Source of the DNA: Pollutibacter soli
Lineage (GTDB): Bacteria; Bacteroidota; Bacteroidia; Chitinophagales; Chitinophagaceae
Reading direction: 5' to 3'
DNA length: 64,000 nucleotides
Assembly: GCA_029269725.1 (NCBI GenBank)
Contig: JARJHS010000001.1
Location: forward strand, 372,001 to 436,000
Below the pieces are notes generated by a model. That model saw only the letters and a list, made by a program, of their open reading frames with translations, was not told the origin of the DNA and did no database searches. This document shows, piece by piece, positions 1 through 64,000 of the stretch. The first letter of the stretch is position 1. The number at the start of each line of letters is the position of its first letter. A program made the translations under genes and the position numbers.

Positions 1-1907
1 CCATCAAGTACCGGTGGAAGTGACCGCCTGTAACCTTCCGCAACTGCGAGTTGATAACTTTTTCCTTTGGTAAGCTCATCCTTGATTCTTTCAAAAATGA
101 TGACGTTGGTGTCAACCGCCATCCCGATCGTTAGTACAAGGCCTGCGATACCGGGAGCTGTTAATGTTGCACCCAGCGCACTCAACACACCGACGGTGAA
201 GAGGAGGTTTAACACCAGGGATATATTTGCAACCCAACCACTGGTATTATAATACACCAGCATCAGGATAAAGATCACAAAGAATGAAATGATGAAGGCC
301 ATGCTTCCTCCTTTCACAGCGGCAGCACCAAGCGTTGGTCCTACCACCTGTTCCTGAACAATTTTCGCAGGAGCAGGAAGTTTACCGGACTGAAGAATGT
401 TTGCCAGATCCTGTGCTTCCTGGATCGTGAAGCTTCCACTGATTTCAGAAGTACCGGATGTGATCGGGTTGATTACGTTTGGAGCTGAATAAACCAGGTT
501 ATCAAGAACGATCGCGATTGGTTTGCCAACGTTCTCCGTTGTCATTTCACCCCAGATGCGCTCACCCTGCTTCGTCATCAGCATTTTGATAGAAGGTCTT
601 CCTTTATCATCATAATCCTGTGATGCCTGCTGAACTCCATCACCCTCGAGTCTTGCTTTTGCAGAACCCTCAGGCATTTTCAATGCGTATACAGTAACAA
701 CATCCGATTTTACACCTTTATCATTTTTCTCTGCAACGCCATAAACGAATTTCACATTGGAAGGAAACTGGTTGCGTACTGCATCAATACTCATGTAACT
801 GTTGAAAGTTGCAGTATCGCGTGCAGCAATGAAACCTAAATATGGAGCAAAAGAAAGTTGACCATTGGGTCCCTGCTGCGGAGGAACCGGCTGAAATATT
901 CTGAAGAAAGAATATGCATTCTGAGCAGAAGCTGCGGTTGTATCAGCAGCAGATTTTGAAGTATCTTTTTTAGCAAGGTCGTTAATAGTCAGAGTTTTGG
1001 TTGTATCCTCATCCACTGCCGGAGCCGCAGGTGCGTTAACCACGGGCTTTGCTGCAGTGTCTACAACTTTCTTTACACCGCTATAATAATCCTGCAATGC
1101 TTTTTCTGCATCTGTAAAAGGTTTGTCAAGTTCACCAAGATTGTATACTTCGCTGAACTGAAGATTTGCTGTCGCCTGTAAATATTTTCTTACACGCTCA
1201 GGATCATCTTTTACACCAGGAAGTTCAACGGTGATGATACCTTTATTTTTATCGAGCTGGATATTTGGCTGAGCAACACCGAATTGGTCGATCCTTTTCA
1301 GCAACACGTTATAGGTATTGCTGATTGCGCCTTCCGCTGATGCACGGAGTTTGGTTATTACTGAGTTGTCATTGTCTTCAATCTTAATATTACGCTGACC
1401 CGTACCTGCAAATATGGAAGCGAGTCTTGCAGTAGGATTTTGTTCTTTATATGCCTGTGCAAACAACGTGATAAAGTCTGCATCGCTGTTGGCTTTGCGT
1501 TGGTCTGCAGTAGCGAGGGCTTTGTTTAACCCCGGATCCTTCGCGTTGTTTGAAAGTGAGCGAAGCATGTCTTCAAGTTCAACTTCGAGGGTAACACTCA
1601 TACCACCCTGGAGGTCAAGACCGAGATTCAGTTCCTGTTCTTTGGCTTTCTGATAGCTGATCGCGCCAGTGGTACCATAGGTAACAGTTTCTTCGCGTGT
1701 GCTATCCAGTAAGCGCTTCAGGCGTCTTTTGTATTCGGTATCTTTTTCTTCGGCAGTTGCTGTGGCATAATTGGAATTGACAAATGCCTTAGCCTTGCCT
1801 TCCATTTTTTTCTCATGGCTTCTAACGACCCATGTAAAATGTAACTGATAAAGGGAAATCAGTATCAGAGCAGCGGCAAAAAACCGAACCAAACCTTTGA
1901 ATTGCAT
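1..1907 (-). CDS. secD: Protein translocase subunit SecD (probably the N-terminal half of a SecDF fusion), truncated by the window edge
   Basis: The reading frame stays open from an ATG at 1907 to base 1, so about 635 residues are visible and the C-terminus is missing. Residues about 8-25 form the first membrane segment. The SecD motif GLDLQGG follows near residue 98, then a long periplasmic domain, then a block of membrane segments containing AVDTNVIIFERI, the diagnostic SecD/SecF membrane motif. SecD works with SecYEG and uses the proton-motive force to pull proteins through the inner membrane. In Bacteroidota SecD and SecF are usually fused, so the rest is expected to continue leftwards. 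A TATCTTTG element lies about 67 bases before the start. An Ala/Pro/Thr-rich insert sits in the periplasmic part. Identity is secure; the fusion is inference. Confidence 0.95.
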   Translation of the reverse strand, partial: MQFKGLVRFFAAALILISLYQLHFTWVVRSHEKKMEGKAKAFVNSNYATATAEEKDTEYKRRLKRLLDSTREETVTYGTTGAISYQKAKEQELNLGLDLQGGMSVTLEVELEDMLRSLSNNAKDPGLNKALATADQRKANSDADFITLFAQAYKEQNPTARLASIFAGTGQRNIKIEDNDNSVITKLRASAEGAISNTYNVLLKRIDQFGVAQPNIQLDKNKGIITVELPGVKDDPERVRKYLQATANLQFSEVYNLGELDKPFTDAEKALQDYYSGVKKVVDTAAKPVVNAPAAPAVDEDTTKTLTINDLAKKDTSKSAADTTAASAQNAYSFFRIFQPVPPQQGPNGQLSFAPYLGFIAARDTATFNSYMSIDAVRNQFPSNVKFVYGVAEKNDKGVKSDVVTVYALKMPEGSAKARLEGDGVQQASQDYDDKGRPSIKMLMTKQGERIWGEMTTENVGKPIAIVLDNLVYSAPNVINPITSGTSEISGSFTIQEAQDLANILQSGKLPAPAKIVQEQVVGPTLGAAAVKGGSMAFIISFFVIFILMLVYYNTSGWVANISLVLNLLFTVGVLSALGATLTAPGIAGLVLTIGMAVDTNVIIFERIKDELTKGKSYQLAVAEGYRRSLPPVLD

Positions 1908-1973
1908 ACAATATCGGGTTTACACTTTTTTGATTATTCCTGCCATCACGTCGATTTTTTTTGGCAAGGCGGG

Positions 1974-1981
1974 CAAAGATA
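1974..1981 (-). promoter_or_regulatory. Putative Bacteroidota -7 element of secD
   Basis: On the minus strand the sequence reads TATCTTTG, an exact match to the Bacteroidetes consensus TAnnTTTG. It lies about 66 bases upstream of the secD start codon. I find no TTG -33 box at the usual 19-21 base spacing, so only the -7 element is supported. Confidence 0.45.
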
Positions 1982-2107
1982 GGGTTTTTTCAGGCTGAAA
2001 ATCAGAATTCCTGCCTATCATTTTATTGTACAAAGTGAGGCTTTTTTTGGCTGAAACAGATGCATTATTTCCTGAATTTAAATGAATTAACAACCTCGGT
2101 AGATACA

Positions 2108-2169
2108 ACCTGGGAGGTTTAAGACCTGCCAGGTTTTAAAAACCTGGCAGGTCTTAAACCTGCGAGGTG
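2108..2169. repeat. ACCTnnnAGGT-type repeat array with a 22-bp perfect inverted repeat
   Basis: Four imperfect units of the form ACCTnnnAGGT lie in tandem, 16-18 bases apart. The central part, 2116-2137 and 2139-2160, is a perfect 22-base inverted repeat with a one-base centre. It sits between the divergent secD and aminotransferase genes. The same unit type recurs at 51268-51504, so this is an interspersed family. There is no T-run, so it is not a classical terminator. Confidence 0.85.
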
Positions 2170-2185
2170 TATCCGTATTATTAAC

Positions 2186-2193
2186 TACATTTG
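2186..2193 (+). promoter_or_regulatory. Putative -7 element of the aminotransferase gene
   Basis: TACATTTG matches TAnnTTTG exactly and lies 33 bases upstream of the ATG at 2227, giving a short leader. No clear TTG -33 box is present at the right spacing. The ACCTnnnAGGT repeat array ends just upstream. Confidence 0.5.
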
Positions 2194-2226
2194 CACGCTT
2201 TTATTAAAAACGTTAAAAACCATACA

Positions 2227-3417
2227 ATGAAACTGTCTAGCAGGTTGGAATTATTCAATGAGCCGGAAACACTCAAAATGGCAAAACTGGGGCGTGAACT
2301 CCGTGCCAAAGGTGTGGACGTAATTGACCTGTCACTCGGAGAACCCGACTTTGATACCCCTGAGCACATTAAAACCTCCCTGAAAGACGCAATTGATGCC
2401 AACTGGAGCCACTATCCGCCTGTAGCAGGCTATCCTGAACTGCGCCAGGCAATTTGCGATAAGCTGAAACGCGATAACAACCTCGATTATAAACCTGAAA
2501 ATATCATTGTTTCCAATGGTGCAAAACAGAGCCTTGCCAATGTGGTAATGGCTATTGTGGATAAAGGTGATGAGGTCGTAATTCCGACTCCATATTGGGT
2601 TACTTATTCTGAAATTGTAAAACTCTGCGAAGGGAAAGTCAAGCTTATCCGTTCATCTGCAGAAAACAAATACAAACTGAACGCGGATGAGCTGGAAAAA
2701 GCAATTACTCCTGCCACTAAACTCTTCATCTTTTCTTCTCCCTGCAATCCCAGCGGATCTGTTTATACAAAGGAGGAATTGAAGTCCATGGCTGATGTGT
2801 TCCGTAAGCATCCGCAGGTATTCATTCTTTCTGATGAGATCTATGAATACATCAACTTCGTAGGTGCGCATGAAAGCATCGCCCAGTTTGAAGATCTGAA
2901 AGACAGGATTATCGTTTTGAACGGCCTTAGTAAAGGCTACGCGATGACGGGCTATCGCCTCGGGTACATTGCTGCCCATCCTGATGTGGTTAAAGCCTGT
3001 GAAAAATTGCAGGGACAGTTCACCAGCGGAGTAAATGCCGTGACACAACGTGGTGCTATTACAGCGTTGCTCGGTGATATGAAACCCACTTACGACATGA
3101 ATACCGAATTCACCCGCCGAAGAGCAAGAATGCTTCAACTCTTAGGTGAATTACCCGGTGTTACCATCGCAGAACCAGACGGCGCATTTTATGTGTTCCC
3201 TGTAATCAGCAAATATTTCGGTAAATCCGACGGAACAAATACAATCAACGATGCAGATGACCTCTGCATGTACTTACTGAACAATGCGCATGTATCGACA
3301 GTAACAGGTCGTGCATTTGGTGAACCTTTATGCATCCGTATTTCTTTTGCTAACAGCATGGAGAAAATCGAAAAAGCAATGGCGAGGATTAAGGATGCGC
3401 TGGCGAAGCTGAAGTAA
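2227..3417 (+). CDS. aspC: Class I PLP-dependent aminotransferase (aspartate aminotransferase type Ib)
   Basis: The protein is 396 residues, the usual length for subgroup Ib aspartate aminotransferases. It shows the family order: N-terminal LSLGEPDFDTPEH, the SNGAKQ cofactor-phosphate segment, SPCNPSG, SDEIYEYI, and the PLP-lysine motif LNGLSKGYAMTGYRLGY. It should transfer the amino group between aspartate (or related amino acids) and 2-oxoglutarate in the cytoplasm. I start at the ATG at 2227 because homologues begin with KLSSRLE-like sequence and a -7 promoter lies 33 bases upstream; an in-frame start at 2191 would lie inside that promoter. Exact substrate range cannot be read from sequence. 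It is convergent with the CPBP gene, and the gap carries heptad repeats. Confidence 0.9.
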   Translation: MKLSSRLELFNEPETLKMAKLGRELRAKGVDVIDLSLGEPDFDTPEHIKTSLKDAIDANWSHYPPVAGYPELRQAICDKLKRDNNLDYKPENIIVSNGAKQSLANVVMAIVDKGDEVVIPTPYWVTYSEIVKLCEGKVKLIRSSAENKYKLNADELEKAITPATKLFIFSSPCNPSGSVYTKEELKSMADVFRKHPQVFILSDEIYEYINFVGAHESIAQFEDLKDRIIVLNGLSKGYAMTGYRLGYIAAHPDVVKACEKLQGQFTSGVNAVTQRGAITALLGDMKPTYDMNTEFTRRRARMLQLLGELPGVTIAEPDGAFYVFPVISKYFGKSDGTNTINDADDLCMYLLNNAHVSTVTGRAFGEPLCIRISFANSMEKIEKAMARIKDALAKLK

Positions 3418-3424
3418 GTTTTAT

Positions 3425-3480
3425 GTGATAAGTTGTGAGTTAAATGTTTAACGTGTACCGTGAAACGTAGAACGCAGGCC
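3425..3480. repeat. Degenerate 7-nt tandem array (left arm of an inverted pair)
   Basis: Eight consecutive heptads can be read, for example GTGATAA, GTTTAAC, GTGAAAC and GTAGAAC, with G at each unit start. The array follows the stop of the aminotransferase gene. It is roughly complementary to the array at 3637-3678, which abuts the convergent CPBP gene. Confidence 0.75.
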
Positions 3481-3636
3481 GTCGAGAGTTGCAACTCCTC
3501 CCGTTTTAGAAAAAATTCTTTCAATAGGTAATAAATAAAATTAGGTTGATATTGAGTATGATTGCTCGGTGTCAACCTTTTTTATCTTGCGGAACTATAA
3601 AGTAGTTTTTAAAATAAAAGTATCGCGAGCATAGGC

Positions 3637-3678
3637 TAACGTTTAACATTAAACGTTTAACGTTACACGTTTTACGTT
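3637..3678. repeat. Degenerate 7-nt tandem array (right arm of an inverted pair)
   Basis: Six heptads of the type TAACGTT / AAACGTT / TTACGTT run without interruption up to the stop codon of the CPBP gene. A TCGCGAG motif precedes the array, as it does at the similar array at 39841-39875. Confidence 0.8.
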
Positions 3679-4409
3679 CAACCCTCAGTCTCCATCTTTC
3701 TCAGGAACCGCATTGCCACAAAACCTCCGGTGAGATCAATCAGGAAATGAATGATCATTACGATGATCAAAGATTCTGTCAGGATAAAAATTATTCCTAG
3801 AAGAAGACTTAATAAAAAAATCTTGATCATAGCATGCCAGCCCTGGTAATAGTGGGCGAGACTGAATAGAAATGCAGGTGCGACAGCGGCCAGTATCGGA
3901 AGACCATTACTGAAATTATATTTCGGCAAAAAATATGTTACCATGTATCCCCGGTACATAATTTCTTCAAAAACACCTGCGCAGATACAAAGAAGAATAT
4001 AGGCAGGGAGCTCGCGCTTGTGGTGGGGTAGGAAGGGCGTACCTGCATCAGCGGCCGCAGCGGCTTCAGGATCATTTTTCGCTTGTTTTATCGAATAAAT
4101 AATATCAATTACATAGGCAATTCCAAGTACGAAACCAAGTAATACCCCCCAGGTAAATTTGCTACCGGTAACCGGTAACCTAAATCCGAGCGCTTCAAAT
4201 GGTCGATGGTATAACCACCAGGTGACCAGGATTACTGAAGCTGCCAGGCCCAGGAAAACACTATTGGCGAGATAGAACCGTCTGCGGAGATTTTCAGTAA
4301 AAATAATATTATCAAAATTCTCACGTCCCTTTACACCAGAAAAGAACGGAATGATAACCCCGTACAGAAAAATTAAAATATGGTCAGTGATTACAGGAAA
4401 ATTATCCAT
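3678..4409 (-). CDS. CPBP-family intramembrane (CAAX-type) metalloprotease
   Basis: The protein is 243 residues and strongly hydrophobic, with about seven membrane segments. The three CPBP/Abi catalytic motifs are present in order: EEIMYRGY (EExxxR), FSLAHYYQGW (FxxxH) and HFLIDLTGG (HxxxD). Members cleave prenylated or other membrane substrates; in bacteria the substrate is usually unknown, and some act in bacteriocin self-immunity or protein sorting. The start overlaps the 3' end of coaE by 8 bases, so it is probably translated from the same message as the last gene of the nusB-yajC-coaE cluster. Confidence 0.85.
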   Translation of the reverse strand: MDNFPVITDHILIFLYGVIIPFFSGVKGRENFDNIIFTENLRRRFYLANSVFLGLAASVILVTWWLYHRPFEALGFRLPVTGSKFTWGVLLGFVLGIAYVIDIIYSIKQAKNDPEAAAAADAGTPFLPHHKRELPAYILLCICAGVFEEIMYRGYMVTYFLPKYNFSNGLPILAAVAPAFLFSLAHYYQGWHAMIKIFLLSLLLGIIFILTESLIIVMIIHFLIDLTGGFVAMRFLRKMETEG

Positions 4410-5004
4410 GACTGGTTTTCTGTGCCGACAACGCCAGCAATGAAGAGTGTACTGCCATTACCTGTGGTATCAGCAATCTTGTTTCATCGTTCAGGATCAC
4501 AAAATCACACAGTGCCATTTTCTTTTCTTCATTCATTTGGTTGGCCATTCTATCGCGCACCTTTTGTTCTGTAACATTATCTCTTTCCATCACTCTTTTT
4601 ATTCTCATCGCCTCGGGTGCAAAAACACCAATGACTTTGTCGACCCCCGAATTTGAGCCGCTTTCGAACATGATCGCAGCTTCTTTTAATACATATGAAG
4701 AATTCTGTTGCAAAAACCATTCTTCGGCAGCGCGGATTGTCGCAGGGTGTACAATGGCATTTAGTTTTTTCAGGTTTTCAGCATTATCAAAAACCTGGGC
4801 TGCGAGGTATTTTCTATCCAGTATTCCCTGGGGATAAGTCTGGTCGCCAAACAAATCAATAATTTCCTTTCTAACAGGATCTTCCTGCATCAGTTTTTTT
4901 GCAGACTCATCTGCGTAGTACACAGGTATTCCCAGAACATTGAAAATGCCCGCCACCGTTGACTTCCCGGACCCGATACCTCCTGTAATTCCTACTCTCA
5001 GCAA
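4402..5004 (-). CDS. coaE: Dephospho-CoA kinase
   Basis: CoaE phosphorylates dephospho-CoA at the 3' hydroxyl, the last step of coenzyme A synthesis. The P-loop GITGGIGSGKST opens the protein, followed by YYADESAKKLM and the IVHPATI lid region, all typical of CoaE. The open frame extends to a TTG at 5046, but that codon lies inside a strong terminator hairpin (5023-5060). I therefore place the start at the TTG at 5004, which gives 200 residues beginning LRVGITGG, the family's usual length. An AGGAG sequence lies 12 bases upstream of that codon. The downstream CPBP gene overlaps by 8 bases. Function is secure; the start is inference. Confidence 0.9.
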   Translation of the reverse strand: MLRVGITGGIGSGKSTVAGIFNVLGIPVYYADESAKKLMQEDPVRKEIIDLFGDQTYPQGILDRKYLAAQVFDNAENLKKLNAIVHPATIRAAEEWFLQQNSSYVLKEAAIMFESGSNSGVDKVIGVFAPEAMRIKRVMERDNVTEQKVRDRMANQMNEEKKMALCDFVILNDETRLLIPQVMAVHSSLLALSAQKTSHG

Positions 5005-5022
5005 TTGGATGATTTTCTCCTG

Positions 5023-5060
5023 AAAAAAAATTCCGGATTTAATCAAGATAAATCCGGAAT
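5023..5060 (-). terminator. Rho-independent terminator after yajC
   Basis: On the minus strand a 12-base-pair perfect stem (arms 5030-5041 and 5049-5060, loop of 7) is followed by eight T residues (5030-5023). It lies 27 bases past the yajC stop. It overlaps the longest possible coaE reading frame, which argues that coaE starts downstream of it. Confidence 0.85.
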
Positions 5061-5086
5061 AGTGATCAATGCAGAAAAAGTTGTAT

Positions 5087-5428
5087 CTATTTTGTTGCAG
5101 TCGCAGCTGGAGCGGCAGCTTTATTCAATTGGTTACTCCATTCCATGCTGATTGCGCTTTTTTCGATCTTGAGATAACTTCCAGGGCTCACTTCGATATC
5201 GATTGTTCCATCATCATTTACTTTATTCACACGGCCATGGATACCTGCAATAGTTACAATTTTGGTCCCTTTTTCAAGACCTTCCTGGAACTTCTTCGCA
5301 TTTTTTGCTTTCTGCGCCTGCGGACGAATCATGAAAAAATAAAATACCAGGATCATACCACCCAGCAAAACCAATTGCATCATTCCCGCATTGGGCGCTG
5401 CCTGAAGTAAACTTGAAATTGAATACAT
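5087..5428 (-). CDS. yajC: Sec translocon accessory subunit YajC
   Basis: The protein is 113 residues with one N-terminal membrane segment (about 17-36) followed by the YajC signature FYFFMIRPQAQKAKNAKKFQ. A small cytoplasmic domain contains GTKIVTIAGIHGRVNKV. YajC associates with SecDF and the holotranslocon, and also with multidrug exporters. It sits 57 bases after the DUF1573 gene and is followed by a strong terminator. secD itself lies about 3 kb away, divergent rather than in the same operon. Confidence 0.95.
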   Translation of the reverse strand: MYSISSLLQAAPNAGMMQLVLLGGMILVFYFFMIRPQAQKAKNAKKFQEGLEKGTKIVTIAGIHGRVNKVNDDGTIDIEVSPGSYLKIEKSAISMEWSNQLNKAAAPAATATK

Positions 5429-5485
5429 GTTATAGTTGTTTATTGTACTTGTTAGTTTGCATTCGCTGATGTGACAGTTATTTAA

Positions 5486-5944
5486 TTACTGTATTACATC
5501 AACATCAAATAGGAGCGATGTTACTTCACCGGGTGTATTGGTGTGCACAGTGATCGTTTTATGATTTGAGCCAATCCTTCCCGTGCTGTTGAATTCCGCT
5601 TTAATTACTCCTTCCTCACCTGGCGCAATCGGTCTTTCCGGCTTTTCCGCCACTGTACATCCGCAGGAAACCACAACATTACTAACTACAAGTTGTTTGT
5701 CGCCTGTATTTTTGAACCGGTAAGCGATCTGAACTTTCTCTCCTGATTTTACAGATCCCATATGCTTGATGGAGTCCAGCCATTGAATTGTCGTTAATGC
5801 TTTTGTTCCTTCAGTTGCTGTGATATTTTCTTTTGCCGGCAACACTGGTATAGTAGCTGCCTGAACATCACCACTGGGCTTGCGGAGTACAAGAAATAAT
5901 GCTACCACAAGAAATACAACGAATACTGAAACTGCTGCTTTCAT
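5486..5944 (-). CDS. DUF1573 domain protein with a membrane anchor or signal
   Basis: The protein is 152 residues. Residues about 4-22 are a hydrophobic segment (signal anchor or signal peptide); the remainder is a single immunoglobulin-like DUF1573 domain. The characteristic core YRFKNTGDKQLVV, then VVSCGCTVAE, then GEEGVIKAEFNSTG is present. DUF1573 proteins are abundant in Bacteroidota; their molecular role is not established. The gene lies between nusB and yajC with short gaps of 32 and 57 bases, so co-transcription is likely. Confidence 0.85.
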   Translation of the reverse strand: MKAAVSVFVVFLVVALFLVLRKPSGDVQAATIPVLPAKENITATEGTKALTTIQWLDSIKHMGSVKSGEKVQIAYRFKNTGDKQLVVSNVVVSCGCTVAEKPERPIAPGEEGVIKAEFNSTGRIGSNHKTITVHTNTPGEVTSLLFDVDVIQ

Positions 5945-5976
5945 GGCTTTAAATTATGGTCTGCAAAATTAAGAAA

Positions 5977-6906
5977 TCAGGATTGCTTTTTATAATCAAC
6001 TTTTACCAGCTTTCCGTCTGTATCCAGTTCTTTATGAATATTATCGAGGATACCATTGACAAACTGTCCGCTCTGTGGAGTACTGTATTCTTTTGCCAGG
6101 TCAATGTATTCGTTGATGGTTACTTTGGTGGGAATGGTCTCAAAATATAGCAATTCAGCCACACCCATCCGCATAAGTATCATATCCAGTACAGCAATAC
6201 GCTCAGAATCCCAGTTTTTAAGTCTGGGCTTGATCAGGTCCATACAACCTGTTTTTTTCTCTATCGCGGTTTTCAGGAGATCACGTCCGAATTTCAGTTT
6301 TTCCGGACTGATGAGTTGTGTGAAATCATAGCTGGATGGCTTCTGAAAAAGGCCACTCATCATCTGCTGAATCATCTCAGCATCGTCGTCCCAGCCAATG
6401 AAATTTTCTTCCACCCAACTGATCACATCATCACTTGGGAGTATGAGGCTGTCAAATAAAAATTCTATGATTTTCTTCTCGTCCTTTTTATCGCGGGAAG
6501 CGATGCTGATATACTCTTTGTACTCGGGGGTTTCGGTAAACTGCTGATAGATTTTTTTTGTCAGCTCCGGGTTGTCGAATTTTTTAATATGAAGGTCCTC
6601 GATGGTTTTCTGAAAGCCTGGTGCCTCCATAATCTGCCATAGCAGCGAGTTTCCGGCGATCTTGGTATTTACTTCAAGATCCTGCTGACTCGGTAAATGT
6701 TTTGATGCTCTCTTCCTGGAATCGGTTTCAGCATAGCGGGTAACACTCGTGATAAAATAAACCAGGTAGCTGAATAACTGCCTTGTCTGATCAAATTGTG
6801 CATCGAGCATTTTCACCGATTTCTCCACTGGAATATCCTGCTCACTTGTCTCAATTCCATAGAGCGTCTGCATCACTTTAACCCTGATATTTCTTCTGCT
6901 GATCAT
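5977..6906 (-). CDS. nusB: Transcription antitermination factor NusB, long Bacteroidota form
   Basis: NusB binds boxA RNA with NusE (ribosomal protein S10) and supports rRNA antitermination. The 309-residue product is about twice the length of the E. coli protein. The N-terminus ISRRNIRVKVMQTLYGIE matches the family start, and the C-terminal part carries the NusB fold with WDSERIAVLDMILMRMGVAEL and TKVTINEYIDLAKEYS. The middle section is a lineage-specific insertion. I chose the ATG at 6906 because the family begins there and because a good promoter (6929-6960) lies just upstream; a longer in-frame start at 6960 would lie within that promoter. First gene of the nusB-DUF1573-yajC cluster. Confidence 0.93.
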   Translation of the reverse strand: MISRRNIRVKVMQTLYGIETSEQDIPVEKSVKMLDAQFDQTRQLFSYLVYFITSVTRYAETDSRKRASKHLPSQQDLEVNTKIAGNSLLWQIMEAPGFQKTIEDLHIKKFDNPELTKKIYQQFTETPEYKEYISIASRDKKDEKKIIEFLFDSLILPSDDVISWVEENFIGWDDDAEMIQQMMSGLFQKPSSYDFTQLISPEKLKFGRDLLKTAIEKKTGCMDLIKPRLKNWDSERIAVLDMILMRMGVAELLYFETIPTKVTINEYIDLAKEYSTPQSGQFVNGILDNIHKELDTDGKLVKVDYKKQS

Positions 6907-6928
6907 GATAAAGAACTGATTTGGCGCG

Positions 6929-6960
6929 CAAAGATAGGAGGCCGGGCTGATAAAAGGCAA
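6929..6960 (-). promoter_or_regulatory. Putative promoter of the nusB operon
   Basis: On the minus strand TTG (6960-6958) is followed after 21 bases by TATCTTTG (6936-6929), matching the Bacteroidetes -33 TTG and -7 TAnnTTTG layout. The -7 element ends 22 bases before the nusB ATG, leaving a short leader. Confidence 0.6.
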
Positions 6961-7190
6961 TAAAAAAAGGGTCTATGCAAATTTGACATAATCCTGGTAA
7001 AATCGAACTGCCAGCTTTAAAAATCCGCCGGATTTTTTTCTTTTTTCCTGTCAAGTTTTCCCGCCACCCCGGATTGGTCTGATTTTCGTTAGGAATTGCA
7101 CGCTTGTCGTACTCCATACCAATACACCTTGGATACACAGGTATTTTCAGTTTTGACTACTTCAACAAATTAAATTAAAAAAAACAAGCT

Positions 7191-7472
7191 ATGGCTAAGA
7201 AGTTAAGCATTACCCCTTTGCACGACAGGGTAATAGTGAAACCAGCTCCTGCTGAAGAAAAAACTGCAGGTGGAATTATTATTCCGGACACTGCTAAAGA
7301 AAAACCCCAGCGCGGAACAGTAGTTGCTGCCGGCCCGGGTAAAAAAGATGAACCAATGTCTGTAAAAGCAGGTGATACTGTTTTATATGGCAAGTATTCC
7401 GGCACCGAGATCGCTATCGAAGGCCTGGATTATTTGATCATGAGAGAATCTGACATCCTGGCTGTCGTTTAA
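7191..7472 (+). CDS. groES: Co-chaperonin GroES (Cpn10)
   Basis: The 93-residue product forms the heptameric lid of the GroEL folding chamber. It has the family start [22 protein letters not shown], which includes the mobile loop that docks on GroEL, the [14 protein letters not shown] segment and the C-terminal [26 protein letters not shown]. It lies 52 bases upstream of groEL in the usual operon. I looked for a CIRCE operator (GCACTC/GAGTGC inverted repeat) upstream and found none, so HrcA control is not supported by this sequence. Confidence 0.97.
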
Positions 7473-7518
7473 TCCAGCCACTACAATCATTGATTTTACA
7501 CTAACGCATTCTAAATAA

Positions 7519-9162
<1,644 letters not shown>

Positions 9163-9196
9163 AAAATACACTGCAACCTATTTGCAGAATGATATG

Positions 9197-9229
9197 GTCC
9201 CGTCGGTTTTCCGGCGGGACTTTTTTTTT
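9197..9229 (+). terminator. Rho-independent terminator of groES-groEL
   Basis: A GC-rich 10-base stem (9197-9206 with 9211-9220, TTTT loop, one G-T pair) is followed by nine T residues. It lies 35 bases after the groEL stop codon. Confidence 0.9.
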
Positions 9230-9441
9230 AAGTAAAAGGTAAACGGCAAAGAGAGGGAACAGAATACAATAACATCATCAGCAACGCAGCGCTTTATCTG
9301 CTGCCGGAAAAAAGAACGGAGTACCGGATATGGAATACGGGTATCGAAATCTTAACACAGAAAAATCAGGGAAATATCTTCAAAAATAATACGTCGTATC
9401 TGCTTACTGCTGCCCGTTGCTTGTTGCCCCGTGAATGGCTG

Positions 9442-9476
9442 TTCAACTTTAAACATTCAACTTTCAGCTTTGAACT
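9442..9476. repeat. Degenerate 7-nt tandem array
   Basis: Five heptads of the TTCAACT type (TTCAACT, TTAAACA, TTCAACT, TTCAGCT, TTGAACT) lie 27 bases upstream of the Rieske oxygenase gene. The rest of the 9230-9503 gap shows no gene or recognisable site. Confidence 0.75.
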
Positions 9477-9503
9477 AAAAAAGAAATATCTTGATAAAAA
9501 AAG

Positions 9504-10586
9504 ATGCCCTCATTCGAAGTAGATCCGGATATATCAATTGCCAGAACCATCTCTACCGATTTCTATACTGATCCGGGATATTTCGAAATTTCCAAGGAGA
9601 AAATCTTTCTCAATTCGTGGCAATTTATTGGCAGCGGTGAGCTTGCTGCAAAAAAAGGAAGTTGTTATCCGTTTGCATTTTTATCTCCTTTTATTGAAGA
9701 ACCGTTGTTGCTGAGCAGGGATACTAAAAATGAATTGCATTGTGTTTCCAATGTCTGTACACACCGGGGAAACCTGCTCGTTAAAGAAGCCTGTGAACTT
9801 TCAAATATACGTTGCCGTTACCATGGCAGAATTTTCGAGCTCGATGGAACATTCAGGACAATGCCGGAATTCAAAGAAGTAAAAAATTTCCCAACAGCCG
9901 AAGATGATCTGCATCCGGTCGATCTGTTTCAATGGGGAAACCTGTTGTTTTGTTCTCTCCGGAATTCGTTTACAGCACAATCATTTTTTAGTGAGATGAT
10001 GCATCGGGTAGGGTGGCTACCGCTGGAAGAATTCAGGTATATGCCAGGATTATCAAAGGAGTATACCGTTCATGCACATTGGGCATTGTATTGCGAGAAT
10101 TATCTCGAAGGGTTTCATATCCCATTTGTGCACGCCGGACTCAATGCGGTACTTGACTTTGGCAATTACACAACCGAGTTATTTACAAATTCAAATCTTC
10201 AATTGGGAATAGCAAAAGAAGGCGAACCGTGTTTTGATCTTCCAACATCTTCACCTGATTATGGTAAAAATGTTGCTGCGTATTATTTCTGGGTTTTCCC
10301 CAATATGATGTTCAATTTTTACCCATGGGGATTATCTGTAAATATTGTAAAGCCGGTGAGTGTCGACGAAACGAAAGTCAGTTTTCTGACCTATGTATGG
10401 AAAGATTCACTTTTTGATACTGGTGCCGGAAGCGATCTTAACACTGTTGAACTGGAAGATGAAGAAGTGGTGGAAGCCGTACAGAAAGGTGTTCGTTCCA
10501 GGTTTTATAATCACGGCAGATATTCTGTAACAAGAGAACAGGGTACACATCATTTTCACAGGCTGATTGCACAGTACATGAAATAA
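9504..10586 (+). CDS. Rieske-type ring-hydroxylating oxygenase, alpha subunit
   Basis: The protein is 360 residues with two domains. The N-terminal Rieske centre is shown by CTHRGN (near residue 90) and CRYHG about 20 residues later, which bind the [2Fe-2S] cluster through two Cys and two His. The C-terminal catalytic domain carries ENYLEGFHIPFVHAGL, with the two His of the mononuclear iron site. This motif spacing resembles the choline/carnitine monooxygenase-like branch as well as aromatic dioxygenases, so the substrate is open. Such enzymes need a reductase and sometimes a ferredoxin; none is next to it. It is convergent with the YhhN gene and looks monocistronic. Confidence 0.85.
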   Translation: MPSFEVDPDISIARTISTDFYTDPGYFEISKEKIFLNSWQFIGSGELAAKKGSCYPFAFLSPFIEEPLLLSRDTKNELHCVSNVCTHRGNLLVKEACELSNIRCRYHGRIFELDGTFRTMPEFKEVKNFPTAEDDLHPVDLFQWGNLLFCSLRNSFTAQSFFSEMMHRVGWLPLEEFRYMPGLSKEYTVHAHWALYCENYLEGFHIPFVHAGLNAVLDFGNYTTELFTNSNLQLGIAKEGEPCFDLPTSSPDYGKNVAAYYFWVFPNMMFNFYPWGLSVNIVKPVSVDETKVSFLTYVWKDSLFDTGAGSDLNTVELEDEEVVEAVQKGVRSRFYNHGRYSVTREQGTHHFHRLIAQYMK

Positions 10587-10611
10587 TAACCTAAAGCCGG
10601 ATTTGAGGAAA

Positions 10612-11343
10612 TTATCTTCCCGAAGAGAACCAATTACGTGTTTTCATAATCATGTGGTGATATCGGATAGCCCCCACCGTAAGAAAGAATTGAGCGAGAC
10701 AATAAGTGATCATGATCAAGGGCGATGCAAAAGAAAATGATTGCCTGAATTTATTGAAAGCAAGTATCGAATCAGAAATCACAAAGAGTAAAGCTCCGGA
10801 AATGAAATAGTATAACATATCAGTGCTTAATTTTCCGCCCATTTGAAGTGTACTTACCAGCATCAATCCGATAGTCAGTGCATAGATGACAACGGGAACT
10901 TTTAAAGATCCGAGTCCCGGCCATAACAGGTATAGCATCATACCGACATAAATCAAAGTCAACAGCAGAGCTACCCATTTTGAACTTCCATTTCTCGGCT
11001 TTTCAGTTCTATGGATGGTCAGGAAGAAAATAATGTAACAGATGTGCGCAATAAGGAAAAACGAAAGACCGACGATAAACAGGATGGGATACTTACTATC
11101 AAACAGCAGCATAATATCCCCTAACCAGGAAAAAAAGATGGCCATCGAAAAAATAAATGCAGATGTTGACCATCGGGGTAGTGCATAAAAAAAAGCCAGG
11201 TAAAGGAGTGGCATCAGCAATGTTTTGGAAAAAAGTCTGCCCTCGCTATTTTTTGTAAATACAAAAAACAGATCGATAACTACATCGATAAAAAATAGTA
11301 TGAACCATACTGAAGAATTGCGCATTATGCCAAAATACTTCAA
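10612..11343 (-). CDS. YhhN/TMEM86-family membrane protein (putative lysoplasmalogenase)
   Basis: The protein is 243 residues with about eight membrane segments. The family's conserved acidic motif is visible as FSWLGDIMLLF, followed by FIVGLSFFLIAHICYI, and a second motif GALLFVISDSILAFNKF carries another conserved Asp. TMEM86B, the animal relative, hydrolyses the vinyl-ether bond of lysoplasmalogens; bacterial members are annotated by this similarity. Physiological substrate in this organism is inference. The gene is convergent with the Rieske gene (25-base gap) and follows the HU/SPOR gene on the same strand. Confidence 0.8.
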   Translation of the reverse strand: MKYFGIMRNSSVWFILFFIDVVIDLFFVFTKNSEGRLFSKTLLMPLLYLAFFYALPRWSTSAFIFSMAIFFSWLGDIMLLFDSKYPILFIVGLSFFLIAHICYIIFFLTIHRTEKPRNGSSKWVALLLTLIYVGMMLYLLWPGLGSLKVPVVIYALTIGLMLVSTLQMGGKLSTDMLYYFISGALLFVISDSILAFNKFRQSFSFASPLIMITYCLAQFFLTVGAIRYHHMIMKTRNWFSSGR

Positions 11344-11439
11344 TTGAAGTTTACGCAGGAGTCTCCTGGAAAATTTGCAGCAAAGTTATCCGGGATTTTT
11401 TTAATCCCTCCGGCGCCAAAATTGTGTGGTATTGAAACC

Positions 11440-12384
11440 TTACCTGGATGCTCCTTCGGAAACGATTTCTACCCAAACCTTTTTTCCAAAGAAATTACTG
11501 AGTGAATCCCGGACACGGGTAGTATCAGAAAGCGGCTTATTAACAGAGATAGCAATTTTAAAATCAATTGAATCTTTGGTGATCATGACTACTTTATGTC
11601 CCCATTCTTTAAGATCAGCATATCTTTTCAATGCTCTCTTTTGTTTTGCGACTTCAAGAACGATATTAAAACCCTGCGTTGTGACAGGTGCAGGTGCTGG
11701 CGTCACAGTCGAATCAGGTGTTACGGGAGTTTCAGTTTTTGCTGAGGTGTCTGCAGAAATCTGATTAACAGAATCTTCAGGAGGAGATGAAAGTATTAAT
11801 TGTGTAGCCTGTTCGTGTACTTCAGGCTTTCCTTCGGTTTTTTCATAAAAGAAATAAGCAACGTACCCCATAAGGCCGAGACCAATTACCACCAACGCCA
11901 TCAGGAGTGCGTTAGAACCACTTGCTTTTCTTTTTGACACTGGTTGACGGTAATCATCATCAAACTGAACATCTTCCTGTGACTTGCCTTTTCTGATTGT
12001 CTCCATATTCCCGCCAGAGCTGTATTCTTCCTGTACAAATTCCAGCTGATGTTTAGTATCGAGTTGTAAATGCCCGATTCCGTCGATTACGAAGGGTTTG
12101 CTGATATAAAGCAGTTGCTTACCAATAACGGTGAATGATTCCAGGTCTGAACTCGCTAAGGGTTTTATTTTGCCGGTTTCCTTCGAGATATAGGCGATAA
12201 AATCCTGGTCGGGTCCCAGTTTTTTATTTGCCTCAAACTGTACTGAACCCTTTGGCAACGAACCGTTTGGATTGTCTTCGATCGATAAAGTAGCATTTTT
12301 TTCAATGCTGAATTTGCCAAGTCCTTCTAAATGGAAGGATTTGTTCTGCAGGAGATAAGGCAACAGGAGTTGAGATACTTTCAA
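11440..12384 (-). CDS. HU (CCDC81-like)-SPOR domain membrane protein
   Basis: The protein is 314 residues. The N-terminal 1-130 region resembles the prokaryotic CCDC81-type HU domains (LLLPYLLQNKSFHLEGLGKFSI, then a second similar unit). A single membrane segment lies at about 158-179, followed by a Pro/Thr-rich linker to about 235. The C-terminal 75 residues look like a SPOR domain (FNIVLEVAKQKRALKRYADLKEWG). SPOR domains bind denuded septal peptidoglycan; the HU-like part would be cytoplasmic. The topology suggests a link between a cytoplasmic partner, possibly nucleoid or divisome, and the cell wall at the division site. That link is inference. Confidence 0.75.
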   Translation of the reverse strand: MKVSQLLLPYLLQNKSFHLEGLGKFSIEKNATLSIEDNPNGSLPKGSVQFEANKKLGPDQDFIAYISKETGKIKPLASSDLESFTVIGKQLLYISKPFVIDGIGHLQLDTKHQLEFVQEEYSSGGNMETIRKGKSQEDVQFDDDYRQPVSKRKASGSNALLMALVVIGLGLMGYVAYFFYEKTEGKPEVHEQATQLILSSPPEDSVNQISADTSAKTETPVTPDSTVTPAPAPVTTQGFNIVLEVAKQKRALKRYADLKEWGHKVVMITKDSIDFKIAISVNKPLSDTTRVRDSLSNFFGKKVWVEIVSEGASR

Positions 12385-12491
12385 GGTATTGGTTTTTAGC
12401 AGTTAAGCAATCTTTCTACTGCCCGAATGCTATAACGAAGAGCTTAGACGAATATTTTATAAACCGATAGGCATCATCGGTTTAGGCGCCT

Positions 12492-12521
12492 TTGCCAGTA
12501 CCTGCTTTCTGCCTATTTTTG
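12492..12521 (+). promoter_or_regulatory. Putative promoter with nearly leaderless start
   Basis: TTG (12492-12494), a 19-base spacer and TATTTTTG (12514-12521) form a full match to the Bacteroidetes promoter layout. The -7 element ends only 7 bases before the ATG at 12529, so transcription would start within a few bases of the start codon. Confidence 0.6.
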
Positions 12522-12528
12522 CGGCGCG

Positions 12529-12846
12529 ATGCTGACGGAGGAAGAAAAGAAATTCATTGCATACTGGGAGGAGAACCGGGATAAGCAGAAAAGGCTGTCG
12601 TATCAGCTGATGATTGGCCTGCCGCTGGGTTTAATTTTCGCCTTACCGATAATGATCAATTTCTTTGCCGGACGACTCTGGTATAAACGTGCTGATGCCA
12701 TTGCAAATACACAGATGAGTCCGACCGTTCTGATTGTTGCCGTTGCTGCCATTGCCGTTTTCATCGGGATTTTTTACCGTAAACTGAAATGGGAGAAAAA
12801 TGAGCAGTTTTATAAAGAGTTAAAAGCAAAGGAGTTACAACCCTGA
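12529..12846 (+). CDS. Small two-span membrane protein of unknown function
   Basis: The 105-residue product starts with a charged segment (LTEEEKKFIAYWEENRDKQKR), then has two membrane helices at about 27-48 and 67-84, and ends in a Lys/Glu-rich cytoplasmic tail. I do not recognise a named family; similar short proteins are common next to division and envelope genes in Bacteroidota. The ATG at 12529 follows a full promoter by only 7 bases, and no other Met occurs before residue 28, so the message appears nearly leaderless. It is divergent from the HU/SPOR gene and precedes the FKBP gene by 115 bases. Confidence 0.7.
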   Translation: MLTEEEKKFIAYWEENRDKQKRLSYQLMIGLPLGLIFALPIMINFFAGRLWYKRADAIANTQMSPTVLIVAVAAIAVFIGIFYRKLKWEKNEQFYKELKAKELQP

Positions 12847-12961
12847 ATTGTCGATTGATGCTGCTAATTAACAGATTTTTATTTCAGTTATGAAACGTTC
12901 GGAGGAAAAATCTTGTCAGTATCACCATCTTTGCCGGAATTTTTTTTAAACCCCAATACAT

Positions 12962-13477
12962 ATGCGCAAATTTTTGATCTGTGGTCTTGTTCTGACGATT
13001 GTAGCAATCCAATCCTGTAATAAAGACAGTAATTACGACCAGGAATGTCCTTATACCGACCAAACCATTTCGGTACCAGCTGAGGAATTATCCAAGTTGG
13101 ACACTTATATAGATACCAGTAATATTGATGCTACAGAAGACGCCCGAGGCTTTTATTACAAAATCGAAACTTTAGGTTCGGGTACTGCTGTTGGCGATCC
13201 CTGCACCCAGGTTGGTGTAAAGTACAAAGGCAAATTGATCAATGGTAATGTGTTTGATTCTACGACCAGCAATGCCCGCGTTTTCGTGTTGGGCCAACTG
13301 ATCTGGGGATGGCGCAAAGGTTTACAGCTGATCAAACAAGGCGGCAAAATTACTCTTTATTTGCCACCGACACTTGGTTATGGTCCTCAACCTGTTGTTG
13401 ATCAGAATACAGGTGAAGTGAAAATCCCTGGTAATTCCATATTGATTTTTGAAATCGAACTCCAGGAAGTTTTCTAG
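12962..13477 (+). CDS. Lipoprotein FKBP-type peptidyl-prolyl isomerase
   Basis: The 171-residue product has a lipoprotein signal peptide ending VAIQSC, with the lipidated Cys at residue 19. The C-terminal 105 residues are an FKBP domain: GVKYKGKLINGNVFDST, the GWRKGLQLIKQGGKITLYLPPTLGYG core, then PGNSILIFEIEL. It should catalyse cis-trans isomerisation of proline bonds in exported proteins at the envelope. Bacteroidota often carry several such lipoprotein FKBPs, some in gliding and T9SS gene sets; no such context exists here. A hairpin terminator follows. Confidence 0.9.
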   Translation: MRKFLICGLVLTIVAIQSCNKDSNYDQECPYTDQTISVPAEELSKLDTYIDTSNIDATEDARGFYYKIETLGSGTAVGDPCTQVGVKYKGKLINGNVFDSTTSNARVFVLGQLIWGWRKGLQLIKQGGKITLYLPPTLGYGPQPVVDQNTGEVKIPGNSILIFEIELQEVF

Positions 13478-13496
13478 AAATATTTATAAGACTTTG

Positions 13497-13538
13497 AAAG
13501 GCTTTGGTGATTTAACTCATCAAAGCCTTTTATTTTTA
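13497..13538 (+). terminator. Rho-independent terminator after the FKBP gene
   Basis: AAAGGCTTTG (13497-13506) pairs with CAAAGCCTTT (13521-13530), with an extra short GTGA/TCAT inner pairing, followed by a T-rich tail. It lies between the FKBP stop and the start of the serine dehydratase gene, separating the two. Confidence 0.8.
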
Positions 13539-13552
13539 TCAAAACTATCCCT

Positions 13553-14980
13553 TTGGCGCACGAATCAATTTCTGTTTTCGATATGCTGAAGATTGGGGTT
13601 GGTCCATCCAGTTCACATACGCTTGGTCCATGGAAAGCTGCCCTTATGTTCTGCTCTTTACTTGAAAATAATTATGAATTATCAGACGTAGAAAACATCA
13701 CGGTCCTGCTGTACGGTTCTCTGGCAAAAACCGGAAAGGGCCATGGTACTGATATCGCAGTGCAAATGGGTTTACTGGGAGCAGATCCGGTTACCTGCGA
13801 AATCGATAAAATCGATTTTCAGATCGCGGACATCCGGGAAACCCATATGCTGAAGCTGGCAGATAAAAAGCAGATACAATTCAATCCTGAAACCGACATT
13901 GAGTTTTTATATTCAGAATCGTTGCCCTATCATCCCAACGCATTGACATTTCTTGCAAAAACCGTTTTTAATGAAAATATCGCCGCAACATATTATTCAG
14001 TTGGCGGTGGATTTGTTGAGCAGGAAGGCTATAAACAGATATCTTCTAAAAACCAGCAATTGCCATTTCCTGTTGACAATGCGGGTGATCTGCTTCATTG
14101 GTGCATGAAAACCGGGTTATCCATCAGTGAAGTTGTTTTGGAAAATGAATCTTCCTGGCGCGATGAGTCTGACACACGAAAAGGGCTGGAGCATATCTGG
14201 GAAACGATGCGCAATTGTATTTATAAGGGATGTCATACTGCAGGAATGTTGCCGGGAGGCTTATTGGTAAAGAGAAGGGCTTCAGATCTGAATAAGCGTT
14301 TATTAAAAGGAAGAAAATATAATGATTACGGAAGCTGGGTCGCGAGTATCCGGCAGGGTGGGAATGATTTTCGATATACTATAGATTGGGTGAGTTGTTT
14401 TGCACTCGCTGTAAACGAAGAAAATGCTTCTTTTGGCCGGGTCGTTACAGCGCCAACAAACGGAGCAGCCGGAGTTATTCCGGCGGTTCTGCAGTATTTT
14501 ATCTGCTTCTGCGACGGGCATCATCCGGAAAAAATAATTCAGTTCCTGCTTACTGCTGCAGAGATCGGCAGCATATTTAAAAAAGGTGCAACCATATCTG
14601 CAGCTATGGGTGGCTGTCAGGCTGAAATTGGTGTGTCATCTGCGATGTCAGCCGCGGCACTCACTGAATGTCTGGGCGGCACGCAACGCCAGGCCATCAT
14701 GGCTGCTGAAATAGCGATGGAACATCATCTTGGGCTCACATGTGATCCCATAGGAGGGCTTGTCCAGGTACCTTGTATTGAAAGAAATACTATGGGTGCT
14801 GTGAAAGCCATTACCGCTGCACAACTTGCTTTACAGAGTTCACCTGACTATGCAAAAGTTTCACTGGACACCGTGATCAAAACGATGTGGGAAACTGCAA
14901 TGGACATGAATATGAAATATAAGGAGACGGCTGATGGAGGACTTGCATTGCATATTCCACTTGGCTTGAGAGAATGCTGA
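13553..14980 (+). CDS. sdaA: L-serine ammonia-lyase, iron-sulfur type, single chain
   Basis: The 475-residue product deaminates L-serine to pyruvate and ammonia. The beta domain opens with [21 protein letters not shown], the substrate-binding signature. The alpha domain shows [33 protein letters not shown], and [20 protein letters not shown], which carries the Cys ligands of the 4Fe-4S cluster. Alpha and beta domains are fused in one chain as in E. coli SdaA. The only start giving the family N-terminus is a TTG at 13553, 14 bases after the preceding terminator, so initiation appears to use a non-ATG codon or a very short leader. Confidence 0.93.
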
Positions 14981-15089
14981 ATTTTGCTGATAAAATATAA
15001 AGGTTTTCTAAAACAAAATGTGGCACTGCAATGTTATGTGGGCGACGTATAAATTTGTATTCCTTTAAGATTAACCTGAACCGGTGCAC

Positions 15090-16778
15090 ATGGTCAAAAG
15101 AAATGAGAACCAGATTAAAAGTCCTGTCAGCCGCATTCTCCAGGTACTGCAATTGGACAAAAAAGAAATCAGTGCTGTTTATCTTTACTCCATCTTATAT
15201 GGTCTGATTCAGTTATCGTTGCCTATTGGAATTCAAAGCATCATTAGTTATGTATTAGGTGGGGCAATTTCTACATCGCTGGTGATACTTATTACTATGG
15301 TTGTTTTCGGCGTTTTCTTCAACGGACTTGTACAGGTAAATTCGATGAAGATCATTGAGAAAGTACAACAAAAAATTTTCGTTCGGTATGCATTCGAGTA
15401 TGCGACCAGAATACCACGGCTGGACCTGAAAAGCATCGACAACTACTATCTTCCTGAACTTGTCAATAGGTTTTTTGATACTACAGCCCTTCAAAAAGGA
15501 ATTTCAAAATTATTGCTCGATATCCCGGCGGCATCGATACAGGTAATCTTCGGTTTAATCTTATTATCTTTTTATCATCCGATTTTTATTGTCTTCAGTT
15601 TTCTACTGATCACTCTTGTCATAATAATTATTTATTTCACAGGAAGCAGGGGAATGCAGACTTCACTGACAGAGAGTAAGTATAAATATAAGGTTGCAGG
15701 ATGGCTACAGGAATTGGGCCGCGTTGTACGCACGTTCAAGTTTTCGAAAGGATCAGTACTTAACCTGAAGAAAACAGATGGCCTCGTATTGAAATATATA
15801 GAAGCGAGAACCCATCATTTTAAAATCCTGCGGTTGCAGTATTGGACACTTATCGCTTTTAAGGTCCTGATAACTGCTGCCATGCTTATTGTGGGTAGTG
15901 TTTTGCTGATAGATCAGGAACTTAATCTCGGTCAGTTTATCGCATCAGAAATTGTAATATTAATGGTGTTGAATTCTGTCGAAAAGCTGATCGTCAACCT
16001 GGACAACGTGTACGATGTTCTCACAGCTGTTGAAAAGTTAAGTAAGGTGATTGACCAGCCTGTTGAGAAAGAACAGTCGCTTACTATCAATACAGAACAT
16101 AGCGGTGTATTAATAAGCGCATCAAACCTCGGCTTCTCTTTTGAACATAAAAAGATATTACACAATATCAATTTTACAATTCCGCGCGGGAGTAAAGTTG
16201 CTGTAATGGGCACTGATGGTTCAGGAAAATCGACTTTTATGCGTGTGCTTGGCCGGATATACAATGATTATACCGGAAGCTTACTGGTAGATAATGTACC
16301 GCTTAGCAATTATAATGCGGACGCTTACCGGCAACAGACAGGAATGCTCATCAGCCACCTCGAAATTTTTAATGGTACATTGTTGCAGAATATTAATATG
16401 GGTGATGACAGGATATCTCCTGATATGATCATCCGCCTTGCGGAAGAAGCAGGGCTTTCAGATTTTATTTCGAACCAGGAAGACGGCTTTGATACCATTC
16501 TAGATCCTGCGGGAAAGCGGTTATCCCGTTCCGTTATACAAAAAATATTACTGCTCCGCGCACTTGTAGGTCATCCGCGTTTGTTATTGATGGATGAACC
16601 CTGGCGTGGACTGGAAGAGAGCAGCATCAATTCCATAAAAAAATACCTGATCGATAACTGCAGTACGTCAACAGTTATCATTGAAACCAACGATGAATCT
16701 TTTGCGAAGCATTGTGATATCGTTTTGTCTTTTGAAGATGGAACCCTGATCAGTAATGAACAAAGAAAACAAAATTAA
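15090..16778 (+). CDS. ABC exporter subunit (membrane domain plus degenerate ATPase domain)
   Basis: The 562-residue product has about six membrane helices (residues 30-320) and a C-terminal ATPase domain. Walker A is intact (GTDGSGKST, near 374) and Walker B reads LLLMDEP (near 499). The ABC signature LSGGQ is replaced by LSRSV, the D-loop reads WRGLEE, and the switch-loop His is replaced by Asn (ETNDESF). The family is type I secretion/bacteriocin-exporter-like but lacks an N-terminal C39 peptidase. I start at the ATG at 15090 rather than a GTG two codons earlier. Its 3' end overlaps the HlyD gene by 23 bases, and TolC follows, so the three form one export unit. The cargo is not evident in the window. 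Confidence 0.85.
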   Translation: MVKRNENQIKSPVSRILQVLQLDKKEISAVYLYSILYGLIQLSLPIGIQSIISYVLGGAISTSLVILITMVVFGVFFNGLVQVNSMKIIEKVQQKIFVRYAFEYATRIPRLDLKSIDNYYLPELVNRFFDTTALQKGISKLLLDIPAASIQVIFGLILLSFYHPIFIVFSFLLITLVIIIIYFTGSRGMQTSLTESKYKYKVAGWLQELGRVVRTFKFSKGSVLNLKKTDGLVLKYIEARTHHFKILRLQYWTLIAFKVLITAAMLIVGSVLLIDQELNLGQFIASEIVILMVLNSVEKLIVNLDNVYDVLTAVEKLSKVIDQPVEKEQSLTINTEHSGVLISASNLGFSFEHKKILHNINFTIPRGSKVAVMGTDGSGKSTFMRVLGRIYNDYTGSLLVDNVPLSNYNADAYRQQTGMLISHLEIFNGTLLQNINMGDDRISPDMIIRLAEEAGLSDFISNQEDGFDTILDPAGKRLSRSVIQKILLLRALVGHPRLLLMDEPWRGLEESSINSIKKYLIDNCSTSTVIIETNDESFAKHCDIVLSFEDGTLISNEQRKQN

Positions 16779-18147
16779 AGCAACAGGAATGTCTCTCGAT
16801 TTTATAAACAAAAACACTCGTGAGCAGATTGAGGGAATGGGATTGAGTTCCTATGACAGCATTTACCTGATCAATAGAAAAAGCCGGGTAAAGTATTGGG
16901 TATTTGGAATTTTTGCTTTTTTGCTGACGATTTTATTTCTGCCATGGACGCAGAACATCCGCAGCCGTGGTGCTGTTACCACTCTTCGCCAGGAGCAACG
17001 GCCGCAGGAGCTTCCCAGCATCATACCCGGTAAAATTGCAAAATGGCATGTGAAAGAAGGGGACTATGTAAAGAAGGGCGATACCATCGTTCAGATTGCA
17101 GAAATTAAGGACGACTACCTTGATCCGAAGCTGTTGGAGCGTACCCAACAACAAATCGATGCCAAATCCATGGCTATAGAAAATTACCGGAATAAAGTTT
17201 CTGCGTCGGGCCAGCAGATCACTGCACTGAAGGAAGCAAGGGATCTTAAACTGAAAGAGCTCGCAAATAAAGTGGCTCAGCAGGAATTGAAGATCATGAG
17301 CGACAGTATAGAAATGAGGGCCGCCTTGAATGATCTCAATATAAAAACTGAGCAGTTCAGCAGGCAAAAAGTGATGTATGATTCGGGCCTTGCTTCACTG
17401 GTGCAGCTGGAACAGAGAAACCAGGCTTACCAGGAGTCTTTGGCAAAAAAGACCAGCGCCGAAATTAAATTCAGCAATTCAAAGCAGGAATTATTACGGC
17501 TGCAGCTGGAACGTAATGGTGAGATGCAGCAATACCTGGAAAAAATATCGAAGGCAGAGGGAGAAAGATTTCAGTCACTAAGCGAAGTTCAGGCTGGCTC
17601 TGGTGAAGTAGCCAAGTTACAAAATCAGTATATGAACTACAGTGTTCGCAGCGGATTGTACGTGCTGACTGCTCCGCAGGACGGACAGGTGGTGAGGGCA
17701 AAAAAAGCGGGCTTTGGTGAAATTGTTAAAGACGGCGAAATTATTGTAGAAATAGTGCCTACCGAAATTGACTATGCTATCGAGGTATTTATAAGGCCGG
17801 TAGATCTTCCCTTGCTGGCTGATGGTCAGAAGGCAAGAATCATATTCGATGGATTTCCAGCAATCGTTTTCAGCGGATGGCCCGAATCATCTTACGGAAC
17901 CTTCGGTGGCATTGTTGCAGCCATTGAAACTTCGGTTAGCCCTAATGGTATGTTCAGGATTTTAATTCGTGAGGATAGTACTGATAAGCGATGGCCGCGA
18001 CAGTTGAAATTAGGAACAGGCGCTCAGTCGATTGCTTTGCTTAATAATGTGCCTGTGTGGTATGAGCTCTGGCGAAACATCAATGGATTTCCACCGGATT
18101 ATTACAAAATTGTTCAGAGTAAACCTAAAAAATCCACTATTGAATGA
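16756..18147 (+). CDS. HlyD-family periplasmic adaptor protein
   Basis: The 463-residue product has one N-terminal membrane helix (about 45-65). A lipoyl-like half-motif (IPGKIAKWHVKEGDYVKKGDTIVQI, about 90-115) precedes a long alpha-helical coiled hairpin (about 130-285), then the second lipoyl half (APQDGQVVRAKKAGFGEIVKDGE) and a beta-barrel region. This is the standard membrane-fusion adaptor that links an inner-membrane ABC exporter to an outer-membrane TolC duct. It overlaps the ABC gene by 23 bases and the TolC gene by 4 bases (ATGA), showing translational coupling. Confidence 0.92.
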   Translation: MNKENKIKATGMSLDFINKNTREQIEGMGLSSYDSIYLINRKSRVKYWVFGIFAFLLTILFLPWTQNIRSRGAVTTLRQEQRPQELPSIIPGKIAKWHVKEGDYVKKGDTIVQIAEIKDDYLDPKLLERTQQQIDAKSMAIENYRNKVSASGQQITALKEARDLKLKELANKVAQQELKIMSDSIEMRAALNDLNIKTEQFSRQKVMYDSGLASLVQLEQRNQAYQESLAKKTSAEIKFSNSKQELLRLQLERNGEMQQYLEKISKAEGERFQSLSEVQAGSGEVAKLQNQYMNYSVRSGLYVLTAPQDGQVVRAKKAGFGEIVKDGEIIVEIVPTEIDYAIEVFIRPVDLPLLADGQKARIIFDGFPAIVFSGWPESSYGTFGGIVAAIETSVSPNGMFRILIREDSTDKRWPRQLKLGTGAQSIALLNNVPVWYELWRNINGFPPDYYKIVQSKPKKSTIE

Positions 18148-19577
18148 GGGGGCTGATATTCAAGCACTGTATATGTGGAGCGATCATTTTCTGGAAAGTA
18201 TTTTTTCCGGGAATTGTGACCGCGCAGACGGTAGATTCATTGAAGATGTTATCACAGCAGGAATTTCTCTCCGTGGTGAGAACATTTCATCCTGTGGCCC
18301 TTCAGGCGAAGCTGCTTACAGAAATGGCCGACGCCGGATTGATTGCTGCACGGGCTGGGTTTGATCCGTTTTTCAGCATGAATGGTGAAAGAAAAACTTT
18401 TGACGGTGTCAACTACTACAACTGGGTGCGGCCCGAATTAAAAATTCCCACCTGGTTTGGTATCGAAGTAAAAGCAGGGCTGGAGAATAATATAGGCGAT
18501 TATCTTAATCCGGAATATACCAAGGGTAAGTCAAGTTACCTCGGTATAAGTTTACCTGTCGCAAAAAATCTGCTGATGGATAAACGTCGTGCCGTTCTGA
18601 AACAAGCACGAATATTCACCGATTTAAGTAATGCCGAACGTGCACAGATATTCAATGATCTGCTGACAGAAGCCAATTACAGTTATTGGAACTGGGTCAA
18701 AGACTATCATGTATTTAAAATAAGGCAGGAAGCAGTAGCCGTAACGCAGGCGAGATACCGGCTTATTAAGATTGGTTATCAGCAGGGTGACCGACCGGCT
18801 ATTGACACAACAGAAGCACTTGCTCAACTGGAATCGTTTCAGCTCGCCCAAAATGAATCGCAGGTTAAATTCCTGCAATCAGGACTCGAGCTGTCGAATT
18901 ACATGTGGGTGAATGACAGCACACCTTTTTATATCACACCCGATGTTATCCCCGATACCAACTGGACAAAAGTGAATTTCACCGATATGGAACTGCCTGC
19001 CCTTGAACAATTGACATCGAGTGCTGCAATATATCATCCTAAACTGATGCAGTTTGACTATAAGATCAGGATACTGGAGATTGAGCGCCGATTGAAATTC
19101 CAGGATTTGCTTCCGGCGATTAATCTGAAAGGCAACCTGCTCAACAGTGGGTACAATGTGTTTGAAAATGCTTCCATACCGCTTTATGAAAACAATTACA
19201 AATTCGGTTTCGATATCGGCGTCCCTCTCCGATTTTCGCAAGGTCGGGGTGAATATCGGATGGCAAAATTGAAATTGCTCGATGCCGGTTTGGATCGAAG
19301 TCAGACGAGGCTTCAAATAGAAAATAAAATCAAATCGGTGTTTACTGAAGTAGGAAATCTTCAAACGCAGATGGCAATTGCCGGCAGAAACTATGAAAAC
19401 TATTATCGCCTCTTCCGGGGAGAGGAGACCAGATTTTCTGTCGGGGAAAGTTCATTGTTTATACTGAACAGCAGGGAAAATAAAGTGCTGGAAACACGTC
19501 AGAAACTGATTGAACTGCAGACCAAATTCATGCAGTCGCTTGTGGCATTGCAGGGAGCTGCAGGGCTGATGCAATAA
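18144..19577 (+). CDS. TolC-family outer-membrane efflux protein
   Basis: The 477-residue product has an N-terminal signal sequence ending near VTAQ (residues 25-28), followed by the TolC-type alternation of long helices and short strands. Family features include GISLPVAKNLLMDKRRAVLKQA and FGFDIGVPLRFSQGRGEYRMAK, the two strand-turn regions of the two half-repeats. It provides the outer-membrane channel for the preceding ABC and HlyD proteins. Start and HlyD stop overlap as ATGA. It ends 3 bases before the convergent mqnE gene, with no visible terminator between them. Confidence 0.9.
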   Translation: MRGLIFKHCICGAIIFWKVFFPGIVTAQTVDSLKMLSQQEFLSVVRTFHPVALQAKLLTEMADAGLIAARAGFDPFFSMNGERKTFDGVNYYNWVRPELKIPTWFGIEVKAGLENNIGDYLNPEYTKGKSSYLGISLPVAKNLLMDKRRAVLKQARIFTDLSNAERAQIFNDLLTEANYSYWNWVKDYHVFKIRQEAVAVTQARYRLIKIGYQQGDRPAIDTTEALAQLESFQLAQNESQVKFLQSGLELSNYMWVNDSTPFYITPDVIPDTNWTKVNFTDMELPALEQLTSSAAIYHPKLMQFDYKIRILEIERRLKFQDLLPAINLKGNLLNSGYNVFENASIPLYENNYKFGFDIGVPLRFSQGRGEYRMAKLKLLDAGLDRSQTRLQIENKIKSVFTEVGNLQTQMAIAGRNYENYYRLFRGEETRFSVGESSLFILNSRENKVLETRQKLIELQTKFMQSLVALQGAAGLMQ

Positions 19578-19580
19578 GTG

Positions 19581-20756
19581 CTAATTCCTGCTGAAAGCTT
19601 TTGTCTCTGTTCGTTGGGTTGCGTCACCAAAGTTTTGAATCTCGTTATATAACGTGTCCCGTTCAACAGCCACTTTGCCCGCCTGGTGAATAAGCGTAAC
19701 AAGTTCCTGTGTTGACATAGCCGGGTTCTTTTCTTCACTTCCGGCCATGCTGTAGATTTTTGTTGAATCATCAATGGTGCCATCCATATCGTTTACACCG
19801 AAGGATAATGTCAGTTGTGCGTTCTGGCGACCAAGCATCGGCCAGTAAGCTTTAATGTGCGGGAAATTATCAAGATAAATGCGTGAAACGGCATACATCT
19901 TCATGTCTTCGATAATGGTCGACTCTTTTACATCACTCATTTCATTGTCGTGATTGCGGAACTTGAGCGGAATAAATGTATTGAAACCTCCGGTGTCATC
20001 CTGAAGTTCCCGAAGTCTGCGCATATGATCAACACGATGCGTATATGTTTCAATATGTCCGTAAAGTAAAGTTGCATTGCTGTGCATACCAAGGCGATGA
20101 GCAGTCGCATGAATATCCAACCAGCCGTCAGCATCTACCTTATCTGCGCAGATTTGTTCTCTTACTGATGCATCAAAAATTTCAGCGCCGCCACCAGGAA
20201 GTGATCCGAGACCGGCATCTCTCAGTAATTCCAATCCTTCTTTTCTGCTTAGTTTTGCCTTGCGGAACATATAATCCAATTCAACAGCTGTAAAGCCTTT
20301 GATATGAAGTTCCGGCCGGTGCGCTTTGATTGATTTTAAAAGTTCGGCGAAGAAGCGGATATCCATTTTAGGATGCACACCACCAACGATATGAACTTCA
20401 GTAATAGGCTTGCCGTCGTAAGCTCGTACAAGGTCCATCATCTGATCCATCGAAAGTTCCCATCCTTCTTCTCTTTTAGCATATAACCTGGAGTATGAAC
20501 AAAACTTGCATGAAAAAACACATACGTTCGTCGGCTCGATATGGAAATTCCTGTTAAAATATGTTTTTAACCCATGTTTCTTCTCCCGGATAAAATTGGC
20601 AAGAGCACCGGCATAAGCGAGCGGAGCAGTCTCAAATAATAAAATTGCGTCTGCATCAGAAATCCTTTCTCCTTCGAGGACTTTAACGCCCACGACCTTC
20701 AATCCCTCGGAAACACCAGATCCTGACAAAAGCGTTTCAACCACGGCTTTGCTCAT
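19581..20756 (-). CDS. mqnE: Aminofutalosine synthase (radical SAM)
   Basis: The 391-residue product carries the radical-SAM cluster motif CVFSCKFC (Cys 79, 83, 86), preceded by FNRNFHIEPTN. Further family landmarks are TEVHIVGGVHPKMD, LPGGGAEIFD, HRVDHMRRLRELQDDTGGF and NDMDGTIDDSTKIYSMAG. These match MqnE, which joins SAM to 3-(1-carboxyvinyloxy)benzoate in the futalosine route to menaquinone, better than the related MqnC or CofH. No other menaquinone gene is in the window. It is convergent with the TolC gene. Confidence 0.88.
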   Translation of the reverse strand: MSKAVVETLLSGSGVSEGLKVVGVKVLEGERISDADAILLFETAPLAYAGALANFIREKKHGLKTYFNRNFHIEPTNVCVFSCKFCSYSRLYAKREEGWELSMDQMMDLVRAYDGKPITEVHIVGGVHPKMDIRFFAELLKSIKAHRPELHIKGFTAVELDYMFRKAKLSRKEGLELLRDAGLGSLPGGGAEIFDASVREQICADKVDADGWLDIHATAHRLGMHSNATLLYGHIETYTHRVDHMRRLRELQDDTGGFNTFIPLKFRNHDNEMSDVKESTIIEDMKMYAVSRIYLDNFPHIKAYWPMLGRQNAQLTLSFGVNDMDGTIDDSTKIYSMAGSEEKNPAMSTQELVTLIHQAGKVAVERDTLYNEIQNFGDATQRTETKAFSRN

Positions 20757-20858
20757 GTACTCCTGTTTTTTTGCAAATTTAGTACATAATGACCTTAGTC
20801 GCGGATCGCAGCATTCAGGAATGCCACTTCAAAAAGCCGGCGGGATGAGCCAATTGAA

Positions 20859-23800
20859 TTACCTGGCTTTGACCAGTTTTTCTGTTTTGATCTTATCGCC
20901 ATAAATTAGCCGGAGCGTGTAGATCCCAGCCGTAAGAAACCCTGCATTGATTTCTGTTAACGAACTGTTTGGCGGCAGCTTTCGAAAATAAACGCGCTGC
21001 CCCGAAATATTCAGCAACTCGATAGCTGCTGCTTTTTCACCACTATTGTATTGCTGTAAATTCAATTGCTCTGTAAAAGGATTGGGTGATATCTTATAGT
21101 CTTTGGTACCGGTACCTTTCTTTGATTCGACGGATAAGTCATCGATATAAATATTATTTCCGCCATTACCAGTCACTTTAAACAGTATCATAAAACTATT
21201 TGATCTTCCCAGCAGATGTCCAAGGCTAATTTTTTCTTTACGCCACTCTGCTGCCCCCGGGATGAATTCAGTAAGTACAGGCATATTGGCATCAATCGTT
21301 GTTTGTAAAGCTGTGCCCCATTTTTTATAAACAGAAGTGAATGTTCTGCCGCAATCTTTTGTCAAAAGAATTTCCAGTGTATCCAGGGGTTCCGTTGTAG
21401 TGGCTGGAGAAAGATAACTTGCAGCGGCGAGTTTGAAATGTAACAATATACTATCTGCATTTTCGAATGTGAGCGTGGGACTGATCAAAAACGATACACC
21501 TCCCGTTGAGGGATAGCCGAAGTTTCTGACCTGTAAAGAATGAGTGGCAGAAAAATAGGCTACATCTGTTTTTCTCCATCCTTCAAACTGACCGTCGGAA
21601 CTGATATTCCATAGCTCACTCTGAGAAGATCCTGATTCAAAGTCATCCTTTACAGGCAAACCTTGGGTTTTAACAACCGCAAATGTTTTTGAAGTAGTGT
21701 CATTTATCGTATTGCCATCATCTGATCCATTAGGAAAATAAGCATAGACCTTTATCTCGTTAACTCCATACATCGTGGCAATGGAATTAAGTCTGACAAC
21801 TGCGGTGTCGGTCCTCGGGAGTGAACCAGTCCATAATGTATCTCCTTCCACGTTGCCTGTTTTGTAATGAATCCTGAAGTTTTGTATACTGTCTCTTCCA
21901 AGATTGACAAATCTGAATTCAGGATTGATACGTGTCGAACATTCAATATCTCCCGGTTTATCAATACTGACAATTGCCATATCTGCTTTTGGAAGAATCG
22001 TTTTCAATATTTCAAGGTCATCTATGTAGATGTTATTTCCATAGTTGTTGACAACTCTGAAGGCTAGAGTGATTTTCTCTTTTCCGATGTAAGGAGAGAG
22101 GTCGATCTTTACTCGCTTCCAGTCATCCGCTGTGGGGATATAGTCGCTCAATTCAAACCCCGGCTGTGTGGCAAGTTCCTGTCCCCATCTTTCCCAGATC
22201 GATTGGAAATTCGCACCGCAATCTGACGAAACCAGAATTTCAAGGGTGTCGACATTGTTTTCGTTCAATGCAGCAGCGGCCAGCCAGAAAGACAAGTGGA
22301 TTGAATCGCTTCCTGTAATATCGATTAATGATGTTTGCAATTGCGCATATTTGCCTGGCTCATCATTGTTAAAATTATCGAACCTGATAGAAGACTTTCC
22401 GGAATGACTTGCCAGTACATTTTTGTTCCATCGAAGATTTTTTGTACCGTTGGATTTTTGAACCCATCCACTGGCGGGGAAGCCGCCTTCAAAGCCCTGG
22501 ATAATTGGCAAAGCTGCAGAATAACCTACCGAGACGCTGATTTTCGCTGAATCATTTGCCTGGTTGGAATCCTGTATACCGTTGATTTCTGAAAGAAAGA
22601 TTTTTAGTGAAGGTCTTCCGATCGGTAATGAATCCGGGGGAAGTACGATGGTCGCTTCTTCGGCTATGGCTAGCTGTCCGGTCCACGGTATGCTGGTAAT
22701 GTCTTCGTTATTTACCTGGATATTGATTTTAGCAGACCTGATCTCTTCCGTACCCATATTCCTGAACCTGATCCTTGGTATTACAAGTTGTGAGCAAAAG
22801 CTTTCGCAGGTGTTGGGATATTCAATGGCCACCAAACGAGCGTCCAGCGTGGGTTTGGGAGTGAGTTTAAATGAAAAGATTCTTGTTCTCCATGAAGTGG
22901 GACCAGCTCCGTACATTCCGGTAAACCAGAAAACAGAATCGTTTGAAATATCCGGCACAATTTCACTGTAATCGCCCCATCGGTTTCCAAAACTTCCATA
23001 TCCTGAACCTTGTATTACATCGGTTTCCAGGTAGGTCATCCTGTTCAGGGGATCCTGTGCATTTCTTCCTGTAAATGAAAGTGACGCGTATCGTTTGCTG
23101 CTGCTGGAAGAATAACCCATTGCAATTTGTCCCTCAGCATTGATAGTGATGGCGCCCATAAACCGATGCATAGGTGAGGATTCAGAACATGCCTGATCTC
23201 CCTGTGGGGAAAATGTACCTTGCTGAAACACGGACCATCCGGGGAAATTCCGTCTGAGCTCATACCATCGCAGCCCGGCAAGTCCGTCACCATTGGCATC
23301 AACAGTATGTGTAGCCACGAGGGACTGGTAGGCTCCGAAATTCCTGTACCAGGGACGGTTCATAATTGTTGCACTTTGAACATCGTAACCCTGGCCATCA
23401 GGGGACACCGCGCAATTGCGATCAGGACAAATATCCGATTTGAAAGATGATACTTCCTGGCTGGTTACTGGTTGAACAGATGATTGTGCAGCGTCTGAAA
23501 AGTCAACATGGAACCCGAGCAAACCGACGCTGTCACGATCCCGGCTATCCGAAGTAAAATCCTCATCGCTGAAGTACATGAACAATCCTGGTGTTCCGGA
23601 AGGAGCGGGGAGATTTCCTGCAAGAGACACCGGCGTGAGAGAAAAGTATTTGTTTTCGTTATCGGCTATACGCGTACGTTGAACGTTCACGGTAAGATCT
23701 CCGTTGATCATCTGTTGTTTGTTAAATGCCCAGATCGAACTACCGAGATATCCATTCTGAAAATCACGCGTAACTGCATACCATGCGTCGTGCCAGTTTC

Positions 23801-24527
23801 CGTATTTCGGGAAATCCGGATAAAAATTCAGGTCCGAAAAAGTATAGATATGCCAGCCATCGAGGGGATCAGGTGTTTTTGAAACTGCAACAATCAGTGA
23901 ATTTACTTCGAGACCAAATGGTTGATCGCTTCCGAATTCCGTCATAATAAAGCGGTTTTCTAATTGATCATACCAGCTGATGCAATTACCAAATCCTTCA
24001 TAGGTGGCGCCCGCAAGGTTTTGCATATAACCTTGTTTGAGAAGAATACCGTTGTTTTTACTGAAGATTCTGAAAAGAGTACTGCCCTGCGAGCCATGCG
24101 CAACCTGTATGATATGATCTGGCCCAACTGCGAGGCTGGCATCCGCAGGAGTCACATTCGTGTATCCTATGCCGTTGTAGCTCTGAAGCGTTTCCGAATT
24201 ATACGAATCGATCAGTGTTTTTTGATTGCGCCCGGATTTTTGTGATGGTCTGGACTGACTTTGCGTTTGCCCGTCAAAATCAGACTGTACGGCATTTTCA
24301 TCAAACTTTCTTTGCCGACTGAATTTCTTATGTACAGGCAGCTGTATTCCGGCGGCTACACGGCTTTTTGTGTTATTCCGTTCTTTCATCAGCATTTCTA
24401 TCGACATGCCGGATACCGGAGCAGTTGAAACGAGTTTATGTCCCTGGAAGGAAACTGGGTTTTGCGCCTGCGCGGAAACCAAATGACTCAACGCCAGGAA
24501 AGCAATCAGGTTTAAAAGAAAACGCAT
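20859..24527 (-). CDS. Large secreted protein with T9SS type A sorting domain
   Basis: The 1222-residue product starts with a clear signal peptide (RFLLNLIAFLALSHLVSAQ); I chose the ATG at 24527 for that reason over a start 19 codons upstream. Residues about 100-560 look like a beta-rich, possibly propeller, domain (ADASLAVGPDHIIQVAHG). After it come two tandem modules, each an Ig-like CARDB type segment (CESFCSQLVIPRIRFRNMGTE) plus a jelly-roll choice-of-anchor type segment with IYIDDLEI or IYIDDLSV. The last 80 residues (YKISPNPFTEQLNLQQY to KTEKLVKAR) are a type A T9SS signal. Expected to be secreted or surface-attached; the ligand is unknown. Confidence 0.85.
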   Translation of the reverse strand: MRFLLNLIAFLALSHLVSAQAQNPVSFQGHKLVSTAPVSGMSIEMLMKERNNTKSRVAAGIQLPVHKKFSRQRKFDENAVQSDFDGQTQSQSRPSQKSGRNQKTLIDSYNSETLQSYNGIGYTNVTPADASLAVGPDHIIQVAHGSQGSTLFRIFSKNNGILLKQGYMQNLAGATYEGFGNCISWYDQLENRFIMTEFGSDQPFGLEVNSLIVAVSKTPDPLDGWHIYTFSDLNFYPDFPKYGNWHDAWYAVTRDFQNGYLGSSIWAFNKQQMINGDLTVNVQRTRIADNENKYFSLTPVSLAGNLPAPSGTPGLFMYFSDEDFTSDSRDRDSVGLLGFHVDFSDAAQSSVQPVTSQEVSSFKSDICPDRNCAVSPDGQGYDVQSATIMNRPWYRNFGAYQSLVATHTVDANGDGLAGLRWYELRRNFPGWSVFQQGTFSPQGDQACSESSPMHRFMGAITINAEGQIAMGYSSSSSKRYASLSFTGRNAQDPLNRMTYLETDVIQGSGYGSFGNRWGDYSEIVPDISNDSVFWFTGMYGAGPTSWRTRIFSFKLTPKPTLDARLVAIEYPNTCESFCSQLVIPRIRFRNMGTEEIRSAKINIQVNNEDITSIPWTGQLAIAEEATIVLPPDSLPIGRPSLKIFLSEINGIQDSNQANDSAKISVSVGYSAALPIIQGFEGGFPASGWVQKSNGTKNLRWNKNVLASHSGKSSIRFDNFNNDEPGKYAQLQTSLIDITGSDSIHLSFWLAAAALNENNVDTLEILVSSDCGANFQSIWERWGQELATQPGFELSDYIPTADDWKRVKIDLSPYIGKEKITLAFRVVNNYGNNIYIDDLEILKTILPKADMAIVSIDKPGDIECSTRINPEFRFVNLGRDSIQNFRIHYKTGNVEGDTLWTGSLPRTDTAVVRLNSIATMYGVNEIKVYAYFPNGSDDGNTINDTTSKTFAVVKTQGLPVKDDFESGSSQSELWNISSDGQFEGWRKTDVAYFSATHSLQVRNFGYPSTGGVSFLISPTLTFENADSILLHFKLAAASYLSPATTTEPLDTLEILLTKDCGRTFTSVYKKWGTALQTTIDANMPVLTEFIPGAAEWRKEKISLGHLLGRSNSFMILFKVTGNGGNNIYIDDLSVESKKGTGTKDYKISPNPFTEQLNLQQYNSGEKAAAIELLNISGQRVYFRKLPPNSSLTEINAGFLTAGIYTLRLIYGDKIKTEKLVKAR

Positions 24528-24835
24528 ATTGGATTTTGCCAACGGAAACCTTTCCGAAAAGGCAGGTATAAGACTCCAAATCATGCATTTTTATTGTTTT
24601 ATGAATGAAAAAAAGTAAGAAGTGAGAAGTAAGCAGTAAGGAGGAAACAGCCGGGAAGAGTAGGGGGCAGAATACAGGATACAGAAAACCGGGGGGAAAA
24701 GATCAATTCATAACGTTAACTGAATTCCTCAGGTTAACTGCACATGTTCTGACAACTGACAACACAAAAATTGCAGCCTGGTTAAATTTATCTGTCACCC
24801 GTTGACCGTTGCCTTCTGTGAACTATGAACTTGCA
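24528..24835. repeat. Non-coding gap with several degenerate 7-nt arrays
   Basis: This gap holds no plausible gene. Heptad arrays are visible at 24615-24644 (GTAAGAA, GTGAGAA, GTAAGCA, GTAAGGA), 24749-24769 (CTGACAA twice) and 24799-24833 (CCGTTGA, CCGTTGC and related). Between them the sequence is purine-rich without a recognised site. The gap separates the T9SS protein gene from the nucleoside transporter gene, both on the minus strand. Confidence 0.65.
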
Positions 24836-26140
24836 TCACCCCAATGCTCCTGCAATACAGGCACACATCAGGCATGCAATGGTTCCTCCAAGTAGGGCTT
24901 TGAGGCCCAGTTCAGTGAGGTTACGACGTTGATTTGGAGCAAGTTGACTTATACCACCGATTTGAATACCTATAGATGCGAAGTTGGCAAAACCGCAGAG
25001 TGCATAAGTAGTGATCAGGATCGATTTCGGATCGGCAATGGCGCCGCTGGTCTTCATTGATCCGAAAGTGAGGTAAGCCTGGAATTCATTGATCACGGTT
25101 TTTTCTCCCAGTAACTGTCCGACCTGGACCATTTCCTTTCCATCGACGCCGATCATCCAGGCGACTGGTGAAAAGATATATCCTAACAGCATCTGGAAGG
25201 AAAGACCGTCGTAACGTCCGCTGCTCATGCGTTTCACTACATCATTTAAACCCGTGTGGTAACCGATCGATCCGAGGATCCAGTTAAGGACATACATCAG
25301 GGATGTAAAAACGATCAGCATAGCGCCAACATTAACCGCCAGTTTCAAACCATCGGTTGTACCGATCGAAATGGCATCAAGCATGTTGTCACCCAGTTTT
25401 TCCTTATTGACGCGGATGGTATTATCGGTTTTTTCTGTCTGCGGAAAAAGAATTTTCGAGCAAACGATGGCCGCAGGCGCGCTCATAATGGATTGACTCA
25501 ATAAATGCAGTGCAAAGAATTTCTGCTGATCTACATCGGTTCCGCCAAGGAAGCCGACATAAGCGGCAAGTACACTACCTGCAGTATTGGCCATTCCTCC
25601 GATCATAATACATAGAATCTCGCTCCGGTTCATTTTATCGAGGAACGGCCGGATCATCAGCGGTGCTTCGGTTTGTCCGAGGAAAATATTGGCTGCTGTA
25701 GATACACTTTCGGCACCTGATACCCGCAATTTGCTTAACAGCCATGCGAAAAAGTATACTACTTTCTGGAGGATTCCCAGGTAGTATAACAGGGCAGAGA
25801 GTGCAGCAAAGAAAATGATATTGGGTAAAACCTGGATAGCAAAAACATAGGCCCAGGAACCTGATGCATCAGCGAGATTTCCAAAAATAAACTCGATGCC
25901 TTTATGACTCAGATTGATGATCTCAACAAATTTCTCGGAGAGCCATTGGATAACGATTCGGAAGATATTGTATTTGCCACCGGAAAGTACACCGAGTGCG
26001 AAAGCGATTTGAGCGAAGATGCCAATACCGACAAGTTTCCAGTTGATCGCTTTCCGGTTATTGCTGAAAATATAGCACAGACCCAGCAGGAAGACTAAAC
26101 CCAATAACCCGCGTAAAAGGCCGATACCAGTAACTTCCAT
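24836..26140 (-). CDS. Concentrative nucleoside transporter (NupC/CNT family)
   Basis: The 434-residue product has about ten membrane segments. The CNT signature FLGQTEAPLMIRPFLDKM is present, together with GMANTAGSVLAAYVGFLGG and the C-terminal ALCGFANFASIGIQIGGISQLAPNQR. CNT proteins import nucleosides with Na+ or H+. Length is normal for the bacterial family. Neighbouring genes give no pathway context; a 79-base gap separates it from the flippase gene, which is read in the same direction. Confidence 0.92.
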   Translation of the reverse strand: MEVTGIGLLRGLLGLVFLLGLCYIFSNNRKAINWKLVGIGIFAQIAFALGVLSGGKYNIFRIVIQWLSEKFVEIINLSHKGIEFIFGNLADASGSWAYVFAIQVLPNIIFFAALSALLYYLGILQKVVYFFAWLLSKLRVSGAESVSTAANIFLGQTEAPLMIRPFLDKMNRSEILCIMIGGMANTAGSVLAAYVGFLGGTDVDQQKFFALHLLSQSIMSAPAAIVCSKILFPQTEKTDNTIRVNKEKLGDNMLDAISIGTTDGLKLAVNVGAMLIVFTSLMYVLNWILGSIGYHTGLNDVVKRMSSGRYDGLSFQMLLGYIFSPVAWMIGVDGKEMVQVGQLLGEKTVINEFQAYLTFGSMKTSGAIADPKSILITTYALCGFANFASIGIQIGGISQLAPNQRRNLTELGLKALLGGTIACLMCACIAGALG

Positions 26141-26219
26141 GCAGTAGAAATGGTTAAAGGAGCAATATACAATTTAAATGGAAGTAGGAATAGTTTCAAA
26201 AGTATTCCCAACCCATCTT

Positions 26220-27707
26220 TTACCATTTAAATTTTGATCTGATTATTTCAACGAGCCCATGAATATCTGACGAGACCTTGAACTTTAAAATTAACAGTCC
26301 ATACAAACCACAAAAGATGATTGATCGGATGGCGACATTAATAAAAATATTCTCTGTAACAGGAATTACGAACACAATAGCAAATGAAACTGTGCCAATC
26401 ATAAGTGCCAACAGGTTCGATTTCGAAAAAGGTTGCATTCCAAATTTCTTATAGATAAGTCCCAATCTGATGGCATTAAAAACGGAAAGAGCTATTAAAT
26501 TTCCATATGCTGGTCCCAATACATTGAATTTTTTAGTCAACCAATAATTAAGCGGGATGCTTAACCCAACTAATAGCATGTTTGTAAAAAATTCCAATCT
26601 CCAAAATTTCGATAACAACAGAATCTGCGTATTCAATCCTGTTGCCAGATCAATCAGTTTTGCAATACCGCTCACCAAAACAATACTGCCCAATAGGATA
26701 TATTCCGGACCAAGAAATTTTGTTGCATCATCAACATTAAGTAAAACAAGTCCGAAAATCCCCAATCCAATTATTAATAAGTTCAAAGAAGTCTTCTTAT
26801 AAAGTCGGTCAATTTTAATTAAATCCTTGCTTCTCCAGGCCTCCGCAATTACAGGTGTTGTTATGGATACCAGGCTTCTTTGCGGAACCTCCATCACTGT
26901 CACCAGGTAGGTTGCAATTGTGAATACCGCTGCATCTGCAAGGCCTCCTGCAGACTGACTGGCTATGATTATTGTATCATTTGTCCTGGCAATGATGTTC
27001 AGCATCGAACCTCCAAAAATAAACCCCGCAAACGGAAGCATTTTTCCTAACAGTCTGCGTGTAACGTGACTTGGTTTCGGCTGGATTGGGAGGTTGTTAC
27101 TTTTTGTAAAGCTGAAAATGAAAATTAATACAGGAATGCCAAAAATGTATGAGTAGAGATTTATGAATGAAGGAAAGTTTATTATGCCTGATATAAACAA
27201 TACTATCAATGCAGTAGTGATAATTCGAAATGCAAATTCTTTTAGCGCATTCGATAAAACGGTTTTTTTCAGACTCCAGGAATAAGCTTCAAATAAATAA
27301 AAAAATGTCAGACAAGCTGTAAATGGATATACCAGGTAAAAGTAATCGACAAACAACGGTGATCTGGCACCAAATTTCTTGATTATCGTGGATTCAAAAA
27401 ATGGAAGAATGATGAACATCAGTAATACTCCTGTGAGACAAAGGAGTATTGTATAAAATGGAAGATCATTATCTTTCTTTTCAAGAAATGTGTTGTAAAA
27501 TGGATAAAATTTTATTGTGATCGGGATGCTTCCCAAAGTGCATGCAGTCGCAAAAAGCAATGCAACATCAAGGATGATTCTTGTCAAACCTATTTGTTCA
27601 GCTGAAAAATACTTAGGAAAAAGAACTAAAATATTTATTGCACCGATGGCAAAACCGATATAGATGAAAATACTTGAAAGAATACTCTGCCTACGAACCT
27701 CGCCCAT
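26220..27707 (-). CDS. Polysaccharide flippase (Wzx-like, MOP superfamily)
   Basis: The 495-residue product has 12-14 predicted membrane helices. The N-terminus RQSILSSIFIYIGFAIGAINILVLFPKYFSAEQIGL is typical of lipopolysaccharide/O-antigen flippases. It should move lipid-linked oligosaccharide units across the inner membrane. Its start overlaps the end of the glycosyltransferase gene by 17 bases, and that gene overlaps the methyltransferase, so the three form a tight operon. The block is visibly richer in A/T than the surrounding genes, as is common for surface-polysaccharide genes that move between strains. No Wzy or Wzz partner is in the window. Confidence 0.85.
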   Translation of the reverse strand: MGEVRRQSILSSIFIYIGFAIGAINILVLFPKYFSAEQIGLTRIILDVALLFATACTLGSIPITIKFYPFYNTFLEKKDNDLPFYTILLCLTGVLLMFIILPFFESTIIKKFGARSPLFVDYFYLVYPFTACLTFFYLFEAYSWSLKKTVLSNALKEFAFRIITTALIVLFISGIINFPSFINLYSYIFGIPVLIFIFSFTKSNNLPIQPKPSHVTRRLLGKMLPFAGFIFGGSMLNIIARTNDTIIIASQSAGGLADAAVFTIATYLVTVMEVPQRSLVSITTPVIAEAWRSKDLIKIDRLYKKTSLNLLIIGLGIFGLVLLNVDDATKFLGPEYILLGSIVLVSGIAKLIDLATGLNTQILLLSKFWRLEFFTNMLLVGLSIPLNYWLTKKFNVLGPAYGNLIALSVFNAIRLGLIYKKFGMQPFSKSNLLALMIGTVSFAIVFVIPVTENIFINVAIRSIIFCGLYGLLILKFKVSSDIHGLVEIIRSKFKW

Positions 27708-28845
27708 GTTCTTCTAGAATATTTAAAAAAGTTCTTTCTGCAAAGGGGTCATATTTTGCGGTTGCAGTTTCATGTGCTCTTTCTCCAATAATCTTCCAAT
27801 ATTTACTTGACTGCCATGCTCTTTCCATCGTCCTGTCAAATGAATATACATTGGCTCCTTCAGCAATAAATCCATTTTCTCCGTCGGAGATCCATTCCAT
27901 GTGACCACCGACGTCAGTCGCAATTACTATTCTTCCGCAGATCATTGCTTCAACGACAGCAAGTGGCATTCCTTCGTTTAAGGATGGCATTAAAAGTAAA
28001 TGATTGCTCTTCCAAACATTCCGGATATCCTTTGAATGCCCATGAAAAGTAATTCTTTCAGTGAGATCAAAAAACTGGACTAGCGCTTTGATATATCCTT
28101 CATCTATCCCCCTACCGTAAATATTAAGATGCCAGTCTCTGTTTTTCCACTTAGGCTTACTTAAAACCTCAATAATTATGTCGTGACCTTTATGATTGAC
28201 AAGGAGATTTGCAACCATAGCGAATTCAACACGACCAGTGTCGTCAGGAAAAGGAACAATCGAAGTATCTGACAGATTTACCGGATTTCTAACAATTCCG
28301 CTGTTGGATATTTTACTCGCGAGATGTCTTTCGGCAACCTCAAGATTTCTTTCAGAAACAAACAGTACTCTGGACGCCCTTTGGAAAGCCTCTCGCACAA
28401 TGTTTGCCTGGCTTTCATTTATTGGTTTTCCATATTCGACATTAACTTGAGTATTAATGATGAATTTGGCTTGCGATTTCTCCAGCTTTTTCAACAGTTC
28501 CGTGTCATCCAATATTGAATAACAGGAGCAACTATAAACGATAAGGTCTGGTTTCTTGGCAAATAAACTGTTATATGGATTAAAGATGCGATTTAGAAGA
28601 AAGTTTTTTGCTTTTTTCCAAACCCGGTTGAAAAGTGGAGTATGGTACGCTATATATCCTCTTCTGAAAATAATTTGTGCACCGTCATTTTGAAGAGCCG
28701 TCAGTTGAGGTACGAGATAATTCTTTTTATAAAATGAAATAAAGACTTCATGTTTTTCGTCCAATGCGAGTTTCGCGGCCTTCGCCCAAAGTTCTTCACT
28801 GCCACCCCAGGGATCTCTTACAATTGAAATAAAAGCAATCTTCAT
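27691..28845 (-). CDS. Glycosyltransferase family 4 (GT-B fold)
   Basis: The 384-residue product shows the GT4 layout. An N-terminal acceptor domain begins KIAFISIVRDPWGGSEELWAK, and the C-terminal nucleotide-sugar domain has FHGHSKDIRNVWKSNHLLLMPSLNEGMPLAVVEAM, which includes the E-x7-E motif (EGMPLAVVE). GT4 enzymes are retaining transferases; donor and acceptor cannot be read from sequence. It lies between a methyltransferase (4-base ATGA overlap) and the Wzx-like flippase (17-base overlap), pointing to assembly of an exported glycan. Confidence 0.88.
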   Translation of the reverse strand: MKIAFISIVRDPWGGSEELWAKAAKLALDEKHEVFISFYKKNYLVPQLTALQNDGAQIIFRRGYIAYHTPLFNRVWKKAKNFLLNRIFNPYNSLFAKKPDLIVYSCSCYSILDDTELLKKLEKSQAKFIINTQVNVEYGKPINESQANIVREAFQRASRVLFVSERNLEVAERHLASKISNSGIVRNPVNLSDTSIVPFPDDTGRVEFAMVANLLVNHKGHDIIIEVLSKPKWKNRDWHLNIYGRGIDEGYIKALVQFFDLTERITFHGHSKDIRNVWKSNHLLLMPSLNEGMPLAVVEAMICGRIVIATDVGGHMEWISDGENGFIAEGANVYSFDRTMERAWQSSKYWKIIGERAHETATAKYDPFAERTFLNILEEHGRGS

Positions 28846-29561
28846 TCAGCTGTTTTTTCTGCCAGTACAATATTGTTCAAATATAAATCCTGACGATAAG
28901 GGAAAATTTTGCCAGCAATTATTGCAAACAGATTATTTGGAACAAAAACCAGAAATCGGAAAAGAGACCTGACAACCGGAATTTTTCTGACTCTAGAAAT
29001 TATATGAAGATTCCAGTAAACGATTCTAAGCTGAGTGATTGCCTCAATATTTCCCCCGGTTTTGTCCTGGACAAGTATTTTAAATCCATTTGATTCAAAC
29101 ATATATTTCATTGCAAAGGATGTATACCTGGCATAGTCATTTGGAATTTCATGCTCACCATATGCGAATGGACAAGTGACTAATATTCTGCCACCGGGCT
29201 TCAAAACCCGTTTTAGTTCCATGAGAATTTCGGGGAGATTAAATACATGTTCAAATACCTCACTGCTGAATATAGCATCAAAATAATTGTCTTCGAAGGG
29301 TAACGTTTTCCCATCGTAAAAAACGTCGACTTTCTCCTGACTGTATGTTTCACCTTCGCCCTTAAAATCAACGCCTATGTAATTTGATACTTTGAATAAA
29401 TGTTCATATGGTTTTTGGCCACATCCAAAATCCATTAACCGGCCATTAAGGTTTGGCGCATATTGTCTGATTTTACGATAAAGGTTTTGCTTGATCAGAA
29501 ATACGGGACTTGTAATATTTGGATTAAATTCCCTTTCAAGGTTTCTCGCCAGACTCGTCAT
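28842..29561 (-). CDS. Class I SAM-dependent methyltransferase
   Basis: The 239-residue product has the SAM-binding motif I as LMDFGCGQKPYEHLF, followed by the acidic loop (DVFYDGKTLPF) and motif IV in YFDAIFSSEVFEHVFN. Its C-terminal part is hydrophobic and basic, possibly membrane-associated. In this position, first gene of the flippase/glycosyltransferase operon, it is likely to methylate a sugar or a glycan carrier; the substrate is inference. It is divergent from the TylF-type gene with 86 bases between them. Confidence 0.82.
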   Translation of the reverse strand: MTSLARNLEREFNPNITSPVFLIKQNLYRKIRQYAPNLNGRLMDFGCGQKPYEHLFKVSNYIGVDFKGEGETYSQEKVDVFYDGKTLPFEDNYFDAIFSSEVFEHVFNLPEILMELKRVLKPGGRILVTCPFAYGEHEIPNDYARYTSFAMKYMFESNGFKILVQDKTGGNIEAITQLRIVYWNLHIISRVRKIPVVRSLFRFLVFVPNNLFAIIAGKIFPYRQDLYLNNIVLAEKTAE

Positions 29562-29647
29562 ATTGCTATTTTAATTCAATTGTCAGGTACTTAGAATTCC
29601 CCTTGTTTACTTATTTTTGACACTATTCTGATTTCATTAAAAAGTGC

Positions 29648-30406
29648 ATGAAACTACTGAACAAAATCGTAAACAAATTTGGATATACGCTAACCTCGAA
29701 TAAACCCAGTATTCCCCCGGATATTCTTGCAGACCAAGCATTTATCGAAATTTTTAATCAATGCCGGCCATTTACGATGACGTCTCCGGAACGGTTGTTT
29801 TCATTGTATCAATCTGTCAAATATCTGGAAGAAAATAATATACAAGGAGATTTCGTTGAATGTGGGGTTTGGAAAGGCGGTAGCTGTATGTTAATGGCCC
29901 TCACATTACTGAAATTTAAAAACACGTCGAGGAAAATATTTTTATACGACACTTTCGAAGGTATGTCTGCTCCAACAAGCAACGATACTGTGGCAGGAGA
30001 CGGCAGGTTGGCATCTGAACTGTTAAGTTCATCGGATAAAAATGATCCGAATTCAGTCTGGTGTTATTCTACACTTGACGAGGTCAGGGCTAATATCAGC
30101 AAGATTGGTTACCCTTCTTCTAACCTGAAACTTATCAAAGGGAAGGTTGAAGATACCATTCCCGGTGAGATCCCAGCAAGTATCGCTCTTTTAAGATTAG
30201 ATACTGACTGGTATGAATCGACATATCATGAACTCACCCATTTGTATGACCTTCTTGTAAAAAATGGTGTTCTGATTATTGACGATTTCGGATTTTGGGA
30301 AGGGGCAAAAAAAGCAGTTTTACAATTTTTCAACGAAAGAAATTTGCGACCAATAATAAACAGAATTGACGACACGGGAAGAATAATTATAAAGACAGAA
30401 ATCTGA
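29648..30406 (+). CDS. TylF/MycF-family sugar O-methyltransferase
   Basis: The 252-residue product matches the macrocin O-methyltransferase family: FVECGVWKGGSCMLMAL (SAM motif), ARKIFLYDTFEGMSAP-like segment, LLRLDTDWYESTYHEL, and VLIIDDFGFWEGAKKAV, whose Asp residues bind the divalent metal. Characterised relatives methylate hydroxyls of deoxysugars; in Bacteroidota genomes they often sit in surface-polysaccharide loci. It is divergent from the methyltransferase/GT4/flippase operon, consistent with the same role. Base composition is as AT-rich as that operon. Confidence 0.87.
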   Translation: MKLLNKIVNKFGYTLTSNKPSIPPDILADQAFIEIFNQCRPFTMTSPERLFSLYQSVKYLEENNIQGDFVECGVWKGGSCMLMALTLLKFKNTSRKIFLYDTFEGMSAPTSNDTVAGDGRLASELLSSSDKNDPNSVWCYSTLDEVRANISKIGYPSSNLKLIKGKVEDTIPGEIPASIALLRLDTDWYESTYHELTHLYDLLVKNGVLIIDDFGFWEGAKKAVLQFFNERNLRPIINRIDDTGRIIIKTEI

Positions 30407-30438
30407 TCTGAAAAACACTACCTACCGAACTAACCGCT

Positions 30439-33400
30439 ATGAAATACCCCCTTTTTTGGATATTTGTATTTCTATTTTTATTTCAGATTAATGGTATTTG
30501 CCAGGTTAACCTCAATAACGGTCTTGTAGCGCGTTATGCTTTCGATGGAAATTCAAATGATGTATCCGGCAATAATCATCACGGTGTTATTCACAATGGA
30601 ATAGTTCCCGGAATTGATAGATATGGTGCGCAGGGTAAGTCATATTATTTTGACGGTGTTGATGACTATATTTCTGTTGATGATACTGATGGGGATTTTT
30701 CTACTCCTCAAATGAGTATTTCTATCTGGTTTAAAGCGAATGATACCAGACTTCAAAATCTTGTTGGTAAAAGAAATTTTACTGCTGCACCTCCCAGCGG
30801 ACAGCAATTTCAGTTTTTTATTAATTATCCCCCGGCTCCTGGTATTGGCTCAAATATTATTTCTAGTCTTAATGGATGTGGCGACATCACAATAATGAGT
30901 TATACCAATACTGGTGAACCCATCTGTGCACAAAAATGGTACAACGCGGTAATTGTTTTTGACGGCCAGTTTCATAAAATTTACATCAATGGTGTACTCA
31001 AAAAATCGGTAGCGAGTAGTTTTAATTCGATGGCTCTTTGCAATAGTGAGTTGAGATTTGGAAACTGGTGGGAAGGAGACTTAATTCCTTTTAAAGGTTA
31101 CATGGATGATGTGCGTTGGTATAACAGACCGTTGACCAATGACGAGATAGTTGAGTTGTATAAAGATCGCCCTGCCGACATTTCAAGTAGTACAAACTTT
31201 TATTTTGAGCAGCAGATTTGCGATCCGAATAGTTTTCAATTTACAATCAATCAGTCATTTTATAACAACTTCAGGTGGCACTTTGGTGACGGATCACCAG
31301 TAAGTACAATCAGAAATCCAATACATAAATATCCCGGTAATGGTAGTTACGAGGTTTTATTAGTCGCCGGTAGTGGCGCGTGTACTGACACAGTAAGAAA
31401 ATTGCTCTACATCGATTATTTAAAAACAGCTGTCATATCACCCAGGGATACAGTGATTTGTTTGGGGCAGGAAGTAACATTGAAATCTGATAGTGCAACT
31501 CAATACTGCTGGAATGGAACAGTTCAAACCAGGGAACTTACAATCAAGCCCAGTCAGAAGACTTCCTATGTGGTTACTGTCAGGAAGGATGGACCAAATC
31601 TTATTCCGAATGGTAATTTTAGTTCCGGAAATACAGGGTATACATCGGACTACTTTTATAATTCACCCAATGCTGGAACTGGTGAAATTTTCATTGGAAC
31701 CAATCCGCAGGCGTGGAATACGGCGTTCTGTTCAAATTGTGGTGACCATACAAATGGGACTGGAAATTTGCTTATGGTTAATGCACCCCTGGCGCAGGAT
31801 AGTAGAGTTTGGTATCGCAATGCAACGGTATTCAAAAATACAAATTATAGTTTCTCCTTCTGGATTTATACGAATTCCTCAGGCAATCAACCTGCTGTAG
31901 GAGTAAAAATTAACAATCAAATTATCGGTAGCTATTCCACTGTTGCAGGCAACAATGATAAATGGACCCGGGTTTCATTCAACTGGAATTCAGAAAGTGT
32001 GACTGCAGCAGCAATATCAATATTCAGCACAAATCTGTCTACGTCGACTGGAAATGATTTTGGTCTGGATGATATTTCTTTTAATACAACAACTTTAATC
32101 CGGGATTCTGTAACAGTTGATGTGAAAAACAAAATCGGTGCATTAGTTGCGAATCCGGACACAGCAATTTGTCCGGGAGCAAGTTTACAACTGAACGTCA
32201 CGGGTTCGGAAAAAATACGATGGTCTCCATCTACCGATATTTCTGATGCAACCAGTTTGTCGCCAATATTGTTTCCTACGAAAACTACTACTTATGTAGT
32301 ATCGAATATTGATAACTCCATTTGTCCGGCCAGTGACACTGTGGTTGTTACACTGAAAACAAAACCGGCAGTGATAGTTACCAACGATACTTTGTATTGT
32401 GTAGGCAAACCTGGTTTTGCAGGTATTCAAATGAGCTCAGGAGGAGGCGCCAGCTATCATTGGTTTCCTGCCACGGGATTGAGTAATGTCAATATTGCTA
32501 ACCCTATCGCGAATCCAACGGCGACAACTGTTTATAGGGTGTCCGTTACCGGTAGTAATGGATGTATTGATACAGGTGACGTTCAGATTACAGTTTCAGC
32601 ATTTGCGAATGTAAAAGCATCTGCCGATGCAATTCTTTGTTCCGGGAAATCTGCAAATCTTGCGGCGACAGGTGGAACTGATTATCATTGGACTCCCGCT
32701 TTGGGTCTATCATCAAATAGTATCGCCAATCCGGTGGCTACTCCTTCTCAGACTACTTCCTATATTGTTAATTCACCTTCTGCTGGTGCCTGTTCGGGAA
32801 AGGATACGGTTGTTGTTACAGTTAATGCAAATCCAGTAATCAATTTAAGTCCGGGTGATACAATGATTTGTTCCGGAACGACCGTTCAGTTATCGGCAAG
32901 TGGCGGATCTCAATACACATGGTTACCTGCGACCGGATTGTCAAGCAGTTCCATCTCAAATCCGAGAGCGAGTCCAGCAATAAAAACAACGTATGCAGTT
33001 GAGGTGACGGACATCAACGGATGTAAGTCGTCCGGATCTGTTACAATAGATGTGAAACAAACGGTCGCGATAAAAGCCTCCGCGGATCTGACTACGTGTT
33101 ATGGTAAGTCAGTCAATATTTCTGCAAGTGGTGCGTCTGACTACGCCTGGTCGCCATCAACAGGATTGTCGTCTTCAGGTATTGCAAACCCAATCGCCAA
33201 TCCTGCGGTAACTACCAGTTATGTTGTAACATCACCTTCAGCTGGCGTATGTTCAGGAAAGGATACGGTAATAGTTGTTGTGAATCCATTGCCAAAGCTG
33301 AATGTCTCGCCTTCCGAATCTCTTGTGTGTGCGGGTGGCTCAGTTCAATTGAGTGCAGCAGGAGCTGAGAGTTATACCTGGAGTCCCGCGTCAGGTTTAA

Positions 33401-33795
33401 CAAATGCATCTATTGCTAATCCTGTTGCAAAACCACAATTCACTACTAACTATACTGTAAAAGGTATCAGCCCCGATGGTTGTGTGGATAGCTTATCTGC
33501 CAAAGTAATTGTTGGCCCGGCAGGAAAAATATTTGTACCCAATGCATTTACACCGAATGGAGATGGCTTGAATGATTGCTTCAGTGTGAAGTCTGCCGCC
33601 GGCGCAACTTCGTTTGAACTTGCGATATATAACAGGTGGGGGGAGAGAGTCTTCCATTCCAAAGACCCGTTAAAATGCTGGGATGGAACTTATAAAGGAA
33701 ATGTGCAACCCAATGGAAATTTCGCCTACTACCTTAAGGTGATCTCAGATTGCGGAAACATAAATGAAAAGGGTTTGATTACACTAATAAAATAA
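30439..33795 (+). CDS. Surface adhesin-like protein: LamG, PKD, Ig-like repeats and T9SS type B (CHU_C) domain
   Basis: The 1118-residue product has a signal peptide (about 1-21), then a LamG/concanavalin-like domain (about 28-240; GLVARYAFDGNSNDVSGNNHHG, YYFDGVDDYI). A PKD-like domain follows (about 255-325, FRWHFGDGSPVSTIRNPIHKYP), then a jelly-roll segment (about 390-550). Residues about 565-1025 hold six Ig-like repeats of roughly 78 residues, each with C..G..V.LSASG and YTWSPATGLSSSSIANP-like cores. The final 90 residues (FVPNAFTPNGDGLNDCF to the end) are the gliding-motility-associated C-terminal domain, a type B T9SS signal. Expected on the cell surface, binding glycan. Its LamG domain resembles that of the next gene. 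Confidence 0.88.
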   Translation: MKYPLFWIFVFLFLFQINGICQVNLNNGLVARYAFDGNSNDVSGNNHHGVIHNGIVPGIDRYGAQGKSYYFDGVDDYISVDDTDGDFSTPQMSISIWFKANDTRLQNLVGKRNFTAAPPSGQQFQFFINYPPAPGIGSNIISSLNGCGDITIMSYTNTGEPICAQKWYNAVIVFDGQFHKIYINGVLKKSVASSFNSMALCNSELRFGNWWEGDLIPFKGYMDDVRWYNRPLTNDEIVELYKDRPADISSSTNFYFEQQICDPNSFQFTINQSFYNNFRWHFGDGSPVSTIRNPIHKYPGNGSYEVLLVAGSGACTDTVRKLLYIDYLKTAVISPRDTVICLGQEVTLKSDSATQYCWNGTVQTRELTIKPSQKTSYVVTVRKDGPNLIPNGNFSSGNTGYTSDYFYNSPNAGTGEIFIGTNPQAWNTAFCSNCGDHTNGTGNLLMVNAPLAQDSRVWYRNATVFKNTNYSFSFWIYTNSSGNQPAVGVKINNQIIGSYSTVAGNNDKWTRVSFNWNSESVTAAAISIFSTNLSTSTGNDFGLDDISFNTTTLIRDSVTVDVKNKIGALVANPDTAICPGASLQLNVTGSEKIRWSPSTDISDATSLSPILFPTKTTTYVVSNIDNSICPASDTVVVTLKTKPAVIVTNDTLYCVGKPGFAGIQMSSGGGASYHWFPATGLSNVNIANPIANPTATTVYRVSVTGSNGCIDTGDVQITVSAFANVKASADAILCSGKSANLAATGGTDYHWTPALGLSSNSIANPVATPSQTTSYIVNSPSAGACSGKDTVVVTVNANPVINLSPGDTMICSGTTVQLSASGGSQYTWLPATGLSSSSISNPRASPAIKTTYAVEVTDINGCKSSGSVTIDVKQTVAIKASADLTTCYGKSVNISASGASDYAWSPSTGLSSSGIANPIANPAVTTSYVVTSPSAGVCSGKDTVIVVVNPLPKLNVSPSESLVCAGGSVQLSAAGAESYTWSPASGLTNASIANPVAKPQFTTNYTVKGISPDGCVDSLSAKVIVGPAGKIFVPNAFTPNGDGLNDCFSVKSAAGATSFELAIYNRWGERVFHSKDPLKCWDGTYKGNVQPNGNFAYYLKVISDCGNINEKGLITLIK

Positions 33796-33842
33796 GGAAC
33801 AGAAAAATTGAAAACTGTAATTAATAAAACAAACAGGGAACT

Positions 33843-34649
33843 ATGAAAAAGATCATTTTTTATTCCGCACTTCTAATGCTTACCGCAGCGCTGTTCTCAT
33901 GTAAGAAAGATGAATGTGAAGATGTAGTTTGTAAAGAATGTGTAGAATATGTCAAGTTAAAAGATGGGTTGATTGCATATTACAAATTCGATGGTAATGT
34001 TGCAGATTCCAGTGGCAGGAACAATCATGGTACAATTCACGGCGGACTTGCTTATTCCACCGATAAAGCGGGAACAGCTAACAGCGCTGCTGAATTCGAT
34101 GGCGTTGATGACTATGTGATTGCAAATGAAACGAGCAATCTTTCACCTGCTGCAATTACTATCTCTGCTTACTACAACACATCATCGACTGAGATCCAGG
34201 CTTTAGTTAACAAAAGAAAAGACTATACCCTCAACGATGCAGAAAGTAATACCGGTCTGAGCTGGTCCGTGAATGCTCGAAGCGGAATTTATGAAGGTTT
34301 CAATGCAGCACAGTTTGGAGTAGTACCCAACACCGGCAATTGTACAACTTCGGCAGGTATCAATGCGGAAGATCTTGTTTATTCCATGCAGTCCATTCAA
34401 CCCAATAACTGGTACCACATCGTCTGCATTTTTGACAATGGAAGCGAACGCATGTATATCAATGGAGAACTTAAACATGCGATAACACGTCCGTCAACTT
34501 CTTTAAAACAATGTACAGGGGGGCAGTTGGTGATTGGATCTTTCGTGAAAGGCTTTCCCGCGTTTTTCAAAGGAAAGTTAGATGATCTGAGAATTTATGA
34601 CAGAGCGCTGAATGAGCAGGAAATTGCTGAATTGGCAAAAGAATATTAA
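33843..34649 (+). CDS. LamG-domain lipoprotein
   Basis: The 268-residue product has a lipoprotein signal (LMLTAALFSC, Cys 20), a short Cys-rich spacer, and one LamG/concanavalin-like domain covering about residues 38-268. It is a clear paralogue of the LamG domain in the preceding gene: both have G-L-x-A-x-Y-x-FDGN, NNHG-x-IH-x-G, FDGVDDY, a two-Cys hairpin, WYNxVxxFD or WYHIVCIFDNGS, and LDDLRIYDRALNEQEI at the end. Only 47 bases separate them. It probably acts at the outer membrane in glycan binding, with the T9SS-exported partner. A hairpin follows the stop. Confidence 0.85.
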   Translation: MKKIIFYSALLMLTAALFSCKKDECEDVVCKECVEYVKLKDGLIAYYKFDGNVADSSGRNNHGTIHGGLAYSTDKAGTANSAAEFDGVDDYVIANETSNLSPAAITISAYYNTSSTEIQALVNKRKDYTLNDAESNTGLSWSVNARSGIYEGFNAAQFGVVPNTGNCTTSAGINAEDLVYSMQSIQPNNWYHIVCIFDNGSERMYINGELKHAITRPSTSLKQCTGGQLVIGSFVKGFPAFFKGKLDDLRIYDRALNEQEIAELAKEY

Positions 34650-34671
34650 GCAGAATTATTTTTCAAAATGG

Positions 34672-34701
34672 AAAGCGCAACCAATAAAATAGTTGCGCTT
34701 T
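34672..34701 (+). terminator. Probable terminator hairpin after the LamG lipoprotein
   Basis: AAAGCGCAAC (34672-34681) and GTTGCGCTTT (34692-34701) form a perfect 10-base stem with a 10-base loop. The downstream tail is AT-rich but has no long T-run, so this is weaker than the trxA terminator. Confidence 0.6.
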
Positions 34702-34753
34702 ATATTTGAGGCCTTCCTGCAATAGCTTTAATACTTTCTACAATACTTGAAAT

Positions 34754-34780
34754 AAAAAAACCCCGGTACAACTACCGGGG
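34754..34780 (-). terminator. Rho-independent terminator of trxA
   Basis: On the minus strand CCCCGGTA (34780-34773) pairs with TACCGGGG (34768-34761) across a four-base loop, followed by seven T residues (34760-34754). It lies 25 bases past the trxA stop. Confidence 0.9.
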
Positions 34781-34805
34781 TACTATTAATTTTTAATGTC
34801 GTCGA

Positions 34806-35126
34806 TTACGCCATATGTGCTTCAATCTTCTTCAGGAAGTTACCTTTAGGTTGTGCACCTACGAGCTTATCAACCACTTTGCCATCTTTTATGAATAGTA
34901 TAGCTGGAATAGAAGTTATACCGTAGTTGATCGATAATTCAGGATTATGGTCAACATTCACTTTACCGACATTCACCTTCCCTTCATATTCTTTTGAAAT
35001 TTCTTCCACGATCGGACCGATCGCACGACAAGGTCCACACCATTCAGCCCAAAAATCAATCATGGATAATTTTTCAGAAGATAAAACTTCAGTTTGAAAA
35101 TTGTTGTCGTTGAATTCTTTTGCCAT
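34806..35126 (-). CDS. trxA: Thioredoxin
   Basis: The 106-residue product has the thioredoxin active site WAEWCGPCR (Cys 30 and Cys 33), the cis-Pro loop GITSIPAILFIKDG, and the ending FLKKIEAHMA. It reduces disulfides of cytoplasmic proteins using thioredoxin reductase and NADPH. There is no signal peptide. It lies downstream of dnaE on the same strand with a 138-base gap containing a heptad array, and is closed by a strong terminator, so it probably has its own transcript. Confidence 0.96.
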   Translation of the reverse strand: MAKEFNDNNFQTEVLSSEKLSMIDFWAEWCGPCRAIGPIVEEISKEYEGKVNVGKVNVDHNPELSINYGITSIPAILFIKDGKVVDKLVGAQPKGNFLKKIEAHMA

Positions 35127-35148
35127 TGATAGAGTATTTAATTTTTTA

Positions 35149-35218
35149 AGTTGTCAGTTGTCTGTTATCAGTTCACAGTCCTGCTTTTCTATTCAGTTTT
35201 CTGTTTACTGTTTCCTGT
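35149..35218. repeat. Degenerate 7-nt tandem array, ten units
   Basis: Ten consecutive heptads of the AGTTGTC / TGTTATC / TTTCTGT type can be read without a break between dnaE and trxA. This is one of the longest arrays of the family in the window. Confidence 0.8.
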
Positions 35219-35264
35219 AATTTATCAAAGTTAAGTCCAATTTGACATACATGAAGCATTGTCA

Positions 35265-38200
35265 TCAATTGGGGGATATCGTTTCGACTGTTACAGATAA
35301 GTCAGGATTCTCATATAAAAACGCAGCCATTTCGTCATTCATTTCAAAGCCTTTGTCACGACTATGAAATACCACTTGTTTATCACCTTTAAGTTCTTGA
35401 AAAACAAACTTTAAGCGCGCTTTGCCGGGATGCGTTTTAACATTTCTTTCAAGAAATTCCAGCTGCTGTTCGGTGAAAAGATTGGGATTGATATGCAGCT
35501 GCATCTGCCGGGTAAGCGTTTTTCTTATCGTCTCCAGCAAACAGATCTCTGACACCCTGAAATTCCATTCATTCCTGCTTTCCCATTTTTCAAACTTCCC
35601 GGTGATGAAAACGCAGGTACCCGTCACGAAATAATTGGCATACTTCACATAAACATCTCCGAAGAGCGTCAGTTCGAATTTTCCTGAAAAATCTTCCAGG
35701 TTCAATACGCCATACTTCTTACCTGTTCTTGAAAGTTTATGTTGTGAACCGGTGACAAGACAAGCCAGCCTGAAAGGTTTTGTTGGCTGTGGCTGCGTAG
35801 CAATAGACTCTTTGAATTCATTGAAAGCGGCAACAGAAGTGATATCGTAATGCTTCATTTCAAAACGATAGTGATCCAGCGGATGTCCGCTTAGAAACAT
35901 CCCCGTGATTTCTTTCTCCTTATCCAGCAATTCCGTCAATGACCAGGTTGGACAATCAGGAATCTTTGGCGGCGGGATGTCATGCATCACCGGAAGATCA
36001 CCGAACAATGTGTTGGCATTGTTCGTGGACTGACTCTGCCAGATATTTCCGTATTTAATGATTTTTTCCAAGCCAGAAACCGTTTCTCCATCTGCCACAT
36101 GAAAATATTGTGCCCTGTGCAGATCAGGATAAAAATCAAATGCTCCAGCAGTTGCAAGACTCTCCAGCGATTTCTTGTTTGCCGTACGCTGATTGACTCT
36201 TTTCACAAGATCGAAAACGGTTTTAAACGGACCGCGTTTTTTTCTCTCTTCGATAATCGATTCTACAGCGGCTTCACCCACGCCTTTAAGTCCACCCAAC
36301 CCGATACGTATTTCACCTTTGTTATTTACTGCAAAGCCTTTGAGTGATTCGTTGATATCAGGGCCGAGTACTTTCAATCCCATTCGTTTACATTCTTCCA
36401 TGAAAAATGTAATCTTTTCAATATTACCTGCATGATTCAATACCGCAGCCATAAATTCCGCCGGGTAATGTGATTTCAGATAAGCGGTCTGGTAAGCAAC
36501 GAATGCATAACAAGTGGAATGCGATTTATTAAACGCGTATTGCGCAAAGGCTTCCCAGTCTGTCCAGATCTTTTCCAGTTTGTCTACCGCAAAACCTTTA
36601 GCAGAAGCACCCGCAATAAACTGCCCTTTCATTTTATCCAGTACAGCCTTTTGTTTTTTACCCATCGCTTTACGAAGTACATCCGCATCACCTTTACTGA
36701 AACCGGCCAGCTTTTGCGCAAGCAACATTACCTGCTCCTGGTATACTGTAATACCATAAGTTTCGCGCAGGTATTCTTCCATTTCCGGTAGATCATAGGT
36801 GATCGTTTCCCGTCCATGTTTACGATCAATAAAGTTCGGAATGTAAGCAAGCGGACCCGGACGATACAATGCGTTCATCGCAATAAGATCGTCAAACTGG
36901 TCAGGCTTTAATTCACGCAGATACTTCTGCATGCCCGGACTTTCAAACTGAAAGGTTCCGATTGTTTCTCCCTTCTGATATAGTTGAAAAGTCTTTTCAT
37001 CATTCAATGGAATCGTATCGATATCGATTTCCAATCCATAATTTAATTTGATAAGTTCGAGCGCAGTCTTCAGGATATTCAGCGTTCGTAATCCAAGAAA
37101 GTCCATCTTGATTACGCCTGCTTCTTCAATCACACTTCCTTCAATCTGTGTTACCCAAAGGCTCGAATCTTTTGCTGTACAGACAGGAATTAATTCAGTA
37201 AGATCTTTTGGTGCGATAATGATACCCGCCGCATGTATGCCTGTGTTGCGAACAGAACCTTCAAGAATTTCTGCTTCATGTAATACCTGGCTTCTTACAT
37301 CTTCAGTAGCCTTATAGATATCTCTTATCTTTTTTACATTCTCAATTTCATCTGCAGAAAGTGATTCTTTTTCTTCCAGACTTTTCTCACCACTGATAGG
37401 CGCGTGCAGAATTCTTTTCAGAGAAATACCCGGGCGCTCAGGAACCATTTTGGTAAGAATGTTCGACTCTACCAACGGAAGATCCATCACACGCGCCACA
37501 TCTTTGATACTCAGTTTAGCAGCCATTGTGCCATAGGTGATGATCTGCGCCACCTGGTTCTGTCCGTACTTGCCAACAACATAATCGATCACTTTCTGGC
37601 GGCCTTCGTCATCAAAATCAGTATCTATATCCGGCATCGATTTACGATCCGGGTTCAGAAACCTTTCAAAAAGAAGATTGTATTTGATCGGGTCAATATT
37701 AGTGATGCCGACACAATAGGCTACTACGCTTCCCGCAGCGGATCCGCGACCGGGTCCGATGAACACACCGATCTCGCGACCGGCTCGAATGAAATCAGAC
37801 ACGATCAGAAAGTATCCCGCAAACCCCATGGTTCGGATGGTGAACAGTTCAAAACGGATTCTTTCATCGATTTCCGGAGTAATCTCGCTATATCTTTTAT
37901 TGGCACCTTCCCAGGTCAGGTGTTCCAGGTAGTCTTCCTGTGTAGAGAAATTTTTTGGTACTGGGAAATGGGGGAGAAGGATATCTCTTTTCAAATCCAG
38001 CAGTTCAACCTTATCAACAATCTCCCTTGTATTATCGATCGCTTCTTCCAGGTCGGAAAACCCGGAAAGCATTTCATCATGCGTTTTGAAATAAAACTGG
38101 TCATTCGGAAATGCAAAGCGTTTGTTTTTTGCAAGAACATCGTCATCTGTAAACTCTCTCAACGCCGGAGTTGCCAGTTTTTCGCCTGTGTTAATACAAA

Positions 38201-38900
38201 GCAAAATATCATGTGCGTTGAAGTCGGTCTGATCAACATAATGCGAATCATTCGATGCAATCACCTTCACATTATATTTTTTCGCAAACTTTAACAGCAC
38301 TTTATTTACCTTTTCCTGTTCGGGTAGGCCATGCCGTTGTAATTCGACGTAATAGTCTTCCTGGAAAATATTCAGCCACCATTTGAACTCGTTTTCACCA
38401 TCTGCCTCTCCTTTTTTCAGAATGGTCTGCGGAACCAACGCGCCAAGGCAGCAAGTGGTTGCAATCAACCCCTCGTGATACTTGTGTATCAGGGTTTTAT
38501 CAATCCTTGGATACTTTCCGTACATGCCTTCGATAAAACCCAATGAAGTCAGTTTCACCAGGTTCTTATAGCCAGTTTCATTTTTGGCAAGAAGAATCTG
38601 GTGATGACGCGGATCCTTTTCTTCTTTGGAAAAAGTTTTTCGTGTACGATCAGTGGTGATATAAAATTCGCAGCCAACAATAGGCTTTACTTTCAGCGGA
38701 CTTTTTTTATCATCAGGATTAACCTTATGTTTATATGCCTCAGCAACAAATTGAAATACACCAAACATGTTACCATGATCGGTGATGGCAAGGGCAGACA
38801 TATTATCTTTGATCGCTTTCGAATATAACGCTTGAATTGAGGCAGCACCATCAAGTAAAGAGTACTGGGTATGGACATGCAAATGAGAGAACCTGTTCAT
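35265..38900 (-). CDS. dnaE: DNA polymerase III alpha subunit
   Basis: The 1211-residue product is the replicative polymerase. The N-terminal PHP domain begins FSHLHVHTQYSLLDGAAS. The palm carries VFIGPGRGSAAGSVVAYCVGIT and FLNPDRKSMPDIDTDFDDEGR, which holds the catalytic aspartates. Then come FNKSHSTCYAFVAYQTAYLK, a helix-hairpin-helix region near VGEAAVESIIEERKKRG, and an OB-fold region close to the C-terminus (FRLACLVTGSQHKLSRTGKKYGVLNLED). Length is normal for DnaE1. The ATG at 38900 lies inside the 5' region of a divergently read open frame that leads to the NlpC/P60 gene. Confidence 0.97.
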   Translation of the reverse strand: MNRFSHLHVHTQYSLLDGAASIQALYSKAIKDNMSALAITDHGNMFGVFQFVAEAYKHKVNPDDKKSPLKVKPIVGCEFYITTDRTRKTFSKEEKDPRHHQILLAKNETGYKNLVKLTSLGFIEGMYGKYPRIDKTLIHKYHEGLIATTCCLGALVPQTILKKGEADGENEFKWWLNIFQEDYYVELQRHGLPEQEKVNKVLLKFAKKYNVKVIASNDSHYVDQTDFNAHDILLCINTGEKLATPALREFTDDDVLAKNKRFAFPNDQFYFKTHDEMLSGFSDLEEAIDNTREIVDKVELLDLKRDILLPHFPVPKNFSTQEDYLEHLTWEGANKRYSEITPEIDERIRFELFTIRTMGFAGYFLIVSDFIRAGREIGVFIGPGRGSAAGSVVAYCVGITNIDPIKYNLLFERFLNPDRKSMPDIDTDFDDEGRQKVIDYVVGKYGQNQVAQIITYGTMAAKLSIKDVARVMDLPLVESNILTKMVPERPGISLKRILHAPISGEKSLEEKESLSADEIENVKKIRDIYKATEDVRSQVLHEAEILEGSVRNTGIHAAGIIIAPKDLTELIPVCTAKDSSLWVTQIEGSVIEEAGVIKMDFLGLRTLNILKTALELIKLNYGLEIDIDTIPLNDEKTFQLYQKGETIGTFQFESPGMQKYLRELKPDQFDDLIAMNALYRPGPLAYIPNFIDRKHGRETITYDLPEMEEYLRETYGITVYQEQVMLLAQKLAGFSKGDADVLRKAMGKKQKAVLDKMKGQFIAGASAKGFAVDKLEKIWTDWEAFAQYAFNKSHSTCYAFVAYQTAYLKSHYPAEFMAAVLNHAGNIEKITFFMEECKRMGLKVLGPDINESLKGFAVNNKGEIRIGLGGLKGVGEAAVESIIEERKKRGPFKTVFDLVKRVNQRTANKKSLESLATAGAFDFYPDLHRAQYFHVADGETVSGLEKIIKYGNIWQSQSTNNANTLFGDLPVMHDIPPPKIPDCPTWSLTELLDKEKEITGMFLSGHPLDHYRFEMKHYDITSVAAFNEFKESIATQPQPTKPFRLACLVTGSQHKLSRTGKKYGVLNLEDFSGKFELTLFGDVYVKYANYFVTGTCVFITGKFEKWESRNEWNFRVSEICLLETIRKTLTRQMQLHINPNLFTEQQLEFLERNVKTHPGKARLKFVFQELKGDKQVVFHSRDKGFEMNDEMAAFLYENPDLSVTVETISPN

Positions 38901-39035
38901 TTGTTAAAGATGGTCTTAAATTTGTGCAGAAACACACGAAGTTCGGTAATAATCAGGCGTATGTCGCGTTTGATTTTCCACAAAACTTGCATATCGGGGA
39001 TGCATTTATTATTTTGTTTGACTAAACGGACGGTC

Positions 39036-39722
39036 TTGAAACTTCTGAAACCCTACATGGCCATACTGGTCCTGCCAGTATTTCTATTCAGCTGCTCGGC
39101 CCAGAAAAAAGCAGCCGGAACATCTGCCAGTCACCGGACTAACGGTTCCCCTTTTATTGAAAATATCTCGGTTTCCTCATCAGGAAGCGGAAAATCCAAA
39201 CAATCGGAGCCCAACCTGCCCGATCTGAAAGACAATTACAGCTACCAGGTGGAAATTGGTAATATGGCGAATATTGAGCAATCGTTACCAAAACAGTTCA
39301 AATACGCGATCCTGCTGGATGTCGATGTGGAAGAACTTAATAACCAGGACCTGCTGGATTATATTGATTCCTGGTGGGGTACGCCATATCGCTATGGCGG
39401 AAACTCGACTGATGGAATCGATTGTTCAGCTTTTACCCAGGGTTTGCTTTCTGCTGTCTATAATATCGAAATCCCCAGGATTGCCCGCGAACAGAAGAAG
39501 CACTGCGTCAGCATAAAATCTGCCCGTCTTCAAACCGGGGATCTCGTATTCTTCAATACGCGCGGCGGAGTTTCGCATGTCGGCATCTATCTCTGCAATA
39601 ATAAGTTCGTACATGCTTCAACCTCCAACGGAGTCACGATCAGCGATCTTGATGATCAATATTGGAGCAGGAAATATGTCGGTGCCGGAAGGCCGAAAGG
39701 AGAAGCAGTAGCTAAGGATTAA
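39036..39722 (+). CDS. NlpC/P60 (C40) family cell-wall peptidase, lipoprotein
   Basis: The C-terminal domain (about 110-220) has the NlpC/P60 triad: DGIDCSAFTQ (catalytic Cys), SHVGIYL (His) and HAST (third polar residue). The family cleaves D-gamma-glutamyl-meso-diaminopimelate bonds in peptidoglycan. The open frame runs up to 38871, inside dnaE's start, but the sequence before 39036 does not look like protein. I choose the TTG at 39036 because it gives a lipoprotein signal, KLLKPYMAILVLPVFLFSC, with the Lys residues needed in front of the hydrophobic stretch; an ATG at 39057 is the alternative. A TAAATTTG element at 38917-38924 could be its -7 box. Confidence 0.88.
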   Translation: MKLLKPYMAILVLPVFLFSCSAQKKAAGTSASHRTNGSPFIENISVSSSGSGKSKQSEPNLPDLKDNYSYQVEIGNMANIEQSLPKQFKYAILLDVDVEELNNQDLLDYIDSWWGTPYRYGGNSTDGIDCSAFTQGLLSAVYNIEIPRIAREQKKHCVSIKSARLQTGDLVFFNTRGGVSHVGIYLCNNKFVHASTSNGVTISDLDDQYWSRKYVGAGRPKGEAVAKD

Positions 39723-39740
39723 GTGGTAAGTTTTGGGTAT

Positions 39741-39768
39741 AACGTAAAACGTAGAACGTAAAACGCAG
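39741..39768. repeat. Degenerate 7-nt tandem array (left arm of an inverted pair)
   Basis: Four heptads, AACGTAA, AACGTAG, AACGTAA, AACGCAG, follow the NlpC/P60 stop codon. They are complementary in type to the AACGTTC array at 39841-39875 across a 72-base centre. Confidence 0.8.
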
Positions 39769-39840
39769 GCTTATCAGGATGTTGTTTGTTTAATTAAATT
39801 CCCCCGGCAAATCATCAAACACAAACCAATCGCGAGTATC

Positions 39841-39875
39841 AACGTTCAACGTTAAACGTTCAACGTTCTACGTTA
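39841..39875. repeat. Degenerate 7-nt tandem array (right arm of an inverted pair)
   Basis: Five heptads (AACGTTC, AACGTTA, AACGTTC, AACGTTC, TACGTTA) end 4 bases before the stop of the convergent M1 peptidase gene. A TCGCGAG motif sits just upstream, as at 3623. Confidence 0.82.
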
Positions 39876-39878
39876 AAC

Positions 39879-41591
39879 CTAATTGAGTGAGCTGTTCTTT
39901 ACCTTGCTATTCACCGCAGGTACCTGTTCTTCTCTTACATAAAAATTCGGATCCACTTTTACGGATTGAATATTGCTTTTCAGTTTCAGATCTTTTGATG
40001 CTGTACCAGGATAAATCCACTGCGATTCACCGCCATTGATACTAATCTTCACCGGTACATCATATCCTGGAATGCAATCTGTCCAGCGGTAACTTAATGT
40101 TTTTCCCTTCACACTGTATTCCAGTTTTGGAATAAGAATATGTCTTAGGTATTGATCAAATAATTTTGAAAGATCGCGACCGGCTTTTTTGCTCCAGTAT
40201 TTTTCGATATCAGCAGTGTTTGCCGTTGTATGATACCAGGTCGAACTCATTTCGCGTAATGCCTGGCGAAATGCTTCATCGTCTTTGAAGAACTGCCTGA
40301 AATAATGGATCAGGTTGCCTCCCTTATAGTACATATCACCTGAGCCTTCTTCATTTACTCCATAAGGACCGATGATCGGGCTCTTGTTTTGTATCAAAGC
40401 CCTTGTTCCGCTTACATAGGCCAATCCTGCTTCTTTCCCGCTCTGGCATTGCGTATAAATGGTTTCGCTGTAATTGGTAAAACCTTCATGCAGCCACATA
40501 TCGGCGATATCATTTGAAGTGATATTGTTTCCAAACCATTCGTGACCACTTTCATGAATGATGATAAAATCCCATTTCAACCCGTATCCCGATCCGGAAA
40601 GGTCGCGTCCGCGATAACCGTTCTGGTAGCCGTTACCGTAAGCCACTGCACTCTGATGTTCCATACCAAGATGAGGCGATTCAACCAGCTTGAATCCATC
40701 TTCATAAAAAGGATATGGCCCAAACCAGTATTCAAAGCATTTGAGCATCAGCGGTGCCTGCTGAAATTGCGTTTTTGCTTTTTCGAGATTATAATCCAGC
40801 ACCCAATAGCTGCAATCCAGGTTCCCTTTCTCCCCGGCATAATTCTCAATCCAGTTTACATATTTGCCAATGTAAGGAATGATATTATAACTGTTGATTG
40901 GGTTGGTGACCGCCCAGGTCCAGGTGATCTTTCCTTCGCCAGCCAGTTTTTTTTCACGAAGGCGACCATTGCCCACGGCTGTCAGTGTATCCGGCACCGT
41001 TATACTTAAAGTAGCGCTGTCAGGCTCGTCGCTCTGGTGATCTTTACATGGGAACCACACACTGGCACCAAGGCCCTGGCAAGCCACACTCATCCATGGA
41101 TTTCCGGCTTTATCTTTTACAAAAATCCAACCGCCGTCCCATGGCGGATTTTTCGCAACCTTTGGTCCGCCGGCATATTCCAGCATTACTTCCTGTGCTG
41201 AACCTATCGCTGGTGTGTTAGGAAATTGCAGATAAGCAACATTCCCATCCCGCGTGATCTGCAGTGGCTGCCCATTCCATGTTGCTGCCGTGAGTTCCAT
41301 TGGTTGCTGCAAATCAATCTGCATTCGATTGCCTGATTTTATCACCTGGAAACCCATCACCACATTTCCCGAGATTTTTCTGGAGTTATAATCCGGCGTA
41401 ACAGAAACCGCATAGTGTTTTACATCCCACCACCCACGATCTTCATTGATCGTACCACGTAAAGTATCCTGTTTTGAATATGATTTTGCTTGTCCGTTAA
41501 GTTGTGCCTGTATACCAGTAGTGATGAAAGTCAGACTCAGAAAAAACAATGGAGCTGCAAGGGTACGGCAGATTTTTGAAGGTTTTCTCAT
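39879..41591 (-). CDS. Secreted M1-family zinc aminopeptidase-like protein
   Basis: The 570-residue product has a signal peptide ending TTGIQAQ (about residue 30), an N-terminal beta-sandwich domain, and a thermolysin-like domain. The zinc motif is HESGH (346-350), with the third ligand Glu 369 in LHEGFTNYSE, and the exopeptidase motif appears as LGMEHQ (308-313) in place of the usual GAMEN. M1 enzymes remove N-terminal amino acids from peptides. It lacks the long C-terminal helical domain of PepN, as do many secreted Bacteroidota members. It is divergent from the peptide-binding lipoprotein gene. Confidence 0.92.
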   Translation of the reverse strand: MRKPSKICRTLAAPLFFLSLTFITTGIQAQLNGQAKSYSKQDTLRGTINEDRGWWDVKHYAVSVTPDYNSRKISGNVVMGFQVIKSGNRMQIDLQQPMELTAATWNGQPLQITRDGNVAYLQFPNTPAIGSAQEVMLEYAGGPKVAKNPPWDGGWIFVKDKAGNPWMSVACQGLGASVWFPCKDHQSDEPDSATLSITVPDTLTAVGNGRLREKKLAGEGKITWTWAVTNPINSYNIIPYIGKYVNWIENYAGEKGNLDCSYWVLDYNLEKAKTQFQQAPLMLKCFEYWFGPYPFYEDGFKLVESPHLGMEHQSAVAYGNGYQNGYRGRDLSGSGYGLKWDFIIIHESGHEWFGNNITSNDIADMWLHEGFTNYSETIYTQCQSGKEAGLAYVSGTRALIQNKSPIIGPYGVNEEGSGDMYYKGGNLIHYFRQFFKDDEAFRQALREMSSTWYHTTANTADIEKYWSKKAGRDLSKLFDQYLRHILIPKLEYSVKGKTLSYRWTDCIPGYDVPVKISINGGESQWIYPGTASKDLKLKSNIQSVKVDPNFYVREEQVPAVNSKVKNSSLN

Positions 41592-41644
41592 TGATGTAAA
41601 TTGTTTATCCGGCAGACCTTTCAGCCGGAATAAGCTATAAATTT

Positions 41645-43306
41645 ATGGGCTTATCCACAATACCTGTAATGATTCTTTTACGAACGGTCAGCCTTTCAAT
41701 TATTGTTTGTATTTATACCCTTTCCGGATGCAGTGGGAACCCTGATTCCCGAAATGATACCTTTTATTACAATCAACCTGAAGGCATCCGCACACTTGAT
41801 CCTGCCTATGCAAAAAATCAGCCGGTGATGTGGGCAGTACATCAATTGTATAATACATTAACTGAGGTCGACAGCCAATTAAATATTGTACCGGCTCTTG
41901 CAAAAGAATGGACACTTTCTGAGGATAGGCTCATCTATAAGTTTCTTCTTCGAAACGATGTTAATTTTCAGGATCATGCTGTTTTCGCCGGTGGAAGAGG
42001 CAGGAAACTGGTTGCTGCAGATGTAGTTTACAGCTTCAACAGAATTATCGATCCTGCAGTTGCCAGTTCAGGTGCCTGGATATTTAACAGCAGAGTTGCA
42101 ACAAATGATCCTTTTGTTGCCGTGAATGATTCTGTATTCGAGTTGAGATTGATCAGGCCCTGTCATCCGATACTCGGAATATTAAGCATGCAATACTGTT
42201 CGATTGTTCCGCATGAAGCTGTTGAAAAATATGGAAAGGATTTTGGACGCCATCCCGTAGGTACCGGACCATTTCAGCTAAAGTCCTGGGATGAAGGGCA
42301 GACGATGATTCTGCTTAAAAATAAAAATTACTATGAAAAAGATGAAAGCGGTTATACCTTGCCGTATCTCGATGCTGTAAAGGTTTCTTTCCTGGACAAT
42401 AAAACGGCTGAATTCCTCGAGTTCCAGCAGGGTCGATTGGATTTTATCAATGATATCGATCCGAATTTTAAAGATGAAATACTAACACGGAACGGAGGAT
42501 TGAAGAAAGAGTGGGAAGGAAAGATTCAGTTGTTTAAACATCCCTATCTGAATACGGAATACCTGGGTTTTCTCTCGGACGACAATAGTCCGCTTCTGAA
42601 AAATTCACCATTGCGTTTGCGGCAGGTTCGTCAGGCAATGAACTACGCGATAGATAAGAGAAAGATGATGTTGTACCTGCGCAATTCCATTGGTACACCT
42701 GCGGAAAACGGTTTTGTTCCTGATGCATTACCGGGGTTTGATAAGGGTTCGGTACAGGGTTACATTTATGACAAATCAAAAGCAGCTGCCTTGCTTGCAG
42801 AAGCAGGATTTCCTGGCGGTAAGGGATTGCCGGTTACCAAGTTGATCACAACTCCCGTATATGCTGAACTCGGCGCTTTTATCGTGAGGCAATTCGAAGA
42901 ATCCGGAATTCCTGTTCAGCTGGAAACGGTACAGAGAAGTACATTGCTTGAACAGATCGCCGGTGAACAGGTGTTGTTTTTCCGCGGAAGCTGGATTGGC
43001 GATTATCCCGATCCTGAAAACTATCTCAGTGTATTCTATGGTAAAAACCCGGTGCCTCCCAACAACACACGCTTCAGTAATAAACAGTATGATCAATTAT
43101 ATGAAGAGGCGATACAGGAAACCAACGATTCATTACGACTTCAACTGTACCGAAAAATGGATCAGCTGGCAATGAACGAAGCTCCGGTCATTCCACTTTG
43201 GTATGATATGGCAATACATCTTGTAAGCCCCAATATCAGCGGGTTTGGACCGAATGGTTTGAATATGCTGGAGTTGAGGAGGGTGAGGAAAGGGAAGGCC
43301 GGGTGA
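41645..43306 (+). CDS. Peptide/nickel-type ABC transporter substrate-binding lipoprotein (SBP family 5)
   Basis: The 553-residue product has a lipoprotein signal ending YTLSGC (Cys 29) and the family 5 solute-binding fold. Landmarks are EGIRTLDPAYAKNQPVMWAVHQLYNTL, then LAKEWTLSEDRLIYKFLLRNDVNFQD, RHPVGTGPFQLKSWDEGQTMILLKNKNYY, RQAMNYAIDKRKMM and the C-terminal APVIPLWYDM. Such proteins capture oligopeptides for a DppBCDF-type importer, but no permease or ATPase gene is nearby. A second ATG at 41669 would give a shorter, equally good signal peptide, so the start is uncertain by eight codons. Being divergent from a secreted aminopeptidase suggests a shared role in peptide use. Confidence 0.88.
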   Translation: MGLSTIPVMILLRTVSLSIIVCIYTLSGCSGNPDSRNDTFYYNQPEGIRTLDPAYAKNQPVMWAVHQLYNTLTEVDSQLNIVPALAKEWTLSEDRLIYKFLLRNDVNFQDHAVFAGGRGRKLVAADVVYSFNRIIDPAVASSGAWIFNSRVATNDPFVAVNDSVFELRLIRPCHPILGILSMQYCSIVPHEAVEKYGKDFGRHPVGTGPFQLKSWDEGQTMILLKNKNYYEKDESGYTLPYLDAVKVSFLDNKTAEFLEFQQGRLDFINDIDPNFKDEILTRNGGLKKEWEGKIQLFKHPYLNTEYLGFLSDDNSPLLKNSPLRLRQVRQAMNYAIDKRKMMLYLRNSIGTPAENGFVPDALPGFDKGSVQGYIYDKSKAAALLAEAGFPGGKGLPVTKLITTPVYAELGAFIVRQFEESGIPVQLETVQRSTLLEQIAGEQVLFFRGSWIGDYPDPENYLSVFYGKNPVPPNNTRFSNKQYDQLYEEAIQETNDSLRLQLYRKMDQLAMNEAPVIPLWYDMAIHLVSPNISGFGPNGLNMLELRRVRKGKAG

Positions 43307-43696
43307 AGTTTACAGCTCACAGTTCACCGTTCACAATTGAAACAGCCAGCCTGCCGTCAGGCAGGTTCATAATTCATAGTTTGAACAGCCAGTTTAAAGT
43401 TTATAATCACTTCCAAATTGATCACAATCAATTCACCCAAAAATGTAGGTATGCCATGCCTGGCGTCCCTGCATTTTTATAAAAAAATCAAAATGATATC
43501 GATTACTAAAAATCATTGACCCTTAAAATCGTAGAGACGTCATGCATGACGTCTCTACGATTTTAAGGGTCCTGAAACATATCAAGGCACCGATTTATTC
43601 AACATTCAGCTGAATCTGCTACTTTTTTTCATTACATCAGGAACATAAATCAATCAACCGCCGGCTGTTCCCTACTTACTACTTGCTACTTACTAC
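43307..43696. repeat. Repeat-rich non-coding gap: heptad arrays plus two related palindromes
   Basis: No gene is supported here. Heptad arrays lie at 43309-43343 (TTTACAG, CTCACAG, TTCACCG, TTCACAA), 43365-43385 (GTTCATA, ATTCATA) and 43673-43700 (TACTTAC, TACTTGC, TACTTAC, TACTCAC). A short CCTGCC-GTCA-GGCAGG hairpin sits at about 43351. Two palindromes follow, an imperfect one at 43440-43478 and a perfect one at 43518-43571. The gap lies between two convergent genes. Confidence 0.75.
43518..43571. repeat. Perfect 54-bp palindrome
   Basis: Arms 43518-43544 and 43545-43571 are exact reverse complements, 27 bases each with no spacer. The core includes TAGAGACGTCATG and its complement. It has no T-run and lies midway between convergent genes. 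The right half resembles the imperfect palindrome 43440-43478 at 13 of 17 central positions. Confidence 0.92.
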
Positions 43697-44347
43697 TCAC
43701 TGTTTCGCTTTAGCCTTAAACACCTTTTCAAACTTCTCCAGCTTGGGCCTGATTACAAAATAACAATACGGTTGATTTGGATTGTTCTTGTAATAATTCT
43801 GATGGTAATCTTCTGCCGGATAAAAGTTTTTGAACTTTTCAATCACGGTAACAATGGGTTTTCCGAAGGCACCACTCTTATCCAATTCTTCTTTATAATG
43901 AACGGCTTTCTTATGCTGATCTTCATTATGATAAAATATCGCGCTGCGGTATTGCGGGCCTACATCATTACCCTGGCGGTCCATCGTGGTAGGGTCATGT
44001 GTCTGCCAGAAAACTTCAAGAATTTCGTCAATACTAACCTTTGAAGGATCATAAGTAAGCTGTACAACTTCTACGTGCCCGGTATTTTTTTCACATACCT
44101 GCTCATAAGTTGGATTTGCCACATGGCCTCCACTGTATCCACTCTGTACTTTCACTACGCCCTCCATTTGCTGGAAGATCGCTTCTGTACACCAAAAACA
44201 TCCAGAACCAAGCGTGATGGTTTCTGTATTCATATTTGAAATATATTTCGCGTTTGTAAACTGGGTCGACCCGGGAGATTCGTGTTGCGTGCACGAAAAA
44301 AGAGCTGCGGTGAGCACCGCAATTCCTGCGAAAACTGACTTTATCAT
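43697..44347 (-). CDS. msrA: Peptide-methionine (S)-S-oxide reductase MsrA, lipoprotein form
   Basis: The 216-residue product has a lipoprotein-type signal (LTAALFSC, Cys 19) and then the MsrA catalytic motif GSGCFWCTE, where the first Cys is the nucleophile. The domain continues with GVVKVQSGYSGGHVANPTYEQVC, then HDPTTMDRQGNDVGPQYRSAIFY and FYPAEDYHQNYY. MsrA repairs oxidised methionine; the signal puts this one in the envelope, where it would protect exported proteins. There is no fused MsrB domain. A heptad array overlaps its stop codon. It is divergent from mutS2. Confidence 0.95.
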   Translation of the reverse strand: MIKSVFAGIAVLTAALFSCTQHESPGSTQFTNAKYISNMNTETITLGSGCFWCTEAIFQQMEGVVKVQSGYSGGHVANPTYEQVCEKNTGHVEVVQLTYDPSKVSIDEILEVFWQTHDPTTMDRQGNDVGPQYRSAIFYHNEDQHKKAVHYKEELDKSGAFGKPIVTVIEKFKNFYPAEDYHQNYYKNNPNQPYCYFVIRPKLEKFEKVFKAKAKQ

Positions 44348-44547
44348 TGCCTCAAGTAAATTTAGTTCATGCGTCTACAAAGTTCCGTGTTGGATATCTT
44401 ATCTCCAACGCATTTAACTTAATACTGATATAATGTTCCATGTAAATGTACGGTTTTAACAATACGTTAAGTGAGCAGTGGTGATAATCTGGAACAGATT
44501 ATTTTCCTTTTTCATACTAACTTTACCGGTTTTACTGATCGACTTTC

Positions 44548-46674
44548 ATGAAGTTATTTCCCGAATCTGCAGGCGTTCAACTGGAGTTTGATAAAGTACG
44601 GCACCTCCTTGCCGAACATACCAGGACCATCTACGCAAAAGAAAAAGCGTTGGATCTCCGTGTGCACACACGCAAGGAATACATAGAAACCGAATTACAA
44701 CAAAGTCAGTCATACTTATATATTCTTCAGCAGGGGCAACCATTCCCCAATGATTTTATCCAGAATATTTCCCGTGAACTTCAGCTGCTCGGTATTCCAG
44801 GAGCCGTATTAAGTGCAGAAGATTTTTTGCAGGTCAGGCGTCTCGCTGAAAATACAAAAGATATTTTCAGATGGTTCGATGCTGACCGCCAATCGGCGTA
44901 CGAATCTTTATACCGTGTGATTTCTTCAACACACTACGAAAAAATAATTCTTCAGCAGATTGATGAAATACTCGATGAGCAGGGCGTTGTAAAAGACAAT
45001 GCTTCAGAAGGGTTGTCGTCGATAAGAATGAGTTTATACCGGAAACGTGGGGAACTCCGGAGATTGTTTGACAGGATAGTTCAAAAACTCAGTAAGTCAG
45101 GATATACTGCAGATATTGATGAAGCATTTCTTAACGGCCGTCGTGTTGTTGCGATTTATGCCGAGCACAAAAGACAGGTGAAGGGTATTCTCCATGGGGA
45201 AAGTGACACACGCAGAACCTCCTATATCGAACCGGAAGAAACCATCGAACTCAATAATGATATTTTTTCTCTCGAGAACGAAGAACGCGCAGAAGTGTAT
45301 CGCATTCTGAGAAAACTGACTGAACTACTCTCATCGCATGCGCCTCTATTGAAAACCTGGTTTACCATCGCAGGTGAATTTGATTTTATAAGGGCAAAGG
45401 CCAAACTGGCTTCAGACTTACATGCAGTTCATCCGCAGATTTCTGATCGCTCAGGAATCGACCTGATAAAAGCCTATCATCCATTATTATTTCTTTATAA
45501 CAAAAAGAACGGCAAGCCTGTAGTACCTGTCAATATTCAACTGAATGATAAAAACAGGATACTCGTAATTTCTGGTCCAAATGCTGGTGGAAAAACAGTT
45601 ACATTAAAAACCGTTGGGTTATTACAACTCATGGTGCAAAGCGGTTTGCTTGTTCCTGTTCATCCCGATTCCAGTTTCGGGATTTTCAAACAACTGATGA
45701 TTCATATAGGCGATACGCAGAGCATAGAGTTCGAATTGAGTACTTATAGTGCTCATTTGAAGAATATGAAGTCTTTTATGGAGCAGGCGAATGGAAGAAC
45801 GTTGTTCTTTATTGATGAATTAGGAAGTGGAAGCGATCCTGATCTGGGTGGTGCTTTTGCGGAAGTGTTTCTTGAAGAGTTACTGAAAAAACATGCGATT
45901 GGTATTGTAACCACGCATTACCTGAACCTGAAAGTAATGGCCAGCAAAACAGCTGGCATCGTGAATGGTTCGATGGCATTTGACGAGAAAAATCTTTTGC
46001 CTCTGTACCAACTCAATATTGGTAAGCCCGGGAGTTCCTATACTTTTTCAATTGCCGAGAGAATAGGATTGAATCCACAGTTGATCAATCGTGCGCGTCA
46101 GTTGGTGGATGACAATCATTTTAAGCTCGACAAGCTCTTAAACGCAACTGAACAGGATCTGCGAAAAATTCAACAGAAGGAAAAAGAATTACAGAGCTTA
46201 TTGAAAGAGAATGAGAAGTTAAAAAAAGAAATGACCCAGTTGCTGGATAAAGAGAAACACAGGCAACAAGTCGAATTGCTCAAACAACAGAACCGTATAA
46301 CCGAAGAACGCATCGCCTATTTGAAAGACATGGAGCGAAAGCTTCGTCAATTGGTATTCGACTGGCGCCGCGCAGAATCTGACAGTGATAAAAAAGATAT
46401 CATGCGCCAGATGCAGGCCCTTCTGTTCAAGCAAAAAGAAAAACAGGTCAGCGAAAAAGTGAAGAAAAAATTCGACGAGAAATACGTGGAGTTGAATGAA
46501 GAACCGCGCGAAGGGGGAAAGGTGTTAATGAAACAAAATAACCAGGTAGGATTACTTACGGAGATACGTGGAAAGAAAGCCATTGTGCAATTAGGCGTTG
46601 TGCCAATAACAGTTGAGTTGAAAGATCTGATTGCGGTGAAGGATAAAGAAGAAGCGGGAGAGGTGGAAAGTTGA
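44548..46674 (+). CDS. mutS2: MutS2-type ATPase/endonuclease, short form without a Smr domain
   Basis: The 708-residue product has the MutS2 order: an N-terminal helical region, RTSYIEPEETIELNNDI clamp region, Walker A SGPNAGGKT (near 345), FIDELGSGSDPDLGGAF Walker B, and ATTHYLNLK-type switch (TTHYLNLKVMA). A long coiled coil covers about 535-640. Typical MutS2 proteins carry a C-terminal Smr nuclease domain (about 80 residues); here the chain ends soon after a short KOW-like segment and no Smr motif is visible. MutS2 acts against recombination intermediates or on collided ribosomes in other bacteria. Without Smr, the cleavage function is doubtful. Stop codon overlaps a heptad array. Confidence 0.9.
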   Translation: MKLFPESAGVQLEFDKVRHLLAEHTRTIYAKEKALDLRVHTRKEYIETELQQSQSYLYILQQGQPFPNDFIQNISRELQLLGIPGAVLSAEDFLQVRRLAENTKDIFRWFDADRQSAYESLYRVISSTHYEKIILQQIDEILDEQGVVKDNASEGLSSIRMSLYRKRGELRRLFDRIVQKLSKSGYTADIDEAFLNGRRVVAIYAEHKRQVKGILHGESDTRRTSYIEPEETIELNNDIFSLENEERAEVYRILRKLTELLSSHAPLLKTWFTIAGEFDFIRAKAKLASDLHAVHPQISDRSGIDLIKAYHPLLFLYNKKNGKPVVPVNIQLNDKNRILVISGPNAGGKTVTLKTVGLLQLMVQSGLLVPVHPDSSFGIFKQLMIHIGDTQSIEFELSTYSAHLKNMKSFMEQANGRTLFFIDELGSGSDPDLGGAFAEVFLEELLKKHAIGIVTTHYLNLKVMASKTAGIVNGSMAFDEKNLLPLYQLNIGKPGSSYTFSIAERIGLNPQLINRARQLVDDNHFKLDKLLNATEQDLRKIQQKEKELQSLLKENEKLKKEMTQLLDKEKHRQQVELLKQQNRITEERIAYLKDMERKLRQLVFDWRRAESDSDKKDIMRQMQALLFKQKEKQVSEKVKKKFDEKYVELNEEPREGGKVLMKQNNQVGLLTEIRGKKAIVQLGVVPITVELKDLIAVKDKEEAGEVES

Positions 46675-46708
46675 ACGTTAAACGTTGAACGTTCAGCGTT
46701 GTACGTTT
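46674..46708. repeat. Degenerate 7-nt tandem array
   Basis: Five heptads (AACGTTA, AACGTTG, AACGTTC, AGCGTTG, TACGTTT) begin at the last base of the mutS2 stop codon and end 24 bases before the PQQ dehydrogenase start. Confidence 0.82.
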
Positions 46709-46732
46709 AACCCAAAATCAGTACTTTGGCTG

Positions 46733-48877
46733 ATGCAAAAACTACTGCTTGTCATCCTCACCGGATTTTTCTTTTCCTGTTCTCAAAACAAACAAAAAGA
46801 TCTCGATTGGGCCGTTGCTGGTGGACAGCGGGCCATAAACCATTATTCTGAAGCTTCCCAGATCGATACTGCAAATGTTCATCTCCTTACCAAAGCCTGG
46901 GAATACAATACTGGCGATGCTGACAGCGTCAACCATTCCCAGATCCAGTGTAATCCGATCATTGTTGATGGAATCGTATATGGCGTTTCTCCGCAATTGA
47001 AACTCTTTGCAGCCGACGCCGGAACCGGACTTCCTAAATGGGTCTTTAATCCCTTCGATTCTATTCCCGGTTCAAAGCGATCATTCTTCAATATGAACAA
47101 TAGTCGCGGAGTAAGCTATTGGAGTGATGGCAAAGAAGAAAAACGAATATTCTATACTGCGGGTTCCTTTCTGCATTGTGTAGACGCAACAACAGGAAAA
47201 CTCGTAAGCAGTTTTGCTGACAGCGGAAGACTTGATGTTCATTCCGGCTTTCATAGAAATGTAGATGATCTTTTCATCACGAACTCTTCTCCTGTGATGA
47301 TCTATAAAGATATTCTCATTATGGGAAGTCGCGTTGATGAAGGCCCTGCAGCAGTGCCTGGTGATATTCGTGCGTTTGATGTTCGTACCGGGAAACAGGT
47401 CTGGATATTTCATACGATCCCTCATCCCGGTGAGCCTGGCCATGAAACCTGGGATAATCCGGAAGCCTACCTGCGCATTGGTGGCGCCAACAACTGGAGC
47501 GGAATGAGCCTCGATGAAACACGTGGTATTGTTTTCGTTCCTACGGGTTCCGCTTCATTTGATTTTTATGGTGGAAAAAGAACGGGCAACAATTTATATG
47601 CAGATTGCTTACTTGCACTGGATGCAACAACCGGAAAATTGAAATGGTATTTTCAGCAGATCCATCACGATGTCTGGGATCGCGATTTACCTACACCACC
47701 GGCATTGATAACGGTGACGCATAACGGCAAAAAAATTGATGCTGTTGCTCAACCTGCAAAATCCGGATTTCTATGGGTATTGGATCGTGAGACAGGTAAA
47801 TCACTGTTTCCTGTAACAGAACAACCTGTACCTACCGATACAGAACTCAGTGGTGAAAAAATGTCGCCTACTCAGCCAATGCCTTCAAAGCCTGCTCCAT
47901 TTGCGAGACAATCATTTCCTGAATCGGAATTGAATAATTTATTGCCTGATTCGTCGTTCCAGGATGTAAAAACACGATGGGCGAGTTACAGAAAAGATCA
48001 CATGTATGCTCCTCCTTCTAAACAGGGAACTATTATTTTTCCGGGTTTTGATGGTGGTGCAGAGTGGGGAGGTCCGGCGTACGATCCGGAAACGGGCATC
48101 ATTTATATCAATTCAAATGAAATGGCCTGGGTGCTAACGATGGTTGACAAACCGCTCACTCCCAAAAAGGAAAATTTCAAACAGGCTGCGAACCGGTTAT
48201 ATAGCCAGTATTGCATGACTTGTCACGGACCTGATAAAAAAGGTAGCGGAAGTTTTCCTGCCTTGGATACAGTTCACAAAAAATATGATGCTGCATCGCT
48301 CGCTGGATTGTTGAAAACAGGAAGAAGGATGATGCCATCTTTTAATCAGTTGAAAGAAGTGGAGAGGAACGCGATTATCGGTATGTTGCTGAATAAGAAA
48401 GACGATGATGAAAAGCCTTTCCCTGCGCAGGCTGTCGATAGTTTTCTCAGTCTTCCTTATGGTATCACCGGGTATAATAAATTTTTAAGTAAAGAAGGAT
48501 ATCCTGCTGTGAAGCCGCCCTGGGGAACATTGAATGCCATCGACTTGAACACAGGAGAGTATGTCTGGAAACAACCTTTTGGTGAATATGCAGAATTCAA
48601 AGCGAAGGGCATTGAAACCGGATCTGAAAGTTATGGAGGAGCTGTTGTTACAGCCGGCGGATTGTTATTTATTGCGGCTACACGTGACGGTAAGATTCGC
48701 GCTTTCAATAAAAAAACGGGAAAGCAACTATGGGAATATGAACTTCCCGCACCAGGTTTTGCAACACCTTCAGTATATGTACACCAGGGAACACAGTATT
48801 TGTTGATTGCCTGCGGTGGCGGAAAACTGGGAACAAAAAGCGGCGGGAGTTATATTGCCTTTGCGTTACCCCGGTAA
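46733..48877 (+). CDS. PQQ-dependent dehydrogenase with an internal cytochrome c domain
   Basis: The 714-residue product has a lipoprotein signal (LTGFFFSC, Cys 15) and a beta-propeller of the quinoprotein dehydrogenase family. Propeller W-motif segments include AADAGTGLPKWVFNPFD, AFDVRTGKQVWIF, ALDATTGKLKWYFQ and AFNKKTGKQLWEYELP. A heme-binding CMTCHG lies near residue 493, and a short cytochrome c domain (about 485-560, with a candidate Met ligand in RRMMPS) interrupts the propeller before its last blades. In quinohaemoprotein alcohol dehydrogenases this domain is usually C-terminal. The enzyme would oxidise an alcohol or sugar in the periplasm and pass electrons to the respiratory chain. 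Start at the ATG at 46733 is set by the signal peptide. It precedes the GH95 gene by 61 bases. Confidence 0.88.
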   Translation: MQKLLLVILTGFFFSCSQNKQKDLDWAVAGGQRAINHYSEASQIDTANVHLLTKAWEYNTGDADSVNHSQIQCNPIIVDGIVYGVSPQLKLFAADAGTGLPKWVFNPFDSIPGSKRSFFNMNNSRGVSYWSDGKEEKRIFYTAGSFLHCVDATTGKLVSSFADSGRLDVHSGFHRNVDDLFITNSSPVMIYKDILIMGSRVDEGPAAVPGDIRAFDVRTGKQVWIFHTIPHPGEPGHETWDNPEAYLRIGGANNWSGMSLDETRGIVFVPTGSASFDFYGGKRTGNNLYADCLLALDATTGKLKWYFQQIHHDVWDRDLPTPPALITVTHNGKKIDAVAQPAKSGFLWVLDRETGKSLFPVTEQPVPTDTELSGEKMSPTQPMPSKPAPFARQSFPESELNNLLPDSSFQDVKTRWASYRKDHMYAPPSKQGTIIFPGFDGGAEWGGPAYDPETGIIYINSNEMAWVLTMVDKPLTPKKENFKQAANRLYSQYCMTCHGPDKKGSGSFPALDTVHKKYDAASLAGLLKTGRRMMPSFNQLKEVERNAIIGMLLNKKDDDEKPFPAQAVDSFLSLPYGITGYNKFLSKEGYPAVKPPWGTLNAIDLNTGEYVWKQPFGEYAEFKAKGIETGSESYGGAVVTAGGLLFIAATRDGKIRAFNKKTGKQLWEYELPAPGFATPSVYVHQGTQYLLIACGGGKLGTKSGGSYIAFALPR

Positions 48878-48938
48878 TGAATTTATTTCTTAAATCGTGC
48901 AGCTGCACGATTTCGAACCCATTGATTTTTATAAAAAG

Positions 48939-51284
48939 ATGAAATTTTCCTTTTTCTCCTGGATTCTTTTGGTAGTGGTTTTATCAGGACAATTGCATGC
49001 GCAGGAACAACCGGTATTGTGGTATGAACAGCCAGCAAAAATCTGGACAGACGCTTTGCCGGTTGGGAATGGGCGGCTTGCAGCTATGATTTATGGAAAA
49101 ACAGGCAAGGAGCAGATTCAATTGAATGAGGAAACGATCTGGGCCGGCACGCGTGTAGACGATATCAACCCTGGCGCGAAATCTCATCTGAAAGAGATAC
49201 AGGAATTGCTATTTAAAGAGAAAAATAAGGAAGCTTATGATCTGACTAAAAAATATATGCTCGGAACGCCGCCAGAAATCAGGTCATACCAAACACTTGG
49301 AGATCTTTTTATCGAATGGATGGATAGCGCCGCTGCCACGACTGATTATAAAAGGTCTCTCGATATCGGGCAGTCGGTTCACACCACCAGTTTTACACGA
49401 AATGGAAGAAAACTGACCGGGGAGATTTTTATTTCTTCACCTGCGGATATGATGGTGATAAGAGTTTCGATACCTGGGGGAAAAATCAATTGTAATATAT
49501 CGCTGGAAAGGGAACGCGATGCAGTGATAACGGCAAGGGGCAACCGTCTTCTGATGAATGGCCGGATTAAAGATGAGAATGAACCTGTGAAGTTCGGACC
49601 GATAGGCGATCACATGAAATTTGCAGCCATAGCAGAAGTAAAGAATACCGGGGGAAAGATTACAGTTGCAGGTAATAAACTTGAAGTTCGGGATGCTACT
49701 GAATTTGTGATTGTTTTCACAGCCGCATCGGATTACAATTTGACTGAACTGGATTCGGATCCGGCGATCGAACCGATGAAAATCTGTGAATCCATTATTG
49801 CAAAAAACAGCAGGAAAAATTATACTGCTTTAAAGAAAGAACATCTTGCAGAATATCAGCCTTTGTTCGGCAGTTTGCAGTTTCAACTCGGCGGTGAAAC
49901 ACACCCTGAACTCCCGACGGATAAAAGACTAAGGTGGTTTAATGATGGCGGAAAGGACATGGGTTTAGTGCCTTTGTACTTTCAGTATGGAAGATACCTG
50001 CTTCTTTCCAGCAGTCGTTACCCTGCAAAATTACCTGCCAATCTTCAAGGCAAGTGGAATCCATATTTCAACGCGCCCTGGCAAAGTGATTATCATACTA
50101 ACATCAACCTCCAGATGAATTACTGGCCTGTTGATCTCGCCAATGTTAGCGTGAGTGCGCAGCCACTCGCCAATTTTATGCAGGCGATGATTCCACCCGG
50201 TAAAAGTGCTGCAGAGAAAATGTATGGCGCTGGCGGGTGGATGATGCATCATACTACTGATATCTACGGTCGTACCGCAATCAATACTGATCCGATCTGG
50301 GCGACGAGTCCGCTAGCAGGAGCCTGGATGGCATTGAGTATATACGATCATTATGATTTCACGCGTGATCGAAAATACCTCGTCAACTATGCTTATCCGT
50401 TAATGAAGTCGGCAACAGATTTTATACTGGATTTTCTCGTTCATGACCCCGATGGACAGTTGGTAACAGCGCCATCTATGTCTCCCGAGAATGGATTTTA
50501 TCTTCCCGTGGATACCGTCTATCGCAACGTGGTTACCTATGGTCCATCGATTGACATTCAGATTATCCGCGAATTGTTTGGCGCTTTGCGCGCAACTGCA
50601 TCGGTCACTGGTTTGACTAATGAATATATTCAAAGGATGAATGAAGTGGAAAAGAAATTGCCGCCGACTAAGATCAATAGTTATGGCGGCATTCAGGAAT
50701 GGATCAGGGATTATCGCGAAGAGGAACCGGGGCACCGGCATATGTCGCAATTATTTGGTCTTTATCCGGGCACAACCCTAACAAAAGATACAAGTTTGAT
50801 GCGTGCAGCAAGAGTTACCATCGAGCATCGTTTAAAATATGGCGGTGGTCATACAGGTTGGAGTCGTGCATGGATGATCAATTTTTACGCGCGGTTAAAG
50901 GACGGTCCGACTGCATATTATCATTTAAGCCAGCTTCTGAACAAATCGACTTTGCCCAATCTTTTCGATAATCATCCACCTTTCCAGATCGATGGAAATT
51001 TCGGCGGCACTGCAGGAATTGCAGAAATGTTGATTCAATCGCATAACGGCAAAATTGAGTTGCTTCCTGCGTTGCCACCGGAGTGGCCTGCCGGAAGGAT
51101 TATTGGTCTTAAAGCACGTGGTGGCTATATTGTGGAGTTATCCTGGAAAGATGGTAAACTCGCTGATTGTAAAATCTATTCCTCTACCGGCGAGCCCGTA
51201 GTGGTAAGCTATAAGGGCAAAGAAGTAAAAATGCAAATTCCAGCTTTGGATACGCGCTCTGCGAAAGACCTGGCAGGCTTTTAA
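48939..51284 (+). CDS. GH95 family alpha-L-fucosidase
   Basis: The 781-residue product has a signal peptide (KFSFFSWILLVVVLSGQLHAQ) and a complete GH95 chain: ALPVGNGRLAAMIYGKTGKEQIQLNEETIW at the N-terminus, LQGKWNPYFNAPWQSDYHTNINLQMNYWP, then TSPLAGAWMALSIYDHYDFTRD, EPGHRHMSQLFGLYPGTTL and GGHTGWSRAWMINFYARLKDG. GH95 enzymes are inverting and mostly release alpha-1,2-linked fucose; some members act on L-galactose. Start at 48939 is set by the signal peptide. The last five codons and stop lie in an ACCTnnnAGGT repeat, so the C-terminal DLAGF is repeat-encoded. It faces the fucose catabolic genes. Confidence 0.92.
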   Translation: MKFSFFSWILLVVVLSGQLHAQEQPVLWYEQPAKIWTDALPVGNGRLAAMIYGKTGKEQIQLNEETIWAGTRVDDINPGAKSHLKEIQELLFKEKNKEAYDLTKKYMLGTPPEIRSYQTLGDLFIEWMDSAAATTDYKRSLDIGQSVHTTSFTRNGRKLTGEIFISSPADMMVIRVSIPGGKINCNISLERERDAVITARGNRLLMNGRIKDENEPVKFGPIGDHMKFAAIAEVKNTGGKITVAGNKLEVRDATEFVIVFTAASDYNLTELDSDPAIEPMKICESIIAKNSRKNYTALKKEHLAEYQPLFGSLQFQLGGETHPELPTDKRLRWFNDGGKDMGLVPLYFQYGRYLLLSSSRYPAKLPANLQGKWNPYFNAPWQSDYHTNINLQMNYWPVDLANVSVSAQPLANFMQAMIPPGKSAAEKMYGAGGWMMHHTTDIYGRTAINTDPIWATSPLAGAWMALSIYDHYDFTRDRKYLVNYAYPLMKSATDFILDFLVHDPDGQLVTAPSMSPENGFYLPVDTVYRNVVTYGPSIDIQIIRELFGALRATASVTGLTNEYIQRMNEVEKKLPPTKINSYGGIQEWIRDYREEEPGHRHMSQLFGLYPGTTLTKDTSLMRAARVTIEHRLKYGGGHTGWSRAWMINFYARLKDGPTAYYHLSQLLNKSTLPNLFDNHPPFQIDGNFGGTAGIAEMLIQSHNGKIELLPALPPEWPAGRIIGLKARGGYIVELSWKDGKLADCKIYSSTGEPVVVSYKGKEVKMQIPALDTRSAKDLAGF

Positions 51285-51504
51285 AACCTCGCCGGTCTTC
51301 TAAACCTGGCAGGTCTTCTAGACCTAGGAGGTTTAGCACCCCCGAGGTTGTTCATATTTTCACGAAAACTTCGTGTAAATCCTCAGGAAATAGCGTGATA
51401 ATAACAGAAAGTCATTTGTGAAAGTGAACCTGGGAGGTCTAAGACCTCCTAGGTCTTCAAAACCTTCAAGGTCTTAAACCTGCGAGGTCTTAGACCTCCC
51501 AGGT
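51268..51504. repeat. ACCTnnnAGGT-type repeat arrays between GH95 and the mutarotase gene
   Basis: Two clusters of units of the form ACCTnnnAGGTCTTnnA, spaced 16-18 bases, occupy 51268-51345 and 51428-51504. Each unit is itself near-palindromic. The first unit lies within the end of the GH95 coding sequence. The middle 80 bases are unrelated. The same family occurs at 2108-2169. No gene is present in the gap. Confidence 0.8.
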
Positions 51505-51518
51505 GTTTTTGCCAAGGT

Positions 51519-51851
51519 TCACCTGCTGCTGAATATTTTATCCATTAAAATCCACTTTTCGCCTGACTTCGCCCAGGGAAGGGGTTGCTGAAAAGTCCAC
51601 ATGAAATTTTCCCATTCCTGCAGGCGTGGATCTTTTGCTTCTTTCGCCGCCATCGCTTCGAAACTGAAATCGTCATCGGTTTCTATGATCATGAACAGAC
51701 GAGTACCTGTCCTGTAGAGTTCCATCAACTGAATTCCGGAGACTTGTATATGCTCTTTTACTTCCGGCCATATATTACGATGGATTCGTTCGTATTCTGC
51801 TATCCGTACAGCATCATCCTTCAGGTCCAGGGCAAGACAGAATTTTTTCAT
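51519..51851 (-). CDS. L-fucose/L-rhamnose mutarotase (RhaM family)
   Basis: The 110-residue product fits the RhaM fold family (formerly DUF718): KKFCLALDLKDDAVRIAEYERIHRNIWPEV at the start, LMELYRTGTRLFMIIETDDDF, and the C-terminal LQEWENFMWTFQQPLPWAKSGEKWILMDKIF. The family interconverts alpha and beta anomers of 6-deoxyhexoses. The characterised member acts on L-rhamnose; the fucose-only setting here argues for L-fucose (inference). I use the ATG at 51851, which overlaps the fucP stop by four bases (ATGA), rather than a TTG 19 codons upstream. Confidence 0.88.
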   Translation of the reverse strand: MKKFCLALDLKDDAVRIAEYERIHRNIWPEVKEHIQVSGIQLMELYRTGTRLFMIIETDDDFSFEAMAAKEAKDPRLQEWENFMWTFQQPLPWAKSGEKWILMDKIFSSR

Positions 51852-53062
51852 GAACTTATTTTTACACGGTATCCGGAAAATGCAAAAAACACAACGATCC
51901 CAAAACAAATCAACGGAACGATAAAGGCAGTAGGTGTACTGTAATGATCGGCAAGGTATCCCATAACCACAGGTACCAATGCACCGCCAACAATAGACAT
52001 GATGATAAAAGAAGACCCGTTTTTTGTATGCTTTCCGAGATCTTTTACACCCAACGCAAAAATGGTCGGGAACATGATCGATTCGAAAAAGAATATAGCC
52101 ATCAACGAACCAATCGAAAGTTTACCTGAACCCCAAACTACAAAGGCACATAAAATAATATTGATGATGGCATAAACACCGAGCAATTTATTCGGAGGCA
52201 CGGCGCGCATGATTGCTGTACCGGTAAACCGACCGATAGTAAAAAGCAGGAGACTGATAAACAAAAGATAAGATGCATCCTGGTTTGAAATACCCAATCC
52301 TTTTTCAGTGCAGTAGTTGATAAATAACGCAGCAATTCCAACCTGCGCAGCAACATAGAAAAATTGGGCCACTACTGCATGTTTGAAATTGCTGTGCTGA
52401 AAAAGAGTGGTCTCAGCCTTCATCACCGTACTCTCTACTTTTTCCTCTTCTTTCACTTCAGGCATCGGTGTCCTGAAAAAAATCAATGCCACGATCAATA
52501 CTACAACAGCTATCAAAACATAAACAAGTTGAACGGATTGCAGGTTGTTGGTTTCGGCAGTGGTCGGTTCACCCTCACTAAAAAACAAAGCACCTCCGAT
52601 AATCGGTCCGACAAAAGATCCAACACCATTAAAACTCTGCGACAGGTTCAACCTGAAGGTTGATGTTTTGGGATCTCCTAAAACAGTAACATATGGATTT
52701 GCTGCAGTTTCCAGAAAAGTAATTCCAGATGCGAGGATGAATATCGCCAAAAGAAAAAATGAAAACGAACTCATTTCCGCAGCAGGATAAAACAAAGATG
52801 CGCCTAACGCAAATAAGAGTAAGCCGAATATAATTCCCTTCCTGTATCCAGCTTTCTTCATAAACAATCCGGCTGGTAATGCGATAGTAAAGTAAGCACC
52901 AAAATATGCGGCCTGCAATAATGTCGATCTCTGCCGGGTAACGTTTAAAGCTTCCTGGAAATGTTTATTCAATACATCCAGCAACCCATAAGTGAGACCC
53001 CATAGAAAAAATAAACTGGTTACTAATATCAGAGCCAGCAGGTAAGGGTTTTTTGATTTCAT
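51848..53062 (-). CDS. fucP: L-fucose:proton symporter, FucP-type MFS permease
   Basis: The 404-residue product has 12 membrane helices and FucP-family landmarks: LVTSLFFLWGLTYGLLDVLNKHFQ, AYFGAYFTIALPAGLFMKKAGYRKGI, and FLETAANPYVTVLGDPKTSTFRLNLSQSFNGVGS. The family imports L-fucose, or related sugars, with protons. Its position between the mutarotase (4-base overlap) and L-fucose dehydrogenase genes supports fucose as substrate. A heptad array fills the 68-base gap to the dehydrogenase gene. Confidence 0.9.
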   Translation of the reverse strand: MKSKNPYLLALILVTSLFFLWGLTYGLLDVLNKHFQEALNVTRQRSTLLQAAYFGAYFTIALPAGLFMKKAGYRKGIIFGLLLFALGASLFYPAAEMSSFSFFLLAIFILASGITFLETAANPYVTVLGDPKTSTFRLNLSQSFNGVGSFVGPIIGGALFFSEGEPTTAETNNLQSVQLVYVLIAVVVLIVALIFFRTPMPEVKEEEKVESTVMKAETTLFQHSNFKHAVVAQFFYVAAQVGIAALFINYCTEKGLGISNQDASYLLFISLLLFTIGRFTGTAIMRAVPPNKLLGVYAIINIILCAFVVWGSGKLSIGSLMAIFFFESIMFPTIFALGVKDLGKHTKNGSSFIIMSIVGGALVPVVMGYLADHYSTPTAFIVPLICFGIVVFFAFSGYRVKISS

Positions 53063-53070
53063 ATATGGCG

Positions 53071-53119
53071 ACGTTTAACGTTCTACGTATTACGTTTAAC
53101 GTTTAACGTTAAACGCAGC
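53071..53119. repeat. Degenerate 7-nt tandem array, seven units
   Basis: Seven heptads of the ACGTTTA / ACGTTCT / ACGTTAA type fill the gap between fucP and the fucose dehydrogenase gene. Both genes are on the minus strand, so the array would be transcribed within the operon. Confidence 0.82.
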
Positions 53120-53130
53120 GAGTTAAAAAA

Positions 53131-53901
53131 TTATAAAGCACGATCGAGGTGAACATATCCGCCATCAACATGTATCAGCTGACCGGTGGTATGGCTCGAT
53201 TTCTCTGATAATAAAAATGCAACCGTCGATCCGATTTCTTCTGTGGTCGTCATTCGCTGACCGAGCGGAATTTTATCCGTTATCCTCTTCAGTGCTTCAT
53301 CAGGATCAGGCAATGTCTGGATCCATTTTTCATATAGTGGCGTATATGATTCAGCCACTATAACCGCATTCACACGTACGCCATATTTCAACAATTCGAC
53401 GGCCCATTCTCTTGTCAATGCATTACGGCCACCATTAGCAGCAGCATATGCAGACGTTCCGCCCTGGCCGGTTTCCGCCGTTTTTGAAGATATATTTACG
53501 ATTGCTCCTTTAGACTGAATCAACGATGGCAATGCCCAATGTGCCATCAGGTAATAATGTACAAGATTTTTATGCAGCGATGCCATGAACCGATCATAAT
53601 CTCCATTTTCAAGGTTAACTCCGTCATTTACTCCTGCGTTATTGACAAGACCATCGATACGACCATACATATTCAATACGGCATCGATTGCTTTTTTGCA
53701 TTCATCAGGATTGGTGAGCTCCGCAACAACATGATTGCCTTTGTGTGAAATTTCATCGAGTGCCTTAAGATTATCTTCTTTATTTCGTCCAATAATCACA
53801 GGTAAGGCACCCTCTCCAGCAAGCACTTTTACAATTCCATCACCAATGCCTTTCGCACCACCGGTTACAACAATGATCTTTCCTTCTAATTGTAAATCCA
53901 T
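53131..53901 (-). CDS. SDR-family L-fucose dehydrogenase
   Basis: The 256-residue product is a classical-length SDR with the nucleotide motif TGGAKGIG (13-20), LVNNAGVNDG (85-94) and the SDR C-terminal VDGGYVHLD. It should oxidise L-fucose to L-fucono-lactone, the first step of the non-phosphorylating route. Oddly, the catalytic YxxxK reads YAAAN (Tyr 152, Asn 156), so the lysine is missing; the flanking GGRNALTREWAVEL is otherwise normal. Role is assigned mainly from context: it is followed by fucP and mutarotase and preceded, one base away, by the lactonase gene. Confidence 0.8.
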   Translation of the reverse strand: MDLQLEGKIIVVTGGAKGIGDGIVKVLAGEGALPVIIGRNKEDNLKALDEISHKGNHVVAELTNPDECKKAIDAVLNMYGRIDGLVNNAGVNDGVNLENGDYDRFMASLHKNLVHYYLMAHWALPSLIQSKGAIVNISSKTAETGQGGTSAYAAANGGRNALTREWAVELLKYGVRVNAVIVAESYTPLYEKWIQTLPDPDEALKRITDKIPLGQRMTTTEEIGSTVAFLLSEKSSHTTGQLIHVDGGYVHLDRAL

Positions 53902-53902
53902 A

Positions 53903-54733
53903 TTAATCGATTTGATAAAAACGAATGGCGTTTCCTCCCATCACTTTTTTTCTTTCTTCCTCTGAAACCTGGCCAAGAAAACGCGTTAATATTCCCTGTA
54001 CTTCTCCATAAGATGCTGCAAGCAAACATACCGGCCAGTCTGATCCAAAACACAATCGCTCAACTCCGAAAAATTCTGCCGCAATTTCAAGATAAGGTGA
54101 AAGATCTTCATATTTCCAATGTTTCCAATCCGCTTCAGTAACCATTCCACTCAATTTACAATAGGTGAGGGGATGCTTTGAAAGAATCCGGATCTGTTCA
54201 CGCCAACGCTTGATCTCTTTGTATTTTATTGCAGGTTTACCCAGGTGATCCAGCATAAAAAACTGATCAGGAAAATTCTCGACAAACCTGTTTAATGAAG
54301 GCAACTGATCCTGGTATACGAGTAAATCATATCTCAGGTTAAATGAACTCAGCCATTTCAATCCGTTTTTGAATGAAGCATTGGTGAGGTAAAGTTCATC
54401 TGGTTTCCCCTGTATGATATTCCTGAAACCTTTTAATTTCTTCTCTTTTTTCGCATGGATCAGTTTTTCTTCAATCGCAGGGGATTTAAAATCCAACCAT
54501 CCGACAACAGCTTTTATGAAAGAATATTCCGATGCCAATCCCAACAGAAATTTATTCTCATCCTCCGATTCATCTGCCTGTACGGCAACACATCCATCAA
54601 CCGCATTCGTCTGAAAAATTTTCAACAACTGGTCAGGAAGAAAATCTTTTCTGATCACTTCCATATCGGGCGTTATCCAGGCATCCCTGACCTCATTGAA
54701 TTTCCAGAAATGCTGATGTGAATCGATGGTCAT
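53903..54733 (-). CDS. Amidohydrolase-family L-fuconolactone hydrolase
   Basis: The 276-residue product belongs to the COG3618 TIM-barrel metal-dependent hydrolases. The N-terminal TIDSHQHFWKF carries the HxH pair, MLDHLGKPAI holds the later His, and CFGSDWPVCLL carries the Asp near the end of the barrel. Characterised relatives open L-fucono- and L-rhamnono-lactones to the free acid. It sits between the dehydrogenase gene (1-base gap) and the diketo-acid hydrolase gene (14-base gap), as expected for the second step of fucose oxidation. Confidence 0.87.
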   Translation of the reverse strand: MTIDSHQHFWKFNEVRDAWITPDMEVIRKDFLPDQLLKIFQTNAVDGCVAVQADESEDENKFLLGLASEYSFIKAVVGWLDFKSPAIEEKLIHAKKEKKLKGFRNIIQGKPDELYLTNASFKNGLKWLSSFNLRYDLLVYQDQLPSLNRFVENFPDQFFMLDHLGKPAIKYKEIKRWREQIRILSKHPLTYCKLSGMVTEADWKHWKYEDLSPYLEIAAEFFGVERLCFGSDWPVCLLAASYGEVQGILTRFLGQVSEEERKKVMGGNAIRFYQID

Positions 54734-54747
54734 ATTGCAGAAAAAAT

Positions 54748-55602
54748 TTATCTGGCGTTTACTGCTGTCTGTTCCTGCTTGCCAAGACCTTCTATTCCGA
54801 GTTTTACATGATCGCCGGCGACAAGGTATTTCTGCGGCTTCATTCCAAGGCCTACACCCGAAGGCGTACCGGTAGTAATTACATCACCCGGCAGCAGGGT
54901 CATGAATTGCGAAATATAACTGATGAGAAAAGGAATATTAAAGATCAGATCTGAAGTACTGCTATCCTGTACACGTGTTCCATTAACCTCCAGCCATAAC
55001 CGAAGATTGTGCGGGTCTTTTACTTCATCCGGAGTTACAAGCCATGGACCCAAGGGCGCAAAGCTGTCACAGCTTTTCCCTTTTACCCATTGTCCGCCGC
55101 GTTCCAGTTGAAATGCGCGTTCGCTGTAGTCGTTATGCACACAATATCCGGCAACGTAGTCCAATGCATTTTTTTCGTCGACATACAAAGCCCGCTTACC
55201 TATAACCACCGCGAGCTCAACTTCCCAGTCTGTTTTTTCAGAATTCCTGGGTATGATAACATTGTCAAAAGGTCCGCATAAAGCCGTTGTACTCTTAAAA
55301 AAAAGAATGGGTTCTTTGGGTATGTCTGCTCCGCTTTCTGCCGCATGTTTTGCATAGTTAAGGCCGACACAGATTATTTTTGAAGGTCTTGCCACACATG
55401 AGCCGATTCTTTCCGCGCTGCTCACCTCCGGACAATTCTGTTCATTTTTTTCGAGCCATTCTTTTAATGAGGCGACACCATCATTCTGAAAAAAACTTTC
55501 ATTATAATCGGAGCCGAATGCACTTACATCGATAGATTTTCCGGAAGGCAGTACGACGCCCGTTTTTTCTGCACCTTCTTTCCCAAAGCGGAATAGCTTC
55601 AC
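54748..55602 (-). CDS. FAH-family hydrolase, probably 2,4-diketo-3-deoxy-L-fuconate hydrolase
   Basis: The 284-residue product has the fumarylacetoacetate-hydrolase fold. Metal ligands are visible in DWEVELAVVIGKRA (Glu-x-Glu) and HNDYSERAFQ (Asp), and the C-terminal signature is VITTGTPSGVGLGMKP. In the known pathway an enzyme of this family splits 2,4-diketo-3-deoxy-L-fuconate into pyruvate and L-lactate. Context fits: it is co-directional with the lactonase and dehydrogenase. The start codon is GTG at 55602 (sequence KLFRFGKEG follows); no ATG is available nearby. It may be the first gene of its operon since a 357-base gap precedes it. Confidence 0.85.
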   Translation of the reverse strand: MKLFRFGKEGAEKTGVVLPSGKSIDVSAFGSDYNESFFQNDGVASLKEWLEKNEQNCPEVSSAERIGSCVARPSKIICVGLNYAKHAAESGADIPKEPILFFKSTTALCGPFDNVIIPRNSEKTDWEVELAVVIGKRALYVDEKNALDYVAGYCVHNDYSERAFQLERGGQWVKGKSCDSFAPLGPWLVTPDEVKDPHNLRLWLEVNGTRVQDSSTSDLIFNIPFLISYISQFMTLLPGDVITTGTPSGVGLGMKPQKYLVAGDHVKLGIEGLGKQEQTAVNAR

Positions 55603-55959
55603 GTTGATTTTGTTTTAAGGTTATTTAAAATGAAATGGAAATATAGAGAAAAAGGACGAGAGACGTAGTAGAGCCAGGCAGAAGGCCGGAGTGAGGAGGC
55701 AGTCTCACCTTTAGCGCGACGCAAATGTTGCTGTTTAAACTAACTTGAAGATTTAGATCGTTAAGTCTCAACTGTAAATTTTCAAGTTATATAGTAGGAT
55801 TTTTAACGAAGAGAAATTAGTATCAAGCGTTAAAAACAGTTTTAATACTGTCTGCAATACAATGTGACCAGCTTTATCTTGTTTATGATATCCTTAATTT
55901 GATGCCTGACACTTTCGTCTATTTTCTAAATATCCTGCCTCCCCACTCCTTACTCCTCA
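55603..55959. repeat. Non-coding gap flanked by inverted heptad arrays
   Basis: Array 55671-55698 (GAGCCAG, GCAGAAG, GCCGGAG, TGAGGAG) and array 55934-55961 (CCTGCCT, CCCCACT, CCTTACT, CCTCACT) are inverted relative to each other; 14 of 15 bases of the segment GGAGTGAGGAGGCAG match in reverse complement. The second array overlaps the stop of the next gene. The 235-base centre has no gene or recognised site; it should hold the promoter of the fucose genes on the minus strand, but I cannot point to a clear one. Confidence 0.7.
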
Positions 55960-56736
55960 CTAATTATTCAGCCTCGTAAATCCTCCATCAATAGCATAAT
56001 CGCATCCGGTGATAAAACCTGCTTCCTCACTACAAAGGTATAACGCCAGATAGGCAATTTCTTCCGGTTTTGCCATGCGCCCGATGGGTTGGGTCGCTGA
56101 TAACTTCTCAAACATCTCCTGTTCTTTGCCAGGATAATTTTTACTGATAAATCCGTCAACAAAGGGTGTATGCACCCGCGCCGGGGAAATGCAGTTACAC
56201 CTGATGCCTTGTTTGAGATAATCTTTTGCAACACTTAATGTCATCGAAATTACAGCACCCTTGCTGGTGCTGTAAGCAAAGCGATCCGGAATGCCGATCG
56301 TGGCTGCAATTGATGCCATATTCAGGATTACACCCCTGGATTTTGCCAGCATAAACGGCAATACTGCATGAATACAATTGTATGGCCCTTTAATGTTAAC
56401 ATTGAGGATTCTGTCGAAATCTGCTTCTGTTGTATTGAGTGCATTTCCAACGTGAGCAATACCTGCATTGTTAACCAGAATATCAACGCCTCCGGTATCT
56501 GCAATTGTTTGAATTACTGCTTTCACTTTTTCCTGATCGGCAATATTCACTTCGTGTGCAGTAGCCTTATATCCAGAACTTCTTATTTCTGAAGCAACTT
56601 CTTCCGCAAGGGCTCCATTCAATTCCAGGATGTGGACATCTCCGCCCTGGCTCGCAAACAATTTTGAAATGGCAAGACCGATTCCACTTGCACCACCGGT
56701 GATAATTGCCGACCTGCCTTCAAGAGAAAATATCAT
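55960..56736 (-). CDS. SDR-family 2-keto-3-deoxy-L-fuconate dehydrogenase
   Basis: The 258-residue product has all SDR motifs: TGGASGIGLA (14-23), LVNNAGIAHVG, a complete catalytic YSTSK, and the C-terminal TGCDYAIDGGFTRLN. Relatives near fucose or rhamnose genes oxidise the C4 hydroxyl of 2-keto-3-deoxy-L-fuconate to give the 2,4-diketo acid. This is the step directly before the FAH-family hydrolase encoded next on the same strand. It is divergent from the second FAH-family gene, with a 99-base shared upstream region. Confidence 0.85.
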   Translation of the reverse strand: MIFSLEGRSAIITGGASGIGLAISKLFASQGGDVHILELNGALAEEVASEIRSSGYKATAHEVNIADQEKVKAVIQTIADTGGVDILVNNAGIAHVGNALNTTEADFDRILNVNIKGPYNCIHAVLPFMLAKSRGVILNMASIAATIGIPDRFAYSTSKGAVISMTLSVAKDYLKQGIRCNCISPARVHTPFVDGFISKNYPGKEQEMFEKLSATQPIGRMAKPEEIAYLALYLCSEEAGFITGCDYAIDGGFTRLNN

Positions 56737-56835
56737 GATGAATTTTTGCGGATGAAATTAGTAAAAAGATAGCCAATTGTATATACATGTGAGTAGTGCA
56801 GAAATTATAATATTTTCGAAGACATTTTAAAATAT

Positions 56836-57669
56836 ATGAAACTATACAGGACGTCTTCATCTATTCTGATAGAACATGAGGGTCAGTATTATGAATCCAA
56901 TGCCGACTGGGATGAGTTTGTTAACCGCGAAGGCCTGTTTGCGTGGCTGAAAGAAAAACTCGCATCATTTAAGCCTTCTGTTGCGCCTGAGCCTGACACA
57001 TCATTTCTGCCGCCGATTCAATCTCAGGAGATCTGGGCCGCTGGTGTTACCTATTTTCGTAGTCGCACTGCCAGGATGGAAGAGTCCAAAGACGCGGGTG
57101 GCGGAACTTTCTATGATAAGGTTTATCATGCCGAAAGACCCGAAATATTTTTCAAGGCGCTGGCGCATCGTACTACAGGGCACCGGGGTAAGATCCGCAT
57201 ACGCCGGGATTCTGCCTGGGATGTGCCTGAACCTGAGCTTACCTTGTTTATGTCATCAGCAGGTACCATTGAAGGATATACCGTTGGAAACGATGTCAGT
57301 TCAAGAAGTATTGAAGGCGAGAATCCATTATATCTTCCGCAGGCAAAATCGTATCAATACAGCGCTGCACTGGGCCCCTGTCTGCTGGTTAAGGAAAGAG
57401 TAATTCCAAGAGATGCGACCATCCGCCTGCACATCATTCGAAAAGGCCAGGACATGTTTGATGGAAATATCACCATCGATCAGATGAAAAGATCGCATGA
57501 GGAGCTGGTAGAATTTCTGTTTCGTGAATCAGATTTTCCATACGGTGCTTACCTGATGACAGGCACGGGTATTGTACCTCCTGACAGTTTCACGCTGCAG
57601 GAAGGGGATGAAGTTCGCATATCCATTACTGGTATTGGTACCCTGATCAGTTTCACCGAGAAAAAATAA
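56836..57669 (+). CDS. Second FAH-family protein (KdaD-like dehydratase or hydrolase)
   Basis: The 277-residue product has a diverged N-terminal domain and a C-terminal FAH catalytic domain. Metal ligands appear in [10 protein letters not shown] (Glu-x-Glu) and [15 protein letters not shown] (Asp), with [19 protein letters not shown] near the end. The shape [12 protein letters not shown]-like segment and [12 protein letters not shown] resembles 2-keto-3-deoxy-D-arabinonate dehydratase-type members more than the FAHD1-type hydrolase at 54748. Its reaction in fucose use is not clear, since the known pathway needs only one FAH enzyme. It lies 3 bases from the GH29 gene and opens the plus-strand operon. 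Confidence 0.78.
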
Positions 57670-57672
57670 CAG

Positions 57673-59157
57673 ATGCGTTATACAGCTTTTTTTGTTCTAT
57701 TGTTTTCAGGTCTTTCCGTTTTTTCACAATCCGGCCCGCCAGCACCCTACGGCGTTTTACCTTCTGCGAGGCAACTCCAATGGCATGAAACCGAAATGTA
57801 TGTGATCATGCACTTTACGCCTACAACATTCGAAAATAAAGAATGGGGTTATGGTGATGCTGACCCATCTATTTTTAATCCTACTGATTTTAATCCTGAT
57901 CAGATCGTAAAATCTGTGAAAGCGGGCGGCTTCAAAGGCTTTATCATGGTAGCAAAACACCATGATGGATTCTGTCTCTGGCCGACGAAAACGACTCCTT
58001 ATAATATTTCAAAAAGCCCATGGAAGAACGGCAAAGGAGATATGGTGAAAGAGTTTCAACAGGCGTGTAAAGCCAATGGAATAAAGTTTGGCGTGTATTG
58101 CTCTCCGTGGGACAGAAATAATCCTGCCTATGGAACTGAAGCCTATGTGCAGACGTACAGGAATCAATTGAAAGAGTTGTACAGCAACTATGGTGATTTG
58201 TTTATGAGCTGGCATGATGGGGCAAATGGAGGCGACGGTTATTATGGTGGAGCTAAGGAATCCAGGAAGATAGATCGGTCTGTATATTATGGCTGGGATA
58301 CGACCTGGGCAATAACACGGAAAATGCAGCCAGGTGCAAGTATATTCAGCGATGTGGGATGGGATGTCCGTTGGGTAGGAAATGAACGAGGTGAAGCCGG
58401 GGCAACTTCCTGGGCAACATTTACGCCGACCCCACTAGAGGGGAAAACGAAAGTCGGACCAGGAGAAGTTCGTGATGATCTTTCTCCGGAGGGCACACGT
58501 AATGGAAAATTCTGGATACCGGCGGAATGCGATGTTCCGCTTCGAAAAGGATGGTTCTATCATCCGGAAGAAGACAGCACTGTAAAATCGCCCCGTAAAC
58601 TTTTTGATCTCTACCTCAAAAGCGTTGGACGAGGAGCAGCGCTTGATCTGGGAATTTCACCCGACAGGCGCGGACAATTACACAACAATGATGTAAAAAA
58701 CCTCGCAGCACTGGGAAAAATTATCAATTCCATGTACAAGGAAAATCTTGCATCAAAAGCAACCATACTTGCCAGTAATACCAGGAATAAGGATTCAAAA
58801 AATTTTGGTGTTGCAGGTTTGGTTGATAATAAAATGCAGACTTACTGGTGTTCAGATGATAGTGCAAAAAATCCTGAGCTGACACTTGAATGGAAAAACG
58901 CGCAAACCGTAAACATCATACGACTGAGAGAGAATATTGCTCTTGGTCAACGCATTGAAGAAGTAGTTTGTGAAGCGTGGATGGATGGCAGCTGGAAAGA
59001 AATTGCAACTGCAACGAGTATTGGTGCGAGCAGAATACTGTATCTTGAAAATCCGGTTACAACAAATAAGCTGCGTGTCAGGATAACAAAATCTCCGGTG
59101 GCGGTAACGTTGAGCGAATGGGGGGTGTACTACTTAACTCCCGATCTGCTGCAGTAA
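57673..59157 (+). CDS. GH29 family alpha-L-fucosidase with C-terminal carbohydrate-binding-like domain
   Basis: The 494-residue product has a signal peptide ending SVFSQ. The GH29 barrel covers about 30-340: WHETEMYVIMHFTPTTFENKEWG, then FIMVAKHHDGFCLWPTKTTPYNIS, GIKFGVYCSPWDRNNPAYG, and MSWHDGANGG, in which Asp 182 is the likely nucleophile. The last 130 residues form a discoidin-like beta-sandwich (FGVAGLVDNKMQTYWCSDD). GH29 enzymes are retaining; this form resembles the alpha-1,3/1,4 branch (B type), while the GH95 gene would cover alpha-1,2 links. It lies 3 bases after the FAH gene and 43 bases before the permease gene. Confidence 0.92.
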   Translation: MRYTAFFVLLFSGLSVFSQSGPPAPYGVLPSARQLQWHETEMYVIMHFTPTTFENKEWGYGDADPSIFNPTDFNPDQIVKSVKAGGFKGFIMVAKHHDGFCLWPTKTTPYNISKSPWKNGKGDMVKEFQQACKANGIKFGVYCSPWDRNNPAYGTEAYVQTYRNQLKELYSNYGDLFMSWHDGANGGDGYYGGAKESRKIDRSVYYGWDTTWAITRKMQPGASIFSDVGWDVRWVGNERGEAGATSWATFTPTPLEGKTKVGPGEVRDDLSPEGTRNGKFWIPAECDVPLRKGWFYHPEEDSTVKSPRKLFDLYLKSVGRGAALDLGISPDRRGQLHNNDVKNLAALGKIINSMYKENLASKATILASNTRNKDSKNFGVAGLVDNKMQTYWCSDDSAKNPELTLEWKNAQTVNIIRLRENIALGQRIEEVVCEAWMDGSWKEIATATSIGASRILYLENPVTTNKLRVRITKSPVAVTLSEWGVYYLTPDLLQ

Positions 59158-59200
59158 ATTTTAATTCCCGTAAGGACATTCAGAATTCAAATCCGGAATA

Positions 59201-60535
59201 TTGGCCAGCAACACTACTTCGCTTAAAAAAACGCTGACTCCGCTATCTCTCTGGGGGCTTGGTGTCGGTTATGTAATCAGCGGGATGTATTTTGGATGGA
59301 ATCTCGGGCTTGAGCAAGGCGGGACTTACGGGCTGGCAATTGCAACAGTATTCATCATCGTGATGTATACCTGTTTTTCATTCAGCTATGCGGAACTCGC
59401 CTGTGCAATACCGAAAGCCGGTGGCGTGTTTGACTATGCAGGTGCTGCATTTGGAAAAAATATGGGTTTTGTTGCAGGGCTCGCACAAATCATTGAATTT
59501 GTGTTTGCACCGCCGGCAATTTCAGCTGCTGTTGGCGCCTATTTCAATGCTTTTTTCCCTTCTGTGCCTGTGATATTGATTGCAATTATCGCATACATCA
59601 TTTTTACCTGTCTGAATATTTATGGTGTAAAAGCTGCTGCAAATTTTGAAACCTTTGTGACAGTACTTGCCGTTGCGGAATTACTTTTGTTTTGCGGACT
59701 AACGTTGCCGCATACGTCGACAGAAAAGTTTAGTCAGAATGCATTTCCCAACGGATGGGCGGGAGTATTTGCATCTGTTCCATTTGCAATCTGGTTCTTT
59801 CTTGGAATAGAAGGAATTGCCAATGTAGCTGAAGAATCACTTCAGCCTCAAAAAGACATAAGTAAAGGATTTGGCTGGTCGCTGGTCACGCTGGTGATCC
59901 TCTGTATACTTGTATTCTACTCGGCTGCTGCTATTAATGGATGGGAGAGTATTGTTTATACTGATGTATCTAAAACAACTACTTCAGATTCGCCTTTGCC
60001 GCTGGCGTTAAAAATAATAACAGGGGATAACAGCCTGATGTATCATCTTCTGATCACGGTAGGGCTTTTTGGATTGATTGCATCATTTCACGGATTAATT
60101 CTTGCGGCAGGCAGATCAACATATGAAATGGGTAAAGCGGGAAATCTTCCCGGAATACTGGGTCGCATTTCGCCGAAATTTCAAACCCCGGCCAATGCAT
60201 TGCTGGGTAATATGGTTATTGGCATCATCGCCCTGCTAAGCGGAAGAACGGGACAGATAATTACTATTTCTGTGTTCGGCGCACTGACGCTTTACATTAT
60301 TTCGATGTTATCATTGTTCAGGTTGAGAAAAAAATCTCCTGAACTGGCCCGGCCTTTTCATACGCCTGGTTATCCCTGGTTTCCTGCGATAGCACTGGTG
60401 ATTGCTATATTTTCGCTTATTGCAATGATGGTCTACAATCTATACCTAGGACTGTTGTATTTTGCAATACTGCTCACGGGATTTATCTTATTTAAATTGT
60501 TCACGAAAACAACAGAGCATGAGCAAGGTTCCTGA
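59201..60535 (+). CDS. APC-superfamily permease of the ethanolamine (EAT) type
   Basis: The 444-residue product has 12 membrane helices. Segments match ethanolamine permeases as I know them: LSLWGLGVGYVISGMYFGWN at the first helix, IEFVFAPPAISAAVGAYFNAFFP, VPFAIWFFLGIEGIANVAEES, and GLFGLIASFHGLILAAGRSTYEM. The first and third match the EAT group better than the amino-acid permeases in the same superfamily. It would import ethanolamine or a similar small amine. The start is a TTG at 59201; no ATG occurs before residue 28. Its 3' end overlaps the glutamine-synthetase-like gene by 17 bases. Confidence 0.83.
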   Translation: MASNTTSLKKTLTPLSLWGLGVGYVISGMYFGWNLGLEQGGTYGLAIATVFIIVMYTCFSFSYAELACAIPKAGGVFDYAGAAFGKNMGFVAGLAQIIEFVFAPPAISAAVGAYFNAFFPSVPVILIAIIAYIIFTCLNIYGVKAAANFETFVTVLAVAELLLFCGLTLPHTSTEKFSQNAFPNGWAGVFASVPFAIWFFLGIEGIANVAEESLQPQKDISKGFGWSLVTLVILCILVFYSAAAINGWESIVYTDVSKTTTSDSPLPLALKIITGDNSLMYHLLITVGLFGLIASFHGLILAAGRSTYEMGKAGNLPGILGRISPKFQTPANALLGNMVIGIIALLSGRTGQIITISVFGALTLYIISMLSLFRLRKKSPELARPFHTPGYPWFPAIALVIAIFSLIAMMVYNLYLGLLYFAILLTGFILFKLFTKTTEHEQGS

Positions 60536-61871
60536 ATGGATAGTACAGCATCCTGCCGGAAAAGTAAAACTGGCCATTGCAGATATCGATGGTGTGTTGC
60601 GTGGCAAGTACGTATCTATCGAAAAATTTGAAGGGGTCGCTGAAAATGGATTTGGATTCTGTGATGTTGTATTTGGATGGGATATGAATGATGCCGCATA
60701 TGATAATTCCGTTTTCACCGGATGGCATACCGGTTACCCGGATACGTTAGTGCAGCTGGATATGGCGACAATTAGAAAAATTCCCTGGGAAAATGGTGTG
60801 CCCTTTGTATTGGGTGACTGTGCAATACAGGAAAATGGTGCGCATTTTATTTGCCCGAGGCAACTGCTGAAAAAAATTACTGCTGAATGTTATTCTTCAG
60901 GTTTCGCACCGTTTTTTTCGCAGGAGTTTGAATGGTTCAATTTCGAGGAAACACCTCAAACTATTGAAGAGAAAAATTTTACTAATCTGAAACCACTTAC
61001 TCCGGGAATGTTTGGCTATAGTTTATTGCGAAGCAGCTATCGGAATGATTTCATGGAGGCGTTGTTCAGTCAGCTTGCTCAATTTGATGTTCCTCTGGAA
61101 GGTTTACATACGGAAACGGGTCCCGGAGTTTATGAGGCTGCTATTGCTTACGCTGAAATAATGGACGCGGCAGACAGGGCGGTGTTGTTCAAAACAGCCG
61201 TAAAAGAAATAGCATCAAAGCTTGGTATTACTGCAACTTTTATGGCGAAGATCAGTGAGTCTCTGCCGGGTTGCAGCGGGCATGTACATCAGAGCCTGTG
61301 GAATGCTGATAAAACCATCAACCTGTTTTATGATGAGCAGGAGCCGGATCATATGAGCGGCCTGATGCGTTCCTATATCGCAGGCCAGCTGAAATGTCTT
61401 CCTGAGATACTTCCTATGGTTGCGCCTACGGTTAACAGTTATAAACGATTGGTCGAGGGAGCCTGGGCTCCAACAACGCTCACCTGGGCGGTAGATAACC
61501 GAACGGTCGCATTAAGATCATTGCCTGCAGGTAAGAAATCCTGCCGGTTAGAAACAAGAGTAGTGGGATCGGATACCAATCCATACCTCGCGATGGCGGC
61601 TTGTCTTGCAGCTGGTCTTTACGGTATCAAAAATAAATTGTCACTCGGGCAACCTCCAACGAAAGGAAGTGGCTATTCCGAAAAGCAGTATGGTGTTTTA
61701 CCTGCTAACCTTGGCGAAGCTACCAGCATTATGAAGAAATCTGCATTGGCAAAAGAACTTTTTGGTGAAAACTTCGTCGCACATTTTACAGCAACGAGGG
61801 AATGGGAGTGGAAACAGTATGCTAAAGCGGTGACTGATTGGGAGAAGAGGCGTTATTTTGAAATTATCTGA
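60519..61871 (+). CDS. Glutamine-synthetase-like gamma-glutamyl amide ligase
   Basis: The 450-residue product has the type I GS fold: an N-terminal beta-grasp (VKLAIADIDGVLRGKYVSIEKF), catalytic FFSQEFEWFNFEE, HTETGPGVYEAAI, the ATP segment SGHVHQSLW (about 250), and VAPTVNSYKRLVEGAWAPTTLTWAVDNRTVALR. It is shorter and more divergent than GlnA, resembling PuuA and gamma-glutamylethanolamide synthetases, which join glutamate to an amine using ATP. I chose the ATG at 60519 because the family begins there; it overlaps the permease gene by 17 bases. With that permease and the PuuD-like hydrolase downstream, ligation of the imported amine is the most likely role. Ethanolamine as substrate is inference. 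Confidence 0.85.
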   Translation: MSKVPEWIVQHPAGKVKLAIADIDGVLRGKYVSIEKFEGVAENGFGFCDVVFGWDMNDAAYDNSVFTGWHTGYPDTLVQLDMATIRKIPWENGVPFVLGDCAIQENGAHFICPRQLLKKITAECYSSGFAPFFSQEFEWFNFEETPQTIEEKNFTNLKPLTPGMFGYSLLRSSYRNDFMEALFSQLAQFDVPLEGLHTETGPGVYEAAIAYAEIMDAADRAVLFKTAVKEIASKLGITATFMAKISESLPGCSGHVHQSLWNADKTINLFYDEQEPDHMSGLMRSYIAGQLKCLPEILPMVAPTVNSYKRLVEGAWAPTTLTWAVDNRTVALRSLPAGKKSCRLETRVVGSDTNPYLAMAACLAAGLYGIKNKLSLGQPPTKGSGYSEKQYGVLPANLGEATSIMKKSALAKELFGENFVAHFTATREWEWKQYAKAVTDWEKRRYFEII

Positions 61872-61924
61872 TCATTAGAACAGATCAGTATCTATTCTGC
61901 ATTGTCCACAACAAAAAATACTTA

Positions 61925-63067
61925 ATGAGCGGTATCAGCCAGTTTAATTTTCCGACAACGATCAGGTTTGGCCCCGGTGTTATAGAGGAACTGCCGGGTT
62001 ATCTGGAAAAAAATCAGTTGAAACATCCGCTGATTGTAACAGATCCCGTTATCGCGGGTCTGCCTTTTTTTAAATCGATCCTGCAGTCGTTGGATAACAA
62101 ACGTTTTCGCGTTGATGTATTCAGTGACATCCATAAAAATCCAGTAAAATCTGATGTGTACCGCGGAACAGAGGCCTGGGACGCTTCTCCTCATGATGTG
62201 ATTATTGGTATTGGGGGTGGGGCAGCGCTCGATGTTGCAAGAGCAATCGTATTAAGGGTGTATCATCGTGAAGATCTTTTCAAATATGATGATCTTATAG
62301 GTGGTGATGTTTATGTAACAGGTGATGTGCCTTGGTTTGTTACGGTTCCCACGACCGCGGGTACCGGTTCAGAGGTTGGGAGAAGCGCGATCATTGCAGA
62401 TGATGAAACTCATCAGAAAAAAATCCTGTTTTCCCCAAAACTTATAGCCAGGATTGTTTTTGCAGATCCTGCACTGACGATGGATATACCACCCGCTATA
62501 ACAGCGGCTACAGGGATGGATGCGTTGACTCATAATATGGAAGCATATCTCGCGAAAGACTATCACCCTATTTGTGATGGGATCGCGCTGGAAGGAATGC
62601 ACCTGATCAGCAGATCGATTGCTGATGCAGTACTCCGGCCAGACATAAAATCCCGTAGTAATATGCTGATGGCAAGTATGATGGGAGCAATTGCATTCCA
62701 GAAAGGGTTGGGCGTGGTTCATTCATTGGCTCATCCTATGTCTTCATTGCTGGACACACATCATGGCCTGGCCAATGCAATCAATCTTCCTTATGGTATG
62801 CGTTTCAATATTAAAGGCTTTGAAGAGAAATTTTCGCGTATGGCTGAAGCGTTGGGTCTGAAAGAAAAATCAGGCGATGCGGTTGTGGAATATTTGTTCT
62901 CACTAAACGAACAATTAGGGATACCCGAAAAACTGCGCGGCGCTGATGTTCAGCAAAAACACCTGGAAATACTCGCTGATCTCGCCTTTGCCGATTTTGC
63001 ACATCCCAATAATCCGAAACCAGTAACCCGGGAAGACTTCCTGAGGCTATACACTGAGGCGCTCTAA
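61925..63067 (+). CDS. Iron-containing alcohol dehydrogenase (group III)
   Basis: The 380-residue product has the group III nucleotide motif IGIGGGAALDVARA and TTAGTGSEVG. The iron ligands match FucO spacing exactly: Asp 199, His 203 (DALTHNMEAY), His 266 (HSLAHPMS) and His 280 (DTHHGLANA). It oxidises or reduces primary alcohols with NAD. FucO (lactaldehyde reductase) is a relative, but no aldolase-type fucose pathway is present here to make lactaldehyde. Between an amide ligase and a gamma-glutamyl hydrolase it would suit oxidation of the alcohol group of a gamma-glutamylated amino alcohol. Gaps to its neighbours are 53 and 43 bases. Confidence 0.9.
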   Translation: MSGISQFNFPTTIRFGPGVIEELPGYLEKNQLKHPLIVTDPVIAGLPFFKSILQSLDNKRFRVDVFSDIHKNPVKSDVYRGTEAWDASPHDVIIGIGGGAALDVARAIVLRVYHREDLFKYDDLIGGDVYVTGDVPWFVTVPTTAGTGSEVGRSAIIADDETHQKKILFSPKLIARIVFADPALTMDIPPAITAATGMDALTHNMEAYLAKDYHPICDGIALEGMHLISRSIADAVLRPDIKSRSNMLMASMMGAIAFQKGLGVVHSLAHPMSSLLDTHHGLANAINLPYGMRFNIKGFEEKFSRMAEALGLKEKSGDAVVEYLFSLNEQLGIPEKLRGADVQQKHLEILADLAFADFAHPNNPKPVTREDFLRLYTEAL

Positions 63068-63108
63068 CGTTACACGAAAAACGAACAACGACCAACGAAC
63101 AACGAATA
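63067..63108. repeat. Degenerate 7-nt tandem array, six units
   Basis: Six heptads (ACGTTAC, ACGAAAA, ACGAACA, ACGACCA, ACGAACA, ACGAATA) fill the gap between the alcohol dehydrogenase stop and the ATG at 63111 of the hydrolase gene, inside an operon. Confidence 0.85.
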
Positions 63109-63110
63109 CC

Positions 63111-63821
63111 ATGAAGCGCTTAACCATCGGAATAACAGAATGCAGCAAATACGAAAACTATTACAGATGGGTTATTGCAGAGCTTCCGGATATGGAGGTT
63201 ATCAAACTGGATTATAAAAACCCTGATGTTGATGATATTGCCAGATGTCACGGGGTATTGTTATCAGGTGGAGAAGATGTGCATCCTTCTATGTATAACA
63301 AGGCAGAGTATATTAATTATTGTTATGTCGATGATGTAAGTCTTCGAAGAGACGAATTTGAATGGAAGGTGATGACGGTTGCATCGACGAAAAATATTCC
63401 GGTATTGGGAGTTTGCAGGGGGCTTCAATTTGTAAATGTTTTTTTTGGAGGAACCCTTATCCCTGATGTCATCACGTGGGGGAAATTCAATCATTCCAAA
63501 TTGCCGGACGGGCTTGACCGTCATCATCAAATAAAAATTGATCCCACATCTTACCTGTTCAGATTGAGTAACCAGTTGGAATCTTCAGTTAACAGCAATC
63601 ATCATCAATCTGCTGACAAGATTGGTAACGGATTGGTGGTTGCCGCTGTTGCTGAAGACGGGACAGTGGAAGCTATTGAGAAAAAAGACCCCGAACAAAA
63701 CGGATGGATATTTCTGGTACAATGGCATCCCGAAAGGATGTTTGATCAGCAAAGCAAAATGGTGACCGCAGTAAAGCAAAGTTTTATGGATGAAGCCATG
63801 AGGTATGCTTTGAAAGCCTGA
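63111..63821 (+). CDS. Class I glutamine amidotransferase-like gamma-glutamyl hydrolase (PuuD-like)
   Basis: The 236-residue product has the class I triad: Cys 102 in VLGVCRGLQFVN, His 206 and Glu 208 in VQWHPERM. LLSGGEDVHPSMY near residue 51 is typical of PuuD and related peptidase C26 members rather than biosynthetic amidotransferases. PuuD removes glutamate from gamma-glutamyl-GABA. Here it would release the oxidised amine after the alcohol and aldehyde steps. It lies 43 bases after the alcohol dehydrogenase gene, with a heptad array between, and 22 bases before the aldehyde dehydrogenase gene. Confidence 0.87.
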   Translation: MKRLTIGITECSKYENYYRWVIAELPDMEVIKLDYKNPDVDDIARCHGVLLSGGEDVHPSMYNKAEYINYCYVDDVSLRRDEFEWKVMTVASTKNIPVLGVCRGLQFVNVFFGGTLIPDVITWGKFNHSKLPDGLDRHHQIKIDPTSYLFRLSNQLESSVNSNHHQSADKIGNGLVVAAVAEDGTVEAIEKKDPEQNGWIFLVQWHPERMFDQQSKMVTAVKQSFMDEAMRYALKA

Positions 63822-63843
63822 ACCAAATCAAACGAAATTATTC

Positions 63844-64000
63844 ATGAATATTATAAATCCCGCAACAGGAAAAATCATCACTACCATCCTGGAGGACGAT
63901 CGCGAATCACTGGAAAGAAAACTGGATATTCTCCGTTCAGGTGCTGCATCATGGCGGGAGCTTTCCATCGATGAACGCATTTTAGTTATCAGGAAATTTC
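63844..64000 (+). CDS. Aldehyde dehydrogenase family protein, N-terminus only (cut by the window edge)
   Basis: Fifty-two codons are visible from the ATG at 63844: the start NIINPATGKII and the helix RKLDILRSGAASWRELSIDERILVIRKF match the N-terminus of NAD(P)-dependent aldehyde dehydrogenases. The catalytic Cys and Glu lie beyond the edge. It starts 22 bases after the PuuD-like hydrolase gene, so it is likely the next enzyme of the same pathway, oxidising an aldehyde such as gamma-glutamyl-aminoacetaldehyde; that substrate is inference. Confidence 0.8.
   Translation, partial: MNIINPATGKIITTILEDDRESLERKLDILRSGAASWRELSIDERILVIRKF

Follow-up and report, generated by a model that had tools for sequence, protein, structure and literature searches.

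The window, i.e. the whole 64,000-nucleotide stretch of Pollutibacter soli DNA that was analysed, ends in five tightly packed genes on the plus strand. They encode a permease, a glutamine synthetase (GS)-like ligase, an iron-containing alcohol dehydrogenase (Fe-ADH), a C26 amidohydrolase and an aldehyde dehydrogenase (ALDH) (Table 1). An earlier note had described this row of adjacent genes, and an ORF and Pfam scan found every one of them in place. The permease carries the AA_permease_2 domain. The most likely start of the ligase is the ATG at 60519, which gives a 17-bp overlap with the 3' end of the permease gene. When the sequence past position 64000 was read, as the same note had proposed, the ALDH gene was completed to a 454-aa protein (G000:C1:435844-437208; L009:13844-15208), ending 1.2 kb beyond the window. 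The fucosidase gene upstream is not judged to be part of the operon. A sigma-70 promoter and terminator scan, the model of which contains no Bacteroidota promoters, gave sites no more frequent than in shuffled sequences. It should also be mentioned that CutC and Asparaginase_2 genes follow next after the ALDH on the opposite strand.

Table 1. Positions of the five operon genes and the upstream fucosidase gene in the window
Feature	Position	Strand	Remarks
alpha-L-Fucosidase with F5/8 type C domain (outside the operon)	57673..59157	+	PF01120; 43 bases upstream of the operon
EAT-type APC permease, predicted ethanolamine importer	59201..60535	+	444 aa; TTG start at 59201
GS-like gamma-glutamyl ligase	60519..61871	+	450 aa; Gln-synt_C
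Group III Fe-containing ADH, predicted gamma-glutamylethanolamide dehydrogenase	61925..63067	+	380 aa; PF00465 + PF25137 (Fe-ADH + ADH_Fe_C)
Peptidase_C26/class-I GATase-like amidohydrolase, predicted gamma-glutamylglycine hydrolase	63111..63821	+	236 aa; PF07722, 148 bits
ALDH, first 157 bases within the window	63844..64000	+	PF00171 (Aldedh), 420 bits

The permease scored 428 bits against TIGR00908, the ethanolamine permease model, which is above the NCBI cut-off of 382. In the permease tree it groups with the EAT permeases linked to EutBC, far from PuuP; a grouping with putrescine carriers, which the earlier note had named as contrary evidence, was not found. Its relatives outside the operon lie mostly beside EutBC or a GlnA4-like ligase module, and one plasmid-borne relative adjoins a primary-amine oxidase. 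Among 395 sampled Bacteroidota genomes we counted 20 EAT genes, 17 of which adjoin either a GS-like ligase (10) or EutB (7). Eight of the ligases are of the window's type (its own included) and two belong to group C, and the remaining three EAT genes adjoin neither ligase nor EutB; like the plasmid case, these three count against ethanolamine as the substrate. The context of the group C ligase consists of SDR, ALDH and GATase genes. The group C EATs are about 60% identical and branch within the EATs of the Fe-ADH operon (97/98). Therefore, closely related permeases serve different modules.

The five genes proved to be conserved together in relatives, a check that the earlier note had proposed. 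The named loci are the best 80 of 506 ligase relatives and are hence selected for similarity to the query; among these 80, all five genes occur in the same order in 52, and the order is found in 45 of the 60 that have enough flanking DNA. Because this order recurs in so many of the named loci, the cluster is more than a chance arrangement. Two of the loci, L054 and L152, are one locus taken from two collections. Hydrolase and ALDH are joined in a single ORF in 9 of the 67 loci having the hydrolase, and eight of these nine ORFs are 693-706 aa long. Within the window's own family, Fe-ADH is present in 26 of 147 genomes (its own included), all of which also contain the ligase; the two genes stand side by side in 24 and on separate contigs in the other two. 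No Fe-ADH without the ligase was found among the 147 genomes. For the neighbourhood survey, wider regions were taken from 36 of 51 matching genomes (its own excluded) and from 4 of 18 obtained in another search. Carriers of the gene set span many Bacteroidota genera, including Pedobacter, Chitinophaga and Emticicia. Photobacterium sp. GJ3 has EAT, ligase, ALDH, Fe-ADH and GATase genes together.

The Fe-ADH shares 36-40% identity with the dehydrogenases of five ligase-ALDH-FeADH clusters and 28-31% with FucO, EutG and YiaY. As the ADH tree has few outgroups and long branches, only the identities and the broad grouping were relied on. The top-ranked plasmid match of the Fe-ADH sits in a TRAP-ligase-ALDH-FeADH cluster, a layout close to that of the Phaeobacter operon. 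Fe-ADH and ALDH (PF00465 and PF00171) lie in one operon with conserved order. The ALDH contains the motifs NNGQSCC and LELGGK, and its best NCBIfam models score under their cut-offs. The putative gamma-glutamylglycine hydrolase, with the motifs GVCRG at 100 and WHPE at 205, is a Peptidase_C26 protein as in the Embleya GlnA4-type cluster; the N-formylglutamate amidohydrolase type (PF05013) is absent among the five genes. Sequence searches of the PDB returned generic relatives only.

The earlier note had read these genes as an ethanolamine gamma-glutamylation pathway, and this reading is supported by the permease class and the conserved five-gene order. Judged from sequence, the locus is very probably an operon for ethanolamine catabolism via gamma-glutamylated intermediates to glycine, in which it is mainly the permease and the neighbouring genes that point to ethanolamine as the substrate. 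We infer each reaction and the pathway direction as follows. Ethanolamine would be imported by the EAT permease and joined to glutamate by the ligase at the expense of ATP, giving gamma-glutamylethanolamide. With the amine capped by the glutamyl group, no free aminoaldehyde would be formed. The Fe-ADH may then oxidise the hydroxyl group to give gamma-glutamylacetaldehyde, the ALDH would convert this to gamma-glutamylglycine, and the C26 amidohydrolase would release glycine and return glutamate. Such a route would need no cobalamin, EutBC or microcompartment. The locus had been described as lacking EutBC, which agrees with our search: no EutB homologue was found in the whole genome. EutB occurs in 12 of the 395 sampled Bacteroidota genomes and in none of the eight with a window-type ligase beside the permease. 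As EutB is so rare, its absence from these eight is expected by chance and was therefore not counted as mutual exclusion.

The logic of this pathway is already described in Streptomyces, Chromohalobacter and Phaeobacter, also with an Fe-dehydrogenase. The Chromohalobacter pathway was reportedly predicted in one earlier paper. The GlnA4 pathway of Streptomyces coelicolor (SCO1610-1615) gamma-glutamylates ethanolamine, with glycine as its predicted product (PMC6529630). Like the window, it has a ligase, an ALDH and a glutamine-amidotransferase-type hydrolase, and a putative ethanolamine permease is placed in the cluster of other Streptomyces; however, a short-chain dehydrogenase stands where the window has Fe-ADH, and the gene order differs (PMC6529630). 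Chromohalobacter salexigens and Phaeobacter (PMC10132767, PMC9397018) and the Ruegeria cluster L099 likewise combine a GS-like ligase with an ADH and an ALDH, EutBC not being among these genes. The Phaeobacter operon proteins are described as rising on phosphorylethanolamine (PMC10132767). These systems have a TRAP transporter in contrast to the EAT of the window, an N-formylglutamate-amidohydrolase-type hydrolase in contrast to C26, and an RpiR regulator. An Fe-ADH is not new in a gamma-glutamyl ethanolamine route: the ADH is an Fe-ADH as in the window both in the C. salexigens ethanolamine pathway (PMC9397018, Table 2) and in Ruegeria, and the same is true of the Sinorhizobium and Paracoccus ligase clusters. 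The EAT-EutBC modules of Proteobacteria and Bacteroidota share the permease family of the window (41-47% identity) but employ ethanolamine ammonia-lyase instead of gamma-glutamylation.

What is new is the Bacteroidota operon, together with a ligase outside the roseobacter/rhizobial/GlnA4-type-cluster clade. No description of a gamma-glutamyl ethanolamine route in Bacteroidota was found in the open-licence literature. The ligase tree included 20 ligases from the named loci (13 from the operon, three from permease-ligase loci only and four from other contexts), with the ligase of the Embleya GlnA4-type cluster (L190) standing in for GlnA4; GlnA4 itself and the ligases of C. salexigens, MED193 and Rhizobium leguminosarum were not among its rows. 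The window ligase falls in a clade of 23 rows (clade A, including L069, a lone ligase without other operon genes, and L182, without a permease). This clade is separate from the one holding the roseobacter ligases (with that of Ruegeria), the rhizobial ligases and the Embleya stand-in. A joint clade with the ETA-type and GlnA4-type-cluster ligases, a grouping named after inspection of the tree, was rejected (p-AU 2.2e-5).

The pocket columns differ as well. At the Tyr179 column the window ligase has Phe, where the ETA-type and GlnA4-type-cluster ligases have Glu, and at the Glu327 column it has Trp versus Phe in three ETA references. Together with the position outside the ETA-ligase clade, this speaks for the best-surviving rival, i.e. 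that the same chemistry serves another short amino alcohol, such as alaninol, 3-aminopropanol or serinol, and yields alanine, beta-alanine or serine. Any primary amino alcohol would suit the enzyme classes. Among named ligases that have been characterised, IpuC, which acts on isopropylamine, is the nearest (38% identity; gamma-glutamylisopropylamide synthetase in the Paenarthrobacter aurescens TC1 record). It likewise has Trp in place of Glu327, and it groups with the window clade, though with weak support (89/32). The IpuC pathway goes via gamma-glutamylalaninol. However, the IpuC cluster contains a P450 and a ferredoxin, unlike the nine genes scanned at 56836-66986, where neither was found, and the permease, by its score and its EutBC-linked kin, favours ethanolamine. 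We thus regard another amino alcohol as rather unlikely. Relatives of the ligase at 52-62% identity have a different conserved context, a ligase-kinase-HAD phosphatase triplet, and therefore homology of the ligase alone is insufficient to assign its substrate. In a structure model, the kinase-like protein of the triplet shows only a loose likeness to aminoglycoside-phosphotransferase-fold kinases.

A Puu-like route for putrescine or another diamine was rejected as highly improbable. The E. coli Puu pathway does share the glutamate cap, the ALDH and the C26 hydrolase with the window, but it uses the flavin oxidase PuuB and the permease PuuP. No PuuB-type flavin oxidase is present among the five genes, the dehydrogenase being an Fe-ADH. 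The permease is 24% identical to PuuP and the ligase 28% to PuuA, and the ligase reaches only 189 bits on the gamma-glutamylputrescine synthetase model (cut-off 650). It is equally hard to believe that the five genes are part of the neighbouring fucose/glycan region and act on a glycan-derived amine: the fucosidase lies close by on the same strand, adjoined by FucP-like, FAH-type and SDR genes, but across the 80 named loci, with flanks of up to 9 kb and at E <= 1e-8, no homologue of fucosidase, FAH, CutC or Asparaginase_2 was retained, and we rejected this link. An ordinary glutamine synthetase for nitrogen assimilation with four chance neighbours is the least credible: the ligase has the Gln-synt_C domain, keeps the metal residues and most substrate residues and, like 20 of the 23 clade rows, has Asp at the Asp50 position, but the catalytic Glu327 is replaced by Trp316 (Trp in 23/23 rows), the GlnA model gives 224 bits against a cut-off of 429, and the gene order is conserved, so this reading was rejected too.

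Common membrane lipids carry ethanolamine as a headgroup, and cell decay frees it. If the ethanolamine reading is true, the operon would enable B12-free conversion of ethanolamine to glycine and usable nitrogen in a phylum where EutB is scarce. Flavobacterium has been named among ethanolamine users, with no pathway given in the text concerned. The reading also offers a testable function for the gene set of Pedobacter, Chitinophaga, Emticicia and others, and cautions against naming such ligases glutamine synthetases. We lean slightly towards a wider interpretation, in which gamma-glutamylethanolamide synthesis would have arisen twice, the second time by recruitment from another GS-like clade. 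The Bacteroidota EAT would then be a hub for three interchangeable ethanolamine modules. The first would be EutBC, the second would combine a GlnA4-like ligase and an SDR, and the third would consist of the window-type ligase, Fe-ADH, and the C26 hydrolase and ALDH, which are fused into a single protein in some loci. One family of transporters would here work with different catabolic modules.

The five adjacent genes at the right end of the window (G000:C1:372001-436000 of a 6.1-Mb genome in 37 contigs) certainly form a real unit, and the intergenic distances between them are, from 5' to 3', -17, 53, 43 and 22 bases.

Predicted operon genes, in window coordinates unless a contig is named
Gene	Position	Strand	Pfam
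Permease	59201-60535	+	AA_permease_2
Ligase	60519-61871	+	Gln-synt_C
Fe-ADH	61925-63067	+	Fe-ADH with ADH_Fe_C
Hydrolase	63111-63821	+	Peptidase_C26
ALDH	63844 to G000:C1:437208 (past the window end)	+	Aldedh

Gene order was compared in 80 loci, the best of 506 related ones from named genomes. All five genes kept the same order and strand in 52 of these 80 loci, and in 45 of the 60 with sufficient flanking DNA; in 5 of the 52 complete loci two operon genes stood more than 500 bases apart, sometimes with another gene in between. The 28 incomplete loci comprised permease-ligase-ADH at contig ends (5), ligase-ADH-hydrolase-ALDH without a permease (6), permease-ligase only (L107, L110, L126, L154 and L158, the flanking DNA of L126 and L154 being too short to judge the genes that follow), a ligase alone on its strand (9, with a similar ADH in opposite orientation in L159 and L168), ligase and ADH (2, the ADH of L105 being only a 25% match 4.7 kb off) and one locus in which no hydrolase was detected (L179). 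The complete operon occurs in several genera, among them Pedobacter, Parapedobacter, Solitalea, Olivibacter, Chitinophaga, Niabella, Flavihumibacter, Emticicia and Aquirufa, while Larkinella has four of the genes and misses the permease. One record, L145, is labelled Beijerinckiaceae, which may be a binning error. Among 147 genomes of the window's family, 26 carried the ADH and 38 the ligase (own genome counted); all 26 ADH-bearing genomes had the ligase, adjacent in 24 and on separate contigs in 2. Of the 67 hydrolase-bearing loci (66 distinct; 121 loci scanned), 9 have hydrolase and ALDH in a single reading frame; eight of these encode proteins of 693-706 aa and the ninth (L150) has an interrupted ALDH.

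The CutC and Asparaginase_2 genes (Pfam) downstream of the ALDH lie on the opposite strand. A homologue search of the 80 loci (E <= 1e-8) kept no match to these or to the neighbouring fucosidase and FAH genes, so the operon was taken to consist of the five genes only. The mainly opposite-strand cluster at 51848-57669, with a FucP-like permease, FAH-type proteins, SDR-like and amidohydrolase-like proteins (both named by eye) and an adjoining fucosidase, looks like one for catabolism of fucose or a related sugar. A degenerate (ACGAACA)n-type short repeat copy lies between ADH and hydrolase (63074-63108); 52 further genome matches were listed, several sharing one array, and one array has 10 perfect copies.

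Judging from the enzyme set, the operon very likely encodes a route in which gamma-glutamylation precedes oxidation of the alcohol and then of the aldehyde, and the permease and neighbouring genes make ethanolamine the likely substrate. As a whole, this reading, predicted ethanolamine catabolism by gamma-glutamylation, is given considerable confidence.

The permease is the strongest substrate clue. It scored 428 bits against the TIGR00908 ethanolamine-permease equivalog, above the 382 cut-off, and no listed NCBIfam cut-off was reached by the ligase, ADH, hydrolase or ALDH. At E <= 1e-40, 20 of 395 sampled Bacteroidota genomes (own genome counted) had a permease relative, adjoining a ligase of the window's type in 8, a GlnA4-like ligase of the SDR-ALDH-GATase module (group C) in 2, EutB in 7 and neither in 3. 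Among named plasmid relatives (44-46%), those of Azospirillum, Moraxella and Methylobacterium adjoined EutBC, and that of Paraburkholderia a primary-amine oxidase. In the permease tree, the group C permeases were nested within the operon permeases (97/98), the EutBC-linked ones formed a separate group (98/95), and PuuP and two further APC permeases lay far away. From these pairings and the tree, related permeases therefore accompany several modules, of which ethanolamine would be the common denominator. EutB was found in 12 of the 395 genomes, and no match was found in the window's genome. None of the 8 genomes with a window-type ligase beside the permease had EutB either, which would also be expected by chance.

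The ligase has no second relative in its genome at E <= 1e-5. In a tree of 66 ligases, the window's clade A formed one group (100/96), which includes seven related ligases from other contexts. Its neighbour was clade B, made up of other Bacteroidota, followed by a group from Proteobacteria (Burkholderia, Paracoccus versutus, Photobacterium, Pseudorhizobium), beyond which IpuC was weakly placed (89/32). A separate group (100/99) was made up of group C, the ligases from clusters of Ruegeria, Sinorhizobium and Paracoccus alcaliphilus (ETA references) and that of Embleya, a Streptomycetaceae member whose cluster contains hydrolase, EAT, ligase, ALDH and SDR. A joint clade of the window ligases with this group, a grouping named post hoc from the tree, was rejected (p-AU 2.2e-5). 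The predicted ethanolamine activity may have two origins, or may be ancestral to both ligase groups and lost elsewhere.

Close relatives of the window ligase in other Bacteroidota (52-62% identical) stand in a conserved set with a ~345-aa protein and a HAD phosphatase (L058-L080; e.g. L058:8022-11388), both partners being present in 21 of 41 regions examined. The one ~345-aa member scanned had no Pfam match; its model bore a loose likeness to APH-fold kinases, one match being an aminopropanol kinase. A clade A ligase without the other operon genes beside it occurs in L105, L111 and L118, of which two are named Emticicia and one is a Cytophagaceae MAG; it has a protein of 401 aa on one side and a permease-like protein of ~443 aa on the other.

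The window ligase retains the majority of metal, glutamate and nucleotide residues. At the glutamine synthetase Glu327 column it has Trp316, and Trp was found in all rows of clade A (23/23), clade B (12/12), group C (5/5) and the IpuC-like ligases (3/3), with Phe in the three ETA references and Tyr in PuuA; Phe is reported for S. coelicolor GlnA4 (PMC6529630). The Asp50 column held Asp in 20 of 23 clade A rows. The Tyr179 column, in a gappy part of the alignment, holds Phe in clades A and B, where group C and the ETA references carry Glu, so the amine pocket of the window ligase differs from theirs.

Ethanolamine gamma-glutamylation by S. coelicolor GlnA4 has been demonstrated in vitro and is supported by a glnA4 mutant, the later steps being given as predictions (PMC6529630). 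In Phaeobacter, proteins of an ethanolamine gamma-glutamylation operon are reported to increase on phosphorylethanolamine (PMC10132767), and the families given for C. salexigens in a review are PF00120, PF00465, PF00171 and PF05013 (PMC9397018). Thus the pathway type and its use of an Fe-ADH are already known; further GS-like amine ligases are reviewed in PMC11335346. The window operon would follow the same logic as these pathways but differs in its Bacteroidota host, in a ligase of another clade and in the hydrolase-ALDH joining of some related loci. No description of such a Bacteroidota operon was found in searches of open-licence literature.

The window ADH shared 36-40% identity with its counterparts in five clusters (one each from Ruegeria, Sinorhizobium and Paracoccus, two from Photobacterium); for FucO, EutG and YiaY the figure was 28-31%. 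The best NCBIfam model of the window ADH, below cut-off, was also that of the three cluster ADHs scanned. The ALDH was 35-38% identical to four cluster ALDHs and 31% to both PuuC and the Embleya cluster ALDH. In both dehydrogenase trees the window clade stood beside the ETA-reference group, not within it. On a plasmid of Photobacterium sp. GJ3 (L102:5451-11642), genes for an EAT, a GS-like ligase, an ALDH, an Fe-ADH and a class-I GATase, with no annotation in the record, lie contiguously on one strand, and this stretch is another meeting of the window operon's functions.
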